This document shows, piece after piece, positions 1-64,000 of a stretch of DNA of 64,000 nt. Under the pieces are notes generated by a model that was not told the origin of the DNA, did not search any database, and saw only the letters and a program-made list of their open reading frames with translations. The first letter of the stretch is position 1, and every line of letters begins with the position of its first letter. Origin of the DNA: Planctomycetia bacterium. GTDB taxonomy: Bacteria > Planctomycetota > Planctomycetia > Gemmatales > HRBIN36. A program made the translations under genes and the position numbers. Location of the stretch: the NCBI GenBank assembly GCA_016795155.1, contig JAEUIE010000068.1:1-64000 (forward strand), read 5' to 3'.

Positions 1-64
1 TGGGAACCGGTAACAATGGTTCAATCAATGCCCAGAGTTGATCATCCAAAATCGGTTTGGCCAT
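1..64 (-). mobile_element. IS5-type transposase, 5' end only (cut by window edge)
   Basis: Reading the minus strand from an ATG at 64-62 gives MAKPILDDQLWALIEPLLPV, the typical N-terminus of IS5-family (IS1031-like, DUF4096) transposases. An AAGGAG ribosome binding site lies about 8 bases upstream of the ATG. Only about 21 codons are in the window, so it cannot be judged whether the element is intact. The terminal inverted repeat should lie between about 65 and 130, but its partner is outside the window. The family call rests on one short but characteristic motif. Confidence 0.75.
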
Positions 65-187
65 AGCAGTGCTCCTTGCTCGCCAAACTTATAGCCTGAC
101 TGGACGAGAAGCACTAGCTCATTTTGTTAGATGCTCTTAGAATATCCTGGGTTTGACATCACACTCCGTTCTTCTTGTAGTTCCAAA

Positions 188-1267
188 ATGTCTAACACCA
201 GGGTACTACTGCCTCTACTTGCTTTGCATGAATTGTTGCCTGGTCAGCCTGCAGAAACCTTTGCCTTGTTTTGCGAAAGGCAACCCGGCAGGACACGTGA
301 GGGGAGGCCGTACTTTAGTTGCAAATTTAAGGACAGGTTTCGGGCAGTTACCTGCATGATCTGGTCCGAAAGCCCTTGGATAGTTGACTGTGAAAAGACC
401 TGGGAATTGGGACAGGCATACCGCTTGACTGTTCAGTACACGCACCATGAAAAATATGGCCCACAAATCGAAATTCTGAAATGGCGGCCGATTCATGCAG
501 ATGACAAATACAGTGGTTTCGATCTGGCCAACCTGGTGGACAGTTCCCGGTTTTCCATACCGCAAATGTGGGAAGAGATCAATCAACTGGTCGAAACGGA
601 GATTAGTCAACCGGCATTGAGATTGTTGATACATTCGCTCTATCAAAAGCACTCTGGAGTTTTGCAATCTCTACCAGCCAGTGATGGCAAGTTTTATCCT
701 TTTCGAGGCGGTTGGCTGGAGCATACTCTGTCACTGGTCAAATCCTGTATTGTGTTGTGTCAGCATTATCGACGACAATATGAGGGTGTTGAGCCATCAA
801 TCGACCGAGATCTGGTTCTGGCAGGTGCATTCCTGCACGATTTGGGAAGAGTAGCAGAATTCAGCACCGATCCCCTGGGAATACTGATCCAGCCAACAGT
901 TCAAGGCAAGCTGTTCGGTCATGTGACTCTGGGTAGGGATCTGGTACATCAGGCAGCACTTGAGCAAGGCGATGTGCATCCTGCGTTTCTGGAGAGGCTC
1001 GAACACGTCATCCTCAGCCATCTGGTACACCCCGAATGGGGCTCGCCACGACTTCCCATGATTCCTGAAGTACTCATTCTCCATCATGCCGATGATCTCG
1101 ATGCCAAACTCGAAATGTACCTGCGATGTCTCTCACGAGATCAGTCAACGGGGCCGTTTACCGCACGTGATCCGGTCCTGGGAAAGGTACTGCTGAAGCC
1201 TGCAGTATCAGACATGGCCGTAAATGAAACGGCCCAGGATAATCTTGGGCCGTCAAAGAAAATGTGA
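188..1267 (+). CDS. HD-domain 3'-5' exoribonuclease, YhaM-like
   Basis: A 359-residue protein with an N-terminal OB-fold-like part (about residues 1-110, with GRPYFSCKFKDR matching the YhaM 'NGKPYL..L.D' strand) followed by an HD domain. Metal-ligand motifs are visible: GGWLEHTLSLV, AFLHDLGR, GHVTLGRDLV, HVILSH and LHHADDLDAK. YhaM/CBF1-type enzymes trim RNA or single-stranded DNA from the 3' end, and this is probably a cytoplasmic RNA-processing enzyme. An in-frame ATG at 131 would add 19 residues unlike the family; the start at 188 matches family spacing, although neither has a good Shine-Dalgarno. The gene lies directly beside the IS fragment, so its promoter may be IS-derived or disturbed. 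Confidence 0.8.
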   Translation: MSNTRVLLPLLALHELLPGQPAETFALFCERQPGRTREGRPYFSCKFKDRFRAVTCMIWSESPWIVDCEKTWELGQAYRLTVQYTHHEKYGPQIEILKWRPIHADDKYSGFDLANLVDSSRFSIPQMWEEINQLVETEISQPALRLLIHSLYQKHSGVLQSLPASDGKFYPFRGGWLEHTLSLVKSCIVLCQHYRRQYEGVEPSIDRDLVLAGAFLHDLGRVAEFSTDPLGILIQPTVQGKLFGHVTLGRDLVHQAALEQGDVHPAFLERLEHVILSHLVHPEWGSPRLPMIPEVLILHHADDLDAKLEMYLRCLSRDQSTGPFTARDPVLGKVLLKPAVSDMAVNETAQDNLGPSKKM

Positions 1268-1279
1268 AAGGGGCAAAGG

Positions 1280-3904
1280 TTAGACCGATTGTGAATACGT
1301 CAGAATAAAGTCCGAGTAATTCATATGGCTGCCATTAGCAACCCCCATCATATGAATTCGCTGAGGATCATTGTCTCCAGGTACAAATCCGGTATGTGTT
1401 CTTGAGACAGCATTCCTTCCGTATGTCCGCATATGTTCTTTGCCACCATCCGGATTAGCTGCAGCAAAGGAGAAGTAGGCGATAGGCTTGTTTGACGCGA
1501 TGACATTGGATGGATTGTTCGTCAGGAAGGAATCAGCAGTTCCTCGTGGAATGTAATACACGCCGAAGAATGAGCCGCTTGCCATGGTCAGGGAGCGAGT
1601 CTTTTCGCCTGGTTTATCACCTTTGGTAAACAGGGCTTGCCTGCTGAGTAAACTCAACGCAGCTTGTGCGTAGCCAACATCACCGGGTTTCAGAGTTCGG
1701 TCCGGGTCACTTGCAATCGGAGCAGGGATCGTACCCTCGGCATCGAGAACCTGGAAGATGCCAATCTCCCCACCCATGGGTCGATATCGGCTATTTAGTG
1801 TTGGCAGCATGGCAAACTTGGTTGTTACCGGTAGGCCGTTTCCAGCCAGATCGACAGCCAGGGCTCCAACTGGTTTAATGGCTGGATTTTTACGAATCGA
1901 GAAGACCAGGTCATTGTAATCCCGGTCACCACCTTTCCAGGTGTCCTCAAATCCGTAGATAGCACGATTACCAGTGCGTTGCGTAAAATGTTCAGCATGG
2001 TAAATACCATCTTTGTTGGCAGCACGGATTGACGAGTATATCTGGCTGCTGGAATTAGCAACTGCTTTGGTGATAGTAGAATCGGCTGACAGGTAGAAAG
2101 CCAGTTTCGTACCAGCGGGGAAGGTGAGAGTTTTCGAAACGCGAGTACCACCAGACTGGAATGAGAAGAGTACTTGCCTGTCACTGCTGGCAGCAACCTT
2201 TGACCAATAGTTGCTAGCTGATGGGGCAACACCATCTACGCTGCCGGAGAGATCATCCACAACGTAAAGTCCCAACTCGTTCTTGTAGCCTGCGGTAGAG
2301 ATGATGAAATCAAATCGCAATTCAACCTCTTCACCTGCGTTACCAGGTACGACGTAAATCTGCTGCATCAATGGTGCAAAATTGATCTTGAGGGCTGCAC
2401 TGGGCAGTGAATCAAACCCATTACTGGATACCACTGCCGTTATGGCATTTTCACCGAGCATCAAGGTGTTGGATGTAAAGGTGTAACGGTAGGTTGCAGA
2501 ATCGCCATTAACGCTGGTCTGGGTAGCAGTTCCAATCTGGGTACCATTGCGATAGATCTTCACAGTCTGACCGGCAGGGGCTGTCAATTGAATAGTAGGT
2601 GTGTCATTGGTGACAGTGTTGCCTGGGTTGACCTCTGTGCTATTAACGATGGAGAGATCTACAGGACTGATCGGATTGTCCGTTACCAGCAGATTGAAGT
2701 TCTGTGTGTCAAAATCATCCTGTACAGGGTTGTTGGAATTGCTGGTAACTCCAATCTTGAGATTGAGCAGGCCAGTGAAATCCTGTGCAGGCGTCAAAGT
2801 AACACGAGCGGTAGTATTGGTCAGCTTGACGATCGACACGCTGACATCAGCATTGTTGCCTATGACAGAGAAGTTTGCGTTTCGTACGACGAATGTCAGG
2901 TCATCGTTTTCCAGGTCAACCGCACTGATATCAAATGTTATCGGCGTATTGGTATTCGTCTGGCGATCAGGAGTAGCGTTAAGGAAGGGACGATCATTAG
3001 TGATGACGCCATTGACGCTATCCGCCTGCACAGTCACGTTGACATTTCGCGTCGCGGTTTCATTGCGAGAATTTTTTGCGGTAACGGTGACAGAACCCGT
3101 TCCGATGAAACTGCCCAACGAAGAAAGATCTAGAATCGCATACTTATTAGAGTTGATCACCGAGGCATGATTAATAACGACATCTGTGTTGGGCTTACTG
3201 TTCGTGACGGGTGTTGTGATGACCTTTTGAAAGATATCAAGACCATCAACGATTTGACCAAAAATGGTATGGTTGAAGTTCAAATGTTGTGGAAAAGATG
3301 CTGTACTGGAAGTGTCGGTAATGAAGAACTGGGAATCGTTATCATCATCGCCGGCATTAGCCATGGCAAAGAGGCCAAAACTGTTGAATGTCAGACTGCT
3401 GTTGAATTCATCTACAAACTCGGTTCCTGAACCGCCTGTTCCATTGCCGAGTGGATCGCCACCCTGTGCCATAAACCCCGAGATAACTCGATGGAAGATC
3501 AGGCCGTTATAAAACCCAGTGTTGACTAACTCGATGATTCGAGCAGTGGTTATCGGTGCTTTATCTTCAAATAACTTGAGCACCAGGTTGCCACTGAAAT
3601 TGGCACCAGTACTGTCCTTGCCGCTGACATTCATGACGATGAGTCTGCCAGTGGAGATGATGTTCGCATTAATGCTGTTATTGGCGCTGGTGACACTATA
3701 GGTTAAAGGCAATCCATTAGAGTCAATAGCTTCCAATGGTATATATGTGTGCTTGCCAACCAGGACTGGTGGGGCAGTGATCGTGCCCAGAGTTACTGTC
3801 AAAGCCAGGCGATCTTCGAGCGTTTCCAGACTCAAAGGTCGTTTGGTTATTGAATTGGGAATTGATTTGGAATATCGACGGGTGAAGAAACGGCCCAGAC
3901 CCAT
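1280..3904 (-). CDS. Exported multidomain protein: cyclophilin PPIase domain, cadherin-like repeats, DUF4114
   Basis: An 874-residue protein. Residues 26-35 (LETLEDRLAL) are the planctomycete LE-x-R export-associated motif. A cyclophilin-type peptidyl-prolyl isomerase domain follows (about 106-256) with FHRVISGFMAQGGDP, which keeps the catalytic Arg and Gln, and SQFFIT. The middle is Thr/Asn-rich beta repeats resembling cadherin/bacterial Ig folds. The C-terminal third holds a DUF4114 signature (YGFEDTWKGGDRDYNDLVF), an Asp-rich probable calcium site. The start at 3904 has GGAG 8 bases upstream; an ATG at 3946 adds 14 residues with no ribosome binding site. It is probably a secreted or surface protein; folding activity outside the cytoplasm is inferred. 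It is convergent with the HD gene, 12 bases apart. Confidence 0.85.
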   Translation of the reverse strand: MGLGRFFTRRYSKSIPNSITKRPLSLETLEDRLALTVTLGTITAPPVLVGKHTYIPLEAIDSNGLPLTYSVTSANNSINANIISTGRLIVMNVSGKDSTGANFSGNLVLKLFEDKAPITTARIIELVNTGFYNGLIFHRVISGFMAQGGDPLGNGTGGSGTEFVDEFNSSLTFNSFGLFAMANAGDDDNDSQFFITDTSSTASFPQHLNFNHTIFGQIVDGLDIFQKVITTPVTNSKPNTDVVINHASVINSNKYAILDLSSLGSFIGTGSVTVTAKNSRNETATRNVNVTVQADSVNGVITNDRPFLNATPDRQTNTNTPITFDISAVDLENDDLTFVVRNANFSVIGNNADVSVSIVKLTNTTARVTLTPAQDFTGLLNLKIGVTSNSNNPVQDDFDTQNFNLLVTDNPISPVDLSIVNSTEVNPGNTVTNDTPTIQLTAPAGQTVKIYRNGTQIGTATQTSVNGDSATYRYTFTSNTLMLGENAITAVVSSNGFDSLPSAALKINFAPLMQQIYVVPGNAGEEVELRFDFIISTAGYKNELGLYVVDDLSGSVDGVAPSASNYWSKVAASSDRQVLFSFQSGGTRVSKTLTFPAGTKLAFYLSADSTITKAVANSSSQIYSSIRAANKDGIYHAEHFTQRTGNRAIYGFEDTWKGGDRDYNDLVFSIRKNPAIKPVGALAVDLAGNGLPVTTKFAMLPTLNSRYRPMGGEIGIFQVLDAEGTIPAPIASDPDRTLKPGDVGYAQAALSLLSRQALFTKGDKPGEKTRSLTMASGSFFGVYYIPRGTADSFLTNNPSNVIASNKPIAYFSFAAANPDGGKEHMRTYGRNAVSRTHTGFVPGDNDPQRIHMMGVANGSHMNYSDFILTYSQSV

Positions 3905-4134
3905 GGAGCGACTCCGTGCGCAAAAGGTGCATATCCATCCACGCATTAGAATCGGCGTGGGTGCAAGCTTAGACGTACCAGATTCGGTTTTGCTCCATGC
4001 CAGAACGCTATTTTTTTAACGTTTTTACATATCCTGACGGTAATAGCTTTTACAACTACTCAGACAGGCATGTGCTAATGTCTGAATTGTAGAAAAACCC
4101 GAATCATTTTACTGCTACACTTTTCTGTTTTTGC

Positions 4135-4608
4135 ATGAATTATTCAAGCTTCAACACTGAAAGTTCCTTAGCTGCGTGGCGATGGGTCTTGCTGCGCTGG
4201 CTACTGCGAATATGTGGACTGGTCGATTGTCTGGCTATTTTTGTGGTATTTCTATCGCCAGAAACCATTACCAAGTTACATAGTTTGATGGGACAAGACC
4301 CGTTTCCTCAGACCGTAATTTCATACTATATGGCACGGTCTGTATCACTGATGTATGTTGCTCATGGTGTATTACTGATTTACGTTTCTTTTGATACTCA
4401 GCGTTGGTTCGAGTTGATTCGTGTCCTGGCAATTATCTCAGTTTTGCAAGGTCTCATTCTGGTCTATGTTGATATTGCTTCTGGTATGCCCTGGTGGTGG
4501 ACTCTGGTGGAAGGACCGTTACTGGCATCCTGGGGCGTGGTGGTATTGGTTCTTACTCATCACAAAAAAAGATGCCATGCTGCGAAACAACATGGCATCA
4601 TTGAATAG
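4135..4608 (+). CDS. Small integral membrane protein, unknown function
   Basis: 157 residues with four predicted membrane segments (about 20-42, 66-88, 95-115 and 120-142) and a basic C-terminus. No enzyme motif is seen. It is transcribed divergently from the cyclophilin gene over a 230-base gap with no recognisable promoter. Its last codons (4571-4599) double as the antisense copy of the transcription terminator for the convergent tricorn protease gene. Not assigned to a named family; the function is unknown. Confidence 0.7.
   Translation: MNYSSFNTESSLAAWRWVLLRWLLRICGLVDCLAIFVVFLSPETITKLHSLMGQDPFPQTVISYYMARSVSLMYVAHGVLLIYVSFDTQRWFELIRVLAIISVLQGLILVYVDIASGMPWWWTLVEGPLLASWGVVVLVLTHHKKRCHAAKQHGIIE
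4571..4599 (-). terminator. Rho-independent terminator of the tricorn protease gene, inside the opposing ORF
   Basis: On the minus strand a perfect 9-bp stem GATGCCATG/CATGGCATC with an 11-base loop is followed at once by seven T residues (forward 4564-4570 is all A). This is 20 bases past the stop of the minus-strand protease gene. It lies wholly within the 3' coding end of the plus-strand gene at 4135-4608. Confidence 0.85.
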
Positions 4609-4618
4609 AGAATTGAGA

Positions 4619-7600
4619 TTACTTTCGTTCAGTAGCTTTCATCAGCTTGGGTCTGGGGCGAGACTGCCATTCTGCAACATCCTTGCTCAGAACCTCAACC
4701 GCTTTCATCAGTTGGATATCCTTGCCCGATGGCATTTCACCAGGGTTAGGCCAGAGTTGATGATCCGGAACACAGCCATTGAGTTCCATATCCTGGCCAT
4801 CATTCACCAGATACCAGCCTCGGAAAGGCAATCGCAGAAAGCCAACATCCATGATGCTGGTACCACCGGTGCTGATCACGCCTCCAGCAGTTGTCACTCC
4901 TACGATTTGCCCCCTCTTTAAGGTCTTGATTGCGTGGCTGAAAATCTCTGCGTTGGAGAAACTGTTCTGGTTGCACATGACTACGATCGGTTTGTTCCAG
5001 GATGCATAGATTTTGCGATCTATTGGATAACCAACTTGATTACCACCTCGCGGTACTGTCAGAGCATGAACAGGCTGTGTTAATGCCGTCAGCAAATGAT
5101 CAGCGGTCGAACCACCACCATTATCGCGCACGTCAATAATCAAGCCATCCTTGCCATGACCAGCGGAGTATAACTCTTCCTGGAATTTCCAGAAAGTAGG
5201 CATGCTCATACCGCTGATGTGCAGGTACCCAAGCTTGCCATGGGATGCTTTCTCCACCATGGCACGGTTATCCTGCAGCCATTTTTCGTAAAGCAGGTTG
5301 CGGGTTGCAGCAACACCGATGGGACGAATCTTGACGGATCGTTCCTCGCCGTTTGTATTCTTTACCTGCAACTGAACATCAGTATTGGGAGCCAATGTCA
5401 AGACTTCCGACAGATCGGTAGAAGGATCAACTTTGGTTCCATTGATAGAGAGTATGATCTCATCTTTCTGGATTCTGCTTTTCTTCAGATCAGCAGGTCC
5501 CTTCGGAAGTACATCACGGACTTTCAAACCAGGCCCCGGATAGTTCTGATCAAAGCGAACGCCTAAATGAACCGTCTGCATCCGCCAGTTGCCAGCCTGT
5601 TCGGTTGGCTCATTGCCCGGAGGCGTTCCGGGTGCTGGTGGAGTCGTGCGTCCTGCCATGAATCCAAGGTGAGACCCATTCAGTTCACCCAGCATCAAAT
5701 TGATAACAGTTCCCAGAGTTTCAACATCGACCACTTCCTTGGCCATGCCGATGTATTTCTGCCTTATGGCATTCCAGTCATTACCGCCGAGGTTACCGTC
5801 GTAGAAATTGTCGCGCATCGTTCGCCAGGCGAGATCGAAAGCAGCTGCATATTTCTCAGGCAGGTTGACCGTCTGCATCGCTGTAAAACGATAATTAGTG
5901 GGTGTAGCTCCCGTCATACCAATGACAGCAACCGAAGGCACACCGGCGATGTTACCAACGATCTGAGAACTTCGTATCCAGCGAGGCTGGCTGATACTGG
6001 GCAGATTGATGGATTTGGGAGTCAGGCTGTCTGGGAATTCAACCGTATGAATACTGGTAGTACCTGCCGTAGTTGCACTGAATGCCAGCTTTTTACCATC
6101 CGGTGACCAGAACAGATTCCCTTCAGTTGAATTCGGAATGGATATTCGATGCAGGCGATCCTGCAAGCCATCGAAATCAATTTCAACTTTGGTGATTCGT
6201 AATGGGCGAATCGGTGAATCGTCAGTAGCAGGGGTGCTACCTTCCGTTGCACCTGATGCAGGAGCACCTGTAGGTGGTCCACCTCCGCCTGGACGTCGGC
6301 GGGGAGGTTGTTCAGAAGATTCTTTCTTATTCGCAGGGTCTGGTTGAGTCTTGGCTGGTGGTTCTTTGCCTGGATCCTTTGCTGGTTCTGTGGTCTTTTG
6401 TGGAGCACCTGAAGTTCCGCCGGGTGCTCTTCTTGCCCGGTTGAGTTTCTCCAGTGCTTTTTCCATAGTTCGGTCGCGTGTTCCCGTTTCTTCAGTCTCC
6501 TTGGTGAGAGGGACATAATACACATCGGTTTCATCTATATTTCTTCGACCAGTAAATGCAATCATCTTGCCGTCGGGCGACCAGGTCGGATTGCGGTCTT
6601 CAAATGGATGTCGGGAAACATTAAATGCAGGTCTGGATTCATCAACTGGTTTGATGTAGATGTCACTGTTAAAATCATTATCTTCATGAGCGTATACCAG
6701 CCACTTGCTGTCAGGCGACCAGTCGTACTGAACACCGCTGAAACCGGAGACGAAGACTTTGGGGTTCTTGCCGTCGGCATCGGCAATAACGAGATTACCT
6801 CGGCCTTTACCATACGCGATTTTGGTTCCATCGGGGCTGAATCGGATATTGGATTCTGTTTCGGGATCATTGGTTAACTTCGACATTTTAAACGAAGTAT
6901 TCTGGAACCAGAATTTGGTTTTATCTGTTCGTTCCACCTGCCAGATGTCGCATTGTCCACCCGTATCGCTGACTACCAGAATCCGATCATTGTCGGGTGA
7001 GAAGACGGGATTAGTTTCTTCTTCAGCGCTTTTGGTGATTTGGACAGGTTCACGCAGTTCAGTATCCATGACCCATAAGTCGCCACCGGCTGTGAAAGCA
7101 ACTTCCAACCCGTCCTGTGAAAATGCAGTGGAAGTTGCACTTGTCAAAGTACGCCGTTGAGTCGTTTCGATGGGCCTGTCTCCAGCATAGGTCAACTGAA
7201 TTTTTTCGGGTGTTTTTTCTGCACCTGGAGTGTACCGGTACAGATCAAAGAGATGGCGGAAGACGATAGTCTTTCCATCCTTACTGATGCACGGATAAAC
7301 GATGGCATCCTGTTCGAATCTTGTCAGTTGCGCTTTCTTTCCATCAGCGCTCATCTCCCACAGATTAGGAGCAGCACCCTGGCCAGCCTTGCCTTCAGGG
7401 ACACCGACAAAATAAAAGCCATTGCCATCGGGCTTCCACATCGGCCAGCGGGCATCCCATTCATTGACAATCACGGGGGTGAAGGATTTCTTGTTAAGAT
7501 CGTACATCCAAATCTGGCTGGCTTGTGTGCCGTGATAACCTTTTCGCCACCACTGGTGTCCTTCGCGTGTGAACAGCAGCTTGCTGCCATCGGGTGACAA

Positions 7601-8110
7601 GGAGCCGTTGCTGCCGTAATCATCAAAAAGTAGTTTTTCCGGTTCACGCTTGGTAGTGTTGATCAGGAAGAAGCGTTCAGCCCCCCTGCCTGACCAATAG
7701 TGGTCGCGTGAGCCCGAAGTGATAACCTGTTTGCCATCGGGGTGCCAGCCCAGGAGGTTGTATCCTGCAGTATGAAAGGTCACTTGTTTGGGAATGCCAC
7801 CATTCACGGAAACAGTGTAGACCTGATTGCCATTGTCCCGGTCACTGACGAATGCAATGGTTTTCCCATCAGGAGAAAACTTGGGGTCACGATCACGTGC
7901 GGGGTGAGTCGTAATCTGCTTGACATTGCCGCCCTTTGAATCGGCTAACCAGATATCGCCATTCCAATCAAACGCGAGCCACTGCCCATCAGGAGAAAGT
8001 GCTGGGTTATTCACCAGTCGCAGATTGATTCCTGGTTCAGCTGCCTGAGGTGTTGTTGAAGCCAGTAAAGTTAATGCAAAGGTGAAACCAAGCAGCATGA
8101 ATCGAAGCAT
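4619..8110 (-). CDS. Exported tricorn-type protease (beta-propellers, PDZ, S41 serine peptidase)
   Basis: 1163 residues. A signal peptide (about 1-24) leads into many WD40/TolB-type SPDG propeller blades, a Pro/Gly-rich linker, a second propeller, a PDZ domain and an S41 peptidase core. The four tricorn catalytic residues can be placed: Ser-His in LNGSHLGF, the nucleophile in NSFSNAEIF and Glu in DMELNGCVPD; DVRDNGGGST is the oxyanion region. Tricorn enzymes degrade oligopeptides; the signal peptide suggests a periplasmic role. The ORF opens at TTG 8128, but the ATG at 8110 with GGGA upstream is preferred. The rhodanese gene lies 125 bases upstream on the same strand. Confidence 0.92.
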   Translation of the reverse strand: MLRFMLLGFTFALTLLASTTPQAAEPGINLRLVNNPALSPDGQWLAFDWNGDIWLADSKGGNVKQITTHPARDRDPKFSPDGKTIAFVSDRDNGNQVYTVSVNGGIPKQVTFHTAGYNLLGWHPDGKQVITSGSRDHYWSGRGAERFFLINTTKREPEKLLFDDYGSNGSLSPDGSKLLFTREGHQWWRKGYHGTQASQIWMYDLNKKSFTPVIVNEWDARWPMWKPDGNGFYFVGVPEGKAGQGAAPNLWEMSADGKKAQLTRFEQDAIVYPCISKDGKTIVFRHLFDLYRYTPGAEKTPEKIQLTYAGDRPIETTQRRTLTSATSTAFSQDGLEVAFTAGGDLWVMDTELREPVQITKSAEEETNPVFSPDNDRILVVSDTGGQCDIWQVERTDKTKFWFQNTSFKMSKLTNDPETESNIRFSPDGTKIAYGKGRGNLVIADADGKNPKVFVSGFSGVQYDWSPDSKWLVYAHEDNDFNSDIYIKPVDESRPAFNVSRHPFEDRNPTWSPDGKMIAFTGRRNIDETDVYYVPLTKETEETGTRDRTMEKALEKLNRARRAPGGTSGAPQKTTEPAKDPGKEPPAKTQPDPANKKESSEQPPRRRPGGGGPPTGAPASGATEGSTPATDDSPIRPLRITKVEIDFDGLQDRLHRISIPNSTEGNLFWSPDGKKLAFSATTAGTTSIHTVEFPDSLTPKSINLPSISQPRWIRSSQIVGNIAGVPSVAVIGMTGATPTNYRFTAMQTVNLPEKYAAAFDLAWRTMRDNFYDGNLGGNDWNAIRQKYIGMAKEVVDVETLGTVINLMLGELNGSHLGFMAGRTTPPAPGTPPGNEPTEQAGNWRMQTVHLGVRFDQNYPGPGLKVRDVLPKGPADLKKSRIQKDEIILSINGTKVDPSTDLSEVLTLAPNTDVQLQVKNTNGEERSVKIRPIGVAATRNLLYEKWLQDNRAMVEKASHGKLGYLHISGMSMPTFWKFQEELYSAGHGKDGLIIDVRDNGGGSTADHLLTALTQPVHALTVPRGGNQVGYPIDRKIYASWNKPIVVMCNQNSFSNAEIFSHAIKTLKRGQIVGVTTAGGVISTGGTSIMDVGFLRLPFRGWYLVNDGQDMELNGCVPDHQLWPNPGEMPSGKDIQLMKAVEVLSKDVAEWQSRPRPKLMKATERK

Positions 8111-8235
8111 GGAGATATTCCCAAACAAACAGGTTCAATAGGCCTTTTGAAGATTGTGTGCAGATGAAGCCGCAAGATCAAGTAACAGAATGGTGAGACT
8201 TTGATGAGATTCGTTTTGCAGTAACGATTGATCAG

Positions 8236-8565
8236 TTAACGATAACGGGCAATGGATGGATCAATTTCGATAGACCAGGCATCAATCCCTCCATCAAGCG
8301 AAAAGAGGTTCTGAAAGCCTTGTTGTTCGAGGAATAAAGCTGCTTGCCAGCTTCGTACGCCGTGATGACAGTAGACCACTATTTCTTGATCACCTTCAGC
8401 AACTACTTCATTGAATCGACGTGGCAGTTCGTGCAGTGGAATCAACATACTCTGAGATAAAGCAACAAATTCGTGTTCAACGGGCAATCGAACATCCAGA
8501 AGAAATACCTTCTTTGGATCTTTCAGTAGTTCAGCCAATTCTGAAGGCGAAATGGTTCTGGGCAT
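8236..8565 (-). CDS. Single-domain rhodanese-like sulfurtransferase
   Basis: 109 residues forming one rhodanese domain. The active-site loop CHHGVRS has the catalytic Cys and the basic residue typical of MoeB/ThiI-associated and GlpE-like rhodaneses, and LLDVRLPVEHE is the CH2A-type motif. No signal peptide is seen, so it is cytoplasmic. It probably carries sulfur as a persulfide, but the partner is unknown because neighbours give no hint. It may be co-transcribed with the tricorn protease downstream. Confidence 0.88.
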   Translation of the reverse strand: MPRTISPSELAELLKDPKKVFLLDVRLPVEHEFVALSQSMLIPLHELPRRFNEVVAEGDQEIVVYCHHGVRSWQAALFLEQQGFQNLFSLDGGIDAWSIEIDPSIARYR

Positions 8566-8668
8566 TGTTCGGCGAGAATATGATTTGATGATTTAACGGA
8601 CTGACCTTGTGTCAATCTGGGAATGTTTTATAAGGCAGGCAGCCCCGGAAGCAAGCGAAAGGGTTGCA

Positions 8669-10201
8669 ATGCGCACTGTAAGTTCCATTCTGTTCATACT
8701 GTTGTTGCTACAGAACTCGTATGCGCAAAGTGCTCCCAATCTTGAACTGGCGTTGCCTCCTCAGACCCCGCCACCTGCCATTTCTTTTGATACTCAGCCT
8801 GCTCCAGTACAGGTAGTTTCAGGCAGCCAGGAAGCAGTGGCTTCAGGTTCCAAGGTGAGGGTGATCAGACAAACCAGCATACGTAGCGGCCCGAATGATC
8901 TCCTTTACAGTTGTGGTACACTAACAGCAGATATGTGGGTTGAGATCCTCGAAATTCCCAGAAATGGAACGGAATACACACCTATTGCTGCTCCGGACAA
9001 TTGTTACTCACTTATTCCATCCAGCACTATATTTCATGACTGGTTCAAGCCAAAAGACTTGCTCACAAAACCGCAGCATACCAAAAAGCCTGCAGAAACA
9101 TTGATTGATGGTGAACCAGTTGATGGTAATTACATCTCATCGGGCTACACCTTGCCCAAGGGCAGCATTGTGACAGTTCTCAATGAGAAAACGATCAAAG
9201 TTCATGGCCAAGCTGTCAAACACTGTGTCATCCGCACTGGTGGCAAGGAAAAACGTTATGTAAAGACAGCAGATTTGGAGGGGGTAACACCCGCAGCACC
9301 ACCCGTGAAATTCAGTTTGCCTGACAGTCCACTGCATCAGCCACCACCTCAACAGAACTCGCAAAACATGTGGCCTGGCAACCAACCCGTGGTATCAGCC
9401 AATCTGGTATCTGAACAGTTATCTCCCGTTCTGGCAGGTGAAGTGCAGGCTGCAGACCAGGCGTATCATCAGGGCATGCGTACCGGTACATGGGAGGATG
9501 CCCGAACAAGATATCAGAGGTTGTTGAACGCGGATGTATTAAGTGTCCGAATTCTGGCGAAGAATCGACTGGAGTTTATCCGTCAGGGACAGATCAATCC
9601 CGCCATGTTTACCGTATCGCATTCACCTCGGCAGGGAAGTGTTCCCTATCAGATGAGCAGTAAAGAACCTTGGATACCTGGCGCCGCACCGGCACCAACT
9701 CGTATGCCTGCAGTAGCTACTGCTCAGCCTGCACCTGTTAAAGATGTGACTATTCGGTCCACACAGCCTGCAGTCCCGGTACAACAAACCGTACCGGCAA
9801 AGCAGCCAGCATACCAGCCAATACAAATTCCAACCTATCAGGATCAGTCAGCAACTCGACAACCAGCCACACAGGTGGTGAAACCAACAGCTGCAACGCC
9901 TGCTGCTAACACGCCACCAATACAACCAAAGCAAACTGCTCAACCAGTCAATTCACAGCGGATTCGACAGGTAGGCAAACTGCATCGTGCCATCCAATAT
10001 TACGGACCGAATCAACTCTATTACCTGACCAACAGTCAGGGCTTTCTGACTCATTATGTGCGTGGAACAGGTAGCATCAGCCAACAATTGCAAAGTTACG
10101 TTGGAAAAAACATCGAAGTGACAGGAATTGTGATTCAGGCAAGCATTGATGGTCAAATGAAGCCGCAGATCAATGTAGAACAAGTCAAAGCTCTGCAGTG
10201 A
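8669..10201 (+). CDS. Exported protein with SH3-like N-terminal part and Pro/Gln/Thr-rich linker
   Basis: 510 residues. The start at 8669 has AAAGGG upstream and opens a clear signal peptide (cleavage near SYAQ-SAP); a GTG at 8609 gives an unlikely leader. Residues about 45-115 resemble a bacterial SH3 fold (VRVIRQTSIRSGP). Residues about 320-430 are low-complexity Pro/Gln/Ala/Thr. The last ~80 residues (from IRQVGKLHR to the end) look like a small beta-barrel/OB-like domain ending VGKNIEVTGIVIQ. Such proteins are common in planctomycetes and are thought to be envelope-associated; no function is assigned. Confidence 0.7.
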   Translation: MRTVSSILFILLLLQNSYAQSAPNLELALPPQTPPPAISFDTQPAPVQVVSGSQEAVASGSKVRVIRQTSIRSGPNDLLYSCGTLTADMWVEILEIPRNGTEYTPIAAPDNCYSLIPSSTIFHDWFKPKDLLTKPQHTKKPAETLIDGEPVDGNYISSGYTLPKGSIVTVLNEKTIKVHGQAVKHCVIRTGGKEKRYVKTADLEGVTPAAPPVKFSLPDSPLHQPPPQQNSQNMWPGNQPVVSANLVSEQLSPVLAGEVQAADQAYHQGMRTGTWEDARTRYQRLLNADVLSVRILAKNRLEFIRQGQINPAMFTVSHSPRQGSVPYQMSSKEPWIPGAAPAPTRMPAVATAQPAPVKDVTIRSTQPAVPVQQTVPAKQPAYQPIQIPTYQDQSATRQPATQVVKPTAATPAANTPPIQPKQTAQPVNSQRIRQVGKLHRAIQYYGPNQLYYLTNSQGFLTHYVRGTGSISQQLQSYVGKNIEVTGIVIQASIDGQMKPQINVEQVKALQ

Positions 10202-10206
10202 TGGGA

Positions 10207-10683
10207 TTAAGTCAAGCACTCGATCCAAGGCTGCATTGCAGGATATTTCTGAATCAACGAGGCTTTCTCTGCCAATTCGCAATCAGCAAACTCGAAACCG
10301 GGTGCAACCGTGCAGCCCATCAAGGCCCAGCTTCCACCAGGCTCCAGTCGTGCACCTTGCCAGGTTTGCCCGGGAATAACAACCTGACATACTTCATTAT
10401 CCAGCAGATTGTGTCCCAGGATGTTAATAGTGCTGGTTGCATCAGGATGCAACAACACCAGCTCAACACTATCGCCTGAGTAGAAATGCCAGATTTCATC
10501 GCTCTTGAGCCGATGAAAGCGCGAGAATGTGTTAGCGGTCAGCAAATAGTAAATGGCAGTGCAGATATTGCGTTGACCTGTCAGCTCAGCGGCACGGTAT
10601 GTTTCAATGTAAAACCCACCTTCACCTGGAAGGGGCTTCATTCCCAGATAGTCAATCACTTGTTGTGCAGAGATGGACTTCAT
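10207..10683 (-). CDS. DUF985 (Cupin_5) family protein
   Basis: 158 residues. It matches the DUF985 cupin family: an N-terminal LGMKPLPGEGGFYIETYR segment, TAIYYLL, FHRLKSDEIWHFYSG (first cupin motif with metal-ligand His/Glu) and VIPGQTWQGARLEPG. The family is a small single-domain cupin of unknown substrate. The ATG at 10683 overlaps the stop of the upstream gene as ATGA, so the two are translationally coupled. The gene ends 5 bases from the convergent exported protein. Confidence 0.88.
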   Translation of the reverse strand: MKSISAQQVIDYLGMKPLPGEGGFYIETYRAAELTGQRNICTAIYYLLTANTFSRFHRLKSDEIWHFYSGDSVELVLLHPDATSTINILGHNLLDNEVCQVVIPGQTWQGARLEPGGSWALMGCTVAPGFEFADCELAEKASLIQKYPAMQPWIECLT

Positions 10684-11324
10684 CGTAACCAATTGATCCA
10701 GGCTAGATAGGCACTGACTACACAAAGTGATACGCCGATCAGTCCGAGTAGGAATTTTATTCCCGGCCGACGCAGTATAGGCATCCAGTATCCAAAGGTA
10801 CTGTCAAAGAGCCAGGTGATGTTCCACAAGAGATAAAACAGCCAGGATCGATTCGGTTTTATCGATGAGATTGCTGAAACAGTTGGTTCGGGAACAACCT
10901 CTTGTGAATAACTACCTTGGATAATTTCGATCTTTGGTCCATTGCCTGGATTTGAAGGCAAGGGTTCGTCTTCCAGCCAGGGGATTTCTTCTGTTCGCAA
11001 CGTAGGAGTTACTGGTGGTATCTCAATGGACAACGCTGCTTCCGGTTTCGGATCCTGATGTGCAGAAAGCGTTTGTATGACATCCAGCGAAGGAGAACCA
11101 CTATTATTAGTGGGTAGATCAGTCTGGAGTTCCTCTGGATCATCTTCTGTGATTTTGAGAATGACACGTTGATCTGATTGGCTTTTCTCGGTTGATAGTG
11201 AACTATTGATGGGTATTACCGATGGTGCACTACGGGCTGAATCAATGGGCAGTTTCAGCAACTTGTCCAGCAGCTGATCCAGTTCATCAATCTGTTCATT
11301 CAGTCCCGTGGCCCGGCTTGGCAC
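10680..11324 (-). CDS. Membrane-anchored acidic protein, unknown function
   Basis: 214 residues starting with GTG at 11324, supported by GGAGGAG seven bases upstream. The N-terminal ~140 residues are acidic, Pro/Ser/Glu-rich and probably disordered, apart from a short helix (DELDQLLDKLLKL). The C-terminus has two hydrophobic segments (SWLFYLLWNITWLF and FLLGLIGVSLCVVSAYLAW), so it is likely anchored by its tail. The stop overlaps the cupin start (ATGA). The family is not recognised; the coupling hints that the two products work together. Confidence 0.6.
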   Translation of the reverse strand: MPSRATGLNEQIDELDQLLDKLLKLPIDSARSAPSVIPINSSLSTEKSQSDQRVILKITEDDPEELQTDLPTNNSGSPSLDVIQTLSAHQDPKPEAALSIEIPPVTPTLRTEEIPWLEDEPLPSNPGNGPKIEIIQGSYSQEVVPEPTVSAISSIKPNRSWLFYLLWNITWLFDSTFGYWMPILRRPGIKFLLGLIGVSLCVVSAYLAWINWLR

Positions 11325-11472
11325 CCTGGCTCCTCCATGAGTTGCATGACTTTAGCACAGGTTGAAAAAGACGGAAAGGTCGAGATGTTCAATTCAGGGA
11401 ACCATCATGCCAATCAGGTTGTCTGGCATATGCTGATAGTCTCAACCGATTTCAAAACACGTTGTAAGTATC

Positions 11473-13221
11473 ATGAATCTGGCCAAGTTACTTCAGGATC
11501 GATTTCAAGCAGCTACCTCCAATTGGAAGGAACAGAATGTTGCCTCCGCGACCATTAAGCCCACCAAGGATCCCAAGTTTGGCGACTATCAGGCCAATGT
11601 AGCCATGATCCTGGCTAAACAGCTTGGAAAAAAACCGCAGGAAATGGCGCGTGAAATTATTGCGAAAACCGATGCTTCAGGGTTGGAATCATTAGAAGTA
11701 GCTGGGCCTGGCTTCATCAACATTCGATTTTCCAACGAGTTCCTTGCCAGCCAGATTCGGTTGCTTGTGAAGGATAAACGGGTTGGAGTGGAATCTGCGA
11801 TACATCCCCAGACTTTTGTAGTGGATTACAGTTCGCCTAATGTTGCCAAGCCCATGCATGTCGGGCATTTGCGCAGTTCGATCATTGGTGACAGTCTGGC
11901 TCGCTTGCTCCGGTTCATGGGGCACACTGTAATTACCGATAACCATCTGGGTGACTGGGGCACCCAGTTTGGCATGTTAATTTATGGCTGGAAGCATTTC
12001 CTGGATGAAGAGTCTCTCAAAAAAGACCCCGTGGATGAGATGGTCAGGCTCTATGTCAAGGTTAGGCAGTTGATCAGTGCAGAGGGTGCTGACGATGAAG
12101 ACGAAGAGAAAGGGGGTTCAAACGTAGCACAGGCCTGTCGACTAGAGACGGCAAAATTGCATCAAGGCGATGCAGAAAATGTCGCCCTGTGGAATCGCAT
12201 GATGCCTTGGTGTATTGCAGAGTTGGATCGAGTTTATCGACGATTGGGCATTATGCCTTTTGATCACATACTGGGAGAAAGCTACTACAACTCTGTACTG
12301 GCTGAAGTGGTTAGCGATTTAAGAAAGAAAGGACTGGTTCAGGAGAGCAAGGGCGCACAGGTTATCTTTCATGGAGAGAATGAACCACCCAGCATAGTGC
12401 AGAAGGGCGATGGAGCATTCACCTACACCACGACAGACCTGGCAACCATTCGCCATCGAGTGAATCACTTTCATGCCAATGTGATTTTGTATGTCGTTGA
12501 TTTTCGTCAGTCGCTGCACTTCCAGCACCTGTTCGAGATTGCTCGACAGTGGGGTTATACTTCAATCGAATTAGAGCATATCTCGTTCGGCTCAGTTCTG
12601 GGACAAGATGGTAAACCGATCAAAACTCGAGAAGGTGGTGCAATTGAACTGGGTGCATTGCTGGAAGAAGCAGTGCAGCGGGCAAGGAAAATTGTGGATG
12701 AAAACAGTCCGAATCTTGCAGAAACAGAAAGAGAGCAAATTGCTGAAGCAGTGGGCATCGGTGCAGTGAAGTATGCCGATTTGTCCCAGAATCGAGGCAC
12801 CGATTACATCTTCAGTTGGGAAAAGATGTTGGCCATGCAGGGCAACACCGGGGCTTACATGCAGTATGCATATGCCCGTATTCGTTCGATTTTCCGCAAA
12901 GCAGGGGTTACTTCTGAAAATATTCAAGGAAGCGATGTTTCCATAGTACTTGATACACCTGCAGAACGGAATCTGGCATTAACAGTATTGAGATTTCCAG
13001 AAGCCCTGGAGGCTGCGGTAGCAGAATACAAACCGAATGCCATCACCAGTTATCTGTGGGATCTGGCGAGTGCATTCAGTGTGTTTTTTGACAAATGCAG
13101 TGTGGTAAAAGCCGAAACGGAAGCATTGAGGCAATCGCGGTTGGCATTATGCGATGTGACTGCCAGAGTTCTCCAGCAGGGATTGCAGCTACTGGGGATC
13201 GAAACCATCGAACAGATGTGA
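11473..13221 (+). CDS. argS: Arginine--tRNA ligase
   Basis: 582 residues, class Ic aminoacyl-tRNA synthetase. The N-terminal Add1 domain for the tRNA D-loop (about 1-100) is followed by SSPNVAKPMHVGHLRS with the HxGH signature, the ArgRS-type GSVLGQDGKPIKTREG in place of a KMSKS loop, and the DALR anticodon-binding domain (about 460-582). It charges tRNA-Arg in the cytoplasm. It is divergent from the membrane-anchored protein. Its TGA stop directly abuts the stop of the convergent GGDEF gene with no base between. Confidence 0.97.
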   Translation: MNLAKLLQDRFQAATSNWKEQNVASATIKPTKDPKFGDYQANVAMILAKQLGKKPQEMAREIIAKTDASGLESLEVAGPGFINIRFSNEFLASQIRLLVKDKRVGVESAIHPQTFVVDYSSPNVAKPMHVGHLRSSIIGDSLARLLRFMGHTVITDNHLGDWGTQFGMLIYGWKHFLDEESLKKDPVDEMVRLYVKVRQLISAEGADDEDEEKGGSNVAQACRLETAKLHQGDAENVALWNRMMPWCIAELDRVYRRLGIMPFDHILGESYYNSVLAEVVSDLRKKGLVQESKGAQVIFHGENEPPSIVQKGDGAFTYTTTDLATIRHRVNHFHANVILYVVDFRQSLHFQHLFEIARQWGYTSIELEHISFGSVLGQDGKPIKTREGGAIELGALLEEAVQRARKIVDENSPNLAETEREQIAEAVGIGAVKYADLSQNRGTDYIFSWEKMLAMQGNTGAYMQYAYARIRSIFRKAGVTSENIQGSDVSIVLDTPAERNLALTVLRFPEALEAAVAEYKPNAITSYLWDLASAFSVFFDKCSVVKAETEALRQSRLALCDVTARVLQQGLQLLGIETIEQM

Positions 13222-14424
13222 TTACATCAAGCCATTCATCGGTGATTTTATTGAAGGCATGATTTTGGTTTCACTGGTTGCCTTCTCAGATTCATCCATG
13301 GAATCGAGCATGATGGTTTCGTTGACACCGCAATCCGCCACGACTCTATTGCGGCCCAGGTACTTGGCCTGGTAGAGATTGCGATCTGCAATGCGTAACA
13401 GTTTTTGAGCTGTGTCCATATCCGGACAAAGTGTCGATACCCCAAAACTGGCTGTCATTGTGATAGACTGATCGCCCAATTGTAGTGGATGTCGTTCAAC
13501 GTGATCTCTCAATCTATGGCAGAATGCTTCCGCGCCTGCCAGATCGGTATGGGGAAGAATCAGCAGGAATTCTTCTCCGCCAAAGCGCCCGATCAAATCG
13601 CTTTCACGCAATTTGGAGCGGAACAGATCGGCAATAGTTTGTAATGCACGGTCACCGGCCAGGTGTCCGAAGGTATCGTTAATGCGTTTGAAATGATCAA
13701 TGTCAGCCAGCACGATGGAAAGTGACATGTCATAACGCAAGCCACGCGATATCTCTTCTTCCATGCGGGAAACAATGTGCCGGCGATTGAAATAGCCAGT
13801 GAGTTCGTCGGTGTGAGAGAGTTTCCAGAGTTGCTGATTGAGCATCTCCAGTTCCTGGTTTCGTTGTCTGAGCAACTCCACGGTGCGTGAAAATTCACGT
13901 TCCAGTTGTTTCCGCTGTACTGCATTCTTGATGGAACGATGAAGACAATTGGGATCATGCTGAACTTGATCAAACAGCAGATAATCTGATGCGCCTTCCT
14001 GTAATGCATATACCGCTGCTGATTGGTCTTCCTCGCGTGCCAGGATGATAAAAGCCTGTTCTGTCTGAAATCGCTGCAGGTGACGCATACTCATGACAGC
14101 TTCCTGGCGTACATGACCATACGGAATAATGCTTTCGAGGATGACAACATCCGGCCTACAGCGTCTGGACAGTTCACTGGCTGAATCCAGATCATTTGCC
14201 TCATAGACCTGGCAACGAAACAGGGAAGATCGATGCAGTGAATTGTTAATCAGAGAACGTTCAGCACTGTTTTCACTTACGACTACGATACTGAGATCAT
14301 CAAGATGGCTGTTCTTCTGTAAGTTTGAAGCCAAAGCCGGTGCTGGGGATTTGTCGAGAGACAATCCTGCTGAGGATTCCAATTGAGCAAAAGGAATAAA
14401 ACTCGGAGTCGCCAATTCAATCAT
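13222..14424 (-). CDS. Diguanylate cyclase with degenerate receiver domain
   Basis: 400 residues. Residues about 44-165 fold like a response-regulator receiver, but the acidic pair is Ser50-Glu51, the phosphoacceptor is Glu97 (RPDVVILE), the switch Thr is Ala and the conserved Lys is missing. A coiled-coil linker (about 170-200) leads to a GGDEF domain with active-site GGEEF (282-286) and an inhibitory RxxD site, RESD (273-276). It should make c-di-GMP from two GTP and be product-inhibited. Because the receiver cannot be phosphorylated normally, control is probably by protein binding. No histidine kinase is adjacent. Confidence 0.92.
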   Translation of the reverse strand: MIELATPSFIPFAQLESSAGLSLDKSPAPALASNLQKNSHLDDLSIVVVSENSAERSLINNSLHRSSLFRCQVYEANDLDSASELSRRCRPDVVILESIIPYGHVRQEAVMSMRHLQRFQTEQAFIILAREEDQSAAVYALQEGASDYLLFDQVQHDPNCLHRSIKNAVQRKQLEREFSRTVELLRQRNQELEMLNQQLWKLSHTDELTGYFNRRHIVSRMEEEISRGLRYDMSLSIVLADIDHFKRINDTFGHLAGDRALQTIADLFRSKLRESDLIGRFGGEEFLLILPHTDLAGAEAFCHRLRDHVERHPLQLGDQSITMTASFGVSTLCPDMDTAQKLLRIADRNLYQAKYLGRNRVVADCGVNETIMLDSMDESEKATSETKIMPSIKSPMNGLM

Positions 14425-14643
14425 CTCTTCACGCCTTGTGCTTTCCTCTCAGCCTCTTCGCTGACGAGGTGACTATCCATGTCTAACCGTTATTCTGTAA
14501 AAATAGTTCAGATTCAACTAAAAGGGAAATAAAGACTTTAAATATTACCCTGAATAACGATCAATAAGGCTGCGTAGATACAGTGAATTAGGCTAAGTAG
14601 GTAGATTCAGTAAGGGTTTACTTGAATTCAGGTACGGCAAGAA

Positions 14644-15657
14644 TTAGGAAATATGAAATACAGAACTCTTCATTTTCCCACCCGTCATTTCACACTTGCG
14701 CCAGCTGCTGTTATCGTTGAGTGGCAACCAGCGACGATCCTGTTCACGAAAGAACATGTCTTTATCCTGCTGGTAGTAGAGTTGCAGTCCATCCACTTCG
14801 ATTATGTTTAGGATTTCATTGGTATGGTAACGTGTCTGGTCATAATCGGTTAATGCTCGCTGCCCCATTTCCGAATAGAACTCGTTTAACATGAGTAGCA
14901 AATGGTGGAGTGAGTTATCCAACTCTGTTGCATGAAGTCCAATTTCTTGTGCTGTTTTCAAAATGATGGGATATGAATGACTTGGGTAGCCCGAATTGAG
15001 TTTCTGAGCAATGGTGGATATCTTTATTTTGTCTTTCAAATGGTAAGCAAGAATTTCTTCACACAACATGATGGAAAGCGATTCGGCACGATCAACTGCT
15101 CCAATGACTAGCGGGTGAACATACTGATACAGATACTGGTAAGGATTGCTCCCTTCCTTGTCCTTTTGTTCTCGCCAGGATCGAATGACTCGTGTCAACT
15201 CATCCAGGCTGACACTCACCAGGCTGTTATCACGATCAATGGGTGAAAGTGCATGAGTTAAGGATGTGTCGACTGCAGTGAGATAGGCCATCGGACCCAT
15301 GCGAATTTCATCAGCGCCGATAGCCAGCATGGTCGCTGCTGAGGCACATTCCAGCGGCACCAGTGCTATGATCTTTTTGCAGTATTGCCGGAGCATGTTG
15401 ACAATACGCAAAGATGATTTGCCATTACCACCATCCGACTTGATGAAAAGGTAAAGAGTTTCTGTCTTTTTGACTTTCTGAAGCATTTCATAAATAGCAA
15501 TGACATCATTGCCACAGATGGAGCCGTTATTGCCATTCCAGTAGCTGACGAATACGCCATCAATGATCTTGCTGATCTGCTTGATGACATTCTGAGTCTT
15601 GGGGAACAACACAGGAGGTTGTTTCAGTGCAATGGCTGAGGCTTTGTTTGATTTCAT
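14644..15657 (-). CDS. ClpP/SppA-like proteinase of the serine dehydrogenase proteinase (SDH) family
   Basis: 337 residues. The middle part (about 35-130) shows the ClpP/crotonase-like core of the SDH proteinase family: LYLFIKSDGGNGKSS, then KKIIALVPLECASAATMLA with the probable nucleophile Ser, then GADEIRMGPMAYLTAVD. The C-terminal ~90 residues are less conserved. No signal peptide or membrane segment is seen. It lies 46 bases downstream of dnaE on the same strand and may share its transcript. The substrate is unknown. A 219-base gap with no recognised motif separates it from the GGDEF gene. Confidence 0.72.
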   Translation of the reverse strand: MKSNKASAIALKQPPVLFPKTQNVIKQISKIIDGVFVSYWNGNNGSICGNDVIAIYEMLQKVKKTETLYLFIKSDGGNGKSSLRIVNMLRQYCKKIIALVPLECASAATMLAIGADEIRMGPMAYLTAVDTSLTHALSPIDRDNSLVSVSLDELTRVIRSWREQKDKEGSNPYQYLYQYVHPLVIGAVDRAESLSIMLCEEILAYHLKDKIKISTIAQKLNSGYPSHSYPIILKTAQEIGLHATELDNSLHHLLLMLNEFYSEMGQRALTDYDQTRYHTNEILNIIEVDGLQLYYQQDKDMFFREQDRRWLPLNDNSSWRKCEMTGGKMKSSVFHIS

Positions 15658-15703
15658 CTTCAGGCTCGTAATTTAGATTGATCTTGTAAGCTGGAAAGTT
15701 TTT

Positions 15704-18700
15704 TCAACCAGCAGAAATGTGCACGCTTCGTTCGCCCACCAGCAGTTTGAGGTCATCCATGGCGAGGCGGTCAAGATCGATACGGTAGTCAGCACCTAAT
15801 TGAAACACAGCACGATTTCCGACCAATGATTGCACTTCAATCATGACAGGCGTGGTGCCTTGGGTTCGTTTCAGCATCGTACCCAGTTGACTGATCAACT
15901 GAGTGTCATGCATGCCTTCTTCCAGAATAATTCGCAGGCTGCCACCGTTACGGGAATAGAGCCTTCCCTTATCCAGTGCAATAATTTTGTTCACGATGAG
16001 CCCAGGTTTTTCCCTGCTTCGATCTACAGTTGCTTTTACAAAACAGACTTTGTCATTCACAACATCATCTTTGTGGTTGCCGAAACTCTCCGGGAACATG
16101 ACGCATTCCATGGTTCCGGTCAAATCTTCCAGATGAAATCGTGCCATCCGTGTGTCGCCGGTGCGACTGCGTTTGGCGTTAGTGTAACGTACTTGAGTCA
16201 GCATACCGCCGATCATGACCTCAGCGCCTGCAGCCAGCTTGTCAATGTCGACCAGTCGATGACTGGCATAGGTCAGCTCCGCTTCGTGCTGTGCCAGTGG
16301 ATGGCTGGACAGGTAAAAACCGAGAGAATCACGTTCATACGTCAGTTTTTCTTTGGCAGACCAGGGATCAACGGATGGCAGTTGTCTGGGATTGGCTTGT
16401 TGTTTTGAATCCGTCGTTTCTGTATCGTCATTGAGAATATCAAAGATGCTGCCTTGGCCTCGTTTCTTGTCTTCCTGCTTGTTACTGGCTTCCTGAACTG
16501 CACCAGGCAATGCAATCATCATAGCCGCTCGGTTAGCATCCGGCGCCATGGAGTCCATCGCGCCAGCCTTGATCAGCGTTTCGATAGCAGAACGAGGCAC
16601 CAGGCGAGAGTCTACCCGCTCGCATAAATTGTAAAGATCAACAAAATGCCCTCGATGTGATCGCTCTTCAACGATAGCTTGCGCTGCTTTTCGCCCCAGG
16701 CCTCGGATTGCTACCAGCCCAAAGCGAATGCTCTTTTCACCAGCCACACTGAAATCGGCATCGCTCTGATTCACATCGGGAGGCAGTACAGTTAGACCCA
16801 TTTCCTTCGTATTGCGAATGTGTTCCGCAATCTTGTCTGTATCACCTAATTCACTGGTTAATACCGCAGCCATGAATTCTGCTGGGAAATGGGCTTTGAG
16901 ATAGGCGGTTTGATAACTCACGATGGCGTATGCTGCCGAATGGCTTTTATTGAATCCGTAACCGCCGAAGACCACGATTTGTTCGAAGACTTTCTCCGCG
17001 ACGTCTTTCTTTACTCCTCTCTTGACTGCACCTTTGATGAATTCTGCTCTGCGTTCATCAATGATATCCATCTTCTTCTTGCTGATGGCTTTGATGCAGG
17101 CATAGGCGGAAGATAATTCAATACCGCCCAGCCTGTTGAGAATCCGCATGACCTGTTCCTGGTAGACCATCACACCATGCGTTTCTTCCAGAACATCCTT
17201 CATGATGTCGTTTTCATAGACAGGCTGTTCTCTGCCGTGTTTACGATTGACGTATGAATCAACCATGCCTCCCTGGAGCGGGCCAGGGCGGTATAGCGCT
17301 GTGGATGCGATGATATCGCGAATGTTATCGGGCTTGAGTGACCGGAGCAGATTACGGATTCCTTCCGACTCAAATTGAAAGACACCCTGTGTATGGCCCG
17401 ATTGTAACAGTTTGTAAGTGGGTTCATCGTCCAGTGGCAATGCATCCAGGTCTATGGATTTGTTACGATGCTGTTGAATCAGCTTGACCGCTTTATCCAG
17501 CAGGGTAAGAGTGCGCAGCCCCAGAAAATCCATCTTCAACATGCCGACCTTTTCCAGGTCGTTCATGGTCCACTGTGTAGTAACCTGATATTCCTTTTCA
17601 GGAACTTGATCTCCCTTGTTGCCTTTTATCAGGACACGTTGAACAGGAACGAAGTCAGTAATCGGGCCATTGGCGATCACCACGCCGGCAGCGTGTGTTC
17701 CTACATTGCGATTGGTGCCTTCCAGTTTCATCGCAATGTCGAGCATTTCCTTAATGTGCAGATCCTGCTGATATTCCTTTCGTAAATCTGCTACTTTTTC
17801 CATCGATTCTTCGATTGAGATGCCCAGCGGAGCTTTCGGAATCAGGTTCGATAATGCATTAACACGATCCAACGGCACACCCAGAACACGCCCAACATCT
17901 TTAATCGCAGCACGAGCTGCCATCGTTCCAAAAGTTGCGATCTGAGCAACACTCTGTTCGCCATACTTCTGCTTAACGTACTGGATGACTTCTTCCCTGC
18001 GTTCCTGGCAGAAATCAATATCGATATCTGGCGCTTCTGCACGATTGGGATCAAGAAATCGCTCAAAGAGAAGGTCATATTTGAGTGGATCAACCTGGCT
18101 GATCTGCAGTACATAACTCAGCAACGAGCCACAGGCTGAGCCACGTGCTCCAGCGGGAATTCCTTTCTCGCGGGCAAACCTTACAAAATCCCAGACAATC
18201 AGGAAGTAACTGGCGAAACCCAGCCGGATGACCACTTCCAATTCTAGCTTCAGTCGGTCTTTGGCAGCTTTACTCGGCTTGCCATCATATCGAAATTGCA
18301 ATCCTTGCTCGGCAAGTTCACTCAGATAACTTTCAGGCTTCTGTTCTTTAGGCAAATGGAAGACGGGAAAATGTCGCTTATTGAAATCGAATTCTATTTC
18401 GCAGGAGTTGGCAATCTCCTGTGTGCGTTTGACAGCTTCCTCGTGACCAGGAAAGAGATTATACATTTCCGATGGCGTACGAATGTAAAACTGATTTGAA
18501 CCGTATCGCATGCGGTTCTCGTCACTTTTCAGTCTACCTGTATTAATGCAGAGCAAAACATCATGCGAAATGTCATCGCCTGATTTCAGATAATGTGCAT
18601 CGCACGTTGCAACCAGAGGCAGGCCCATTTTGTCAGCGAGGTCGATGGCTCGCACATTCAACTCAGCCTGGGCTTCTATGCCGTTATTCTGAATCTCGAC

Positions 18701-19261
18701 GTAAAACCGATCTTTGAATACTTTGACGAACCATTCCGCAAGTTTTTTAGCCTCCTTTAGTTGTTCCTTTAAGAGGAAACTGCTGAACTCACTCGACATA
18801 CAGCCGGAAAGCACGGTGATGCCTTCACTGTGTGCTTCGAGGATTTCCTTGTCGATGCGTGGCTTGTAATAAAACCCCTCGAGGTAAGCCAGCGACGATA
18901 ACTTGATAAGATTCTTAAACCCCTGTGTATTGTGAGCCAGCATGGTGAGGTGATAGCTGTATTCGCCACCAGTGCCTTTGTTCTCTTTCTCGGTTCGTTT
19001 ACCGGGGGCAACATAGGCTTCATAGCCAACAATGGGTCGAATCCCCGCAGCTTCAGCTTCACGAAACAACTCGATTGCCCCATACAAGTTGCCATGGTCG
19101 GTTACCGCGACGGCATTCATCCCCAGGGATTTCACATGGGAACAGAGTTCCGGAATACGATTGGCGCCATCGAGCAGGCTGTAATGTGTGTGGCAGTGAA
19201 GATGAACAAATGGATTTGCGGAACTGTTGGTGGCAGGTTGTTTCATGTTGCTTCCATTCAT
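15704..19261 (-). CDS. dnaE: DNA polymerase III subunit alpha (DnaE1 type)
   Basis: 1185 residues, the chromosomal replicase of the C family. The N-terminal PHP domain retains His20, His22, Asp31, His56, Glu81, His104, Cys154, Asp221 and His223, the full metal-site set of proofreading PHP domains. The palm carries APDIDIDFCQERR with catalytic Asp residues and GSACGSLLSY; the tandem helix-hairpin-helix and OB domains follow. The start is ATG 19261; an ATG at 19246 with GGAAG five bases upstream is equally possible. No separate proofreading exonuclease (dnaQ) is in the window. Confidence 0.97.
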   Translation of the reverse strand: MNGSNMKQPATNSSANPFVHLHCHTHYSLLDGANRIPELCSHVKSLGMNAVAVTDHGNLYGAIELFREAEAAGIRPIVGYEAYVAPGKRTEKENKGTGGEYSYHLTMLAHNTQGFKNLIKLSSLAYLEGFYYKPRIDKEILEAHSEGITVLSGCMSSEFSSFLLKEQLKEAKKLAEWFVKVFKDRFYVEIQNNGIEAQAELNVRAIDLADKMGLPLVATCDAHYLKSGDDISHDVLLCINTGRLKSDENRMRYGSNQFYIRTPSEMYNLFPGHEEAVKRTQEIANSCEIEFDFNKRHFPVFHLPKEQKPESYLSELAEQGLQFRYDGKPSKAAKDRLKLELEVVIRLGFASYFLIVWDFVRFAREKGIPAGARGSACGSLLSYVLQISQVDPLKYDLLFERFLDPNRAEAPDIDIDFCQERREEVIQYVKQKYGEQSVAQIATFGTMAARAAIKDVGRVLGVPLDRVNALSNLIPKAPLGISIEESMEKVADLRKEYQQDLHIKEMLDIAMKLEGTNRNVGTHAAGVVIANGPITDFVPVQRVLIKGNKGDQVPEKEYQVTTQWTMNDLEKVGMLKMDFLGLRTLTLLDKAVKLIQQHRNKSIDLDALPLDDEPTYKLLQSGHTQGVFQFESEGIRNLLRSLKPDNIRDIIASTALYRPGPLQGGMVDSYVNRKHGREQPVYENDIMKDVLEETHGVMVYQEQVMRILNRLGGIELSSAYACIKAISKKKMDIIDERRAEFIKGAVKRGVKKDVAEKVFEQIVVFGGYGFNKSHSAAYAIVSYQTAYLKAHFPAEFMAAVLTSELGDTDKIAEHIRNTKEMGLTVLPPDVNQSDADFSVAGEKSIRFGLVAIRGLGRKAAQAIVEERSHRGHFVDLYNLCERVDSRLVPRSAIETLIKAGAMDSMAPDANRAAMMIALPGAVQEASNKQEDKKRGQGSIFDILNDDTETTDSKQQANPRQLPSVDPWSAKEKLTYERDSLGFYLSSHPLAQHEAELTYASHRLVDIDKLAAGAEVMIGGMLTQVRYTNAKRSRTGDTRMARFHLEDLTGTMECVMFPESFGNHKDDVVNDKVCFVKATVDRSREKPGLIVNKIIALDKGRLYSRNGGSLRIILEEGMHDTQLISQLGTMLKRTQGTTPVMIEVQSLVGNRAVFQLGADYRIDLDRLAMDDLKLLVGERSVHISAG

Positions 19262-19377
19262 TGATTGATGAGGGGATGATAGGGGACATCAAATGTCTGT
19301 CGAGTGATTTGAACAGCCCGTTTCGATGAATGTCAATTAACTATCGAGACTGCATTTCTCACCCAGTTCAATCCCGA

Positions 19378-19383
19378 TATAAT
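19378..19383 (+). promoter_or_regulatory. Possible -10 box before the zinc-ribbon gene
   Basis: A perfect TATAAT stands 38 bases before the ATG at 19422. The 17-base-spaced -35 position reads TTTCTC, a poor match, so this is a weak prediction from sequence alone. Confidence 0.3.
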
Positions 19384-19421
19384 TCTTCATTGGTTCCCAT
19401 AACAAGGTAGTCAGAGATATT

Positions 19422-19712
19422 ATGCCAACCTATCAGTATGAATGTGCAGCTTGTCACTATTCCTTCGAGGAACTCCAGTCCATCAAGGAAGATGCATTGA
19501 CCAAATGCCCGAAATGCAAAAAGAAAAAGCTGCAACGACTTCTCGGCACTGGAGCAGGTTTACTATTCAAAGGCTCCGGTTTTTACATCACCGATTATCG
19601 AAGTGATTCTTACAAATCAGCAGCTAAGGCAGATTCTGGAAAGTCTGATTCAGGTGGCACTGATAAGTCAGGCAGTTCGGGCAAATCAGAAGGCAAAGGG
19701 AAATCGGATTAG
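19422..19712 (+). CDS. FmdB-type zinc-ribbon protein
   Basis: 96 residues. The N-terminal 45 residues are the FmdB/CxxC regulatory family: MPTYQYECAACHYSFEELQ, then CPKCKKKKLQRLLGTGAG, with a CxxC/CxxC zinc site. The C-terminal ~35 residues are a Ser/Gly/Lys low-complexity tail, as is common for these proteins. The role is unknown; the family is often called a putative regulatory protein. YacG, another small zinc protein, follows after 26 bases in the same direction. Confidence 0.9.
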   Translation: MPTYQYECAACHYSFEELQSIKEDALTKCPKCKKKKLQRLLGTGAGLLFKGSGFYITDYRSDSYKSAAKADSGKSDSGGTDKSGSSGKSEGKGKSD

Positions 19713-19738
19713 GTATTTAAAAACAGGTAAACGAAGCA

Positions 19739-19927
19739 ATGCTGGTAATCTCTTGTCCTACTTGTCATAAATCGGAACGGATTGAATCCATTAAAACATG
19801 GCCATATTTTCCCTTTTGTGGAGAACGATGCAAGATCATCGATTTAGGCAACTGGTTGGATGAAGCATATCACTTGGCTGACTCTGACGATCCGGTTGAA
19901 TCGATACCTGATGAGCTGGCAGATTAA
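19739..19927 (+). CDS. yacG: DNA gyrase inhibitor YacG
   Basis: 62 residues with the complete YacG pattern: CPTC near the start and FPFCGERCKIIDLGNWLDEAY, giving the C4 zinc site. YacG binds gyrase B and blocks DNA binding by gyrase. The C-terminus is acidic. It probably shares a transcript with the FmdB-type gene. Four Cys residues are in the canonical spacing and the length is typical. Confidence 0.9.
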   Translation: MLVISCPTCHKSERIESIKTWPYFPFCGERCKIIDLGNWLDEAYHLADSDDPVESIPDELAD

Positions 19928-20022
19928 CCTTTCCTGATGGTCGCATGAATTAAATGTGGTTGAAGAGTCTGAGACGTTCTCGCGATTGACGAAAGTAGCT
20001 GGACAAGCTATATCCTCGCCCC

Positions 20023-21015
20023 ATGAATCTGGCATGGAAAATTCACAACTGGGCGACCGTGTTTCGAGCAGGGTTCCTGCTTCTGTTGTGTTTACATGTC
20101 AATGCCTGTCAGCACAAGGAAACTTATGCTGAATCGGAACAATTACATCCTCAAATCTCCATAGAACAATCTCGGCCAATGCCGTTACATCAAGAATTGG
20201 TCGTAAACCAGATACCGCCTATTCCGGTTCAGTCCCCCCATGTCGCACCGGAAATCGAAAAACAACGAAGTGGTGGGCAACTTGCACTGACATCTGTCCA
20301 ACTCTCACCTGCCGTGCAGACGGCTGCTGTGGAAATTCCAACGAGTCTGACACATTCGCGAAGTGGACTGCTGGTTGCTTTGGAGCACTATCTTGATCAA
20401 CATCACGATGCAGCAGTCGCCGCCTTACAACAATATCCTCGGGATGACAGAGAAGCAGCTTTGGTAATGCTGCCATACCTAGCGCGTATGGAACAGGGCG
20501 AAAATTGGAACACGCTCAACGGAGCACAAAAACTGGCTCTCCTCGAATCGTTTCGCTCACTAATTCGACGATTAAGCATGTCTGCACCTCTGGTGCTGCA
20601 GAATGTTTCACTGGTAGAGGATCAGCCTCAGCGATTTGGTGAGGTAAAGCCTCGCACCAATTCGAACTATTATCCAGAAGACTGGGTTCATGCTTATGCA
20701 GAACTGGTCAACCTCATCGACCATACTGGAGGAGATGGTAAACGTCAGGTTCGTCTGGAAGTCACGCTCGAATTACATGGTCCCAGGGACAAAATCTACT
20801 GGACAGATACCAAGCCGTTTGAAAAAACAGGCAGTATCAGTTCACGGAACGATTATCATGTTGCAGCCAGTTTCACCTTGCCTAAACAGTTAATGCCAGG
20901 CATGTATCAATTGCATCTTTATGTGGTAGATCGGGATACCAACCGGAAGGCTCATGATTCACTGCCATTGCATGTGCTCGAATCGCGAGGCAGAGTGAGT
21001 AATAAGAGAAAATAA
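20023..21015 (+). CDS. Putative lipoprotein, unknown function
   Basis: 330 residues. The N-terminus has a basic stretch, a hydrophobic core (FLLLLCLHV) and a possible lipobox VNAC with Cys at about residue 29, so it is probably lipid-anchored. A variable Pro/Gln-rich region runs to about 105. The folded C-terminal part (about 105-325) has a helical half and a beta-rich half (VRLEVTLELHG, YQLHLYVVDRDTNRKA) resembling an Ig-like sandwich. No catalytic motif is seen and the family is not recognised. No Shine-Dalgarno is obvious, so the start is uncertain. Confidence 0.6.
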   Translation: MNLAWKIHNWATVFRAGFLLLLCLHVNACQHKETYAESEQLHPQISIEQSRPMPLHQELVVNQIPPIPVQSPHVAPEIEKQRSGGQLALTSVQLSPAVQTAAVEIPTSLTHSRSGLLVALEHYLDQHHDAAVAALQQYPRDDREAALVMLPYLARMEQGENWNTLNGAQKLALLESFRSLIRRLSMSAPLVLQNVSLVEDQPQRFGEVKPRTNSNYYPEDWVHAYAELVNLIDHTGGDGKRQVRLEVTLELHGPRDKIYWTDTKPFEKTGSISSRNDYHVAASFTLPKQLMPGMYQLHLYVVDRDTNRKAHDSLPLHVLESRGRVSNKRK

Positions 21016-21164
21016 TTCTGTCAGCACTTCGCAGTAATTCATGCAGATAATAACGATTGTTACAAGCAGTCAAGCGAGAGTGGTGATTACAGCACTGACA
21101 TGTTCAGATAGCAAGTCTGCATTTTCCTATCCGTAAATGATGAATGCTTAGCCCCCATTTGATC

Positions 21165-21187
21165 GAAGAGTATTGAAGAGACTCTTC
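21165..21187 (+). promoter_or_regulatory. Leader hairpin before the HEAT-repeat gene
   Basis: A 7-bp perfect stem GAAGAGT/ACTCTTC with a 9-base loop lies 29 bases upstream of the ATG at 21216. It has no T-run, so it is not a terminator of the preceding gene. The role is unknown; it could stabilise the mRNA. Confidence 0.35.
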
Positions 21188-21215
21188 AGGGTAATGCTTC
21201 CAGAGAAAGTCTGTC

Positions 21216-21923
21216 ATGTATTCCAACATCACCAGATCGATCTGTATCCTGCTGATTTGTTTATTTCCGGTAACAACGCATGCTCAAGAGTCGGGCAAGA
21301 AGGCAAAGAAGGAAACCAAAACACCAGCCGAACGGATCGAGTCATTGCTTGAAATTCTGAAAAATGACCGCAAGGAAGATCGCCGAGTTCAAGCAGCTGA
21401 AGAACTGGGTAAACTGGCAAGTAATGATTATCCCGAAATTGTCGCTGGGCTGATGGATTCACTGGTTCGCGATGAATCAACGTCGGTACGTAAAACGGTG
21501 ATAAAAAGCCTTGCTGGCATTAAGCCAGAGTCCTACGAGATTAAAGACGCTCTCGATCAAGCAGTAAAGTCGGATAAGGCATGGTCGGTCAGGCAGGTTG
21601 CCCGGTTATCCGTCTTTCGATACAAGCCGAAAGATGAACCAAATTATGTTCCTGGACCCAAGTTGAGAAATACATCCAAACCATCACAATCAGGCGCAGT
21701 GGCCAGTCAGAAGTCATCCGCTTCCATGTCTACCAAACCTGCTGATCCGTTGAAAACACTGTCTATTCCAGAAAGATCCGTAACAGATGCTTCTATGCCC
21801 ATTTTCCCTCCCGCTCCTGTTATGGCTTCTGCACCAGGTACCATGAATCCGGCTCCAAATTCAGCCAAATCGACCGTCGAAATTCCTGCGAGATTGACTG
21901 CGCCAAAGCCTGAAAGTAAATGA
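21216..21923 (+). CDS. Exported HEAT-repeat protein
   Basis: 235 residues. A signal peptide (about 1-24, cleavage after THAQ) is followed by two or three HEAT-like helical repeats (about 40-150), with DRRVQAAEELGKLASNDYPEIV and a second copy around SVRKTVIKSLAGIKPES. The last ~85 residues are a Pro/Ser-rich tail. HEAT repeats bind proteins; many planctomycete envelope proteins have this layout. The partner is unknown. Confidence 0.72.
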   Translation: MYSNITRSICILLICLFPVTTHAQESGKKAKKETKTPAERIESLLEILKNDRKEDRRVQAAEELGKLASNDYPEIVAGLMDSLVRDESTSVRKTVIKSLAGIKPESYEIKDALDQAVKSDKAWSVRQVARLSVFRYKPKDEPNYVPGPKLRNTSKPSQSGAVASQKSSASMSTKPADPLKTLSIPERSVTDASMPIFPPAPVMASAPGTMNPAPNSAKSTVEIPARLTAPKPESK

Positions 21924-21966
21924 CAAGCTATACTAACCTGACTCGAAACCAGAATGAGCCTGTGCC

Positions 21967-22818
21967 GTGCCCGATCCACAGAAAATGTTAGCGACCATCC
22001 AGAAAGCTATTCAGATACTGAAGCAGCAGCCTGGCAGGGTTGGGAAATACGTGGAACTGCAGGATGCTGACGAAATCATCATCTTAGGTGATCTGCATGG
22101 CAACCTGACCAATTTCAAAAAACTCCATGAGTTAGCCAAGTTGGATAAACACCCTAAAAGACATCTAGTAGTGCAGGAACTCGTTCACGGACCTTTTTCT
22201 TACACCAACGACGGTGGGGAAACCTCACATCGACTTGTTGACATTGTCTGTGCCTATATATGTCAGTTCCCATTTCGTGTGCACTACCTCTTGGGAAACC
22301 ATGAACTATCTCAATGGACACGTCGGGAAATTGGCAAGAACAATGAAAGCCTCAACGAGCTATTTAGTAAAGGTGTCAGTACTGCTTACCCCCATCATAC
22401 CGAAGCTTTTTTAACAGCCTATGATCAACTGTTCTCGGCTTTGCCAGCTGCTATTCGACTTCCTAATGCTGTGTTTATCAGTCACAGTATGCCTGCTGCC
22501 AGTCGTCTGCTTGATTGGGAAGTAGACGATCTGAAAAAGGCACAACATACGGATGAAGATTTTAAAATAGGCGGTGCAGTGCACGGAATCGTCTGGGGTA
22601 GAGATACCAGTGAATTTACCGTGTCAACTTTCCTGGATATTGTGAATTCGGAACTGCTCATTTCGGGACATATTCCAAACGAAAAGGGATTTGAAACTCC
22701 CAACAAATATCAGATTATCCTCGATGGCACCATCGAGAACCCACCTGCGTTGTTATTCTCAACTCGCGAAAAGCAGACTCAGCAGAAACTGCTTGATTCC
22801 ATGAAATGGCTGAAGTGA
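21967..22818 (+). CDS. Calcineurin-like metallophosphoesterase
   Basis: 283 residues. The metal-ligand motifs of the family are visible: IILGDLHGNLTNF (GD-x-HG), LLGNHELSQW (GNHE) and ISHSMPA, with GHIP later. It is related to the PP2A-like phosphoprotein phosphatase/ApaH branch rather than to exonuclease SbcD. Soluble, with no signal peptide. The start is GTG 21967 or ATG 21985; neither has a clear ribosome binding site. The substrate is unknown. It is convergent with the ABC permease, 15 bases apart. Confidence 0.82.
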   Translation: MPDPQKMLATIQKAIQILKQQPGRVGKYVELQDADEIIILGDLHGNLTNFKKLHELAKLDKHPKRHLVVQELVHGPFSYTNDGGETSHRLVDIVCAYICQFPFRVHYLLGNHELSQWTRREIGKNNESLNELFSKGVSTAYPHHTEAFLTAYDQLFSALPAAIRLPNAVFISHSMPAASRLLDWEVDDLKKAQHTDEDFKIGGAVHGIVWGRDTSEFTVSTFLDIVNSELLISGHIPNEKGFETPNKYQIILDGTIENPPALLFSTREKQTQQKLLDSMKWLK

Positions 22819-22833
22819 ATTGCCAGTATGTGA

Positions 22834-23709
22834 TCAATTTCCTTCTGGCGTTTTCATCCGAAATTCCCTTGTTGTAAATACATACATGGCCGCAAGGGTA
22901 CTGACCAGAAAAATGCTCAGCAACGTGATGATGCATTCCTGGCTGTCAGGCAACACTTCTTGAGCAACTGCCCATTTGATTGCACTTTTATTGGTAGTGT
23001 TAGGCAGTTGAAATTGTTCACCAATCCAGTTGCAAACCAGACACTGGTAATAGTGAACACTGGTAAATTTTCGTAAGACAAACGGATAGTTTGCCAGGAA
23101 TATCTCAAATACAGCAATATAGACAACACCGATAATCAACGAGGGTCGGAGCAACACACTGATCAACCCAAAGAGTCCGGCATTGGCAGCAATCAGAAGT
23201 GCTGTTGGTGCGAGTAATGCCAGCCAACGGGTTACCCAACGATGTTCGTTTTCCAGTCCGCTGCCAGTCCAGAGTGCGGCCAGAGTAATACCCGTGAAAA
23301 TCGAGGTAATCAGCCAGGCAATCAGAATAGCTGCGCTTATCTTGCTGAGATAAATGACCCATCGTGGTATGGGACACAGGAGCAGGTAGGTCAGTGTCTG
23401 GTTTTCCTGCTCGTCACGTATCATGCCGGATGCAAGAAGCAGCGTCGTAATCGGCGCCACCACTGACGAACAGTAGAGCATTACCGTAATAAACTCTACT
23501 TCCAGAAAAGCCGGTAGTAACTCACCGGACTTGAAACGCGGCACGCTAATCCCGCGAAATATGAACACGACAACTAGCGGGACCATGGCAAGAACGATCA
23601 GAAGCAACGCGCGTCGCCATTGGATCAGGCTTCTGAGTGTAATAGTAAATACTGTGGAGACGGCGCCCAAAGGAATGGAACGATCCAGACTGACAGAAGC
23701 AGTTGACAT
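22834..23709 (-). CDS. ABC-2 type transporter permease
   Basis: 291 residues with six predicted membrane segments (about 32-50, 72-98, 122-145, 160-185, 190-215 and 262-280). It has the ABC-2 pattern of a cytoplasmic start, a first TM, and the loop SGMIRDEQENQTLTYLLLCPI, which is characteristic of the family. No ATPase gene is adjacent in either direction, so its partner is elsewhere. The substrate is unknown. It is downstream of the SulP gene (128-base gap, same strand). Confidence 0.8.
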   Translation of the reverse strand: MSTASVSLDRSIPLGAVSTVFTITLRSLIQWRRALLLIVLAMVPLVVVFIFRGISVPRFKSGELLPAFLEVEFITVMLYCSSVVAPITTLLLASGMIRDEQENQTLTYLLLCPIPRWVIYLSKISAAILIAWLITSIFTGITLAALWTGSGLENEHRWVTRWLALLAPTALLIAANAGLFGLISVLLRPSLIIGVVYIAVFEIFLANYPFVLRKFTSVHYYQCLVCNWIGEQFQLPNTTNKSAIKWAVAQEVLPDSQECIITLLSIFLVSTLAAMYVFTTREFRMKTPEGN

Positions 23710-23837
23710 GGCGTTTACGTCTCAGCAAGGTACTTTCGCTTTGTACGTTAGTTCGTTCCAGTTGTCTGTATATTTTTCTGTCCAGAGTTATTCACTGTAG
23801 CAGTTTGAGAAGTCAAGGGTCGCGGTAGTCAAGAACA

Positions 23838-26123
23838 TCAATGCAAGCCGAGGAAATCCACTTTCCCCGAACTGATATTGTACAGGCCACCAATGATCTT
23901 GATTTTGCCCTGTTTTTCCAATTGACTCAGCGTGTTGCTTTCACGTTTGATATAGGCAATGGTATGTTCGACATTGCGTCGGGCTACCATGTCTATGAAG
24001 CTACGTTTTTCTTCAGGAGTCCAGGATTTGGCCATCTGATGTACATTCGTGTCTACGGATTTCTGCAGTTCACCCAGCAGCAGATCAAGATGTTCACACC
24101 CAGTGAATTCGGTTGGAGTCTTGCCTGAAAGAGTAAGATCAACAGCGGAACTGACTGCTCCGCAACTGGTATGCCCCATAACAAAGACCAGTTTGGCTCC
24201 GGCAACATGGCAGGCGAACTCCATGCTCCCCAGTACCTTTTCACGTGCAACGTTGCCGGCAATGCGAATGGTAAAAATATCTCCCACACCCAGATCAAAC
24301 ACAATCTCGGTAGGTGCGCGAGAATCAATACACCCCAGAATTACGGCCATCGGATATTGCTTTTCTGCAGTCTGTGAGATTTGTCGATGCAGATCCCGGC
24401 TAAGACGGTTGCCTGTGTAGAAACGCTCGTTTCCTTCCTTCAGAATTTCAATGACCTGATCAGGCGTCAGTTGTTCACGCAGTTCCTGGCTGCTGTAATC
24501 GACAAACTGAATTACATCCTTGATCTGGTATTTCTCCTGAAAACCAATCAGACTCACCTGTATTCCACGCGCAGGTCCGATCTCATTCTTCAACTCATGA
24601 ATCATTTCAAGAATATCGGGATCAACATAGTCAGTATCGCGTGCGTCAATCAGTAAATGCTTGACATCAGGAGCATCTTCCAGGATTCGACCTAGAACTG
24701 CCTTATTCAGAAAGCTGACTTGATTCGCCAGCCGGATGTGAAAGACATCGCCACTAATGTGTTTTTCAAGGACTTTCGTCATGGGACGTTTCAAATTGCT
24801 ACGAAGGATGAAACCAATACTGACAACCAGGCCAATCAAAATACCAATCAACAGATCAGTGAAAATGATTGCAACGATGGTGACAATGAAAGGGAGAAAC
24901 TGATACCTTCCCTGCTTCCACATACTTACGAAATTATGGGGATGTGCCAGTTTCCAGCCTGTCATGATGAGAATAGCAGCCAGGCAGGATAATGGAATCT
25001 GGTTGAGTAATCCTGGTAGAAACAAAACAAACACGAGCATATGTACGCCGTGCAGAATGGTAGAGAGCTTGGATCGCGCACCGGAATTGATGTTGACGGT
25101 GCTGCGAACTATGACGGAGGTTACAGGAATGCCACCGATAATTCCGCTGAGGAAATTGCCAACTCCCTGCGCGGTCAACTCTCTACTAGGTGGTGAACGT
25201 CGTTTCTGAGGATCAATTTTGTCGACCGCTTCCAGGTTCAACAATGTTTCCAAGGATGCAACAATGGCAATAGTGACTGCCGCTTTATAGATGCTGAATT
25301 GTGAAAGGAATGAAAAGTCTGGAAAGGTCAGCAATTTTGAGAGCTCATCCCAGGTTGTAATTACCGGGACTTGAACGAGATGGCTGAGTTCAGGTTTTGA
25401 ACAGATACTGATATCCCATGGTTCGCCCAAGTATTTGAGGAAATTGTGCAATGCACAGCCGCATATCACAACTACCAGAGGTGCAGGAATCAACGAGGAT
25501 TTCAATGATTTAATTCGATCCCAGCCCATCAGAATCAGCATGCTGACGATACCAACCAAGAGTGATCCTGAATGCAGATCAAAAACAGAATCGATCAGTT
25601 CGGTGAAGGTATTGCGATTATCTGGCTGGAAAAAACTCATTTCACCATCTGGATCAGGATCATGGCCTACCAGGTGAGGCAACTGTTTTAAGATTAGAAT
25701 AATGCCTATTGCGGTCAGCAATCCCTTAATGACACTGCTGGGAAAGAACTCAGCGATAAATCCACACTTAAACACACCGAACAGAAACTGAATAACGCCA
25801 GCTACCACCAAGGCTGCCAGAAATCCCTCAAATGAACCAATACCTGCTATTTGAGCAGATACCACTGCTGTCAATCCTGCTGCCGGACCTGCAACGCTGG
25901 TATGTGATTTGCTAATTAGCCCCACGACAATTCCGCCAACAATGCCCGCAATAATTCCAGCCATGAAAGGAGCATCAGAGGCTTTGGCCACACCCAGACA
26001 TAAAGGTAAGGCCACTAAAAATACCGTAATACTGGCAACAAAATCACGACTGATATGGGCAACAAGTGGGGTGCTTCTTTTCATCAATCGGTTTCCGGTT
26101 ATCGGAGCCTGAATAACTCCCAT
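23838..26123 (-). CDS. SulP-family anion transporter fused to a STAS-like domain and beta-carbonic anhydrase
   Basis: 761 residues. Residues about 15-450 are a SulP transporter with roughly 10-12 membrane spans. Residues about 455-560 form a STAS-like domain (VFHIRLANQVSFLNKA, HLLIDARDTDYVD). Residues about 565-760 form a beta-class carbonic anhydrase with zinc ligands in GCIDSRAPTE and GHTSCGAV (Cys, His, Cys) plus the Asp-Arg dyad. It probably imports bicarbonate (or another anion) and interconverts it with CO2 at the inner face. An ATG at 26084 would remove 13 residues; neither start has a strong ribosome binding site. Confidence 0.9.
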   Translation of the reverse strand: MGVIQAPITGNRLMKRSTPLVAHISRDFVASITVFLVALPLCLGVAKASDAPFMAGIIAGIVGGIVVGLISKSHTSVAGPAAGLTAVVSAQIAGIGSFEGFLAALVVAGVIQFLFGVFKCGFIAEFFPSSVIKGLLTAIGIILILKQLPHLVGHDPDPDGEMSFFQPDNRNTFTELIDSVFDLHSGSLLVGIVSMLILMGWDRIKSLKSSLIPAPLVVVICGCALHNFLKYLGEPWDISICSKPELSHLVQVPVITTWDELSKLLTFPDFSFLSQFSIYKAAVTIAIVASLETLLNLEAVDKIDPQKRRSPPSRELTAQGVGNFLSGIIGGIPVTSVIVRSTVNINSGARSKLSTILHGVHMLVFVLFLPGLLNQIPLSCLAAILIMTGWKLAHPHNFVSMWKQGRYQFLPFIVTIVAIIFTDLLIGILIGLVVSIGFILRSNLKRPMTKVLEKHISGDVFHIRLANQVSFLNKAVLGRILEDAPDVKHLLIDARDTDYVDPDILEMIHELKNEIGPARGIQVSLIGFQEKYQIKDVIQFVDYSSQELREQLTPDQVIEILKEGNERFYTGNRLSRDLHRQISQTAEKQYPMAVILGCIDSRAPTEIVFDLGVGDIFTIRIAGNVAREKVLGSMEFACHVAGAKLVFVMGHTSCGAVSSAVDLTLSGKTPTEFTGCEHLDLLLGELQKSVDTNVHQMAKSWTPEEKRSFIDMVARRNVEHTIAYIKRESNTLSQLEKQGKIKIIGGLYNISSGKVDFLGLH

Positions 26124-26433
26124 ATCTTAGGATAATCTATAAGTTGTATGTTGTTCATCCCCAAATCCTCGAGGTTTGGTTGGTATTCGTACAGTCTCGC
26201 TCTCTGTTTCTTCGTTTGCATCAAAGTACCAGTAAGTCGCCTTTCGCTGTCAAAACCCACCTGCATAGATAATGTTCAATTGTTCGTAACCCGGGGGCAC
26301 CCCGTATTGAATCACCTGTGTCGAACATTCACTCTATACTAACTGTTTGTAAGATGTCAGATACGCGTGTTGCAAGTATTTCAAGGGGAAATCACCTAAC
26401 CATATGTAGCGATTACACGAGCTCTACTTTTCA
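26124..26433. other. Divergent intergenic region, upstream half
   Basis: About 310 bases between the SulP start and the structured leader of the sigma factor. No ORF with family resemblance is seen. It contains a palindromic CCTCGAGG core flanked by CCAAA and TTTGG (26161-26179), a short CGGGG/CCCCG hairpin (26293-26305) and a TATACT hexamer (26336-26341) without a convincing -35. The promoters of both divergent genes must lie here. Confidence 0.5.
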
Positions 26434-26539
26434 CGCCTGTCATAGCATCAGGCAGGGTTGTAGCCGGTAAGCCGCTTCTCAGGCCAGTGATTGAATTGAC
26501 TGAAACACTTGACAGCAAGGATGTTCCAGAACGGCAAGC

Positions 26540-26655
26540 CTTTGGGTCGATAGCGTAAGTGCCAGCCCAAAGCGGCGGTTTTGGAAGCGCGGTGGGATAG
26601 GACCTGGCTCATACCAGCCTCACGCTTCCGGACAACATGATTTTGCAACCGGGAG
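26540..26655 (+). promoter_or_regulatory. Candidate switchable RNA leader of the sigma factor gene
   Basis: Four helices can be drawn by eye. P1 pairs CTTTGGG (26540-26546) with CCCAAAG (26566-26572). P1' pairs CCAAA (26567-26571) with TTTGG (26580-26584). P2 pairs TTGGAAGCG (26581-26589) with CGCTTCCGG (26623-26631), including two G-U pairs, and has an inner CTGG/CCAG stem. P3 pairs CTTCCGG (26625-26631) with CCGGGAG (26649-26655), which contains the ribosome binding site. P1/P1', P1'/P2 and P2/P3 exclude each other. It does not match any riboswitch class I know. Short pairings occur by chance, so this is a hypothesis. Confidence 0.4.
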
Positions 26656-26664
26656 TAGGCCACG

Positions 26665-27549
26665 ATGGCTTTGTTAAAAACGCGCCGTAGCACCTTGAGG
26701 ACTGATTCCGCTATGAATCGACCACGTCGCATCAGAAGCGAATCAGCACAATCTCCCCTGGAGACCTATCTCCGTGAGATAAATGAAACAGCATTACTCA
26801 CCGCGCGGGAAGAAAAAGAACTGGCCTATCAGATTATTGCAGGCAGTGGCGCTGCTCGTGAACGCATGGTCCGGGCCAATCTGCGTCTCGTCGTGAACAT
26901 TGCTCGCAGCTACACCGGCAAAGGCCTGGCATTACAGGATCTGATCGAGGAAGGAAATCTTGGGCTCCTTCGTGCTGTCGAGGGTTTCGATCCGGGGATG
27001 AACACCCGTTTCAGTACCTACGCCAGCTACTGGATCAAGCAGTCCATCAAACGGGCATTAGTTAATTCAGCCAAGACCATTCGCATTCCAGCTTACATGG
27101 TGGAATTGCTTTCCAAATGGCGACGAGCCACTGCACAACTGAATGATTCACTAGGTAGACCGCCAACACAGGAAGAAGTGGCGAGGGTACTGGAACTGCC
27201 TAAGAAAAAGCTGAACATCATCAAGAAAGCCATCAAGATTTACAATGCGACGCCACAGACCGATCAGCCTGAAGCTGGCTGGACGCTGGGTGAAATGTTG
27301 ACTGATGACCGCACCCGTACCCCAGATGCAGAAATGGTGATGTCGGATGATCTGGTGCAGGTCTTGCAGTTGCTGGAAAAGATGGACAAGCGTGAAGCTA
27401 CCATTCTCCGCATGCGGTTTGGCCTGGACGCTGAAGAACCCAAGACACTCAAAGAAATTGGTGAAGCATTAGGCCTTACACGTGAACGCGTTAGGCAAAT
27501 TGAAAGTGAAGCACTGGCACGATTGGCTGAAAGCCTGAATGGTGAGTAA
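26665..27549 (+). CDS. RNA polymerase sigma-70 family factor (RpoD-like, group 1/2)
   Basis: 294 residues. Region 1.2 (SPLETYLREINETALLTAREE) is followed by region 2 with the -10-binding ALQDLIEEGNLGLLRAVEGF and STYASYWIKQSIKRAL, region 3 (RPPTQEEVARVL) and region 4 with the helix-turn-helix LKEIGEALGLTRERVRQIESEAL. There is no large region 1.1, so it is more like an alternative RpoD-like factor than a full-length housekeeping one. The start at 26665 has GGGAG nine bases upstream; ATG 26713 (278 residues, GAGGA 11 bases upstream) is possible. Confidence 0.93.
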   Translation: MALLKTRRSTLRTDSAMNRPRRIRSESAQSPLETYLREINETALLTAREEKELAYQIIAGSGAARERMVRANLRLVVNIARSYTGKGLALQDLIEEGNLGLLRAVEGFDPGMNTRFSTYASYWIKQSIKRALVNSAKTIRIPAYMVELLSKWRRATAQLNDSLGRPPTQEEVARVLELPKKKLNIIKKAIKIYNATPQTDQPEAGWTLGEMLTDDRTRTPDAEMVMSDDLVQVLQLLEKMDKREATILRMRFGLDAEEPKTLKEIGEALGLTRERVRQIESEALARLAESLNGE

Positions 27550-27570
27550 GTAAAACGTCGAATGCAAATC

Positions 27571-27597
27571 AACCCCTGAAGCAATTCAGGGGTTTTT
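27571..27597 (+). terminator. Rho-independent terminator of the sigma factor gene
   Basis: A perfect 10-bp stem AACCCCTGAA/TTCAGGGGTT with a GCAA tetraloop, running into a T-tract, 21 bases past the sigma factor stop. Confidence 0.92.
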
Positions 27598-27676
27598 GTG
27601 TTGAAAGTGTTTCATTACGCCATGTAACGTGAACGCACTTCATCATAGAATGCCTATCTTCTGCAGGGAGTGGTTC

Positions 27677-28942
27677 ATGTCGCGTATTTGTTGCATTCCG
27701 TTACTCGTTTTCGCTTCCCTGGCGGTTTGGGCGGATGATTCTGTTCAAAGTGGTCGTGGCGAAGTCAAACTCACCGATAAAGCCCGTCGTATTCATCAGG
27801 AAGCCATTCTGGTGGATGGCCATAACGACTTGCCTTATCGCTTTAGGCAGCTGAAAGATCGAGGGTTGGATCGCTATGACATTACTAAGAATGTCGCCGA
27901 GTTCCATACCGATATTCCACGTCTGAAAGCAGGCAATGTCGGCGTGCAGTTCTGGTCTGCCTATGTAGATGCCAGCCGATCTAAAGATTTAACAGCAGTT
28001 CGGGCAACCTTGGAGCAAATCGACATCATTCAGCGCATGATCAAGAAGTACCCGCATACCTTCGAGCAAGCATTCACGTACGAAGACATACTCAGGATTC
28101 GTAAAGCGGGCAAGATTGCGTCGTTGATTGGTGTCGAGGGTGGCCACTCCATCGACAATTCTCTCGGCGTATTGCGTGTGTACCATACGCTCGGTGTGCG
28201 GTATATGACATTAACTCACTCCGATACGCTTGACTGGGCAGATGCCTCCACCGACAAGCCAAAGAACAATGGTCTGTCTCCATTTGGAGAGTTGGTTGTT
28301 CTTGAGATGAATCGTCTGGGCATGCTGGTCGATATTTCACATGTTTCTGCAGACACCATGCGGCATGTTCTTAAGGTAACACGAGCACCGGTGATTGCTT
28401 CGCATTCTTCGGCTTATGGCATTGCTGAACATCCCCGTAATGTCCCTGATGATGTTTTGAAGTTAGTTGCCAAAAATCGTGGCGTGGTCATGGTCAATTT
28501 CTTTTCAGGGTTTGTGGTACCCGAGGGTGCTCGCCAGATGGCGAGCATGTTTGAAACGGTCCGCAAGCTGCAAGAAAAATACCCCAATGAAAATGATTTC
28601 AAAGCGGCCTTTGATACCTGGAAAAAAGAACATCCCATTCCACGAGGAAGTGTTCATACGGTGGTAGATCACATCGAACATATCATCAAGGTGGCTGGAA
28701 TTGATCATGTCGGATTGGGTTCCGATTACGATGGAATTGGTACGACTCCCCGGCAAATGGAGGATGTCTCCAGCTATCCTTTGATCACACAGGAACTATT
28801 AAACCGTGGTTATTCGAAAGAAGATATCCACAAAGTGTTAGGGAACAACGCGTTACGTGTGATGAAGGAGTGCGAGGAGTGTGCACAGCGATTGTCTAAA
28901 CTCCCTGTTACCAGTGTTTTGGGGCCGGCGCGAAATCCTTAA
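27677..28942 (+). CDS. Exported membrane dipeptidase (renal dipeptidase, peptidase M19)
   Basis: 421 residues. The start at 27677 has AGGGAG upstream and a signal peptide (MSRICCIPLLVFASLAVWA). M19 zinc-site residues are all present: VDGHNDLP (His, Asp), IGVEGGHS (Glu), DISHVSADT (His), SHSSAYGIAEHPRN (His, Arg) and GLGSDYDGI (Asp). The family hydrolyses dipeptides, including D-residue dipeptides and beta-lactams. Periplasmic location is inferred. An upstream ATG (27629) would add 16 residues before the signal peptide and is not preferred. Confidence 0.94.
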   Translation: MSRICCIPLLVFASLAVWADDSVQSGRGEVKLTDKARRIHQEAILVDGHNDLPYRFRQLKDRGLDRYDITKNVAEFHTDIPRLKAGNVGVQFWSAYVDASRSKDLTAVRATLEQIDIIQRMIKKYPHTFEQAFTYEDILRIRKAGKIASLIGVEGGHSIDNSLGVLRVYHTLGVRYMTLTHSDTLDWADASTDKPKNNGLSPFGELVVLEMNRLGMLVDISHVSADTMRHVLKVTRAPVIASHSSAYGIAEHPRNVPDDVLKLVAKNRGVVMVNFFSGFVVPEGARQMASMFETVRKLQEKYPNENDFKAAFDTWKKEHPIPRGSVHTVVDHIEHIIKVAGIDHVGLGSDYDGIGTTPRQMEDVSSYPLITQELLNRGYSKEDIHKVLGNNALRVMKECEECAQRLSKLPVTSVLGPARNP

Positions 28943-29073
28943 TTCATTTGAAAGGTACACTTGATACGTTATACAATGGCAAGCCAGGAACTTTTCCCTT
29001 TGGAATGGTATTTTTTGAATCAGCATCATGAGACTCACACTACCGGGGTGAGTGGCATTACTGAGGACGGTTG

Positions 29074-29343
29074 ATGATCTCTCTACCTTTTTGGCTTCAG
29101 CAGCGTGGTGGCGAATTAGCGCCCATTGATGAACGCACTATTCAGATTAAGGGAACTCAACTTCCTACTTGTGAATTATCGGTGTTCCCCATGCCGACGG
29201 GTGTTGGCTGGCGCGTTGCCATCGACTTGATTACTGGTGAATGTCGCAAGACACTGGCACACACTGAAAGTCCGTTTGAGAATGAAATGGCTGCCTGGCA
29301 GGCTGGTTTTGACCTCTATCGCCAGAGAATTGATAAAAAATAA
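29074..29343 (+). CDS. Small conserved hypothetical protein
   Basis: 89 residues starting at ATG 29074 with GAGGA six bases upstream. It contains no recognisable motif, but the composition is that of a folded soluble domain (SVFPMPTGVGWRVAIDLITG looks like paired beta strands, followed by a C-terminal helix). It sits 31 bases before the aquaporin gene in the same direction and could share its transcript. The function is unknown. Confidence 0.55.
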   Translation: MISLPFWLQQRGGELAPIDERTIQIKGTQLPTCELSVFPMPTGVGWRVAIDLITGECRKTLAHTESPFENEMAAWQAGFDLYRQRIDKK

Positions 29344-29374
29344 GCGTCGTTCACTTCATTTCAACGAGACAAGA

Positions 29375-30133
29375 ATGAATCAACTCTACAAGCAATCTAT
29401 TGCGGAGCTACTGGGAACATTTTTTATTACATTCATTGGTGCCGGGGCTGTCTGTGTTGATGCGTTCCTTCAGTTTTCGGGACAGCCATCCATTGGCCCT
29501 TTGAGCATTGCCGTTGCACAAGCCTTGGCTGTGGCCATTGCGATCACATTTACCATGAACGTTTCTGGTGGATATTGTAACCCGGCAGTTTCTTTCGCGT
29601 TGCTCTTTACTGGACGATTGGAATACAAGCAAACAACCTATTTTGTTTTCGCACAATTCCTGGGAGCTTTGCTGGCGGGCTTTTTTCTTACAGTAATTTT
29701 TGGTTATGCAGGAAATACTGTCTCCACGGTAGCTCTTGGAACGCCACATTGCGCTGAAAGACTGAAAGCACTGTTCAATCGCGATATGGATCTGCAATTG
29801 ACAGCGATGGCTACACTTATCGAATTGATCATGACTTTCCTGCTGGTGCTCGCAATCTATGGCACAGCCATTGATCGTCGTACGCCTCGAGTTGGCGGTT
29901 TCGGGGTTGGTGCAGCAGTGTTAGTGATAATACTAGTCGGTGCTGCTTTCACAGGGGCATGCATGAACCCGGCTAGATACTTGGGAACAACTGTTTGGGA
30001 AGCTGGAATTCAGAACGATTGGTCAAAAATAGGTGACTGGTACGTGTATTTTATCGGTCCGGTGTTAGGTGCCGTTCTGGCTGCCTGGATTTACAGTTCC
30101 TATGTGCTGGAAACGCCACCCGAAAAAGTTTGA
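29375..30133 (+). CDS. Aquaporin/glycerol facilitator (MIP family)
   Basis: 252 residues with six membrane spans and the two half-helix NPA motifs, GGYCNPAVS and GACMNPARY; the Arg after the second NPA is the selectivity-filter Arg. A start 46 codons upstream exists, but the region before MNQLYKQSIAELLGTFF is not hydrophobic and lies in another gene's frame. Water versus glycerol selectivity cannot be told from these motifs alone. It is located in the cytoplasmic membrane. Confidence 0.93.
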   Translation: MNQLYKQSIAELLGTFFITFIGAGAVCVDAFLQFSGQPSIGPLSIAVAQALAVAIAITFTMNVSGGYCNPAVSFALLFTGRLEYKQTTYFVFAQFLGALLAGFFLTVIFGYAGNTVSTVALGTPHCAERLKALFNRDMDLQLTAMATLIELIMTFLLVLAIYGTAIDRRTPRVGGFGVGAAVLVIILVGAAFTGACMNPARYLGTTVWEAGIQNDWSKIGDWYVYFIGPVLGAVLAAWIYSSYVLETPPEKV

Positions 30134-30160
30134 AGTTGTATAATATGGATGAGAATTTCA

Positions 30161-30190
30161 CGCCAGCGGATACGATTTTCGCTGGCGTTT
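30161..30190 (+). terminator. Possible terminator after the aquaporin gene
   Basis: An 8-bp perfect stem CGCCAGCG/CGCTGGCG with an 11-base loop begins 28 bases after the stop, followed by only three T residues, so termination may be weak. Confidence 0.6.
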
Positions 30191-30214
30191 CGGCTTGTCT
30201 GTGTTTGAGAATAC

Positions 30215-30227
30215 GTTCATCATGAAC
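30215..30227 (+). promoter_or_regulatory. Palindrome upstream of dnaJ-grpE
   Basis: GTTCAT-C-ATGAAC, a perfect inverted repeat with one central base, lies 42 bases before the dnaJ start. It is not a CIRCE element (no TTAGCACTC half sites). It could be an operator, but perfect 6-base half sites are expected several times by chance in 64 kb. Confidence 0.3.
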
Positions 30228-30269
30228 TGAACGCAGAAAGTCAACCAGTGAGTATTTGAGCAACGGGCA

Positions 30270-31418
30270 ATGGCCAACACAATGACCAAACGCGACTATT
30301 ATGAGGTTCTTTCTGTAACCAGGACTTCATCGATTGAGGAAATTAAACGTTCCTACCGCAAGCTGGCGATGCAATACCATCCAGATCGCAATCCTGGTGA
30401 TGCAGAAGCAGAAGTAAAATTTAAGGAAGCAGCAGAGGCGTACGATGTTCTTTCTGATCCAGAGAAGAAAGAACGATATGATCGCTATGGCCATGCTGGG
30501 TTAAATAACATGGGTGGCGGTGGGGCAGGATTCACCAACCTGAATGATATTTTTGATTTGTTTGGCGATATTTTTGGCGGATTCAATATGGGCGGAAGCG
30601 GGAGAACACGCCGCGCCCAGGGACAGGATCTGCAGATAGATATTGAGCTTGACCTTGTCGATGCTTTTAAAGGCACCGTCAAACCGATTGAATTTAACCG
30701 TGCGGAAGTATGCAGCGAGTGTAATGGATCAAGAATGAAGAAAGGCTCGCGACCTGCCAAATGTAATCGATGCGGCGGCAGGGGGGCAGTGGTGTCGAGA
30801 CAGGGATTCTTTCAGATACAGGTGGCATGTCCCAGTTGTGGTGGGCGAGGTGAAATAATCACCGATCCGTGTGGCAAATGCGATGGCCAGGGGCAGGTGC
30901 TCAGCAAACGAAAGCTCGAGGTAAACATTCCTGCTGGGGTAGATAATGGCAGCAGAATTCGCTTGCCTGGAGAGGGCGAAGTAGCTGAAATTGGCGGGCC
31001 TCGTGGTGATCTATATTGCCGTGTTCGCGTCAAACCGCACAACGTGTTTCAGCGTGATGGTACAGACTTATTGTGCGAGGTACCGATTACGTTCTCCCAG
31101 GCAGCACTGGGCGGCGAACTTGAAGTTCCAACACTGACAGGCGCTTCATCCGTTACCTTACCACGTGGCACTAATCATGGCGACATTTTCAGAATCCGTG
31201 GAAAAGGCATGCCCGATGTTCGAGGAAGAGGAAATGGCGATCTCCTCATCAGAACTCTGATCGATATTCCCAAGAAACTCACCAAACGGCAGGAAGAACT
31301 GTTGCGCGAACTCGCGGAAATCGATCAGAAACATGTTTCTTCAGAACGTAAAGGGTTCTTTGATCGCGTCAAGGATTGGCTGACCGGTGATGAAAAGCAG
31401 GAAGGAGCGAAAGCGTGA
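30270..31418 (+). CDS. dnaJ: Molecular chaperone DnaJ
   Basis: 382 residues, full type I Hsp40. The J domain (about 5-75) has the HPD motif (YHPDRNPGD). A Gly/Phe-rich segment follows (about 80-120). The zinc-finger domain (about 150-215) holds four CxxC motifs: [24 protein letters not shown] and CGKCDGQG. The C-terminal substrate-binding domain follows. It stimulates the ATPase of DnaK and delivers unfolded proteins. An ATG at 30282 is an alternative start. The last bases overlap grpE (GTGA). Confidence 0.97.
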
Positions 31419-31939
31419 GCAAGCAGGTAAAGATTCCAGTGAACGAGCCACAACAACCTGTTGCCCCCGAGGTTCAGTCCGAATCGACTACCAAGTCAGA
31501 GCTGGACAAGGTCTGTGAAGAACGAGACAAGTATCTCGATCTGCTGCGTCGAACACAGGCCGATTTCGAGAACTATCAGAAACGTTCATTGCGTGATGCA
31601 GAAACCGAACGGCGCTATGCACAAAAAGCACTGGCCCTGGAAGTTCTGCCTGCAATCGATAACCTGGATCGATTCCTGACATCGGTCACGGAAGAAAATG
31701 ATCTTTCCCGCGCAGTTGTTATGGTCCAGAAACAACTGCTTGATGGCCTATCACGGCAGGGGATCAAGCGGATGAAATGCGTGGGACAGTTATTCGATCC
31801 CAACCTGCATGAAGCGATCATGCAACAACCATCAGATCAGAAGCCAGATACTATTCTGGTCGAAGCAGAAGCTGGATACACCTATCACGACCGCGTGCTC
31901 CGGCCGGCTAAAGTAGTTATTGCCAAAGCAGCGGATTAA
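31415..31939 (+). CDS. grpE: Nucleotide exchange factor GrpE
   Basis: 174 residues. It has a Pro/Gln-rich acidic N-terminus, a long helix ([20 protein letters not shown]) that forms the dimer, then the beta domain ending [18 protein letters not shown], which is the GrpE signature. The start is GTG inside the dnaJ stop (GTGA) with AAGGAG upstream, so it is translationally coupled. It releases ADP from DnaK. dnaK itself is not in the window. Confidence 0.96.
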
Positions 31940-31946
31940 TTTGTCA

Positions 31947-32543
31947 CTAAGCTGGTGCAGTTACGGACTCTGATCCCGTTACGCTGTCGGTGCGCACTAC
32001 CAGTTCATGATTGAATGGCTGTAGTGCCGTAATTAAGAATTGAATATGGTCATCGAGAGGAACTTGAAACTCCTCGGCACCACGTATGATATCATCACGA
32101 TTAACCTTGGCGGCAAATTGTTTGTTCTTCATTTTCTTTTTCACACTGCTGACCGTCATACCTTCAAAGCCTTCCGGCCTCATCAGGGCGCACGCGACGA
32201 GGAAACCGCATAATTCATCGCAGGCATAGAGAGCCTTCTCCATTGGTCTGACTCGTGGGCAGTCTGAAATATAATCAGCATGAGATTTAATGGCATAAAT
32301 TACTTCTTCAGGATATCCTCGTTCCTGCAGGATGTGTGAACCCTGAAGTGGATGATCTGGAGGATCAGGCCAACGCTCGTAGTCAAAGTCATGCAGAAGC
32401 CCCACAATTCCCCAGGTTTCCTCGTCGTCATTCAAATGACGAGCGTAGGCCCGCATGGCTATTTCCACAGCTCGCATGTGCCTTTGAAGAGAAGGGTTTT
32501 TAACGAATTCTTTGACCAATGCCCAGGAATCTTCCCGTTTCAT
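31947..32543 (-). CDS. HD-domain (HDIG-type) hydrolase
   Basis: 198 residues. An HD domain covers about 20-140: LQRHMRAVEIAMRAYARH, GLLHDFDYERWP (HD), HPLQGS (His) and IKSHADYIS (His), then CDELCGFL. This is the small HDIG/metal-dependent phosphohydrolase type. The substrate is probably a nucleotide or related phosphate ester, but it cannot be named. It is cytoplasmic. It is convergent with grpE (7 bases) and divergent from the oxidoreductase. Confidence 0.82.
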   Translation of the reverse strand: MKREDSWALVKEFVKNPSLQRHMRAVEIAMRAYARHLNDDEETWGIVGLLHDFDYERWPDPPDHPLQGSHILQERGYPEEVIYAIKSHADYISDCPRVRPMEKALYACDELCGFLVACALMRPEGFEGMTVSSVKKKMKNKQFAAKVNRDDIIRGAEEFQVPLDDHIQFLITALQPFNHELVVRTDSVTGSESVTAPA

Positions 32544-32616
32544 CTGCTTTTTCCATGCTATGCTAATGATTACTAGCGATTATCACCGGCATTCTCACGC
32601 CCAGCAAGGAGAATAC

Positions 32617-33960
32617 ATGAAAACGACCATGAATCGACGAACCTTTACAGGGGCAGTTGCCTCATTGACGGCACTCAGTGCCAGTCGAGTGTACGGAGCG
32701 AATCAGCAGGTTCGACTTGGTTTTATCGGGTGCGGTAATCGAGGGGATCAATTGCTTGATGCGTTTCTTGATACCACCAATGCCAGTTGTATTGCGTTTT
32801 GTGATCTGAATCAAAAGTACATCAAACATGCTGCAGGCAAGGTTCAAGGCATTATCGCTGAATACAAGGATTATCGGCAACTATTGGAAAACAAAGACAT
32901 CGATGGGGTTGTCATTTCAACCCCGGATCACTGGCATGCACTCCAGACCGTCGATTCTCTTCAGGCTGGCAAGCACGTTTATATCGAGAAGCCATTATCG
33001 CTCTGTGTGGCCGAAGGACGAGCCATGGTAGATGCTGCACATAAGGCAAAGAAAACGGTTCAGGTTGGTTTCCATCGACGTTCCTCCAACTTTTGCAATG
33101 AGGCAGTGCAATTGATACAGCGCAAGGAAATTGGTGATATTACCATGGTGAGGGCATTCCATACACAGAACGAGTATCCCATGGGAATTGGCAATCCAAC
33201 CGATGAAAAACCGCCAGTCGATCTGGATTGGGACAAATGGGTCGGTCCTGCACCCATGAAATCCTACAATCAGAATCGTACCTTCTACCGATTTCGTTGG
33301 TTCTACGATTATTCAGGTGGTCAGTTGACCAATATGGGCGCTCATTATCTGGACATGATCCACTGGGCACTGGGAGTCGAAGCACCACAATTTGTAACAG
33401 CTTTGGGTGGTAAACTGGTCATCAAGGATAACCGAGAAATTCCTGACACACTCGAAGTGGTTTACCAATACCCCGATACTCTGGTTACTTTCACGCAAGT
33501 TAATGCCAACGGGGCTCCGGGAACTTCACAACCAGGTGCAGATATTGAATTCCGGGGAACTAAAGGAACCCTGTATGTTCTGGGTAAAAGCTACATAGTG
33601 ATTCCCGAGACCAATATGGGGGTTCCATTCCCGGCACAGAATCCAATTGATCGCACTTTGATTGCCAAGTATCGTGGTTCTGGAAAAGCTCAAATTGGTG
33701 GAAAGAAAGTATCAGGCAATGCGGATACTATCTGGCATACCAGAAACTTCATCAGTTCAATTACCAACGACAAGAAACCTAATTGTCCCATCGAAGTTGG
33801 TCATCGATCTACGACGGCAGCATTATTGGGTAACATCGCCTTGAAAAAGCGGGCAACACTCGAATGGGATGCCAAGAATGAGCAGTTTGTCAACAATAAG
33901 GAAGCCAATCAGTTGCTGAAATACGAGTATCGAAGTCCGTATAAGTTTCCTACTTTGTAA
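32617..33960 (+). CDS. Tat-exported Gfo/Idh/MocA-family oxidoreductase
   Basis: 447 residues. The start at 32617 has AAGGAG upstream. MNRRTFTGAVASLTALSASR is a twin-arginine-type signal. The NAD(P)-binding Rossmann fold begins VRLGFIGCGNRGDQLL, with EKPLSLCVAEGRAM giving the catalytic-Lys motif (EKP). The C-terminal alpha/beta domain follows. These enzymes oxidise or reduce sugars and are numerous in planctomycetes, where they are usually exported with their cofactor. The sugar substrate cannot be inferred. Confidence 0.93.
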   Translation: MKTTMNRRTFTGAVASLTALSASRVYGANQQVRLGFIGCGNRGDQLLDAFLDTTNASCIAFCDLNQKYIKHAAGKVQGIIAEYKDYRQLLENKDIDGVVISTPDHWHALQTVDSLQAGKHVYIEKPLSLCVAEGRAMVDAAHKAKKTVQVGFHRRSSNFCNEAVQLIQRKEIGDITMVRAFHTQNEYPMGIGNPTDEKPPVDLDWDKWVGPAPMKSYNQNRTFYRFRWFYDYSGGQLTNMGAHYLDMIHWALGVEAPQFVTALGGKLVIKDNREIPDTLEVVYQYPDTLVTFTQVNANGAPGTSQPGADIEFRGTKGTLYVLGKSYIVIPETNMGVPFPAQNPIDRTLIAKYRGSGKAQIGGKKVSGNADTIWHTRNFISSITNDKKPNCPIEVGHRSTTAALLGNIALKKRATLEWDAKNEQFVNNKEANQLLKYEYRSPYKFPTL

Positions 33961-33988
33961 TCCATCACAAATCTGATTTTAATTCATG

Positions 33989-34018
33989 CCCCCGATTGTC
34001 TAACCGGGGGTAGTTCTT
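33989..34018 (+). terminator. Possible terminator after the oxidoreductase gene
   Basis: A 6-bp G/C stem CCCCCG/CGGGGG with a 10-base loop, followed by TAGTTCTTT, 28 bases past the stop. The T-run is interrupted. Confidence 0.55.
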
Positions 34019-34175
34019 TGATATAACGCTGGTCAAATCGACGCATACCTAGTTGACATTTCCGAGATGAATCCGACTGACACCAAATCAGTAATTTTTG
34101 TTGCAGTAGCTTGGCAAATGCTGTTTGATGAAGCATTGAAGAATCATCATGAGTTACACCTCAGGAGTATTTGCC

Positions 34176-35501
34176 ATGTTAATCAAGAATTCTGTTCGGC
34201 TTTCCATTGAATCGTTAGAGGAAAGGCTGGTTTTTGATACCAGTTTGATTCAAGCACCTCAGCTTCTACCTGAACTTTACAGCTCAACCACATCGACTGT
34301 AACAAGTAATCTGGGTGCTGAGCAGGTACTTCGATGGAACTCACTTGCCCTGCAGGCAATTGCGATCAACCGTACCGCACCGCCGTTGGCAGCTCGAAAT
34401 CTGGCCATGATTTCGATTGCCATGTTTGATGCAGCCAATGGCATAGCACGGTCGGAACAGAGCTTTCTGGTAAAAGGCAGAGCTCCTCGAGGTACCAATA
34501 TGCATGCAGCTATCGGGTATGCAGCACATAAAATGCTGGTTGGATTGTTCCCGGCTCAGAAAGCTATCTTTGATACTGAATTGCGCGACATCATCGGTCA
34601 ATTACCACGAGGCTTAGGTGTACAGTTAGGAAAAGTCTGGGGAGCGGTGGTGGCTAATCGAGTATGGACTGCACGAAAAAATGATGGAGCAACTGACGTA
34701 GTAACCTACCAATCGTCGATGCTACCCGGACGCTGGCAACCAACTCCCCCAGCGTTTGTTCAGAATCCTCTGTTGCCTCAATGGCCGGGAGTTACGCCAT
34801 TTGCCATAACCAGCGGTGATCAGTTCCGTGCACCAGTTCCGCCAGCCTTAAACAGTCAGATTTATGCTGACAATCTGAATGAAGTAAAGTCACTGGGATC
34901 GGTAAACAGTCTTACAAGAACAGCCGATCAGACTCAAATTGCGAGATTCTGGGCAGCTGGGGCGGGCACTGTGACACCTCCTGGCATGTGGAATGTTTTT
35001 GCGCAGCAGCAAGCGCGTGATGCAAACTTGTCAACCGTAAAGACAGCAAAGCTTCTAGCAGTATTGAACGTAGCCATGGCTGATGCTGGCATTGCCTGTT
35101 GGGACAGTAAGTATGTCTTTGATTATTGGCGACCGGTTACCGCCATTCGCCAGGCAGACCTTGATGGCAACGATCTTACGCAACCTGATCCGGGCTGGAC
35201 ATCACTGATTGGAACACCGCCGTTCCCGAGTTATACTTCAGGGCACAGTACTTTTAGTGCTGCTGCAGCCGAAGTTTTCTCAGCTTTCTTTGGTGCTCAA
35301 ACGGCCTTTTCCGGATCTTCAGATGGATTGCCTGGCGTTGTACGCCATTGGAATAGCTTCCGCGATGCAGCAACTGAAGCTGGTGATAGCAGAATATTTG
35401 GAGGTATCCACTTCAGATTTGATTCAACCGAGGGTTTAAACTGTGGCAGGCAGGTAGGTATCGTAGCACTGCAGAAATTCGGAATGCAGCCTGCTGCCTG
35501 A
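34176..35501 (+). CDS. Vanadium-dependent haloperoxidase/PAP2-family protein, exported
   Basis: 441 residues. The start at 34176 has AGGAG 8 bases upstream; ATG 34149 adds nine residues. The N-terminal IESLEERLVF is the planctomycete LE-x-R motif. The C-terminal half carries the haloperoxidase/PAP2 pattern: SKYVFDYWRPVTAIR (Lys, Arg), FPSYTSGHSTFSAAAAEV (Ser-Gly-His) and GDSRIFGGIHFRFDSTEG (Arg, His). These residues bind vanadate or phosphate. It may halogenate or act as a phosphatase outside the cytoplasm; the activity is not certain. Confidence 0.85.
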   Translation: MLIKNSVRLSIESLEERLVFDTSLIQAPQLLPELYSSTTSTVTSNLGAEQVLRWNSLALQAIAINRTAPPLAARNLAMISIAMFDAANGIARSEQSFLVKGRAPRGTNMHAAIGYAAHKMLVGLFPAQKAIFDTELRDIIGQLPRGLGVQLGKVWGAVVANRVWTARKNDGATDVVTYQSSMLPGRWQPTPPAFVQNPLLPQWPGVTPFAITSGDQFRAPVPPALNSQIYADNLNEVKSLGSVNSLTRTADQTQIARFWAAGAGTVTPPGMWNVFAQQQARDANLSTVKTAKLLAVLNVAMADAGIACWDSKYVFDYWRPVTAIRQADLDGNDLTQPDPGWTSLIGTPPFPSYTSGHSTFSAAAAEVFSAFFGAQTAFSGSSDGLPGVVRHWNSFRDAATEAGDSRIFGGIHFRFDSTEGLNCGRQVGIVALQKFGMQPAA

Positions 35502-35520
35502 CGAATGATACACACAGAGA

Positions 35521-35554
35521 CGACTGACCAGATACTTTATTATCTGGTCGGTCG
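35521..35554. terminator. Strong hairpin between convergent genes
   Basis: A 14-base stem (13 Watson-Crick pairs plus one G-U in the plus-strand RNA), CGACTGACCAGATA/TATCTGGTCGGTCG, with a 6-base loop. It lies 20 bases after the haloperoxidase stop and 16 before the DUF3386 stop. No T-run on either side, so it is probably a 3'-end or stability element serving both genes rather than a classic terminator. Confidence 0.6.
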
Positions 35555-35569
35555 CTTCCGATAGACAAA

Positions 35570-36268
35570 TTACTTGATGCTGCTGATCTTGAAGTTGGAT
35601 AATTGCAGTTCTCGAGCATCAACTTCATTCGTGACCGTCACCACGCGGATCACCTTCGGCAAATCCAATCCCTGGTGGCGAATCCAGTTTTGATTGTGTG
35701 CTTCAGACCTCTCCAGCGATCCATCTTGGGCCCAATATTGAACTACAAAGGAAGTTGGCAAAAACTTACCTTCCTCATTCCTGCCGTTCTCCTGAACAAT
35801 GATGCTGAATTTCCCATCACCCTGCTTGCGATTGACTTCCATGATCTGGTTATCACGAATGCGGTAACTGGAATGCATCTCATCGTTCAGAATGTTCACC
35901 AGCCGACCCAGTGGATGAGAGGTAATGCCGTCAGCAAAGGCACAGGGAGTCTTTCTGGGGATTGCAGGTTGCAAACGATGTGTAATGGTTGAAGTAAGAA
36001 CTTTTTTGACCCAGACTAATGGTTGTCCCTGAATGTCTGTTATTGTCACAACACCCTTGCTGTCTACTTGAACTGTTCCCCGATACTGCTTCTGATTCAC
36101 ATTCAGCTGAATTTCGGCAGTAAATCCTGGAAAATTCTCCATGACTGCTCGTGTTGCACGAGCGTTTGATAACATTTCAGAAGCTTCAGGCTGCTCAACA
36201 GGCTTCTTCACGTTATCGCTTACAATACAGAGTGTTGCACACACAAACGAAACCAACATGGTGGACAT
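35570..36268 (-). CDS. DUF3386-family exported protein
   Basis: 232 residues, with a short hydrophobic N-terminal signal (MSTMLVSFVCATLCIVSD), GGAG six bases before the ATG. The body matches DUF3386 as found in cyanobacteria and planctomycetes: ARATRAVMENFPGFTAEIQL, then GTVQVDSKGVVTI, and a later HPLGRLVNIL. Mostly beta structure is expected. No enzyme motif is known for this family. A 158-base gap without visible signals separates it from the exported DapA-like gene upstream. Confidence 0.75.
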   Translation of the reverse strand: MSTMLVSFVCATLCIVSDNVKKPVEQPEASEMLSNARATRAVMENFPGFTAEIQLNVNQKQYRGTVQVDSKGVVTITDIQGQPLVWVKKVLTSTITHRLQPAIPRKTPCAFADGITSHPLGRLVNILNDEMHSSYRIRDNQIMEVNRKQGDGKFSIIVQENGRNEEGKFLPTSFVVQYWAQDGSLERSEAHNQNWIRHQGLDLPKVIRVVTVTNEVDARELQLSNFKISSIK

Positions 36269-36426
36269 TCACAACTCCAAGCATAGTGACTGATAAATTG
36301 CTAATTGAGATAATGTCTCAACGCATGTCGAATAAAATACTTTTGAGTAAATGATTGTCCAGTTAATTCATACAGAAAAGTAAATAATACTCATCAGAGG
36401 AGTTACTTGTGTCCAAACCAACTATG

Positions 36427-37503
36427 TTATTGCTGGCTGAGTTTATTTACGGTTGAATTCACGATATGTCGATCCCAGGCAGAAAGTTGAGGTAGATCAG
36501 GTTTAACAATTGAATTCATGGGAAAACCCAAGCGATGAAGGGTTGCCTTGAGTCTCGCTTGTGAAGTGTCGCGTCCCAGCCTTTGTGGTAGTTTCAAATC
36601 CTGTGCGGTCATGGTTACCATTCTTGCACTGTTTGCTGTGATGATGCCACCCTTCAGCAACGGCGCCAGTATAAACAGATCACGTTGCTGAGCGCGAGCG
36701 TCTCGCCGTGCGCCAGTCTCGTATGCAGTTTCAAAAGCAAGAACGGTATCGACAGGCAGAATAGCGGCTTCGGGACACATGGCACCATGTCCACCGATGG
36801 CCTGAAACTGAGTTAAGTTTAGCGCAGTTCCACTGAGGAATACTTTTCCAAGGCCCGTTGTGCCACTGATATGTTTCTGTACTTCCCGCAGATCGAGAGT
36901 GGATTCCTTGGCACCGATGACATTGTCTAATGACAGAATCTGAATGACTTCATCGGCCTTCAACGGTCGATCGACACTTCCAGGCATGTGATAATAGAAA
37001 ACTGGCAATTCGTGTGCTTGAGCCAGCATTTGGTAGAAGCCCAGGATATCGCAAAAAGGCGTTCGAGCAGGTCCGGTATACTTGACCAATACAGCGCTGG
37101 CACCCAGATTCTTGGCCTGCTTCAATTGATCAAGTGCGGAAAAGATATCACTGGAATGTATTCCTACGACTACGGGAACTTTTCCTTGTACTACGGCAAC
37201 GGCAGTCGATATAACCTGTGCACGTTCCTCATGACTGGCATACATACCTTCGCCAAGCGTGCCCAGTACCAGCAATCCGTTTACTCGACCAAAGAGCTGA
37301 TATTTGATTTGACGAGCTAGGGCTTCAGTATCAACCCCACAACCAGTGCAATTCCAGGGAGTTAAAACCGTGGGGTAAATACCCGACCAGGCAGGACGGC
37401 AGCATGCTAGTGGAGCTTTGTTAACTGGTGGGCACAGCAGATGATCCTGAGCCTGTAAGCTGCATGCAAAGATCAACAACAGAGTCAAACAGTAGCGAAT
37501 CAT
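36427..37503 (-). CDS. Exported DapA/NanA-family (class I aldolase) protein
   Basis: 358 residues. The start at 37503 has GGGAG seven bases upstream. Residues 1-18 are a signal peptide; Cys14 within IFAC could also be a lipobox. The TIM barrel (from about 40) has GIYPTVLTPW, GTLGEGMYAS (family GTTGE motif with Glu85), VFYYHMP (catalytic Tyr) and the Schiff-base Lys199 in IGAKEST. Cysteines cluster at the N-terminus (CC at 34-35 and CxxC at 52-55), consistent with an oxidising compartment. It probably cleaves or condenses a 2-oxo acid, but dihydrodipicolinate synthesis outside the cytoplasm is unlikely. Confidence 0.87.
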   Translation of the reverse strand: MIRYCLTLLLIFACSLQAQDHLLCPPVNKAPLACCRPAWSGIYPTVLTPWNCTGCGVDTEALARQIKYQLFGRVNGLLVLGTLGEGMYASHEERAQVISTAVAVVQGKVPVVVGIHSSDIFSALDQLKQAKNLGASAVLVKYTGPARTPFCDILGFYQMLAQAHELPVFYYHMPGSVDRPLKADEVIQILSLDNVIGAKESTLDLREVQKHISGTTGLGKVFLSGTALNLTQFQAIGGHGAMCPEAAILPVDTVLAFETAYETGARRDARAQQRDLFILAPLLKGGIITANSARMVTMTAQDLKLPQRLGRDTSQARLKATLHRLGFPMNSIVKPDLPQLSAWDRHIVNSTVNKLSQQ

Positions 37504-37656
37504 GATGCAACTCCCGCGGAAAGAGCATCCGCTATCGCATCACTCGGCAAAACCTGCCTGTAAAGTATGGTCTGAATGATAGTTGATTGGCAACTAGACG
37601 TCACATAGCCCTAATGTGCCATAAAAACGTAATAATCTGCATTCGAAATAGAATGT

Positions 37657-38442
37657 TTACGCAACAGGCCGGCCCATTGCTTCCATCAGCATTTTCATGT
37701 CATCCCAAACATCTTTCTTCGCGTTGGGATTCCGTAACAGATAAGCTGGGTGATATGTGGCAACTACTTTGATGCCATCCACCTGATGAATCTGCTTCCG
37801 CATTTTGCCAATGCTGATCGTGGTATTCAAAATGGTCTGAGCTGCTACCAGGCCGAGACAGCAGATAAACTTTGGCTGAATCAACTGAATTTGTCGATCA
37901 AGAAACCCTCGGCAATGTGATACCTCATCAGCCAGCGGTTGGCGATTTCCAGGGGGACGGCACTTCAAGACGTTGGCAATGTAGATTTCTTCTCTTTTCA
38001 ACTTACATGCTGCTATGATTTTATTCAGCAGTTGTCCTGCAGCGCCGACAAACGGCTCACCTGCCTTGTCTTCATCGGCTCCTGGTGCTTCGCCGATGAA
38101 CAGTAACTCTGTGTCAACGTTTCCCACACCAAAGACGGTACGTGTTCGATTACGAACCAATTCAGTGCATCGCGTACAGGGTTGCACTTCCTGCTGGTCA
38201 ATGAGATTCAGTTGATGTCGTTTATGATCTGTAGAGTATGCTTCAGTGGTGCTGTGAGTGGCTTTCTGCATTGAAGTTGCGGGAGAAGACGCGTTTCCTG
38301 GCGAGTGGACAACAACTGGCTTCTCCAGACGTGATACAACGGTTGGTACAATGTTATCTGAAGAGGGAAGAAATGAGACTCCTCCTGCCTGCAGACTGCT
38401 GACGTGCTGCAATGCCATACGTGCCAAATCAGCACCTGTCAT
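37657..38442 (-). CDS. Uracil-DNA glycosylase, family 4 (Fe-S)
   Basis: 261 residues. The N-terminal ~80 residues are poorly conserved. The catalytic domain has [22 protein letters not shown] (motif A), [14 protein letters not shown]-rich [10 protein letters not shown] and motif B HPAYLLRN. Cysteines in PCTRC, KCRPP and SHCRG fit the 4Fe-4S cluster of family 4. It removes uracil from DNA to start base-excision repair. It has AAAGGGG before the ATG and is divergent from the glycosyltransferase. Confidence 0.93.
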
Positions 38443-38541
38443 ATTAAAAGCCCCTTTGATTCACATGGATGAGATTATGTATGAGTGTCTGAGAGTCATC
38501 TCGACTTGTGCATTTTTTGAACTGCGACTATCGTTGCGTTC

Positions 38542-40125
38542 ATGCATAATCAATCGGCAGTACACCGCTGGTTTTGTCGAGGTTGGTATCCTTCTACCGA
38601 CCGTTCCGCCATGTTGATTTTGTTGCTCCTGGCACTCACGCTGAAAATTACCGTGTTGTTACAGAAACCGATTCTCGCACGCGATGGCATCCTGCAATTG
38701 CAATACGCTTTTGAGCTGAGTGAACGACCCTGGACTTCAGTGATTCGAGAATCCCCTTTTCATCCCTGGTATGCCTATTCGGTGCTGGTCACTTCACAAA
38801 TATTTCAATGGTTCGAGCCGGGAATACTCACGCCAGATCAATGGCAATGGTGCGGACACCTTTCATCTTCTTTCGCTGGTCTTTTGATGATATTTCCTCT
38901 GTATGGCTTAGCACGTTCATGGCTTCCCATCCGAGTAGCTTGGATTGGCTCGTTGCTGTTCTTGATTTTGCCAAGTGTTGTTCACACAACGTCTGATGTA
39001 CTTACTGAAAGCTGGTATCTCGTGTTTGCACTGGGTGCGATGTGGGCAATGGTGCATGGAGTCAAATCCCAACGCTCCAGTTGGTTTGTTGTTTCGGGAT
39101 TACTTGCTGGTTCAGCATATCTGGTTCGCGTGGAAGCGCTTATCCTGCCTATGACCTGTCTGCTATGGATTGTGATCCGCAACTGGCAGAATCATGTCTG
39201 GATTCCAACGCTGTCGAGTTTCAGAAATCTGCTCTTACTGATATGCTGCTTTCTCCTGCCTCCGTTGCCTTACATGTTGACGATTGGAACTTGGAGCAAC
39301 AGGCCAGCCGCAAAACAATTACTGGCAGCAAAGCAAAGCAATGATATGGCTGTCGGAACATCACATCTGTTGGCGATGCAGAGGTTACAACCTGGTGTAA
39401 ATGGCCGTGTTAATGAGACGATTGAGTTCATCGATGCTTTAACTGTCGTGGTTGCCACCCATGGGCGGGCGGGACATTATCTGCTGTGGCCTTTAGCTTT
39501 GCTGGGATTCATACTGATAATGCGATCACGTCACAGTGAACCTGCATTTCTTGTTTTTAATTGTTTCACAGTTCTTCACCTCGTAATGATTTGCCGATTA
39601 GCTGCGGTTGCGGGATACACTTCTGAGCGACATACCTTAATGCTGGTTGTTTTAGCAGCACAGGTCGCTGCGTTGGGTTTGACTTATGCAAGCAGCATGA
39701 TGCAGCGGTTTTTGTCGATATCAAGGATTTCCAGTCGCATGGTGACGGTTGTTTTACTCATGGTTCTCGGATTAGTGAATTTGCCTAGAAGCGTGCAGCC
39801 GTTACATCGTTCTCAGGAAGGGCATCGGCAGGCTGGTTTATGGCTTGCAGACCATATGGAATATCAGGATCACCTGGTCGATCCATACCAATGGGCGAGT
39901 TTCTATGCCGGTGTAACATTCCAAGGCAGAAATAAAGTGTCTGAGGCAGTCAGCACGTTGGGAATCATTGATTTGCGTGATGCAGATTTAAACCGGAAGC
40001 AAATGTGGAAAGATGCTGGTGTAACGAGCCAGGAAGCAACTACGGTGTGGAGTTGGCCCTTGAGTTCCAGTCCGCGTCTGTTGATACGAAAAACTGTGGA
40101 GACACAGTTGATTCAGGATAACTAA
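38542..40125 (+). CDS. Multipass membrane glycosyltransferase (GT39/PMT-like)
   Basis: 527 residues with about ten or eleven hydrophobic segments. The first luminal loop ARDGILQLQYAFEL carries the acidic RD motif seen in PMT/ArnT-like (GT-C) enzymes, which transfer sugars from a polyprenyl phosphate. The start is uncertain: ATG 38611 would begin right at the first TM helix, and no ribosome binding site supports either. Acceptor and donor cannot be inferred. It is located in the cytoplasmic membrane. Confidence 0.75.
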   Translation: MHNQSAVHRWFCRGWYPSTDRSAMLILLLLALTLKITVLLQKPILARDGILQLQYAFELSERPWTSVIRESPFHPWYAYSVLVTSQIFQWFEPGILTPDQWQWCGHLSSSFAGLLMIFPLYGLARSWLPIRVAWIGSLLFLILPSVVHTTSDVLTESWYLVFALGAMWAMVHGVKSQRSSWFVVSGLLAGSAYLVRVEALILPMTCLLWIVIRNWQNHVWIPTLSSFRNLLLLICCFLLPPLPYMLTIGTWSNRPAAKQLLAAKQSNDMAVGTSHLLAMQRLQPGVNGRVNETIEFIDALTVVVATHGRAGHYLLWPLALLGFILIMRSRHSEPAFLVFNCFTVLHLVMICRLAAVAGYTSERHTLMLVVLAAQVAALGLTYASSMMQRFLSISRISSRMVTVVLLMVLGLVNLPRSVQPLHRSQEGHRQAGLWLADHMEYQDHLVDPYQWASFYAGVTFQGRNKVSEAVSTLGIIDLRDADLNRKQMWKDAGVTSQEATTVWSWPLSSSPRLLIRKTVETQLIQDN

Positions 40126-40133
40126 AAAACAAT

Positions 40134-40157
40134 CCACCGGAGGGGCAGTTCCGGTGG
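40134..40157 (-). terminator. Terminator of rplC
   Basis: Minus-strand stem CCACCGGA/TCCGGTGG (8 bp, 8-base loop) followed by ATTGTTTTTTAG, 25 bases past the rplC stop. It sits just after the convergent glycosyltransferase gene, on whose strand it lacks a T-run. Confidence 0.85.
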
Positions 40158-40182
40158 TTGCGCCGACTGGACGTAATAGGAA

Positions 40183-40908
40183 TTATTTCTTCTTGGTTAC
40201 TGCCTTACGTTTCTTGTTAGTCGGGCGAATCATGACAAAGCCGTTATTGGCTCCGGGAATCGCGCCTTTAATCAGAAGCAGGTTGCTCTCCTCATCAATG
40301 CGAACAACTTTCAGATTGCGAATGGTAACACGTTCATTGCCATATTGGCCAGCCATTTTTTTACCTTTTTTCTTCTTTCCACTGTTGCCGCGATCAGTGG
40401 CATGTGCGGCCTGGCTACCAGCTGCACGGTGGTGACGCTTTACACCATGGCTCGCAGGCAATCCACCAAAGTTCCAACGCTTCATGACACCTGTGGTGCC
40501 ACGACCTTTCGTGATGCCAATGACATCGACGGCGGCAACGCCTTCAAACTGCTTGACGGTGAACTTGTCACCCACTTTGACTTCTGGAGCATTTTCAGTG
40601 CGAAATTCCCGAATGAATCGCTGGGGTTCGCAGTTGGCCTTTTCGCGTAGTGGCTTGCCGGATGAACTGGCAGCTTTGGATCGCTTGGAATCCAGGTTGG
40701 CTACATGGCCACGCTCTGCACGGATGGCACTTTTGCGCTTTTTATCCAGAAACCCAAGCTGAATAGCATGGTAACCATCCAGTTCAGGTTGACGAATTTG
40801 AAGAACCGTGTTGGGCCCAACTTCCATTACAGTTACAGGGATGGCTAGCCCTTTGTCGTCATAAATCTGCGACATTCCGATCTTTCGACCTAACATTCCG
40901 ACTGACAT
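40183..40908 (-). CDS. rplC: 50S ribosomal protein L3
   Basis: 241 residues, from ATG 40908 with GGAG upstream (an ATG at 40896 beginning MLGRKIGMSQ is also possible; ATG 40926 is not supported). It starts as typical L3 (MLGRKIGMSQIYDDKG) and has RGTTGVMKRWNFGG, then a Lys-rich insertion (GKKKKGKKMAGQYG), NERVTIRNLKVVRID and a basic tail. L3 binds 23S rRNA near the peptidyl transferase centre. It is solitary: rpsJ, rplD and the rest of the S10 operon are not beside it, and a terminator follows it. Confidence 0.95.
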   Translation of the reverse strand: MSVGMLGRKIGMSQIYDDKGLAIPVTVMEVGPNTVLQIRQPELDGYHAIQLGFLDKKRKSAIRAERGHVANLDSKRSKAASSSGKPLREKANCEPQRFIREFRTENAPEVKVGDKFTVKQFEGVAAVDVIGITKGRGTTGVMKRWNFGGLPASHGVKRHHRAAGSQAAHATDRGNSGKKKKGKKMAGQYGNERVTIRNLKVVRIDEESNLLLIKGAIPGANNGFVMIRPTNKKRKAVTKKK

Positions 40909-40956
40909 AGCAGGAAACTCCAGCAAGCGGCAAATGGCCGTTTGTTCGATTTACGT

Positions 40957-41005
40957 TGGAACCTAACATCTTATGAGTGCAGAGCACGTTGTGTAGAAGG
41001 TTCCA
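40957..41005 (-). promoter_or_regulatory. Inverted repeat in the rplC leader
   Basis: TGGAACCT (40957-40964) and AGGTTCCA (40998-41005) form an 8-bp perfect inverted repeat around a 33-base loop, 49 bases before the rplC start. It could form a leader stem for autoregulation of L3. No consensus is known to me. Confidence 0.35.
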
Positions 41006-41078
41006 GATTTTTCATTTCTACCAGCGTAGCTAAGGAGATAAGGTCATACAGTATAGAGACTTAGGTGTCTTTTGCTTT

Positions 41079-41309
41079 TTAACCAAACAACCAGGGAATA
41101 ATCACCTGTAATCCGACATAAAGGAACAGGAATACGCCACCCAGAAAAGTAATGATGTAAATAATGCCCCGGCCCGCATGATGAAGGATATGTTGCCAGT
41201 CATCGTACCGGCATGCACTGAAGAGTAGATTTACCAGAACTATCATGATCGGAAAATGAATGAACACTTCCCATGATGCAGGCCCAGGAATACCACCTTG
41301 TGGGTTCAT
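41079..41309 (-). CDS. Small membrane protein coupled to the DUF6677 gene
   Basis: 76 residues with two hydrophobic segments (about 14-33 and 50-72). Its ATG overlaps the stop of the upstream DUF6677 gene (ATGA), so the products are probably made together and may interact. No motif is recognised; the function is unknown. Confidence 0.6.
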   Translation of the reverse strand: MNPQGGIPGPASWEVFIHFPIMIVLVNLLFSACRYDDWQHILHHAGRGIIYIITFLGGVFLFLYVGLQVIIPWLFG

Positions 41310-41998
41310 TTCTTCTTCTCGCGTTTAGGCGGCTTGAGGGTGGCAACTTTGAATCGTACTGGTCCGGCATAGGCATCATATATGACTACGAGATTGAGTG
41401 CACCGGCTAGTACGGTGTAGATCCAGTAAATATCCCAGAGCCTTCCCAAGCCCTCTAATTTCTGAATTCGGTTATCTTCCGCCTCATATCTTTCAAGGTG
41501 GCTCTTGCGCACGAACATGGAGTTGTTATCCTGCGCTGTCAGAGTTCCAGGTGATTCCTGGTAGGTGCTGAAAACAGGTGCATCGGGGAAGAGATAATTC
41601 CACAGAGCTGGCCAGGCTGGGAGACCTACCCAGAACTGCATGATATATTGCGGTCGATTCCAGAGGTTTCCCAGAAATGTGGGTAATGGTTTACCCATAA
41701 AGTGGGCGCTCTTGAATAATCTGCCATTGGCACGATCTTCCTCCACATACACTTCCTGCACGTGTGGAAGATAGACGTTGCGCCATTGGCTTTTGGCGAA
41801 ACCATAAAAGAACATTCCCCACAACGCCACCAGGAACAGGCAGCCTTTGCAGAGCCTCACGAAATTACCAGAAAGATAACCCTGCACCATATGACCAAGC
41901 CCGGGTACTGCAACACTGAGCAATGCTGCAACGACAGGAACTGGAACTGGTGCTGTCGCTGGCGGAGGCTTGATAGTATGAACCGGTGCAGAGGACAT
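41306..41998 (-). CDS. DUF6677-family membrane protein
   Basis: 230 residues. The N-terminal half has AALLSVAVPGLGHMVQGYLSG with hydrophobic segments near 22-45 and 50-70, and a third near 200. The 'PGLGHxxQG' pattern is the one of DUF6677, a planctomycete family of unknown function. The central region is soluble. It is coupled to the small membrane gene downstream. It lies about 110 bases downstream of pnp on the same strand, separated by a hairpin. Confidence 0.7.
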   Translation of the reverse strand: MSSAPVHTIKPPPATAPVPVPVVAALLSVAVPGLGHMVQGYLSGNFVRLCKGCLFLVALWGMFFYGFAKSQWRNVYLPHVQEVYVEEDRANGRLFKSAHFMGKPLPTFLGNLWNRPQYIMQFWVGLPAWPALWNYLFPDAPVFSTYQESPGTLTAQDNNSMFVRKSHLERYEAEDNRIQKLEGLGRLWDIYWIYTVLAGALNLVVIYDAYAGPVRFKVATLKPPKREKKK

Positions 41999-42070
41999 CG
42001 AAGATTAGGCCCATAGTGGTTAACTGCATCAAGTTTGATGCAGCTTCAGCGGATTCTGACGAAATAGTAT

Positions 42071-42101
42071 GGAGCATGATCCAATAGATGGTTCATGCTC
42101 C
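42071..42101 (-). terminator. Hairpin at the 3' end of pnp
   Basis: A 9-bp perfect stem GGAGCATGA/TCATGCTCC with three further inner pairs (CCA/TGG) begins 5 bases after the pnp stop. Only a short T-rich stretch follows, so it may be a 3'-end stabiliser or weak terminator. Confidence 0.6.
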
Positions 42102-42106
42102 CACTG

Positions 42107-44521
42107 TTAGTAATAGTCTGGACGCTGTGGTGGTTGCCCATAGCCTTCATCGTGTCCCCGGCCACGACCACGATCATTGCCTCGGTCGCCACGATCTCCG
42201 CGGAAACCACCACGTTGACCGCCGCGATCACCTCCTCGATCGCCACCACGGTCTCCTCCTCGATCTCCACCACGATAGCCACCACGCTGTCCACCGCCAC
42301 GGTAATCCTGGCGGGGAGGATAATCCTGTCGAGGTTGATATTCCTGTCGGGGTGGCGGCATGACATTCCCAGGTTCGGGCAACTCAATTCCTTCCTCGGC
42401 AGGCTCAAAGCGAGGAATAGCTACTGGGGTTGCTGGTGCACCACCTTCAGGCTGCATTAGGATCTTACGACTCAGTTTGACGCGATCCTGATTATCGATG
42501 GCGATAACTTTGACCTTAACGATGTCGCCAACCTTTACGACATCTTCAACGCGACTGACAAAGCCATCAGCCAGTTCACTGATGTGACACAAGCCATCTC
42601 GTCCTGGTGCAATCTCAATGAATGCTCCAAAGTCCTTAATGGAACTGACTTTGCCTTCATAGACTCGGCCAACTTTGATTTCTTCAATCATTGCTTCCAC
42701 TTTATTGCGGGCTGCTTCTGCTCCATCAGCAGTGCTCGAAGCAATAAAGACTGTTCCATCTTCAGCGATATCGATCTTGGTCTTGGTAGTTTCCTGAATA
42801 GCCTTGATATTCTTGCCACCAGGACCGATCAGCAAACCAATCTTTTCCGGATTGATCTTGATGGTCACTAGTCGTGGTGCGTTCTTATTGATTTCGCCAC
42901 GTGGTGCACGTAGTGTGCCGAGCATGGTTCGCAGAATATCCAAACGGGCTTCCCGTGCCTGCTGAAGTGCCTTGCGAATGATCTCTTCGTTGATGGCAGT
43001 GATTTTCAGATCGAGCTGAATGCCTGTAACACCACGGCCCGTGCCTGCAACTTTGAAATCCATGTCGCCATAGTGATCTTCATCACCCATGATATCGGTC
43101 AGCAGCACATACTGGTCTCCTTCCTTGACCAGACCGATAGAAATGCCAGCGACTGGATCAGTGATAGGCACACCGGCATCCATCAGTGCCAGAGTGGATC
43201 CACACACGGTTGCCATGCTGCTGGAGCCATTGGATTCAGTGATGTCGCTGACAATTCGAATGGTGTAGGGGAATTTTTCTGTGGTTGGAAGAACAGCTCG
43301 GACACTTCGTTCAGCCAAAGCACCGTGTCCAACTTCGCGGCGGCCTGGAGTGCGTATTGGTTTGCACTCACCTACACTGAATGGCGGGAAGTTGTAATCC
43401 AACATGAACTTCTTGGAGAACTCGCCGATTAGCCCTTCCATTTTCTGTTCATCACTGGAGGTGCCCAGGGTAATGGTCATCAGGGCTTGAGTCTCACCAC
43501 GCTGGAAGAGTGCGGAGCCGTGAGTCCTGGGTAACAAACCTACCTCACAGTACAAGGGACGAATCTGCTTGTGACTGCGGCCATCCGCACGAGTGCCTTC
43601 CAGAGCCAGATCACGAACCACGACTTCTTCCAGTTTGCTGAGAGCAGCATCAACCTGCGATTCCGTGTAAGGCGAGCCTTCGGAAACGGGGAAATCGGCT
43701 TTGATCTTATCCTTCAGCGCTGAGATGGCTTTGGCACGTTCCTGTTTGCCTGGAGTCTGTTTCTGCTTTTTGAATTCGTCGTAATATTCTTTCCTGAATT
43801 CTTTTGTCAAGGGATTGGCTGTTTCAACGTACTCAGACTTTGGCTTGCCAGCCTTAGCTGCCAGTTCCCTGACCATTTCTGCGACCTGCAGACAGACGGA
43901 ATGCCCGAACATGATGGCATCGCCCATGGCAGCTTCAGGAATTTCCTTCGAGAAGCCTTCGATCATGGCAACGCCGTCTTCCTTGCCTGCAACGACCAGA
44001 TCAAGATCGCTTTTTTCGACTTCAGCGTAGGTAGGGAAGGCTACCAACTGGCCATCGACTCGTCCGACGCGAACACTGCCTGTCGGTCCTTTAAAGGGCA
44101 TTTGTGAAATGGCCAGAGCTGCACTGGCGCCAATCATGGCCAGCACGTCAGGATCATTCTGATCATCAGCTGAGATAACTGATGCAATGACCTGCACTTC
44201 ATTGATGTAATGTTCTGGGAAGAGCGGACGTAACGGCCGATCTATCAATCGTGATGTCAGCGTTTCCTTGAGGGTAGGTCTGCCTTCCCTCTTGATATAT
44301 CCGCCGGGGAATTTCCCAGCAGAATAACCTTTTTCGCGGTATTCAACCGTAAGGGGGAAAAAGTCGCGGCCTTCAATCACTTTTCCCTCAACCGCAGTAA
44401 CCAGTACCATGGTTTCCCCCATAGTGACTATTACTGATCCGTGTGCCTGCTTAGCGATTTTTCCCGTTTCAAGACTGATGGTTTTTCCACCGAACTGACG
44501 TTCGACGCGGTGGACTTGCAT
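42107..44521 (-). CDS. pnp: Polynucleotide phosphorylase with RGG-rich tail
   Basis: 804 residues. Two RNase PH-like domains flank a helical domain (about 10-540); the second one carries SDITESNGSSSMATVCG. A KH domain (about 555-610, IGPGGKNIKAI) and an S1 domain (about 620-690, EGKVSSIKDFGAFIEI) follow. The tail from about residue 740 is Arg-Gly rich, with four GGDR repeats and FRGD/RGRG motifs, unlike the usual short acidic or plain tails. The enzyme phosphorolyses RNA 3'-5' and can add tails. Its classic partner rpsO lies upstream. Confidence 0.97.
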   Translation of the reverse strand: MQVHRVERQFGGKTISLETGKIAKQAHGSVIVTMGETMVLVTAVEGKVIEGRDFFPLTVEYREKGYSAGKFPGGYIKREGRPTLKETLTSRLIDRPLRPLFPEHYINEVQVIASVISADDQNDPDVLAMIGASAALAISQMPFKGPTGSVRVGRVDGQLVAFPTYAEVEKSDLDLVVAGKEDGVAMIEGFSKEIPEAAMGDAIMFGHSVCLQVAEMVRELAAKAGKPKSEYVETANPLTKEFRKEYYDEFKKQKQTPGKQERAKAISALKDKIKADFPVSEGSPYTESQVDAALSKLEEVVVRDLALEGTRADGRSHKQIRPLYCEVGLLPRTHGSALFQRGETQALMTITLGTSSDEQKMEGLIGEFSKKFMLDYNFPPFSVGECKPIRTPGRREVGHGALAERSVRAVLPTTEKFPYTIRIVSDITESNGSSSMATVCGSTLALMDAGVPITDPVAGISIGLVKEGDQYVLLTDIMGDEDHYGDMDFKVAGTGRGVTGIQLDLKITAINEEIIRKALQQAREARLDILRTMLGTLRAPRGEINKNAPRLVTIKINPEKIGLLIGPGGKNIKAIQETTKTKIDIAEDGTVFIASSTADGAEAARNKVEAMIEEIKVGRVYEGKVSSIKDFGAFIEIAPGRDGLCHISELADGFVSRVEDVVKVGDIVKVKVIAIDNQDRVKLSRKILMQPEGGAPATPVAIPRFEPAEEGIELPEPGNVMPPPRQEYQPRQDYPPRQDYRGGGQRGGYRGGDRGGDRGGDRGGDRGGQRGGFRGDRGDRGNDRGRGRGHDEGYGQPPQRPDYY
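42155..42301 (-). repeat. Tandem repeats encoding the RGG tail of PNPase
   Basis: A 12-base repeat coding DRGG is repeated four times (about 42218-42265), within a longer RGG/YRGG/FRGD region. In-frame low-complexity DNA of this kind can change length by slippage. Confidence 0.75.
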
Positions 44522-44692
44522 GGTGTTTCTCGTGGACTTAGTCCTAAAATAGTTTCCAGATAATCTGGCAAAGCAATAGTATGAAGCGACAGCAGTAATT
44601 ACTTCAATGCAGTCGAAGGCAGGACACTACATCTCACTCAAAGGGATAATCCTTCGCCGAAACAGGTGCTACCAGTATGCTTTGCTCAGTGC

Positions 44693-44725
44693 CTTCAAAA
44701 AAGACAAGACGGCACCCTGGCCGCC
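44693..44725 (-). terminator. Intrinsic terminator after rpsO
   Basis: A 6-bp stem GGCGGC/GCCGTC (one G-U pair) with a 6-base loop, followed by TTGTCTTTTTT, starts about 11 bases after the rpsO stop. It would limit read-through from rpsO into pnp. Confidence 0.8.
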
Positions 44726-44735
44726 TTGAACAGTG

Positions 44736-45005
44736 TTACTTTCGCAATCCCAACTTGCTGATCAGGGATTGATAACGATTACGATCCTTATTCCGCAGAT
44801 ACGTGAGCAGACTGTTTCGTTTGCTGACCATCATCAACAATCCGCGACGGCTGGCGTAATCTTTGTCGTGTGTCTTCAGGTGCAAGGTTAATTCACCAAT
44901 GCGGCTGGTGAGAATTGCTACCTGAACTTCAGGGGAGCCGGTATCTTTATCTTTCTGACGATGGGCTCCGATGATTTCCTGCTTCTTTTCCTTCGAGATG
45001 GACAT
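44736..45005 (-). CDS. rpsO: 30S ribosomal protein S15
   Basis: 89 residues, the normal length. The family core is visible: [50 protein letters not shown]. It binds the central domain of 16S rRNA. GAGG lies 8 bases before the ATG. The rpsO-pnp order is conserved in bacteria, but here the genes are 214 bases apart with a terminator between. Confidence 0.97.
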
Positions 45006-45120
45006 TGACTGGGGCCTCGTTCAGCCTGTACCCCCGTCAACGAGACGCAGGGACGAGCCGTAACTTGTTTTTCCTATTATCTTTGCTTCAGTTTATAGCA
45101 GCCTGGACAATTGACAAGCA

Positions 45121-45522
45121 CTATTCACGATAGGTTGCGTAGCTGTTCTCTGTTTCCCATAAACTCACCTCTGCAACGGGAAACCCATGCTTTTTAGCCT
45201 CCAAATAGATCAGTTTTGCGATGTTTTCTGCGGTGGGATTAACTTTCAACAAATAATGAGGTTCATTCTGTTGTTGGAGTAGTGGAAGAATGGGGTCTGA
45301 TTCATGCAGGATCATTTTGTGATCCAGATTTTCATCGATCCACGTCTGCATCACCCGTTTGATTTCACTGAAATCAACGACCATGCCCAATTGATCCAGT
45401 TGCTGGCTTTCAATGGTGATGACTGCTGTGCCGTTATGTCCATGCAGATGACGACATTTTCCGCTGTAATTGAGGAGCCGATGACCGTAACAGAAATGGA
45501 TTTCACGTGTGACTCTATGCAT
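45121..45522 (-). CDS. queD: 6-carboxytetrahydropterin synthase QueD
   Basis: 133 residues. It has the zinc-binding His of FCYGHRL and HLHGHNG and the catalytic Cys in YSGKCRHLHGH, which identifies the QueD branch of the PTPS family. LWETENSYATY is the usual end. It forms the pterin-like intermediate of 7-deazaguanine from dihydroneopterin triphosphate. It follows queC directly (4 bases apart), the next step-pair in queuosine synthesis. QueE and QueF are not in the window. Confidence 0.93.
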   Translation of the reverse strand: MHRVTREIHFCYGHRLLNYSGKCRHLHGHNGTAVITIESQQLDQLGMVVDFSEIKRVMQTWIDENLDHKMILHESDPILPLLQQQNEPHYLLKVNPTAENIAKLIYLEAKKHGFPVAEVSLWETENSYATYRE

Positions 45523-45526
45523 GATT

Positions 45527-46198
45527 TCACCGTTCGTATTTTGTTGGATCGTTCATGCCAGCATCAATAAATGCCTGCTTGCGCTCAGCACATTTATTGC
45601 ATCGGCCACAGTGAAGTTGGCCTTGAGGATGAATACAGGAGAAAGACCATTCCAGAGGCAAGTCTTTGCCCAGTTGCATGACTTCAGGCTTATGCATGTT
45701 GCTGAATGGCGTAATAATATGCAGTTTCTTGTCACCTAATGCGAGTTGTACCGCTCGTGAGTAGGTCTCAAAAAAATCTATCGTTGCATCAGGGAACGGA
45801 TTGGAACCAAGAATACCCAATGCCAACTCATTTACTTTATGCAGATGACACCACACCAATGCTTTTGCGGTAAGCAGCAGATTTCGGCCTGGAAGATAAA
45901 CCGCTTCATCGGGTGTGCTGGCATCAGGCACATCTTTTCCTGTGGTACTCCAGTGCTGCTGATACAGATCTGTTACTGGTTGTGAAAGCACAACGAGTTT
46001 TTTGATGTTGCTGAACAAATGTTGCACTTTTTCCAGATAGGTCTTCATATATTCGAGTTCAATATTCTCCCACTGTAATCCTGATTGAATGAAAATGGGA
46101 GTGATTTCAGAACGTGGAGACCGTCTAGCGAGATGTGCAACGAGAATCGCGCTATCGAGTCCTCCACTGATAAGTACTGCTTTGGCATGTTCTGACAT
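45527..46198 (-). CDS. queC: 7-cyano-7-deazaguanine synthase QueC
   Basis: 223 residues. The ATP-pyrophosphatase P-loop is LISGGLDSAIL. The C-terminal zinc site is C-x(8)-CxxCxxC (CIHPQGQLHCGRCNKC), as in QueC. It converts carboxydeazaguanine to preQ0 with ATP and ammonia. It is upstream of queD in a two-gene operon. No preQ1 riboswitch was seen in the 140 bases before it. Confidence 0.95.
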   Translation of the reverse strand: MSEHAKAVLISGGLDSAILVAHLARRSPRSEITPIFIQSGLQWENIELEYMKTYLEKVQHLFSNIKKLVVLSQPVTDLYQQHWSTTGKDVPDASTPDEAVYLPGRNLLLTAKALVWCHLHKVNELALGILGSNPFPDATIDFFETYSRAVQLALGDKKLHIITPFSNMHKPEVMQLGKDLPLEWSFSCIHPQGQLHCGRCNKCAERKQAFIDAGMNDPTKYER

Positions 46199-46337
46199 AG
46201 CCAGCCCAATTAAGTCAATGCAAGTACCTTTTTATGGAAATGCCTTTGAAAGATTTACGCATCTAAGTCAGTTGTGCAGATGAATCATAGAATTGAACTG
46301 CGATTCTAATCGATTACGACGAACGCTGAGGTGGCAG

Positions 46338-47507
46338 ATGAATCTTAAAGAACAGCAGCATCTTCTGGATGATGTAAATGCTTTCTGTGAAGAGATACGA
46401 CCTCACGAAGAATTGTGTTACCTCGAACACAAGTTCAACGATCAGGTACTGCCACTGGCCAAGAAGTACAACATTCTCGGCATGCCTGTACCGAAGGCAT
46501 TAGGTGGCCGGGGTGCCAGTGCGGTTACTTATCTCCGTGCACTGGCACGAATCGGGCGTGAAGGCACCGGTGTCCGCACGTTCTTTTCCGGCCAGACCAG
46601 CATTGGACAGGCTCCCATTCTAGCTTGGGGAAATGATGATCAAAAGCAGCGATACCTGCCTGCCTCCTGCAGAGGCGACAAGGTATTAGCTTTTGGTCTG
46701 ACCGAACCTGATGCCGGTTCCAACCCACTGGAAATGACCAGCACGTATACGCGTGATGGCAAAAACTTTCTGCTGAACGGAGTAAAGTACCTTATCAGCA
46801 ATGGTGGCATCGCGGATGCCATCGTCACGTTTGCTTACCCGAAAGAAGGAGGCAAAATCAGTGCTTTCATCATCGATACAAAACAACCGGGATTTCAGGC
46901 TGAAGACTTAGTCGCCAAATGTGGCATGTATGCTTCCAATACTGCCATGTTTCAAATGGATAATCTCAAAGTGCCTGCTGAAAACATGCTCGGCGAAGAA
47001 GGTAATGGCTTCCGCATTGCCATGTGGTCTCTGGTCACTGGCCGATTAAGTGTAGCTGCAGGTTGCCTGGGAGTTATTGAAGATTGCCTGGCAGAAGCTA
47101 TCAACTACGCCAAAGAACGTCATCAGCATGGCAAGCCCATTGCCAAGCATCAACTAGTGCAGGATCATATCGCCCGTATTGAAATGTGCAGGCTGGCAAC
47201 CGATGCCGTGGTAATGTTGGCAGCCCAGGCTAAAGATGCCTGTGATGCTGATCCGAAGAATCAGGAACTGCGTGCGAAAGCTGATATTCTGGCTGCTCAG
47301 GCAAAGTATCAGGCCTCCAATGCAGCTTGGGAAGCCGCTGATCGTGCTGTCCAGGTGTTTGGTGGCAGAGGCTGGTCAACACTATATCGACCAGGCCGCC
47401 ACCTCAATGATGTTCGTGTCTGTCGTATTTACGAAGGCACAGATGAAATTCTGAAGCTGAAAATTGCCATGTCGCTGCTGGGCAAAGAATATGAAGCGTT
47501 CAAGTAA
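46338..47507 (+). CDS. Acyl-CoA dehydrogenase
   Basis: 389 residues, starting at ATG 46338 with GAGGTGG upstream (an earlier in-frame start at 46293 lacks support). It has FGLTEPDAGSNPLEM (FAD and acyl-site loop), VATGRLSVAAG-type central helices and the C-terminal GGRGWSTLYRPGR and RIYEGTDEILKLKIA, the latter with the catalytic-base Glu. The flavoenzyme catalyses alpha-beta dehydrogenation of an acyl-CoA. Chain-length preference cannot be told. No ETF genes are adjacent. Confidence 0.94.
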   Translation: MNLKEQQHLLDDVNAFCEEIRPHEELCYLEHKFNDQVLPLAKKYNILGMPVPKALGGRGASAVTYLRALARIGREGTGVRTFFSGQTSIGQAPILAWGNDDQKQRYLPASCRGDKVLAFGLTEPDAGSNPLEMTSTYTRDGKNFLLNGVKYLISNGGIADAIVTFAYPKEGGKISAFIIDTKQPGFQAEDLVAKCGMYASNTAMFQMDNLKVPAENMLGEEGNGFRIAMWSLVTGRLSVAAGCLGVIEDCLAEAINYAKERHQHGKPIAKHQLVQDHIARIEMCRLATDAVVMLAAQAKDACDADPKNQELRAKADILAAQAKYQASNAAWEAADRAVQVFGGRGWSTLYRPGRHLNDVRVCRIYEGTDEILKLKIAMSLLGKEYEAFK

Positions 47508-47513
47508 GCGTGC

Positions 47514-47990
47514 TTAAACGCCCAAAACCTTCCGTTTTTCTTCGATGAATTTCACATGATGTGGGATATGGTTGATCATGTTTTCAACCATCTTGGCCAA
47601 CGTCATGGGGCCACGTTCGTTATGAATGCCTTCTCGATCCCAGGCATCGAGTGATAAGTGTTTGAGGATTTTAGCCATCGAACTTCGCGTCAGTTCGAGA
47701 ATGGTCAATTCTTCATTCAGATCACGGTGATGATAGCTCAGTTTTTGAAGAAATACATTTTCATCAGCCCCCAATAGAGCAGGGCGATCCATGGTAATGG
47801 TGCGTTTCATTCTCTCGACGTAAACCGGGTCGAAATCAACAATATGACACACCACTTCCAGAATGCTCATTTTGCCAGCGACTGGTCGGCATGTCAGTTG
47901 CTCCCTTGTAAGATTCCGAACTGCATTTCGCAAGGTTGTGGGACCGGACACATAATCCTGAATCAGGCGATCACGAGTTGCGGTATCCAT
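47514..47990 (-). CDS. DinB-family protein
   Basis: 158 residues. The DinB/YfiT four-helix bundle has its three His ligands: CHIVDFDP and the HIPHHVKFI motif at the end. The middle shows the expected LTREQLTCRPVAGKMS and LELTRSS segments. Such proteins are metal-binding, sometimes bacillithiol transferases or toxins' relatives; the substrate here is unknown. It is convergent with the acyl-CoA dehydrogenase (6 bases). Confidence 0.85.
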   Translation of the reverse strand: MDTATRDRLIQDYVSGPTTLRNAVRNLTREQLTCRPVAGKMSILEVVCHIVDFDPVYVERMKRTITMDRPALLGADENVFLQKLSYHHRDLNEELTILELTRSSMAKILKHLSLDAWDREGIHNERGPMTLAKMVENMINHIPHHVKFIEEKRKVLGV

Positions 47991-48068
47991 GAAGATTTCC
48001 CCTTGAGCGAATACTTCCAGGCAAGGCTATGATAAGATAAGAGATGCTGTTTATCGAGATTACTTCAT

Positions 48069-50294
48069 ATGAGTGAAAATATCAGGGCAATACAGAATGA
48101 AGTGCAGACGAGACTGGATGACCCCTCGCTGTACATCAATCGTGAATTGAGTTGGCTCGAATTCAATAGACGAGTCCTGGAAGAAGCTGCTGATCCATCC
48201 GTACCTCTACTGGAACGCCTGAAATTCATTTCCATCTTCAGTTCGAACCTCGAAGAGTTCTTCATGGTTCGTGTCGGCGGATTGCATCAGAAACTGCAGG
48301 CGGGAATCAATGTCAGCAATGCTGCAGACCGCATTCCACCTCGCGAGTTGATCCAACGCATCAATCTGCTCGTGCAGGAACTGACTGCGCAACAATATCA
48401 CCTGCTCAACAACGAGATCCTTCCACCGCTGGCCAAGGCAGGTATTCAGCTTCTGGAGGTGGAAGAACTGACCAGCGAAGATACCAGCTATCTGCGTTCA
48501 TTTTTTAACAAGCAGATCCTTCCGGTACTGACTCCGCTGGCGATAGATCCCGGGCATCCTTTCCCGCATTTATCCAACAAAACACTTAACCTCGCGGTGA
48601 TGCTCAAGCGGAGCAATCAGAGCGAGCCGCTCTTTGCCGTGGTTCAGGTACCCGCGGTGTTGCAACGGTTTGTCCCGTTGCCTACCAGAAGTGGACACTG
48701 TTTTGTTCCGCTGGAACGTGTGATCCGCATGCACCTGCCCGAGATTTTCCTCGGCATGGATCTAATGGCATCCACCGTGTTCCAGGTCATCCGCAACCGT
48801 GAGTATGAAATTGACGATGAAGTAGAAGACCTTCTGAAAACGATGGAAGAGGAACTTCGAAAGCGTCGCCGAGGCGCTGCGGTTCATGTTTATCTGAAAA
48901 ACACCGCTTCCATACCTCTGGTGGAGTTCCTGACCAGTTCATTTGATCTGGAAGCAGAGGACATCACCCATGTGCCAAGTATGCTCGATTTGACCGGACT
49001 TAATCAGCTTTATGCACTGCCTGGATACGATCAGTTACGTGATGCAGCGTATGTACCCAGACAGGTTGCCGAGTTTGAGCAGGCTCCCAGTCAATGGGCT
49101 GCTATCCGATCTCGCGATATCCTGGTCCATCATCCCTATGAATCATTTCACTACGTGCTTGATTTCATCAAGAATGCCGCTCGCGATGAACAGGTGCTTG
49201 CCATCAAGCAGACGCTCTATCGTGCGGGTGCCGATTCACCCATTATCAGGGCATTGCAGGAAGCTGCAGATAATGGCAAACAGGTAACTGTGCTGGTGGA
49301 ACTGAAAGCTCGAATGGATGAAGAGCGTAATATCCTGTGGGCTCGAGAACTCGAAAAAGCAGGCGTGCACGTGGTTTTCGGGTTCGTCAACATGAAAACG
49401 CACTGCAAAGTCTGTCTGGTTGTCAGAAAAGAAGAAGATGGATTGCGTCGCTATGTGCATTTAAGCACAGGCAATTACAATCCGCAAACATCCCGTATTT
49501 ACACCGATTTTGGTTTCTTTACCTGTAACGAAGATTTTGGTGAAGACTCAACTGCCTTGTTTAACTACCTGACTGGTTACAGCAATGTTCCTAACTGGCG
49601 CAAGCTGATCCTTGCACCCAGCAGGCTGCTGAACTTCATTCTCGAAAAAATTGAAAAGGAAATCGATAACCAGAAGAAACATAAGAACGGCCGAATCATC
49701 AGCAAGATCAATGGATTGCTCGAGCCCACTTTGGTGAAGGCACTGTACCAGGCCAGCCAGGCAGGTGTGCAAATAGATATTATCTGCAGAGGTATCTGTT
49801 CGTTGCGGCCGGGTATCAAGGGTATCAGTGATAACATTCGCGTACGTTCCATTGTGGATCGATTCCTGGAACACAGCCGCGTGTTTTATTTTGGTAACAA
49901 CAATAATCCTGAAGTCTATATTGGCTCAGCTGATTGGATGGATAGAAATCTGAGTCGTCGCGTCGAAGTGGTTTTTCCTATTGAACATCCCGTCTTGAAA
50001 AAGCGGATGATTGATGAAATACTTGCAGTAACATTGGCGGATAACGTGAAGGCAAGGGAACTGCGCCCCGATGGTTCGTGGATACGTGTCACCTGCGATC
50101 CGCAGAAACGAGTCCGCAGCCAGAGTCGTTTTCTGGAACTGGCAGCGGAAGCAGCGTCACGCATTTCATCTGAACCAGGCATCCTTGTGCCAATTCCGGT
50201 ACCTGAATTGCAGACCATTCCTGTACAACAGCGTCGCCGCAAGATTACTGGGGAAAATCAACGCCGCGATTCAAGCAAACCAACGGGAAGCTGA
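48069..50294 (+). CDS. ppk: Polyphosphate kinase 1
   Basis: 741 residues. The N domain begins YINRELSWLEFNRRVLEEA. The middle domain and the two catalytic PLD-like domains follow, with the phosphorylated His in NMKTHCKVCL and the second His in RRYVHLSTGNYNP. It makes inorganic polyphosphate from ATP reversibly. The C-terminus ends in a basic tail. The penicillin acylase gene follows 46 bases later on the same strand. Confidence 0.96.
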   Translation: MSENIRAIQNEVQTRLDDPSLYINRELSWLEFNRRVLEEAADPSVPLLERLKFISIFSSNLEEFFMVRVGGLHQKLQAGINVSNAADRIPPRELIQRINLLVQELTAQQYHLLNNEILPPLAKAGIQLLEVEELTSEDTSYLRSFFNKQILPVLTPLAIDPGHPFPHLSNKTLNLAVMLKRSNQSEPLFAVVQVPAVLQRFVPLPTRSGHCFVPLERVIRMHLPEIFLGMDLMASTVFQVIRNREYEIDDEVEDLLKTMEEELRKRRRGAAVHVYLKNTASIPLVEFLTSSFDLEAEDITHVPSMLDLTGLNQLYALPGYDQLRDAAYVPRQVAEFEQAPSQWAAIRSRDILVHHPYESFHYVLDFIKNAARDEQVLAIKQTLYRAGADSPIIRALQEAADNGKQVTVLVELKARMDEERNILWARELEKAGVHVVFGFVNMKTHCKVCLVVRKEEDGLRRYVHLSTGNYNPQTSRIYTDFGFFTCNEDFGEDSTALFNYLTGYSNVPNWRKLILAPSRLLNFILEKIEKEIDNQKKHKNGRIISKINGLLEPTLVKALYQASQAGVQIDIICRGICSLRPGIKGISDNIRVRSIVDRFLEHSRVFYFGNNNNPEVYIGSADWMDRNLSRRVEVVFPIEHPVLKKRMIDEILAVTLADNVKARELRPDGSWIRVTCDPQKRVRSQSRFLELAAEAASRISSEPGILVPIPVPELQTIPVQQRRRKITGENQRRDSSKPTGS

Positions 50295-50340
50295 TTGCAG
50301 CGAGTTGGCCTATTAGAACTTGAAAGAAGGATCGAATTCC

Positions 50341-52806
50341 ATGGGAACTGAGACCACGAGCACACCAGCAAAACCACGGAAAAGGCGACGTTGGCTGCTG
50401 CGAATTGCCACGGTTCTACTAGCCTTTTTGCTGGTGGGATCTGGCAGTGCATTCTGGTATGTGCGATCCGTTCTGAATTCCAGCCTGCCTGTTTTGCAAG
50501 GCTCGTTCACGACTGATGCAATCAAGAACGCATTAACAGTAGAACGAGATCAACAGGGAGTGCCGACGTTGATCGGCGCAGATTTGAATGATCTGGCTTT
50601 TGGTCTGGGTGTACTGCATGCCCAGGATCGTTTCTTTCAGATGGACCTGCTCAGGCGAAAAGCAGCTGGTGAATTGGCAGCACTGGTTGGCAGCGCTGCG
50701 GTTCCATTGGACGTGCAGTCTCGAAAACATCGCTTCCGGGCACGCATGAAAGCCATTTGGGATGCCTCGACTCCAGAAGAACAAGAGCCAGTCAAACGAT
50801 ATTGCCTGGGCGTTGCCTGGGGTTTGAAGAATGGTTTTTCAGAGAAGGGTGCAAAACCATTCGAGTATCACCTTCTTCAAACAGAACCTCTGCCGTGGCA
50901 ACCTGAAGATTGTCTGCTCTGTGTCTGTGCCATGTATATGGAACTGCACAATACCCAGGCCCCGGTGGAAATGGCAAGGACCAATTTGCATGGAGCATTG
51001 CCCGAAGCTGTCGCCCAGTTCTTCGATCCCGATGGAACTGCCTGGGATGCAGCGATTGATGGAAGCATGATTTCTGTAAAACCATTACCCACTGCAGAGC
51101 AGTTTAATATTCGAACCATTCCAGAACTGAAGAATCTCAAAGCAGAAAGCAGAGTTGACTTCACAGATGAAAGACCAATGCTCGGAAGCAATAACTGGGC
51201 TGTTTCTGGCAAGTTCAGCAAGCATGGCGGTGCGCTGATAGCTGATGATATGCACCTGGCCATTAATATGCCCAATATCTGGTATCGAGCCTGTCTGAAA
51301 TGGACTGATCCCGATGGCACACAACGGCAGGCTTGTGGTGTAACACTTCCCGGTGGTCCTTCTATTGTTGCAGGTTCCAATGGCTTTGTAGCCTGGGGCT
51401 TTACTAATACAGAAGGTGATTGGCTTGATCTGATACAACTGGAAACCAGCAGGGAAAATAAGCTGGCATATCGCACTGCTGATGGATGGAAGGACCTGGT
51501 TGTTCATCAGGAAATGGTTGAGGTCAAAGGCGGATCGCCTGTTACAGTCCCAGTGTTCGAAACACAGTGGGGGCCAGTTTGTTATCTCGATCAATTAACC
51601 CGAAACTACGCAGTGCGTTGGGTGGCTCATGATCCACAAGGTGTCAATCTGAACACACTTCAATTGCTGAAAGTGCGAGATTTGGAATCAGCATTAGATG
51701 TCGCCAATACCTGTGGCATTCCTCACCAGAATTTTGTGTGTGGTGATCGATCTGGACGAATCGCTTGGACTATTGCTGGCCGAATTCCAAAGCGAACTGG
51801 TACACCCACTCGTGTTATTCCTGCTGCGCAGAAACAGATTGAATGGAGTGGTTTCCTGAAAGCTTCAGAGTATCCCCGAGTTGTTGATCCCGAAAAAGGA
51901 AGAATATGGACAGCCAATAACCGTGTCGTGGGCGGTGAAATGTTCGCCAAACTGGGAAATGCAGGTGCGGATATTGGTTTAAGAGCAGGACAGATTCGCG
52001 ATAGATTACTGGCAATTGAAAAAGCAGATGAAAAAGACATGCTTGCCATTCAACTGGATAGTGAAGCTCGCTCGATGCAGAAATGGAAAACGTTGTTCAT
52101 GGAAACGGTGCAGGAAAATGATGCATCGTTTCCTAAAAGAAGCGAGTTACGAAAACTGGTTGTGTCGTGGGATGGATATGCAGGAACGGATGGAGTTGGT
52201 TACAACATTCTCAACAAGTTTAGAAATGAAGTAAAATCGATCGTCATGCAGCCTATTGAGTCGTTAGTTTCTCAAAAAGCACTTTTCCGTGAAGGACAGC
52301 TTGCCTGGAACCAACAGCAGTTGGAAGGTCCAATCTGGACGATCTTAACACAACGCCCGATACATCTGCTTCATCCGCGCTATGAAAGCTGGCAAGCCTT
52401 GCTGCTGGATGCTGTGGATCGAGTGGAACAGGCTATGCAACTGACTGGTACTCCGTTTGAAAAACAAACCTGGGGATCAGTAAATGCGGCACGAGTTCGG
52501 CATCCGCTTAGCCAGGCAGTACCTATGCTCGGTACCTGGCTGGATATGCCAGATGCACCACTGCCTGGAGCAAGAAAAGATCTGCCTCGAATCTCGTCGC
52601 CGGGGCACGGTGCTTCAGAGCGTTTTGCAGTATCGCCGGGTAAAGAGGAATCAGGCTTGTTCCACATGCCCGGAGGGCAAAGTGGGCATCCATTATCCCC
52701 CCATTATCGAGATAGTCATGCAGCATGGGAAAAGGGGTTGCCTACGCCATTTTTGCCCGGACCTAAAGTGCATTCGATAATCTTTTCCGTTTCGAACCCA
52801 AAGTAA
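50341..52806 (+). CDS. Penicillin acylase family protein (Ntn hydrolase)
   Basis: 821 residues from ATG 50341 (AAGGA upstream; the TTG at 50320 is not preferred). An N-terminal basic stretch and one TM or signal helix (about 16-40) precede the family GVLHAQDRFFQMDLLRR motif. The autocatalytic nucleophile is Ser283 in MLGSNNWAVSG, the residue that becomes the N-terminus of the beta chain after cleavage. NNRVVGGEMFAKL lies downstream. Substrates may be acyl-homoserine lactones or beta-lactams, but none can be inferred. It is likely periplasmic or membrane-bound. Confidence 0.9.
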   Translation: MGTETTSTPAKPRKRRRWLLRIATVLLAFLLVGSGSAFWYVRSVLNSSLPVLQGSFTTDAIKNALTVERDQQGVPTLIGADLNDLAFGLGVLHAQDRFFQMDLLRRKAAGELAALVGSAAVPLDVQSRKHRFRARMKAIWDASTPEEQEPVKRYCLGVAWGLKNGFSEKGAKPFEYHLLQTEPLPWQPEDCLLCVCAMYMELHNTQAPVEMARTNLHGALPEAVAQFFDPDGTAWDAAIDGSMISVKPLPTAEQFNIRTIPELKNLKAESRVDFTDERPMLGSNNWAVSGKFSKHGGALIADDMHLAINMPNIWYRACLKWTDPDGTQRQACGVTLPGGPSIVAGSNGFVAWGFTNTEGDWLDLIQLETSRENKLAYRTADGWKDLVVHQEMVEVKGGSPVTVPVFETQWGPVCYLDQLTRNYAVRWVAHDPQGVNLNTLQLLKVRDLESALDVANTCGIPHQNFVCGDRSGRIAWTIAGRIPKRTGTPTRVIPAAQKQIEWSGFLKASEYPRVVDPEKGRIWTANNRVVGGEMFAKLGNAGADIGLRAGQIRDRLLAIEKADEKDMLAIQLDSEARSMQKWKTLFMETVQENDASFPKRSELRKLVVSWDGYAGTDGVGYNILNKFRNEVKSIVMQPIESLVSQKALFREGQLAWNQQQLEGPIWTILTQRPIHLLHPRYESWQALLLDAVDRVEQAMQLTGTPFEKQTWGSVNAARVRHPLSQAVPMLGTWLDMPDAPLPGARKDLPRISSPGHGASERFAVSPGKEESGLFHMPGGQSGHPLSPHYRDSHAAWEKGLPTPFLPGPKVHSIIFSVSNPK

Positions 52807-52925
52807 GATAATCCGTATGGATCCATAGCGAGATCATTCGTGCATTGCTTTTTGCATGAATCGGGCTTAGGATTAATTCACAACCATAACAAATCAACGG
52901 CATCCCTTAACGAAGGAGGAATACC

Positions 52926-53633
52926 GTGTACGAAACTATGACGTGGGATCAACGAGTGGCTGCGGACGCTGCGTTAAGCGAACGCAGGACTTTTATCCAG
53001 AAAACCTATCTGCATGTGGGCGGCGCATTACTGGCTTATGCATTGTTGCTGGTTGTGCTTGTCAACTTTGCACCAGTCGAATGGATGGCGGTAGCGTTCA
53101 AGGGTAGAGGTGGGCTACTGATACTGATGTTGGCGTTCCTAGGCGGATCCTATGCAGCCCAATATATGGCACAAGGACATTTTTCGAAACCTGTTCAATA
53201 TGCTGGATTATCGCTGTATACCGCCTTGGTTGCCTTTATTTCCTGGCCAGCGGTTTACATTTGTTCCACCATTCCGGGTTATCAAGGCATTTTGCCACAA
53301 GCGGTTATTATTACTTTGGCCATAGCTGCTGCACTGACGGTGAGTGTTTTTGTTACCAAGGCCGATTTCTCGTGGATGCGCACAGGACTGATGGTCCTTG
53401 GGTTGCTGGTGCCGGCCATTATTATTGGTGGCATCATATTCGATTTTACTCTGGGACTCTGGTTTACGGCTGCAATTGGTTTGCTGATCTGCGGTTTCAT
53501 TCTTTATGAAACCTCCATGGTCATGCATCACTATAGAACCAGTGAGTATGTTGGTGCGGCATTGGCGATTTTTGCATCCATTGCAACGTTGTTCCGCATT
53601 GTCCTCAGCTTGCTGATGTCATCTCGCGATTAA
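52926..53633 (+). CDS. Bax inhibitor-1/YccA family membrane protein
   Basis: 235 residues with seven predicted membrane segments. It starts with GTG at 52926 with AAGGAGGA upstream. The family's Asp-rich segment at the C-terminus and LLICGFILYETSMVMHHYR (the 'DTxxIhHxY'-like motif; here ETSMVMHHYR) are visible. BI-1/YccA proteins interact with FtsH or leak calcium. It has a terminator directly after. Confidence 0.85.
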   Translation: MYETMTWDQRVAADAALSERRTFIQKTYLHVGGALLAYALLLVVLVNFAPVEWMAVAFKGRGGLLILMLAFLGGSYAAQYMAQGHFSKPVQYAGLSLYTALVAFISWPAVYICSTIPGYQGILPQAVIITLAIAAALTVSVFVTKADFSWMRTGLMVLGLLVPAIIIGGIIFDFTLGLWFTAAIGLLICGFILYETSMVMHHYRTSEYVGAALAIFASIATLFRIVLSLLMSSRD

Positions 53634-53663
53634 CTTCAATTATCTGGCATCTTTGTTTAACAT

Positions 53664-53695
53664 TACCCCTGAATACATTTCAGGGGTATTTTCTT
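53664..53695 (+). terminator. Rho-independent terminator of the BI-1 gene
   Basis: Perfect 10-bp stem TACCCCTGAA/TTCAGGGGTA with a 5-base loop, then TTTTCTT, 30 bases past the stop. Its stem sequence is almost the same as that of the sigma factor terminator at 27571. It ends 11 bases before the hisF start. Confidence 0.92.
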
Positions 53696-53706
53696 ATATT
53701 CACGTC

Positions 53707-54489
53707 ATGCTCGCTAAACGCATTATTCCCTGTCTCGATGTGAACCGTGGCCGCGTGGTCAAGGGCACCAACTTTATCAATCTGCGTGATGCCGGTGACC
53801 CCATCGAAATTGCTCGGCAATATGAAGAGCAGGGGGCTGACGAACTGGTCTTTCTGGACATCACAGCCAGTCATGAAGGACGGGAGATCATTGCTGATTT
53901 GGTACGCCGGGTTTCAGAAGAAGTATTTATGCCGTTCTGTGTCGGAGGAGGTATTCGCACCCTTGAAGATGCCACACGTCTAATTCAGGCAGGTGCCGAA
54001 AAGGTGAGTCTAAATAGTTCCGCAGTACAAACACCTGAACTCATCACTCAGATCAGCAGGAAATTCGGAGCGAATGCCTGCGTAGTCAACATTGATCCTC
54101 GTCGAGTACAACGCCATGAACAAAATGGAAAGGCAACGGACTGGTATGAAGTGTACATTCAAGGTGGCAGGAAACCCACAGGTCTGGAAGCAGTAGCCTG
54201 GGCCAGGGAAGTTGAAAAACGGGGAGCCGGTGAAATTGTCCTAACGTGCATGGATAACGATGGCACCAAAAACGGGTACAACGTTGAGTTGACTCGACTG
54301 GTTGCCGAAGCCGTGAATATTCCCGTAGTAGCATCAGGAGGAGCCGGGCATCCGGAGCACCTCTTCCAGGTTCTGACCAAGGGAAAAGCGGATGCTGCCC
54401 TGGCTGCCAGTATCTTTCATTATGGTGAATTTCCGATCCCAGCCACCAAGCGTTATCTGGCTGAGCGTAGAGTACCTGTCAGGCTATAG
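53707..54489 (+). CDS. hisF: Imidazole glycerol phosphate synthase subunit HisF
   Basis: 260 residues, start [20 protein letters not shown] at ATG 53707; the ORF extends upstream to 53653 through the terminator, so that part is not protein. Both catalytic Asp residues are present (CLDVN and NIDPRR), and [12 protein letters not shown] and [12 protein letters not shown] are phosphate-binding loops. It makes IGP and AICAR using ammonia from HisH. No other his gene is in the window. Confidence 0.96.
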
Positions 54490-54597
54490 GTTGCTCCTGC
54501 ATTGAGCCTGTGCATGAATTATCGATTCGAATAATTAGGCCATAGCAAAGGCATCCACTCAGTGATAGCATCAGGGCAACACCCAGAGGGCTGTGTC

Positions 54598-57500
54598 ATG
54601 TGGCGTTGGATTATTCTCTCGTTACTGTTGCTAACTGTAATCGTTGCCAACCAGGCACAAGAAAAGTCAGCTACGTCCAAGGCATGGACATACGCCAAAG
54701 CTATGGAACTGTATAACCGATCACCTCGAGATAGCTATCTCCAGTATGTAGCATTGCAAACCGCACGACGGGAAAAGACCTCGCCTGATCATTTACAATC
54801 CATGCAATGGCGACTCAACCGCATGGGACGAAGAGAAGGTGTTGATCTCTTCAATACTTTCAGCGGGGCACTGGCAGTTCAGGAAAGCCTGCAACTCGAT
54901 ACGATGCTGGATCAACCAGAGAATCAGCGCGCCTTTGCTCGTCCTGCACCAACCAAAGAAGCAATACCAGACACTCTGGAAAAGGAACAACCACCAGAGA
55001 AGCTGAAAAAGATCGAGAAGGTAAAGGTTGCATCCCTGCAAGGCCCCACTATTAAAAGTCATCCGTGGGAGACTATGCTCGCAGGTCGCAAGCCAGAGAT
55101 CGGAGAATTGGCTTTATGTGTACCTGAAGACTTTTACTTCATCGAATTTCCCTCAGCTGCCAAGCTGATGGAAACCCTGAAGACCACCAACCTCTGGTCA
55201 GGCCATCTTCTGGCTCAAATGCTCGGAGCATCACAATCGCAGGATGTTGAAAAACGGATTAAAACACAACTGGGCATCCAGGGTATTCCTCCTGCTTTGA
55301 TTGATGCCATGGGATTGAAAGGCATCGCGGTCGCCGGAAGTGATCTCTATCTCGCGGATGGCAGCGATATTACTTTGCTGGTCAAGGGTGAACAACTTCT
55401 TCAACTGCGGAACTGGACAGACGGTGCTCTTGCCAACAAGCCAGGAATCGAAGTAAAGGAAGGCCAATACTTAGGGGTTCCTTATCAATTCAAAGCTACA
55501 CAAGATCGCCAGGTGCATGTCTATACCGCTGACCCACTTCCCGATCTTCATGTGCGAAGCAACTCGTTGCCTGCCTTCAAGAAAGTCCTGGCAGCCATTC
55601 AGGGTAAGGATGATCAAGGCAATACGGTGACACGTCTCGGTGATACTCAGGAATTCAAATACATTCGGACCATTCTGCCAAAACAGGCCAAGGAAGAAGA
55701 CGGTTTAGTCTATCTGTCTGATCCATTCATCCGGCGGCTACTCGGCCCACGGGTCAAATTGACTCAACAGCATCGATTGCGTGCCTTCAATCATCTCAAA
55801 ATGATTGAGAAGGCCGCACTGATGTTCAAAACGGAACAGGGGAGATCTCCGCAATCCTTGGAAGAATTGCACGAGAAGGGTTGCGCCCCAGGCATTTTCG
55901 GTCAAGGCAAATGGGCATGCCCGGCAGGAGGCAATTACCTGTTAAGTGAAGACAAGATGTCTGCGATCAGTTCAGTTTTTGGCAGGCCCACACAGCTTAC
56001 GCCTTTGCTGGAAATCCCTTTGGAAGAAGTCAGCCAGGCGGATGCTCAAGCGTATCAGTCATTCCTGCAGGAGTATAACCAGTACTGGCGAACATTCTTC
56101 GATCCGATTGCAGTGCGTATCAAAGTCACGCCTGAACAATTCCGTTTGGAAACAGTGGTTCTTCCTTTAATTGATAACAGCATCTACACTGGCATGGCTC
56201 AGGCATTGGGCGGTAAGCCGGTTCCTTTTGATGCGATTTCCGTTCCACCACGCACCATTCATTCCTTTGCAGGGCATATCAACAAAGATGCACTCTTACC
56301 ATTCCTGCCAGGAGAAGAAGTCAAAACTGCGACTCCATCGATCATTCGTGAAAGCAATTTAAGGCAAGTTTTGATTGCGATGCATAACTACCATGGCGAT
56401 TACAACCACATGCCATCACGGGCCATTTTTTCAAAGAAAGACAAGAAGCCTTTATTGAGCTGGCGTGTGCAACTGCTGCCTTATCTGGAACATGACAATC
56501 TGTACAAGGAATTCAAGTTGGATGAACCCTGGGACAGCGAACATAACAAGAAGTTGATCAGTCGAATGCCCAAAATCTATAGTTCAGGGAAGGCAGAATT
56601 AGACAAGGAATTCAAAACGAGGCTGCAGGTTCCTGTCCATGAGAAATCCGTTTTTCCCTTGGGAGAAAGTAAATTAACACTGGGCCAGATTACGGTCGGC
56701 GATGGGACATCCAACACAATTGGTCTATTGGAAGTTGCATCATCACATGCCGTCATTTGGACGAAACCAGACGATTTGAATGTTGATCTGACCAAGCCAC
56801 TTGAGGGAATTATTGAAAAAGACACCGATGAGTTTCTGGTGGCAGCGTGTGATGGTTCGATCTATCGGCTGAAGAACACCATACCAGTGCCAACAATGAG
56901 CAGCCTGATTCAATGGCGAGATGGGATACCTGTCTCCTTTGGCGATCCAGTAGCTCAGAATCAGCGGATGCGCAATCCATTAGCAGAAATACCTAATCTC
57001 AATATGCCGTTGTTGAGAGATTTTCTGACCAAGGGTATAGGCGATCAGATCACATATCATGTGCTCGATGCATCGCAGCCAATCAATGCAGAAGTATCGG
57101 GCTTCCTGGGAGCACTATCGACGATGGGTGAAATGGCGCCAAGGACTTTTGGCGCTGAGATGATAGTTTTCGGAATGCTGGGGCAGTCGTTAACCAACCC
57201 AGCGTGCATGGTGATTCCTGTCAATCATGTGGAGACAGTTGATCGTTTTCTGTCAGAGGTTGATCAACGTTTGGCCGAAATCCCCAAGCACATTGTCGAT
57301 TTTCTTCGCACGGAGCAGTATCAGATCAAACAGGGTGAGCACATGGTTCGGGTTTACGGCATCAAAGTCCTTGGCTTCTCATTTCGAGTTGCTTGGGCAC
57401 GCTTTGGTCAATGGCTCGTATTTACCAATCACCCTGCCTTGATCGAAGAACTGGCTCAACATTATTCTCACGTGCAGCCTGCCAGGATACCAACCAATGC

Positions 57501-57936
57501 GATTGCCGGACACGCTCAGTTCCGAATTCGACCTGAAGCATGGAATGCGGTATTGTCGGGCTATCGCCTGGGATGGGCCGAGAACCATCGTTCTGCCTGC
57601 GAGGTCAATCAGCAACAGATTGCCAACGTAGCGATGGCTTATCCAGAATTACTCAATGCACAAGGCGAAGCAACTGAGGCATTGCTGGACAAGGTATATC
57701 AAGTGTATGGCTCAAGGCCTTATTGCCCGGATGGAGGGAAATATCGTTACTACTCCAGTAATCACTCTTGTGAATGTTCTATTCATGGAAATGCCGTGGT
57801 TGCCCCCAGGCAATTGCTTGGACCAGCCACGGACAGTGAAACGGCTCGTACCATAGCACAGTTCAAGGGAATGTCAGCCACGCTTACCTTCCTTGAAGAT
57901 GGGTTACATGCTGTGGTAACAATCGACAGGAAATAG
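54598..57936 (+). CDS. Exported giant protein with internal DUF1559 domain
   Basis: 1112 residues from ATG 54598, beginning with a signal peptide (MWRWIILSLLLLTVIVANQA). Residues about 150-390 are a region with no motif recognised. A segment at about 405-450 resembles the helix of pseudopilin cargo (MIEKAALMFKTEQGRSPQSL) and ends ACPAGGNYLLS. The DUF1559 core follows at about 585-690 (RQVLIAMHNYHGDYNHMPS, LSWRVQLLPYLEHDNLYKEF, LGQITVGDGTSNTIGLLE). The end has PYCPDGGKYRYYSS...CSIHG. DUF1559 proteins usually carry an N-terminal prepilin signal; this one does not. Confidence 0.8.
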   Translation: MWRWIILSLLLLTVIVANQAQEKSATSKAWTYAKAMELYNRSPRDSYLQYVALQTARREKTSPDHLQSMQWRLNRMGRREGVDLFNTFSGALAVQESLQLDTMLDQPENQRAFARPAPTKEAIPDTLEKEQPPEKLKKIEKVKVASLQGPTIKSHPWETMLAGRKPEIGELALCVPEDFYFIEFPSAAKLMETLKTTNLWSGHLLAQMLGASQSQDVEKRIKTQLGIQGIPPALIDAMGLKGIAVAGSDLYLADGSDITLLVKGEQLLQLRNWTDGALANKPGIEVKEGQYLGVPYQFKATQDRQVHVYTADPLPDLHVRSNSLPAFKKVLAAIQGKDDQGNTVTRLGDTQEFKYIRTILPKQAKEEDGLVYLSDPFIRRLLGPRVKLTQQHRLRAFNHLKMIEKAALMFKTEQGRSPQSLEELHEKGCAPGIFGQGKWACPAGGNYLLSEDKMSAISSVFGRPTQLTPLLEIPLEEVSQADAQAYQSFLQEYNQYWRTFFDPIAVRIKVTPEQFRLETVVLPLIDNSIYTGMAQALGGKPVPFDAISVPPRTIHSFAGHINKDALLPFLPGEEVKTATPSIIRESNLRQVLIAMHNYHGDYNHMPSRAIFSKKDKKPLLSWRVQLLPYLEHDNLYKEFKLDEPWDSEHNKKLISRMPKIYSSGKAELDKEFKTRLQVPVHEKSVFPLGESKLTLGQITVGDGTSNTIGLLEVASSHAVIWTKPDDLNVDLTKPLEGIIEKDTDEFLVAACDGSIYRLKNTIPVPTMSSLIQWRDGIPVSFGDPVAQNQRMRNPLAEIPNLNMPLLRDFLTKGIGDQITYHVLDASQPINAEVSGFLGALSTMGEMAPRTFGAEMIVFGMLGQSLTNPACMVIPVNHVETVDRFLSEVDQRLAEIPKHIVDFLRTEQYQIKQGEHMVRVYGIKVLGFSFRVAWARFGQWLVFTNHPALIEELAQHYSHVQPARIPTNAIAGHAQFRIRPEAWNAVLSGYRLGWAENHRSACEVNQQQIANVAMAYPELLNAQGEATEALLDKVYQVYGSRPYCPDGGKYRYYSSNHSCECSIHGNAVVAPRQLLGPATDSETARTIAQFKGMSATLTFLEDGLHAVVTIDRK

Positions 57937-58024
57937 CAATACGGCTGCAATCTGACGGTTGGGCAGGCGAATAACAATAGCCCATCGGTCATGTTGCGGT
58001 CAAAAAGAAAGCTATAGTTGTTTC

Positions 58025-58777
58025 ATGTCCACTGAAACCCGCTCACGTTCACTGACAAGAACGGAATCGCTCTTTGCTCCTGACGTTCCCGTTGAAGAAC
58101 GTCAAAAGTCATTAATTGAACTGGATCATTTGGCCCGGCCTGATCAGGATACGATGGCTGCCGTCATTCCATTGCTGAACGATTCTGATGAATCTTTGAA
58201 AAACATGGCAGCCAATGTGCTGAGTCACTGGGGACAACAGGCGGTTACCATGTTGTTGCAGGCATTACGCTCAACTACACCGGTGGAAGTCCCGTATCGC
58301 CTGGCCATCATTGAACAGTTGAGGCGAATGGGTCCAACTGCAGTTCGTGCGGAAACCCTGTTGCGTAATCTGCAATCTGACCCTGATGTCGGTTCTGCAG
58401 CCAGCGATGCTCTCAGTGCAGTGCGTATGGATATGGAAGACCTGGCGGCTCGCCTGATTCATCACAGTGGTGAACTGCTTCTGCTGGCATGTGCCGTAGC
58501 TGCTCCAGTTATAGCCATGCGAATGGCATTGCCTGCACAGGCATTACCTCCGCTGGGATTTACCATTGGCATGGCATCCTTGGTCGTCGTGGGATTAATG
58601 CTGGCTCGTTTTGTTTATGCAGATGATATCTTTCATCGCCCTCTCCATGAGGAAACGATTCGGCCTACGAGGATGGCGCCCTATCTTTTGATGGTTATTG
58701 GCGGGGCTGTCATTGGAACTGTCATCGCACTGGTTCATTGGGCCTGTGGCGGCATGATCCAGCAATGGTTTAAATAA
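58025..58777 (+). CDS. HEAT-repeat protein with C-terminal membrane segments
   Basis: 250 residues from ATG 58025. The first ~140 residues are HEAT/armadillo-like helices (TMAAVIPLLNDSDESLKNMAANVL and more), the last ~100 contain three hydrophobic segments (about 147-170, 177-199 and 220-243). It is unlike the soluble exported HEAT protein at 21216 because it is membrane-anchored at its tail. The function is unknown. Confidence 0.68.
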   Translation: MSTETRSRSLTRTESLFAPDVPVEERQKSLIELDHLARPDQDTMAAVIPLLNDSDESLKNMAANVLSHWGQQAVTMLLQALRSTTPVEVPYRLAIIEQLRRMGPTAVRAETLLRNLQSDPDVGSAASDALSAVRMDMEDLAARLIHHSGELLLLACAVAAPVIAMRMALPAQALPPLGFTIGMASLVVVGLMLARFVYADDIFHRPLHEETIRPTRMAPYLLMVIGGAVIGTVIALVHWACGGMIQQWFK

Positions 58778-58852
58778 TCAGACTTTCATTATTCCTGAAT
58801 GCTCCCTTCGTACAACATCTTCACACCACCCATTCAGGTTGTGAGGAATTCC

Positions 58853-60061
58853 ATGTCACGTTTCCTCGTTTGTCTGATTTTCTTCGTTGTTACAGTTAAC
58901 GGATATTCACAGGACTGGCCACAATGGCTAGGCCCCACTCGCAATGGAAAAATTGACGACACTATCGAACCATGGAGGAAACCACTGGAAGTTGCCTGGA
59001 CGATTCCAGTTGGTGATGGGCATAGTTCACCCATCGTGGCCCAAGGCATGGTTTTCCTTCATCACAAACAGGGGACTGGAGACGAAGAAACGCTGACTGC
59101 CTGGGATTTGTCTGGAAAAAAAGTCTGGGAGGCAATAAATCCACGTGCGCCTTTCAAAAGCCAGTTTGGAGTTGGCCCGCGAGCCACGCCAAGCTACTCG
59201 GATGGAATGATTTACAGCCTGGGTGTGACAGGAATTCTGTTTTGTCGCGATGCCGCCACCGGTAAGGAAATCTGGCAGAAAAATCTGCTGAGCGAGTTTA
59301 AAGCAAAGAATCTCTATTTCGGCGTTTCTAGCTCGCCTCTGGTAGATGAAAAAAATGTCTATGTGATGCCTGGCGGAGAACTGGGGAGTATTGTTGCATT
59401 CAATAAGAAGACTGGCGAACTGCTGTGGAAGTCGGGAACGGATCGTGCCAGTTATTCTTCCCCGACCATTACCAGAATGGATGGGAAAAATCTTCTGCTG
59501 TTTCAAACTGAACGTGGAGTTGTTGGGCTTGATCCTGCAACCGGGAAGGAACAATTCAGAATTCCACTGAAAGACCTGTTAAATGAAAGTTCAACAACCC
59601 CAGTGCGTGTGGGCGATCTGATTTTCGCTAGCTCGGTGACATTCGGAAGTATCGGCATCAAGTTGACCTCCACCGAGCCTTATGCAAGTCAGGCCTGGAA
59701 AAACAGTCAACTCACCTGTTATTTCGGCACTCCAGTAGAATTTGATGGCAGTCTGTATGCGGTAACAGGACAGATAATTAACCCTGCAGCGACTCTCCAC
59801 TGCATTGATCCGAAGACAGGTCAATCACTCTGGAGCAAAAAGGGAGTAGGTACTTACCATGCCACCCTGTTGCGAACCAAGGATAAGCTCCTGATGATGG
59901 AAGAAAAAGGCGATCTGGTTATGCTGCAGCCATCGCAAAAAAGTTATGAAGAATTGGCGCGTTCACCACTGTGTCGTATGACTTGGGCGCATCCTGCCTA
60001 TGCACAGGGAATACTATTCATTCGTGATAGCAGGGAATTAAAAGCGGTAAAGCTGAAGTAA
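58853..60061 (+). CDS. Exported PQQ-like beta-propeller protein
   Basis: 402 residues from ATG 58853 with GAGGA upstream and a signal peptide ending near NGYSQ. It starts DWPQWLGPTRNG, the typical planctomycete PQQ-propeller opening, and carries repeated AWDLSGKKVWE, CRDAATGKEIWQ, AFNKKTGELLWKS, GLDPATGKEQFR and CIDPKTGQSLWS blades. Whether it binds PQQ or only forms a propeller scaffold is unknown. It is convergent with the lipoprotein gene. Confidence 0.87.
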   Translation: MSRFLVCLIFFVVTVNGYSQDWPQWLGPTRNGKIDDTIEPWRKPLEVAWTIPVGDGHSSPIVAQGMVFLHHKQGTGDEETLTAWDLSGKKVWEAINPRAPFKSQFGVGPRATPSYSDGMIYSLGVTGILFCRDAATGKEIWQKNLLSEFKAKNLYFGVSSSPLVDEKNVYVMPGGELGSIVAFNKKTGELLWKSGTDRASYSSPTITRMDGKNLLLFQTERGVVGLDPATGKEQFRIPLKDLLNESSTTPVRVGDLIFASSVTFGSIGIKLTSTEPYASQAWKNSQLTCYFGTPVEFDGSLYAVTGQIINPAATLHCIDPKTGQSLWSKKGVGTYHATLLRTKDKLLMMEEKGDLVMLQPSQKSYEELARSPLCRMTWAHPAYAQGILFIRDSRELKAVKLK

Positions 60062-60068
60062 AATCCAG

Positions 60069-60521
60069 TTATTGCAATGGAGGCGGTGTTGAACTCGGTG
60101 GGGCGGGCAATGGTCTAGCCTCTGTTCCACCTGGTTGAGGTGAAGTACCTGTTGGTACTCCCGATAATCCGGGATTTGGTTGTAGATCAGGTGCAGGCAA
60201 ACTGCTAAGGGGTGGAGGTGTACTGGCGCCGGGGATATAGGGTGTCGGCCCCGATGGCGCTGTGTTGCCTGGAGGAGGCGCTACCACAGGTCCACCTGGT
60301 CCAGTACCAGGTGCCAAGGGTACCAGTGGAGGCGGAGATGCAACAGGGCCGCCAGCAACACCAGGCCCTGTAGGATTCGGATCGCACACTCCACCAAAGG
60401 CGCCAATACCAGCTGAAGCAGGAGGCTTGGCAGGCCAGAAGTGATCAAGAAAATCGGCACATGGAGAGGTACTGCAGCCAGTTACCAGGACTGTTGGCAG
60501 GAGCAGGTGTCGAAGTTTCAT
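60069..60521 (-). CDS. Pro/Gly-rich putative lipoprotein
   Basis: 150 residues. The signal ends in a good lipobox (LVTGC), with Cys at about 16. After a short stretch with three more Cys, almost the entire mature part is Pro/Gly/Thr-rich and probably disordered. It lies 18 bases after bamA on the same strand and may be co-transcribed, consistent with an outer-membrane role. The family is not recognised. Confidence 0.7.
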   Translation of the reverse strand: MKLRHLLLPTVLVTGCSTSPCADFLDHFWPAKPPASAGIGAFGGVCDPNPTGPGVAGGPVASPPPLVPLAPGTGPGGPVVAPPPGNTAPSGPTPYIPGASTPPPLSSLPAPDLQPNPGLSGVPTGTSPQPGGTEARPLPAPPSSTPPPLQ

Positions 60522-60539
60522 ATCAGATCCTGTCTGTAC

Positions 60540-63062
60540 TTACCAGGAAACAGCAACGGTAAACTGAAATACCTGAGTGACATCGGTATCCTTCTTCATC
60601 AGCGGGAAACCGAAGTCCAGTGCGATTGGTGCCGGGCTCAGCATGGGAACATTGATTCTCAATCCAGCACCGACGCTGAGACGGAAATCGCGAAGGGAAA
60701 CTTCGCTTTCTACCGTTCCAAAATCACAGAAGGCAACAGCCATCAGGTTGTCACGGGCATCGAGTGGAATTTGATATTCGACGTTGCCTACCATGTTGAA
60801 GGTTCCACCGACCTTATAACCATTGACTGAAGGTCCTGCACCGCGGAAGGCAAAGCCTCGCAGATTACGGGCACCGCCCAGGAACCAGCGTTCATACACC
60901 GGTGTATCTTCGCCGCTGAATCCCAGAATACCGTGGAATACCAGTACATGTCGACCGCTTCCATCAGGTCTCTGATAAACAGTGAAGTACTGTGAATCTT
61001 CAACAGTGGCGATGGGGAAGCTATAGCTGCCAAAAGCCTGTTCGAAGCCAATTTCAAATTTATTGCCTTCGGTTGCTCTCAAGAATGAGTCTCGTGTATC
61101 GCGAATAAAACTGATTCGCGGCGCAAAGAGTGAATTGACGCCTTCCACCGAGGTGTAATCAACGGGTGCATTGATCGCTACATTGCTGACATCAATATTC
61201 TCAGCCCGGAACCCGACATTGAAAAACCAGGCATCATCGAGACGCTTGCCGATTCCAATACGTCCGCCGAGTCGTTGTTCGTGATACTCTGAGTAGAAGC
61301 GGTTAAAGAAGTAACCTCCCAGATTGAGGCTATAATCGGAGTTGAACAAAGAAGGTTCAGTCCAACTGACACTGTAATTACTGAACTGGTTACCGGGCTG
61401 AGCACGAATGGAGAATGACTGTCCACCACCCCGGAATGCACGTCCGCTGCTGAAATCATCCCAACTGGTGGGGAACCGCAGGATATCAAAGTTGCGTTCA
61501 TTCAGTGCAAACTGAAGGTTGACACCTGCATCCGACCCGACTGCTGCTCCCACATTCAATGAACCGGTTCGATCTTCTTCAACCTGTACGATGGCATTCT
61601 TGAATGCTGAGGGGCTGTCAGGATCTTCCAGGTAAATGCGAGGCCCGCCATTCATCATGTTGAAGATACCCAGTCGAGCCAGATTGCGTTCACTTTCACG
61701 TATCCGGGTAGCATCAAGGATTTGTCCGGGCACAATACGCAACTCTTTTCGGATCACATCATCGCGTGTCACCGTGTTGCCGACAATCTTTGCCTCGGCG
61801 AGGTAAGTAACGCCCGGGCTTTCGTCGACCTTGTAAACCACCGTCATCACTCCAGGTTCAGTTGAGTAATTGAACTCTGGTGCAATCTTGGTTCCATAGT
61901 AGCCTCGCTTGCCATATTCATCCTGCATGCGGATGAGGCCAGCCTGCATTTCTTTCATCGTGTAAGTCTGTCCCGTTTTCAATTGATTGTGTGCAAGCAG
62001 GATTTCGTTATCGATCTTCTGATTGCCTAGTACTTTTACATCCCTTACCAGATATTGTGGTCCTTCTTCAACCACGATGTTGATCTCGACACCTGACATG
62101 TCCTGCGTCCAGGTGACGTTCTTCCGGGCTTTTACATCGAAGTAGCCATAGGTTTTGTAATACTCGATGATCTTGCTGATATCCTGTTCCAATGACATGG
62201 GATTGTAATCGGAGCCGAACAACCCAAAAAGCAAATCACTGGTATCCATCTTGGAACCAATGCTTAAGCGAGCTGCGGATACAAATGTCGCGCCAACAAT
62301 GTTCACTTTCTTGACGCGTACAACCGGTCCTTCCGTGATCTGGAAAACGACGCGAGTATCTTCCTGGCGACTGCCTTCGGCCAGATGTACCTCGGCGAAC
62401 CAGCGGCCTTTGCTGTGGTAATGCTGTTCCAGCTTTTGACATGCGACCTTATTCAAGGCCACATTCATAGGGAAGCCTTTTTTCAAACCGGTATGCAATT
62501 CGAGATCATCCCGGCTGATGTGGCGTGCCCCCTGGTAGACAATTTCTTCAATGAGTGGCCGTTCAAGCACATGAAAAGTCAGAACTTTGCCCTCAGGTGT
62601 GTCAATCTCTTCTACACGTACTCCGCCGATGTATCTCCCTGTGGAATCCAGAGTTCGCACATCATTGCGCACTTTTTCAGCGATGTAGGGCTGTCCTTCA
62701 CGACTGCTGATCTGATTTTTCAATTGATCTTCCACGAGTCGGCGATTGCCGACGAATCGAATCTTGGTAATGTTTTGCGATGGTGTTTGTTGTAAACCCA
62801 GTGTTTCCGTTGTTCGAGGTGCAGGGATTACCAGCGTAGGAGTTGGCGGAGCTTGAGGATTGATCATGCTTTGCAGGTCTTTAGCCTGCGAAGGCAATAA
62901 AGTCTGCAAGCCGCGCGGCGGTTCGGGTGGTTCCGGTGGCATCTGTGCCAGGGATTTGGTTATCCCGAAGAATGGAACAGCAAGCAGCAAGACAAGGGAA
63001 ATACGCCAGGTATTTCGATTGTGATTCAGCGAGCTATGAATACAGACAGTGCTGCCCGGCAT
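60540..63062 (-). CDS. bamA: Outer membrane protein assembly factor BamA (Omp85)
   Basis: 840 residues from ATG 63062 (GGGAG upstream) with a signal peptide (about 16-40). POTRA domains fill about 80-490 (ITKIRFVGNRRLVEDQ, VKKVNIVGATFVS, VRDVKVLGNQKIDNEI, AEAKIVGNTVTRDDV). The C-terminal half is the 16-strand barrel with the conserved ARNLRGFAFRG (RGF) motif in loop 6, ending in an aromatic residue. It inserts barrel proteins into the outer membrane, so the cell is diderm. A Pro-rich stretch (PPEPPEPPRG) follows the signal peptide. Confidence 0.95.
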   Translation of the reverse strand: MPGSTVCIHSSLNHNRNTWRISLVLLLAVPFFGITKSLAQMPPEPPEPPRGLQTLLPSQAKDLQSMINPQAPPTPTLVIPAPRTTETLGLQQTPSQNITKIRFVGNRRLVEDQLKNQISSREGQPYIAEKVRNDVRTLDSTGRYIGGVRVEEIDTPEGKVLTFHVLERPLIEEIVYQGARHISRDDLELHTGLKKGFPMNVALNKVACQKLEQHYHSKGRWFAEVHLAEGSRQEDTRVVFQITEGPVVRVKKVNIVGATFVSAARLSIGSKMDTSDLLFGLFGSDYNPMSLEQDISKIIEYYKTYGYFDVKARKNVTWTQDMSGVEINIVVEEGPQYLVRDVKVLGNQKIDNEILLAHNQLKTGQTYTMKEMQAGLIRMQDEYGKRGYYGTKIAPEFNYSTEPGVMTVVYKVDESPGVTYLAEAKIVGNTVTRDDVIRKELRIVPGQILDATRIRESERNLARLGIFNMMNGGPRIYLEDPDSPSAFKNAIVQVEEDRTGSLNVGAAVGSDAGVNLQFALNERNFDILRFPTSWDDFSSGRAFRGGGQSFSIRAQPGNQFSNYSVSWTEPSLFNSDYSLNLGGYFFNRFYSEYHEQRLGGRIGIGKRLDDAWFFNVGFRAENIDVSNVAINAPVDYTSVEGVNSLFAPRISFIRDTRDSFLRATEGNKFEIGFEQAFGSYSFPIATVEDSQYFTVYQRPDGSGRHVLVFHGILGFSGEDTPVYERWFLGGARNLRGFAFRGAGPSVNGYKVGGTFNMVGNVEYQIPLDARDNLMAVAFCDFGTVESEVSLRDFRLSVGAGLRINVPMLSPAPIALDFGFPLMKKDTDVTQVFQFTVAVSW

Positions 63063-63204
63063 GCGTTGCTCCCGCGTCCGTGCGGATAAGTTGCGTCAGT
63101 TCGCATCGCGGGCTTTAGCGGAAGTTAGAAAAAGTGTCAAGACATGCTGCGAAACAGTTTGAACGGGCTAGAGCAAGTTGCTTAGATTATACGACTTGCC
63201 TGTA

Positions 63205-63738
63205 TCAGCTAGATTCGCCAGTGGAAGGGGTATCTGCATCCTGGGCTACTCGCCTTTCTGCGTAAAGCAAGGGGAGTTGCCTTTCCAGCATCGCCCGGCG
63301 ATCATCTCTGATGCGTTGGCGATGTCGGAAGCCAAATCGTCTGATTGAAATGATGTCCCACCCAGCCAGGAAAAAGAGCAGCATGAGAATGATAAGCAGC
63401 ACGGCAACATAACGTAGAGATCGGTAAAGAAAAGCTTCTTGTTCCGCTGTCAGTTTTTGTCCGGTTCCCTTGATCTGCTCTCCAAGCGTCAACAGTTCAT
63501 CAAGTCCCTGGGCAATTTGAAAGACATAAAGTCCAGCAATCATGGCAGCTAGGATGAGGAGCAGCACACAACCTGCAAGTCGCCGCCTGATACTCCATCG
63601 ATGATAGGCGATGTCTGCAGTGCTTAATGACACTTCATTCTGCCTGAGCCAATGCCGGATGCGCAACTGACGGTAGCCAAGTCCCAGAGCTGAGACAGTG
63701 GTAATTGTGACTACAATCCAAGCAGCGTATTGCTCCAT
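63205..63738 (-). CDS. Membrane protein, unknown function
   Basis: 177 residues with three hydrophobic segments (about 6-22, 52-72 and 110-128) and a basic C-terminus (RIRDDRRAMLERQL). No motif recognised. It follows the M28 peptidase after 8 bases on the same strand (likely operon) and lies 142 bases upstream of bamA. Confidence 0.6.
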   Translation of the reverse strand: MEQYAAWIVVTITTVSALGLGYRQLRIRHWLRQNEVSLSTADIAYHRWSIRRRLAGCVLLLILAAMIAGLYVFQIAQGLDELLTLGEQIKGTGQKLTAEQEAFLYRSLRYVAVLLIILMLLFFLAGWDIISIRRFGFRHRQRIRDDRRAMLERQLPLLYAERRVAQDADTPSTGESS

Positions 63739-63746
63739 GTTCCAAC

Positions 63747-64000
63747 CTACTTGGTGTTTTTCATCCAGAAGGCCAATACTTTTGCAACTTGCTCCAATGT
63801 ATCGGCAGAGCAGTTTTCCGGGATGTCGGTCAGTTTATGCCAATGCGGGTAACTCAATAATCCCTCCCGTGCATTATCAGGCAGTACGGGAATGATATCG
63901 ATGGCTGGGATGCCCACCCGGTGTAATTCGAGGTGATCATCAAGCACCGGCAAGCCACGCTGAGTGACGAAGACCTTGGCACCGTGTTCCTCTGCAATTT
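63747..64000 (-). CDS. Peptidase M28 family protein, C-terminal part (runs off the window)
   Basis: The visible C-terminal 84 residues run IAEEHGAKVFVTQRG, then VLDDHLELHRVGIPAIDIIP, YPHWHKLTDIPENCSADTLEQVAKVL. DDHLELHRVGIPAIDII and PHWHKLTDIPENCS match the zinc-site end of M28 aminopeptidases/glutaminyl cyclases (the His in PHWHK is a ligand). The 5' part lies beyond position 64000. Whether it is an aminopeptidase or a cyclase cannot be told. Confidence 0.8.
   Translation of the reverse strand, partial: IAEEHGAKVFVTQRGLPVLDDHLELHRVGIPAIDIIPVLPDNAREGLLSYPHWHKLTDIPENCSADTLEQVAKVLAFWMKNTK

Follow-up and report, generated by a model that had tools for sequence, protein, structure and literature searches.

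Introduction

Why would a protein of the DHDPS/NAL family, whose members are typically cytoplasmic, seem to begin with a signal peptide? The question is raised by a gene in a 64,000-nucleotide stretch of contig JAEUIE010000068.1 (hereafter, the window) from a Gemmatales planctomycete. The answer favored here, to which we give a probability of roughly 0.55, is that its product would leave the cytoplasm by the Sec route and work in the periplasm as a class I, pyruvate-type lyase or aldolase, most likely on a 4-hydroxy-2-oxo acid, and that it belongs to a DHDPS/NAL subfamily of Gemmatales and their kin. The features on which the argument draws are collected in Table 1.

TABLE 1. Features of the gene and its predicted product, in window coordinates.
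Feature	Position	Strand	Basis or remark
CDS, predicted exported DHDPS/NAL-superfamily protein, 358 aa	36427..37503	(-)	ORF and PF00701 match
Shine-Dalgarno-like GGGAG, 7-base spacer to ATG	37511..37515	(-)	Sequence
Signal peptide region, residues 1-18	37450..37503	(-)	Candidate cleavage sites follow residues 15 and 18
CC (C34-C35)	37399..37404	(-)	As a pair, not conserved across the clade
CxxC (C52-T-G-C55)	37339..37350	(-)	C52 in 6/7, shifted by one residue in L071; C55 confined to the window protein
GTLGEG, the GxxGE carboxylate-binding motif	37246..37263	(-)	Thr82 = E. coli DapA Thr44; Leu83 replaces Thr45
Tyr171, DapA Tyr133 equivalent	36991..36993	(-)	Alignment
Lys199, Schiff-base Lys, with Ser201 two residues on	36907..36909	(-)	Alignment
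Cys243, after strand 8 (GAMCPE)	36775..36777	(-)	In 7/7 clade members

An Intact Schiff-Base Core

The family assignment made in the original prediction, a DapA/NanA-type barrel, holds: the product scores 102.7 bits against PF00701 (cut-off, 22.1), with the barrel beginning at about residue 40, and it was aligned by sequence to DapA structures, DapA proteins being its best sequence matches. Foldseek, queried with an AlphaFold model, also puts DapA chains at the top; the matches listed have rmsd above 10 Å and TM scores of 0.51-0.58 by query length, and both models that were built, from four sequences each, are weak (mean pLDDT 67.3 and 68.8), a search of viral contigs having found no sequences to deepen the alignment. 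The catalytic residues had been called intact, and so they are: Lys199 and Tyr171 align with the Schiff-base Lys and the YxxP Tyr present in all 72 aligned family rows, the window protein included. The GxxGE motif is equally invariant and has Thr or Ser at its first x in 72/72 rows. Within the seven-member clade described below, this carboxylate loop reads GTLGEG, GTIGEG, GTMGEG, or GSVGEG; its second x is Leu, Ile, Met, or Val, and not the Asn of the HOGA type.

A Changed Pocket

If the core is that of the family, which substrate does the pocket fit? E. coli DHDPS, according to the accessible text of PMC3188589, uses Thr44, Thr45, Tyr107, Tyr133, Lys161, and Arg138. In our alignment Thr45, Tyr107, and Arg138 have no counterpart in the window protein: Leu83 occupies the Thr45 position, the stretch aligned to Tyr107 contains no Tyr and none is evident across the clade, and the Arg138 position is Ser in the window protein and Gln or Asp in its orthologs. 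Two residues past the catalytic Lys, Ser is found in all seven clade rows and in L072, the sister of the clade; this position is Ala in each of the 32 rows that keep Arg138, and of the 32 rows that remain 31 have Ser and one has Thr. The same source, again in its accessible text, gives Ala163 here for E. coli DapA and Ser198 for human HOGA, a residue that a docked model and mutants place near the 4-hydroxyl of 4-hydroxy-2-oxoglutarate. Since Ser is common at this position in other non-DapA rows, it excludes DapA and does not name the substrate. The NCBIfam dapA model (TIGR00674) scores 104.9, below its cut-off of 206.15. Three residues are the clade's own: His116, Lys141, and Glu245 occur in 7/7 clade rows and in 0/65 others and, from their places near the strand ends, may line the pocket.

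The original prediction had proposed a periplasmic 2-oxo acid sugar derivative as the substrate. An exported N-acetylneuraminate or Kdn/Kdo-type lyase, working in a periplasmic sugar-acid pathway, would agree with the superfamily and with the Ser two residues past the Lys, and L072 is separated by a single gene position from a BNR_2 (sialidase-like) gene in its genome, G433. The substrate contacts, however, point elsewhere: NAL Asp191 and Glu192, which are sugar-chain contacts in the available portion of PMC3014015, align with Ala227 and Leu228 (via L004, a NanA-like protein of the same genome). The scores do the same, the nanA model reaching 36.3 bits (cut-off, 382) and PRK04147 55.4 (cut-off, 281), with nanA also well behind the DapA and HpaI-type models. 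The residue that corresponds to NAL Ser208 is uncertain, since the alignment puts Ala241 there but has a gap close by. L072, for its part, lacks the clade-specific His116, Lys141, and Glu245. Finally, DapA is encoded elsewhere in the genome (L001, 361.7 bits against the cut-off of 206.15), and L004, whose best PDB match is NAL (5afd, 228.6 bits) and which falls under the NCBIfam nanA cut-off, has no signal. The changed DapA and NAL residues and these separate genes together mark the window protein as neither DapA nor NanA; given L001 and L004, its role appears not to be a housekeeping one. Nothing thus links the protein to sialic-acid chemistry, and we regard an exported sugar-acid lyase as quite unlikely; a 2-oxo acid sugar derivative in the wider sense may yet be its periplasmic substrate.

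Has the protein ceased to be an aldolase altogether? As an exported protein it might serve in binding or as a structural component, or it might catalyze a different Schiff-base reaction, for example a dehydration or a deamination. The loss of DapA Thr45, Tyr107, and Arg138 and the appearance of several new strand-end residues would suit such a change, and the superfamily includes dehydratases (PMC13398020, in the part of its text available), which are also among the Foldseek-matched structures. Yet all seven members and L072 retain the Lys, the Tyr, the Thr/Ser, and GxxGE, which would be unexpected had a dead enzyme drifted; this conservation speaks against a dead enzyme only, not against another Schiff-base reaction. 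We hold the loss of aldolase function to be doubtful, if worth keeping in view, and prefer a lyase: Lys, Tyr, GxxGE, and the Ser that replaces the Ala of DapA together point to a periplasmic enzyme for a 4-hydroxy-2-oxo acid.

Four known enzymes come closest. With DapA (Thermotoga maritima 1o5k / 3pb2) the window protein shares the TIM barrel, the Schiff-base Lys, equivalents of Tyr133 and Thr44, and the GxxGE loop, and it differs in its predicted signal peptide, in the three missing residues, and in the Ser after the Lys. With NanA it shares the superfamily and core chemistry, without the sugar-chain contacts and far under the nanA cut-off. Human HOGA (4-hydroxy-2-oxoglutarate aldolase, 3s5o) also has the Lys, the Tyr, a hydroxyl at the first x of GxxGE, and Ser two residues past the Lys, and likewise lacks Arg138; its Asn78 is replaced by an aliphatic residue here, and the sequence match is distant (profile, 97.8 bits). 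YagE, a probable 2-keto-3-deoxy-galactonate aldolase (2v8z), was aligned over profile positions 39-339 of 359 at 118.1 bits, a likeness of the alignment as a whole; we know of no export signal in it. A secreted Trichomonas lyase was considered as a precedent and dropped, since the portion of text available does not say that it is secreted.

A Predicted Export Signal

The N-terminus of the window protein consists of one Arg followed by 16 uncharged residues, with a best 12-residue mean hydropathy of 2.63, in agreement with the signal peptide originally called. As scored by hydropathy and charge, the signal is short, with a single Arg and without a perfect AxA; the candidate cleavage sites are A-C-S and L-Q-A. 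By the same measures, 7/7 clade members have a signal-like N-terminus, which takes the signal beyond chance. The four other PF00701 genes of the genome have no such N-terminus, and in the non-clade rows compared, where upstream sequence sufficed, the hydropathy value is at most 1.32; the exception, L054 (2.32), has its hydrophobic stretch ahead of a likelier ATG.

Could the segment be a membrane anchor, or the product of a misassigned start, so that the enzyme acts on the cytoplasmic face of the membrane or within the cytoplasm? In L072 the N-terminal part is longer and includes an internal hydrophobic stretch, a potential anchor, and in three orthologs (L007, L038, and L071) a further candidate start codon lies closer to the barrel, so that their starts depend on the hydrophobic segment itself. 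The original suggestion to see where close homologs begin is therefore answered in part: the orthologs' N-termini are signal-like, and in these three a later start is possible. All three, however, have AxA-type sites after the hydrophobic run. In the window gene, moreover, GGGAG stands 7 bases ahead of the ATG at 37503, a good ribosome site; the only other ATG, GTG, or TTG codons within the first 50 are TTGs at residues 6, 9, and 10, and past residue 10 no start codon occurs before the barrel. With this ribosome site, and with no alternative nearer the barrel, the assigned start looks sound. In GC content the gene (48.9%) differs little from the window (48.2%). An anchor or a wrong start thus seems very improbable, and the window protein is apparently Sec-exported and periplasmic. 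A lipoprotein was also considered and rejected: no Cys is conserved at C14 across the clade, and I-F-A-C14 makes a poor lipobox. No exported bacterial member of the DHDPS/NAL family was found in the open-access literature searched, where a report may nevertheless exist.

A Shared Pair of Cysteines

The original prediction also drew attention to a cluster of cysteines. Its elements, CC at 34-35 and CxxC at 52-55, are present, within a total set at residues 5, 14, 24, 34, 35, 52, 55, 151, and 243, and the CxxC as a family feature has to be given up, because C55 is confined to the window protein. What is shared instead is C52 together with C243, the only cysteines common to all six members of alignment A2 (the window protein and five orthologs). 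In L071 the first is displaced by one residue (LPWAECG for TPWNCTG) and the second is in place; L072 has neither. Among the 65 non-clade rows, Cys occurs at position 52 in none and at position 243 in five. The CxxC is thus a peculiarity of the window copy and the C52/C243 pair the shared feature. Cysteines are also more frequent in the compared core of the clade (mean, 6.4) than in that of 64 others (3.5), although the window protein counts only three there, because C55 lies in an insertion and the N-terminal cysteines fall outside the core.

By strand order, C52 is in the loop after strand 1 and C243 follows strand 8. These loops would be adjacent in a TIM barrel, which makes a disulfide plausible; the adjacency is drawn from strand order and the fold, the AlphaFold models being too weak for a C52-C243 distance. 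The machinery for making such bonds was mostly not found in the genomes searched, which are drafts and not all complete: VKOR turned up in none of nine, Thioredoxin_4 in none of seven, and DsbB in four of seven, and the window's own genome yielded none of the three. This weakens the idea, and a C52-C243 disulfide is best called possible. A bolder proposal, in which these residues of the β1 and β8 loops redox-switch a periplasmic class I aldolase at its catalytic rim, giving an extracytoplasmic, thiol-controlled pyruvate lyase of one planctomycete order, is a long shot.

A Clade of Gemmatales and Their Kin

The source genome (5.28 Mb, five PF00701 genes) has Gemmatales planctomycetes as its near relatives, and all six orthologs come from Gemmatales or kin. 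They are 46-53% identical to the window protein, a range spanned by the five in alignment A2; L071 is 47% identical over 331 aligned residues. In a 72-row tree the window protein groups with L007, L009, L036, L037, L038, and L071 at 100/99; L072 is sister to these seven at 100/95, and a group that includes the own-genome paralog L003 joins next at 98/92. The phylogeny of exported DapA-like proteins that had been suggested therefore returns a single clade, from rows that are best matches given as loci and an uneven sample of the family, with L071 and L072 on long branches and L071 deviating in composition. One ortholog, that of KatS3mg105 (L038:5941-7152), departs from the others in its last 65 or so residues, a C-terminal tail that may reflect a frameshift.

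How far does the subfamily extend? Among 41 near genomes, a close relative (E <1e-95) occurs in the own genome and in four of the six members of its taxonomic family, the other matches listed being 19-32% identical. A scan of a genome collection gave three loci, two labeled Gemmatales and one from an uncultured bacterium. In a class sample of 397 genomes, eight have matches at E 1e-30 or better. Besides the own genome and the four family members, these are a pair from a second family of the order, represented by L071 and by L070 (a match to L038), and G433, a distant one (L072, 32%). A phylum sample of 392 genomes gave, besides the own, three matches of 29-32% identity at 1e-25 or better; with a six-sequence profile, 155/392 of these genomes have a family match at 1e-30, the best of the matches listed outside the own gene reaching 144 bits, where the window protein scores 592. 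So far, then, the subfamily appears confined to Gemmatales planctomycetes and kin; as the pattern scan reaches close relatives only and the phylum sample is thin in the order, its true spread may be wider.

Neighborhood

The flanking genes encode a DUF3386 protein (35570-36268) and a family 4 uracil-DNA glycosylase (37657-38442), neither of which was found near the orthologs within the stretches compared. An operon logic was sought and rejected: the neighborhoods share almost nothing, except in the two closest genomes (L043, L044). The other shared neighbor family, is represented in the window by a Gfo/Idh/MocA-type oxidoreductase with a signal-like N-terminus (32512-33960); in L043 and L044 another of this type, 34% identical, lies some 5 kb away from the ortholog, which at such identity and distance is taken as chance. 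The gene of the DUF3386 protein (84.6 bits), whose N-terminus is hydrophobic, shares the strand and follows 158 bases downstream. Farther along, the product of 34149-35501 is assigned to the PAP2 superfamily (39.4 bits), matches vanadium haloperoxidase weakly and below the cut-off, and has an N-terminal SLEERLVFD-type motif resembling that of planctomycete surface proteins. By eye, the ORF at 23838-26123 resembles a fusion of a sulfate-permease-type transporter with a carbonic-anhydrase-like domain.

Redox-type genes adjoin two orthologs: SCO1/SenC (L038:5213-5788) directly upstream in KatS3mg105, and an AhpC-TSA/redoxin gene with a Cu2_monoox_C-like part (L073:9451-12030) in G516. These were picked out post hoc, from genomes with 19 and 21 AhpC-TSA matches, respectively; the two genes flanking the window gene are of other families, and one neighbor each was scanned in L042 and L043. 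In G433 (L074:8625-12011), L072 is followed by a cysteine-desulfurase-like ORF (by eye) and then by the BNR_2 ORF, and it lies beside ORFs resembling, by eye, ftsW, murG, and other cell-wall genes.

A Periplasmic Lyase?

How might the favored lyase work? A 4-hydroxy-2-oxo acid would be bound through Lys199 as a Schiff base, with its carboxylate held by the backbone of the GxxGE loop; protons would be relayed via Tyr171 and Thr82, and Ser201 would touch the 4-hydroxyl. Cleavage would yield pyruvate and an aldehyde, or the reaction would run in reverse; either way it would do without a cofactor, in keeping with a periplasmic setting. The clade-only His116, Lys141, and Glu245 may recognize the remainder of the substrate, and C52 and C243 may clamp the β1 and β8 loops as a disulfide.

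Its sequences show a genuine and conserved branch of a known enzyme superfamily, one that bears a signal, keeps the Schiff-base core intact, and has a changed pocket; it is probably a new periplasmic branch of the DHDPS/NAL family. If export and activity are true, a typically cytoplasmic C-C lyase would have moved into the planctomycete periplasm, as a subfamily with new pocket residues.
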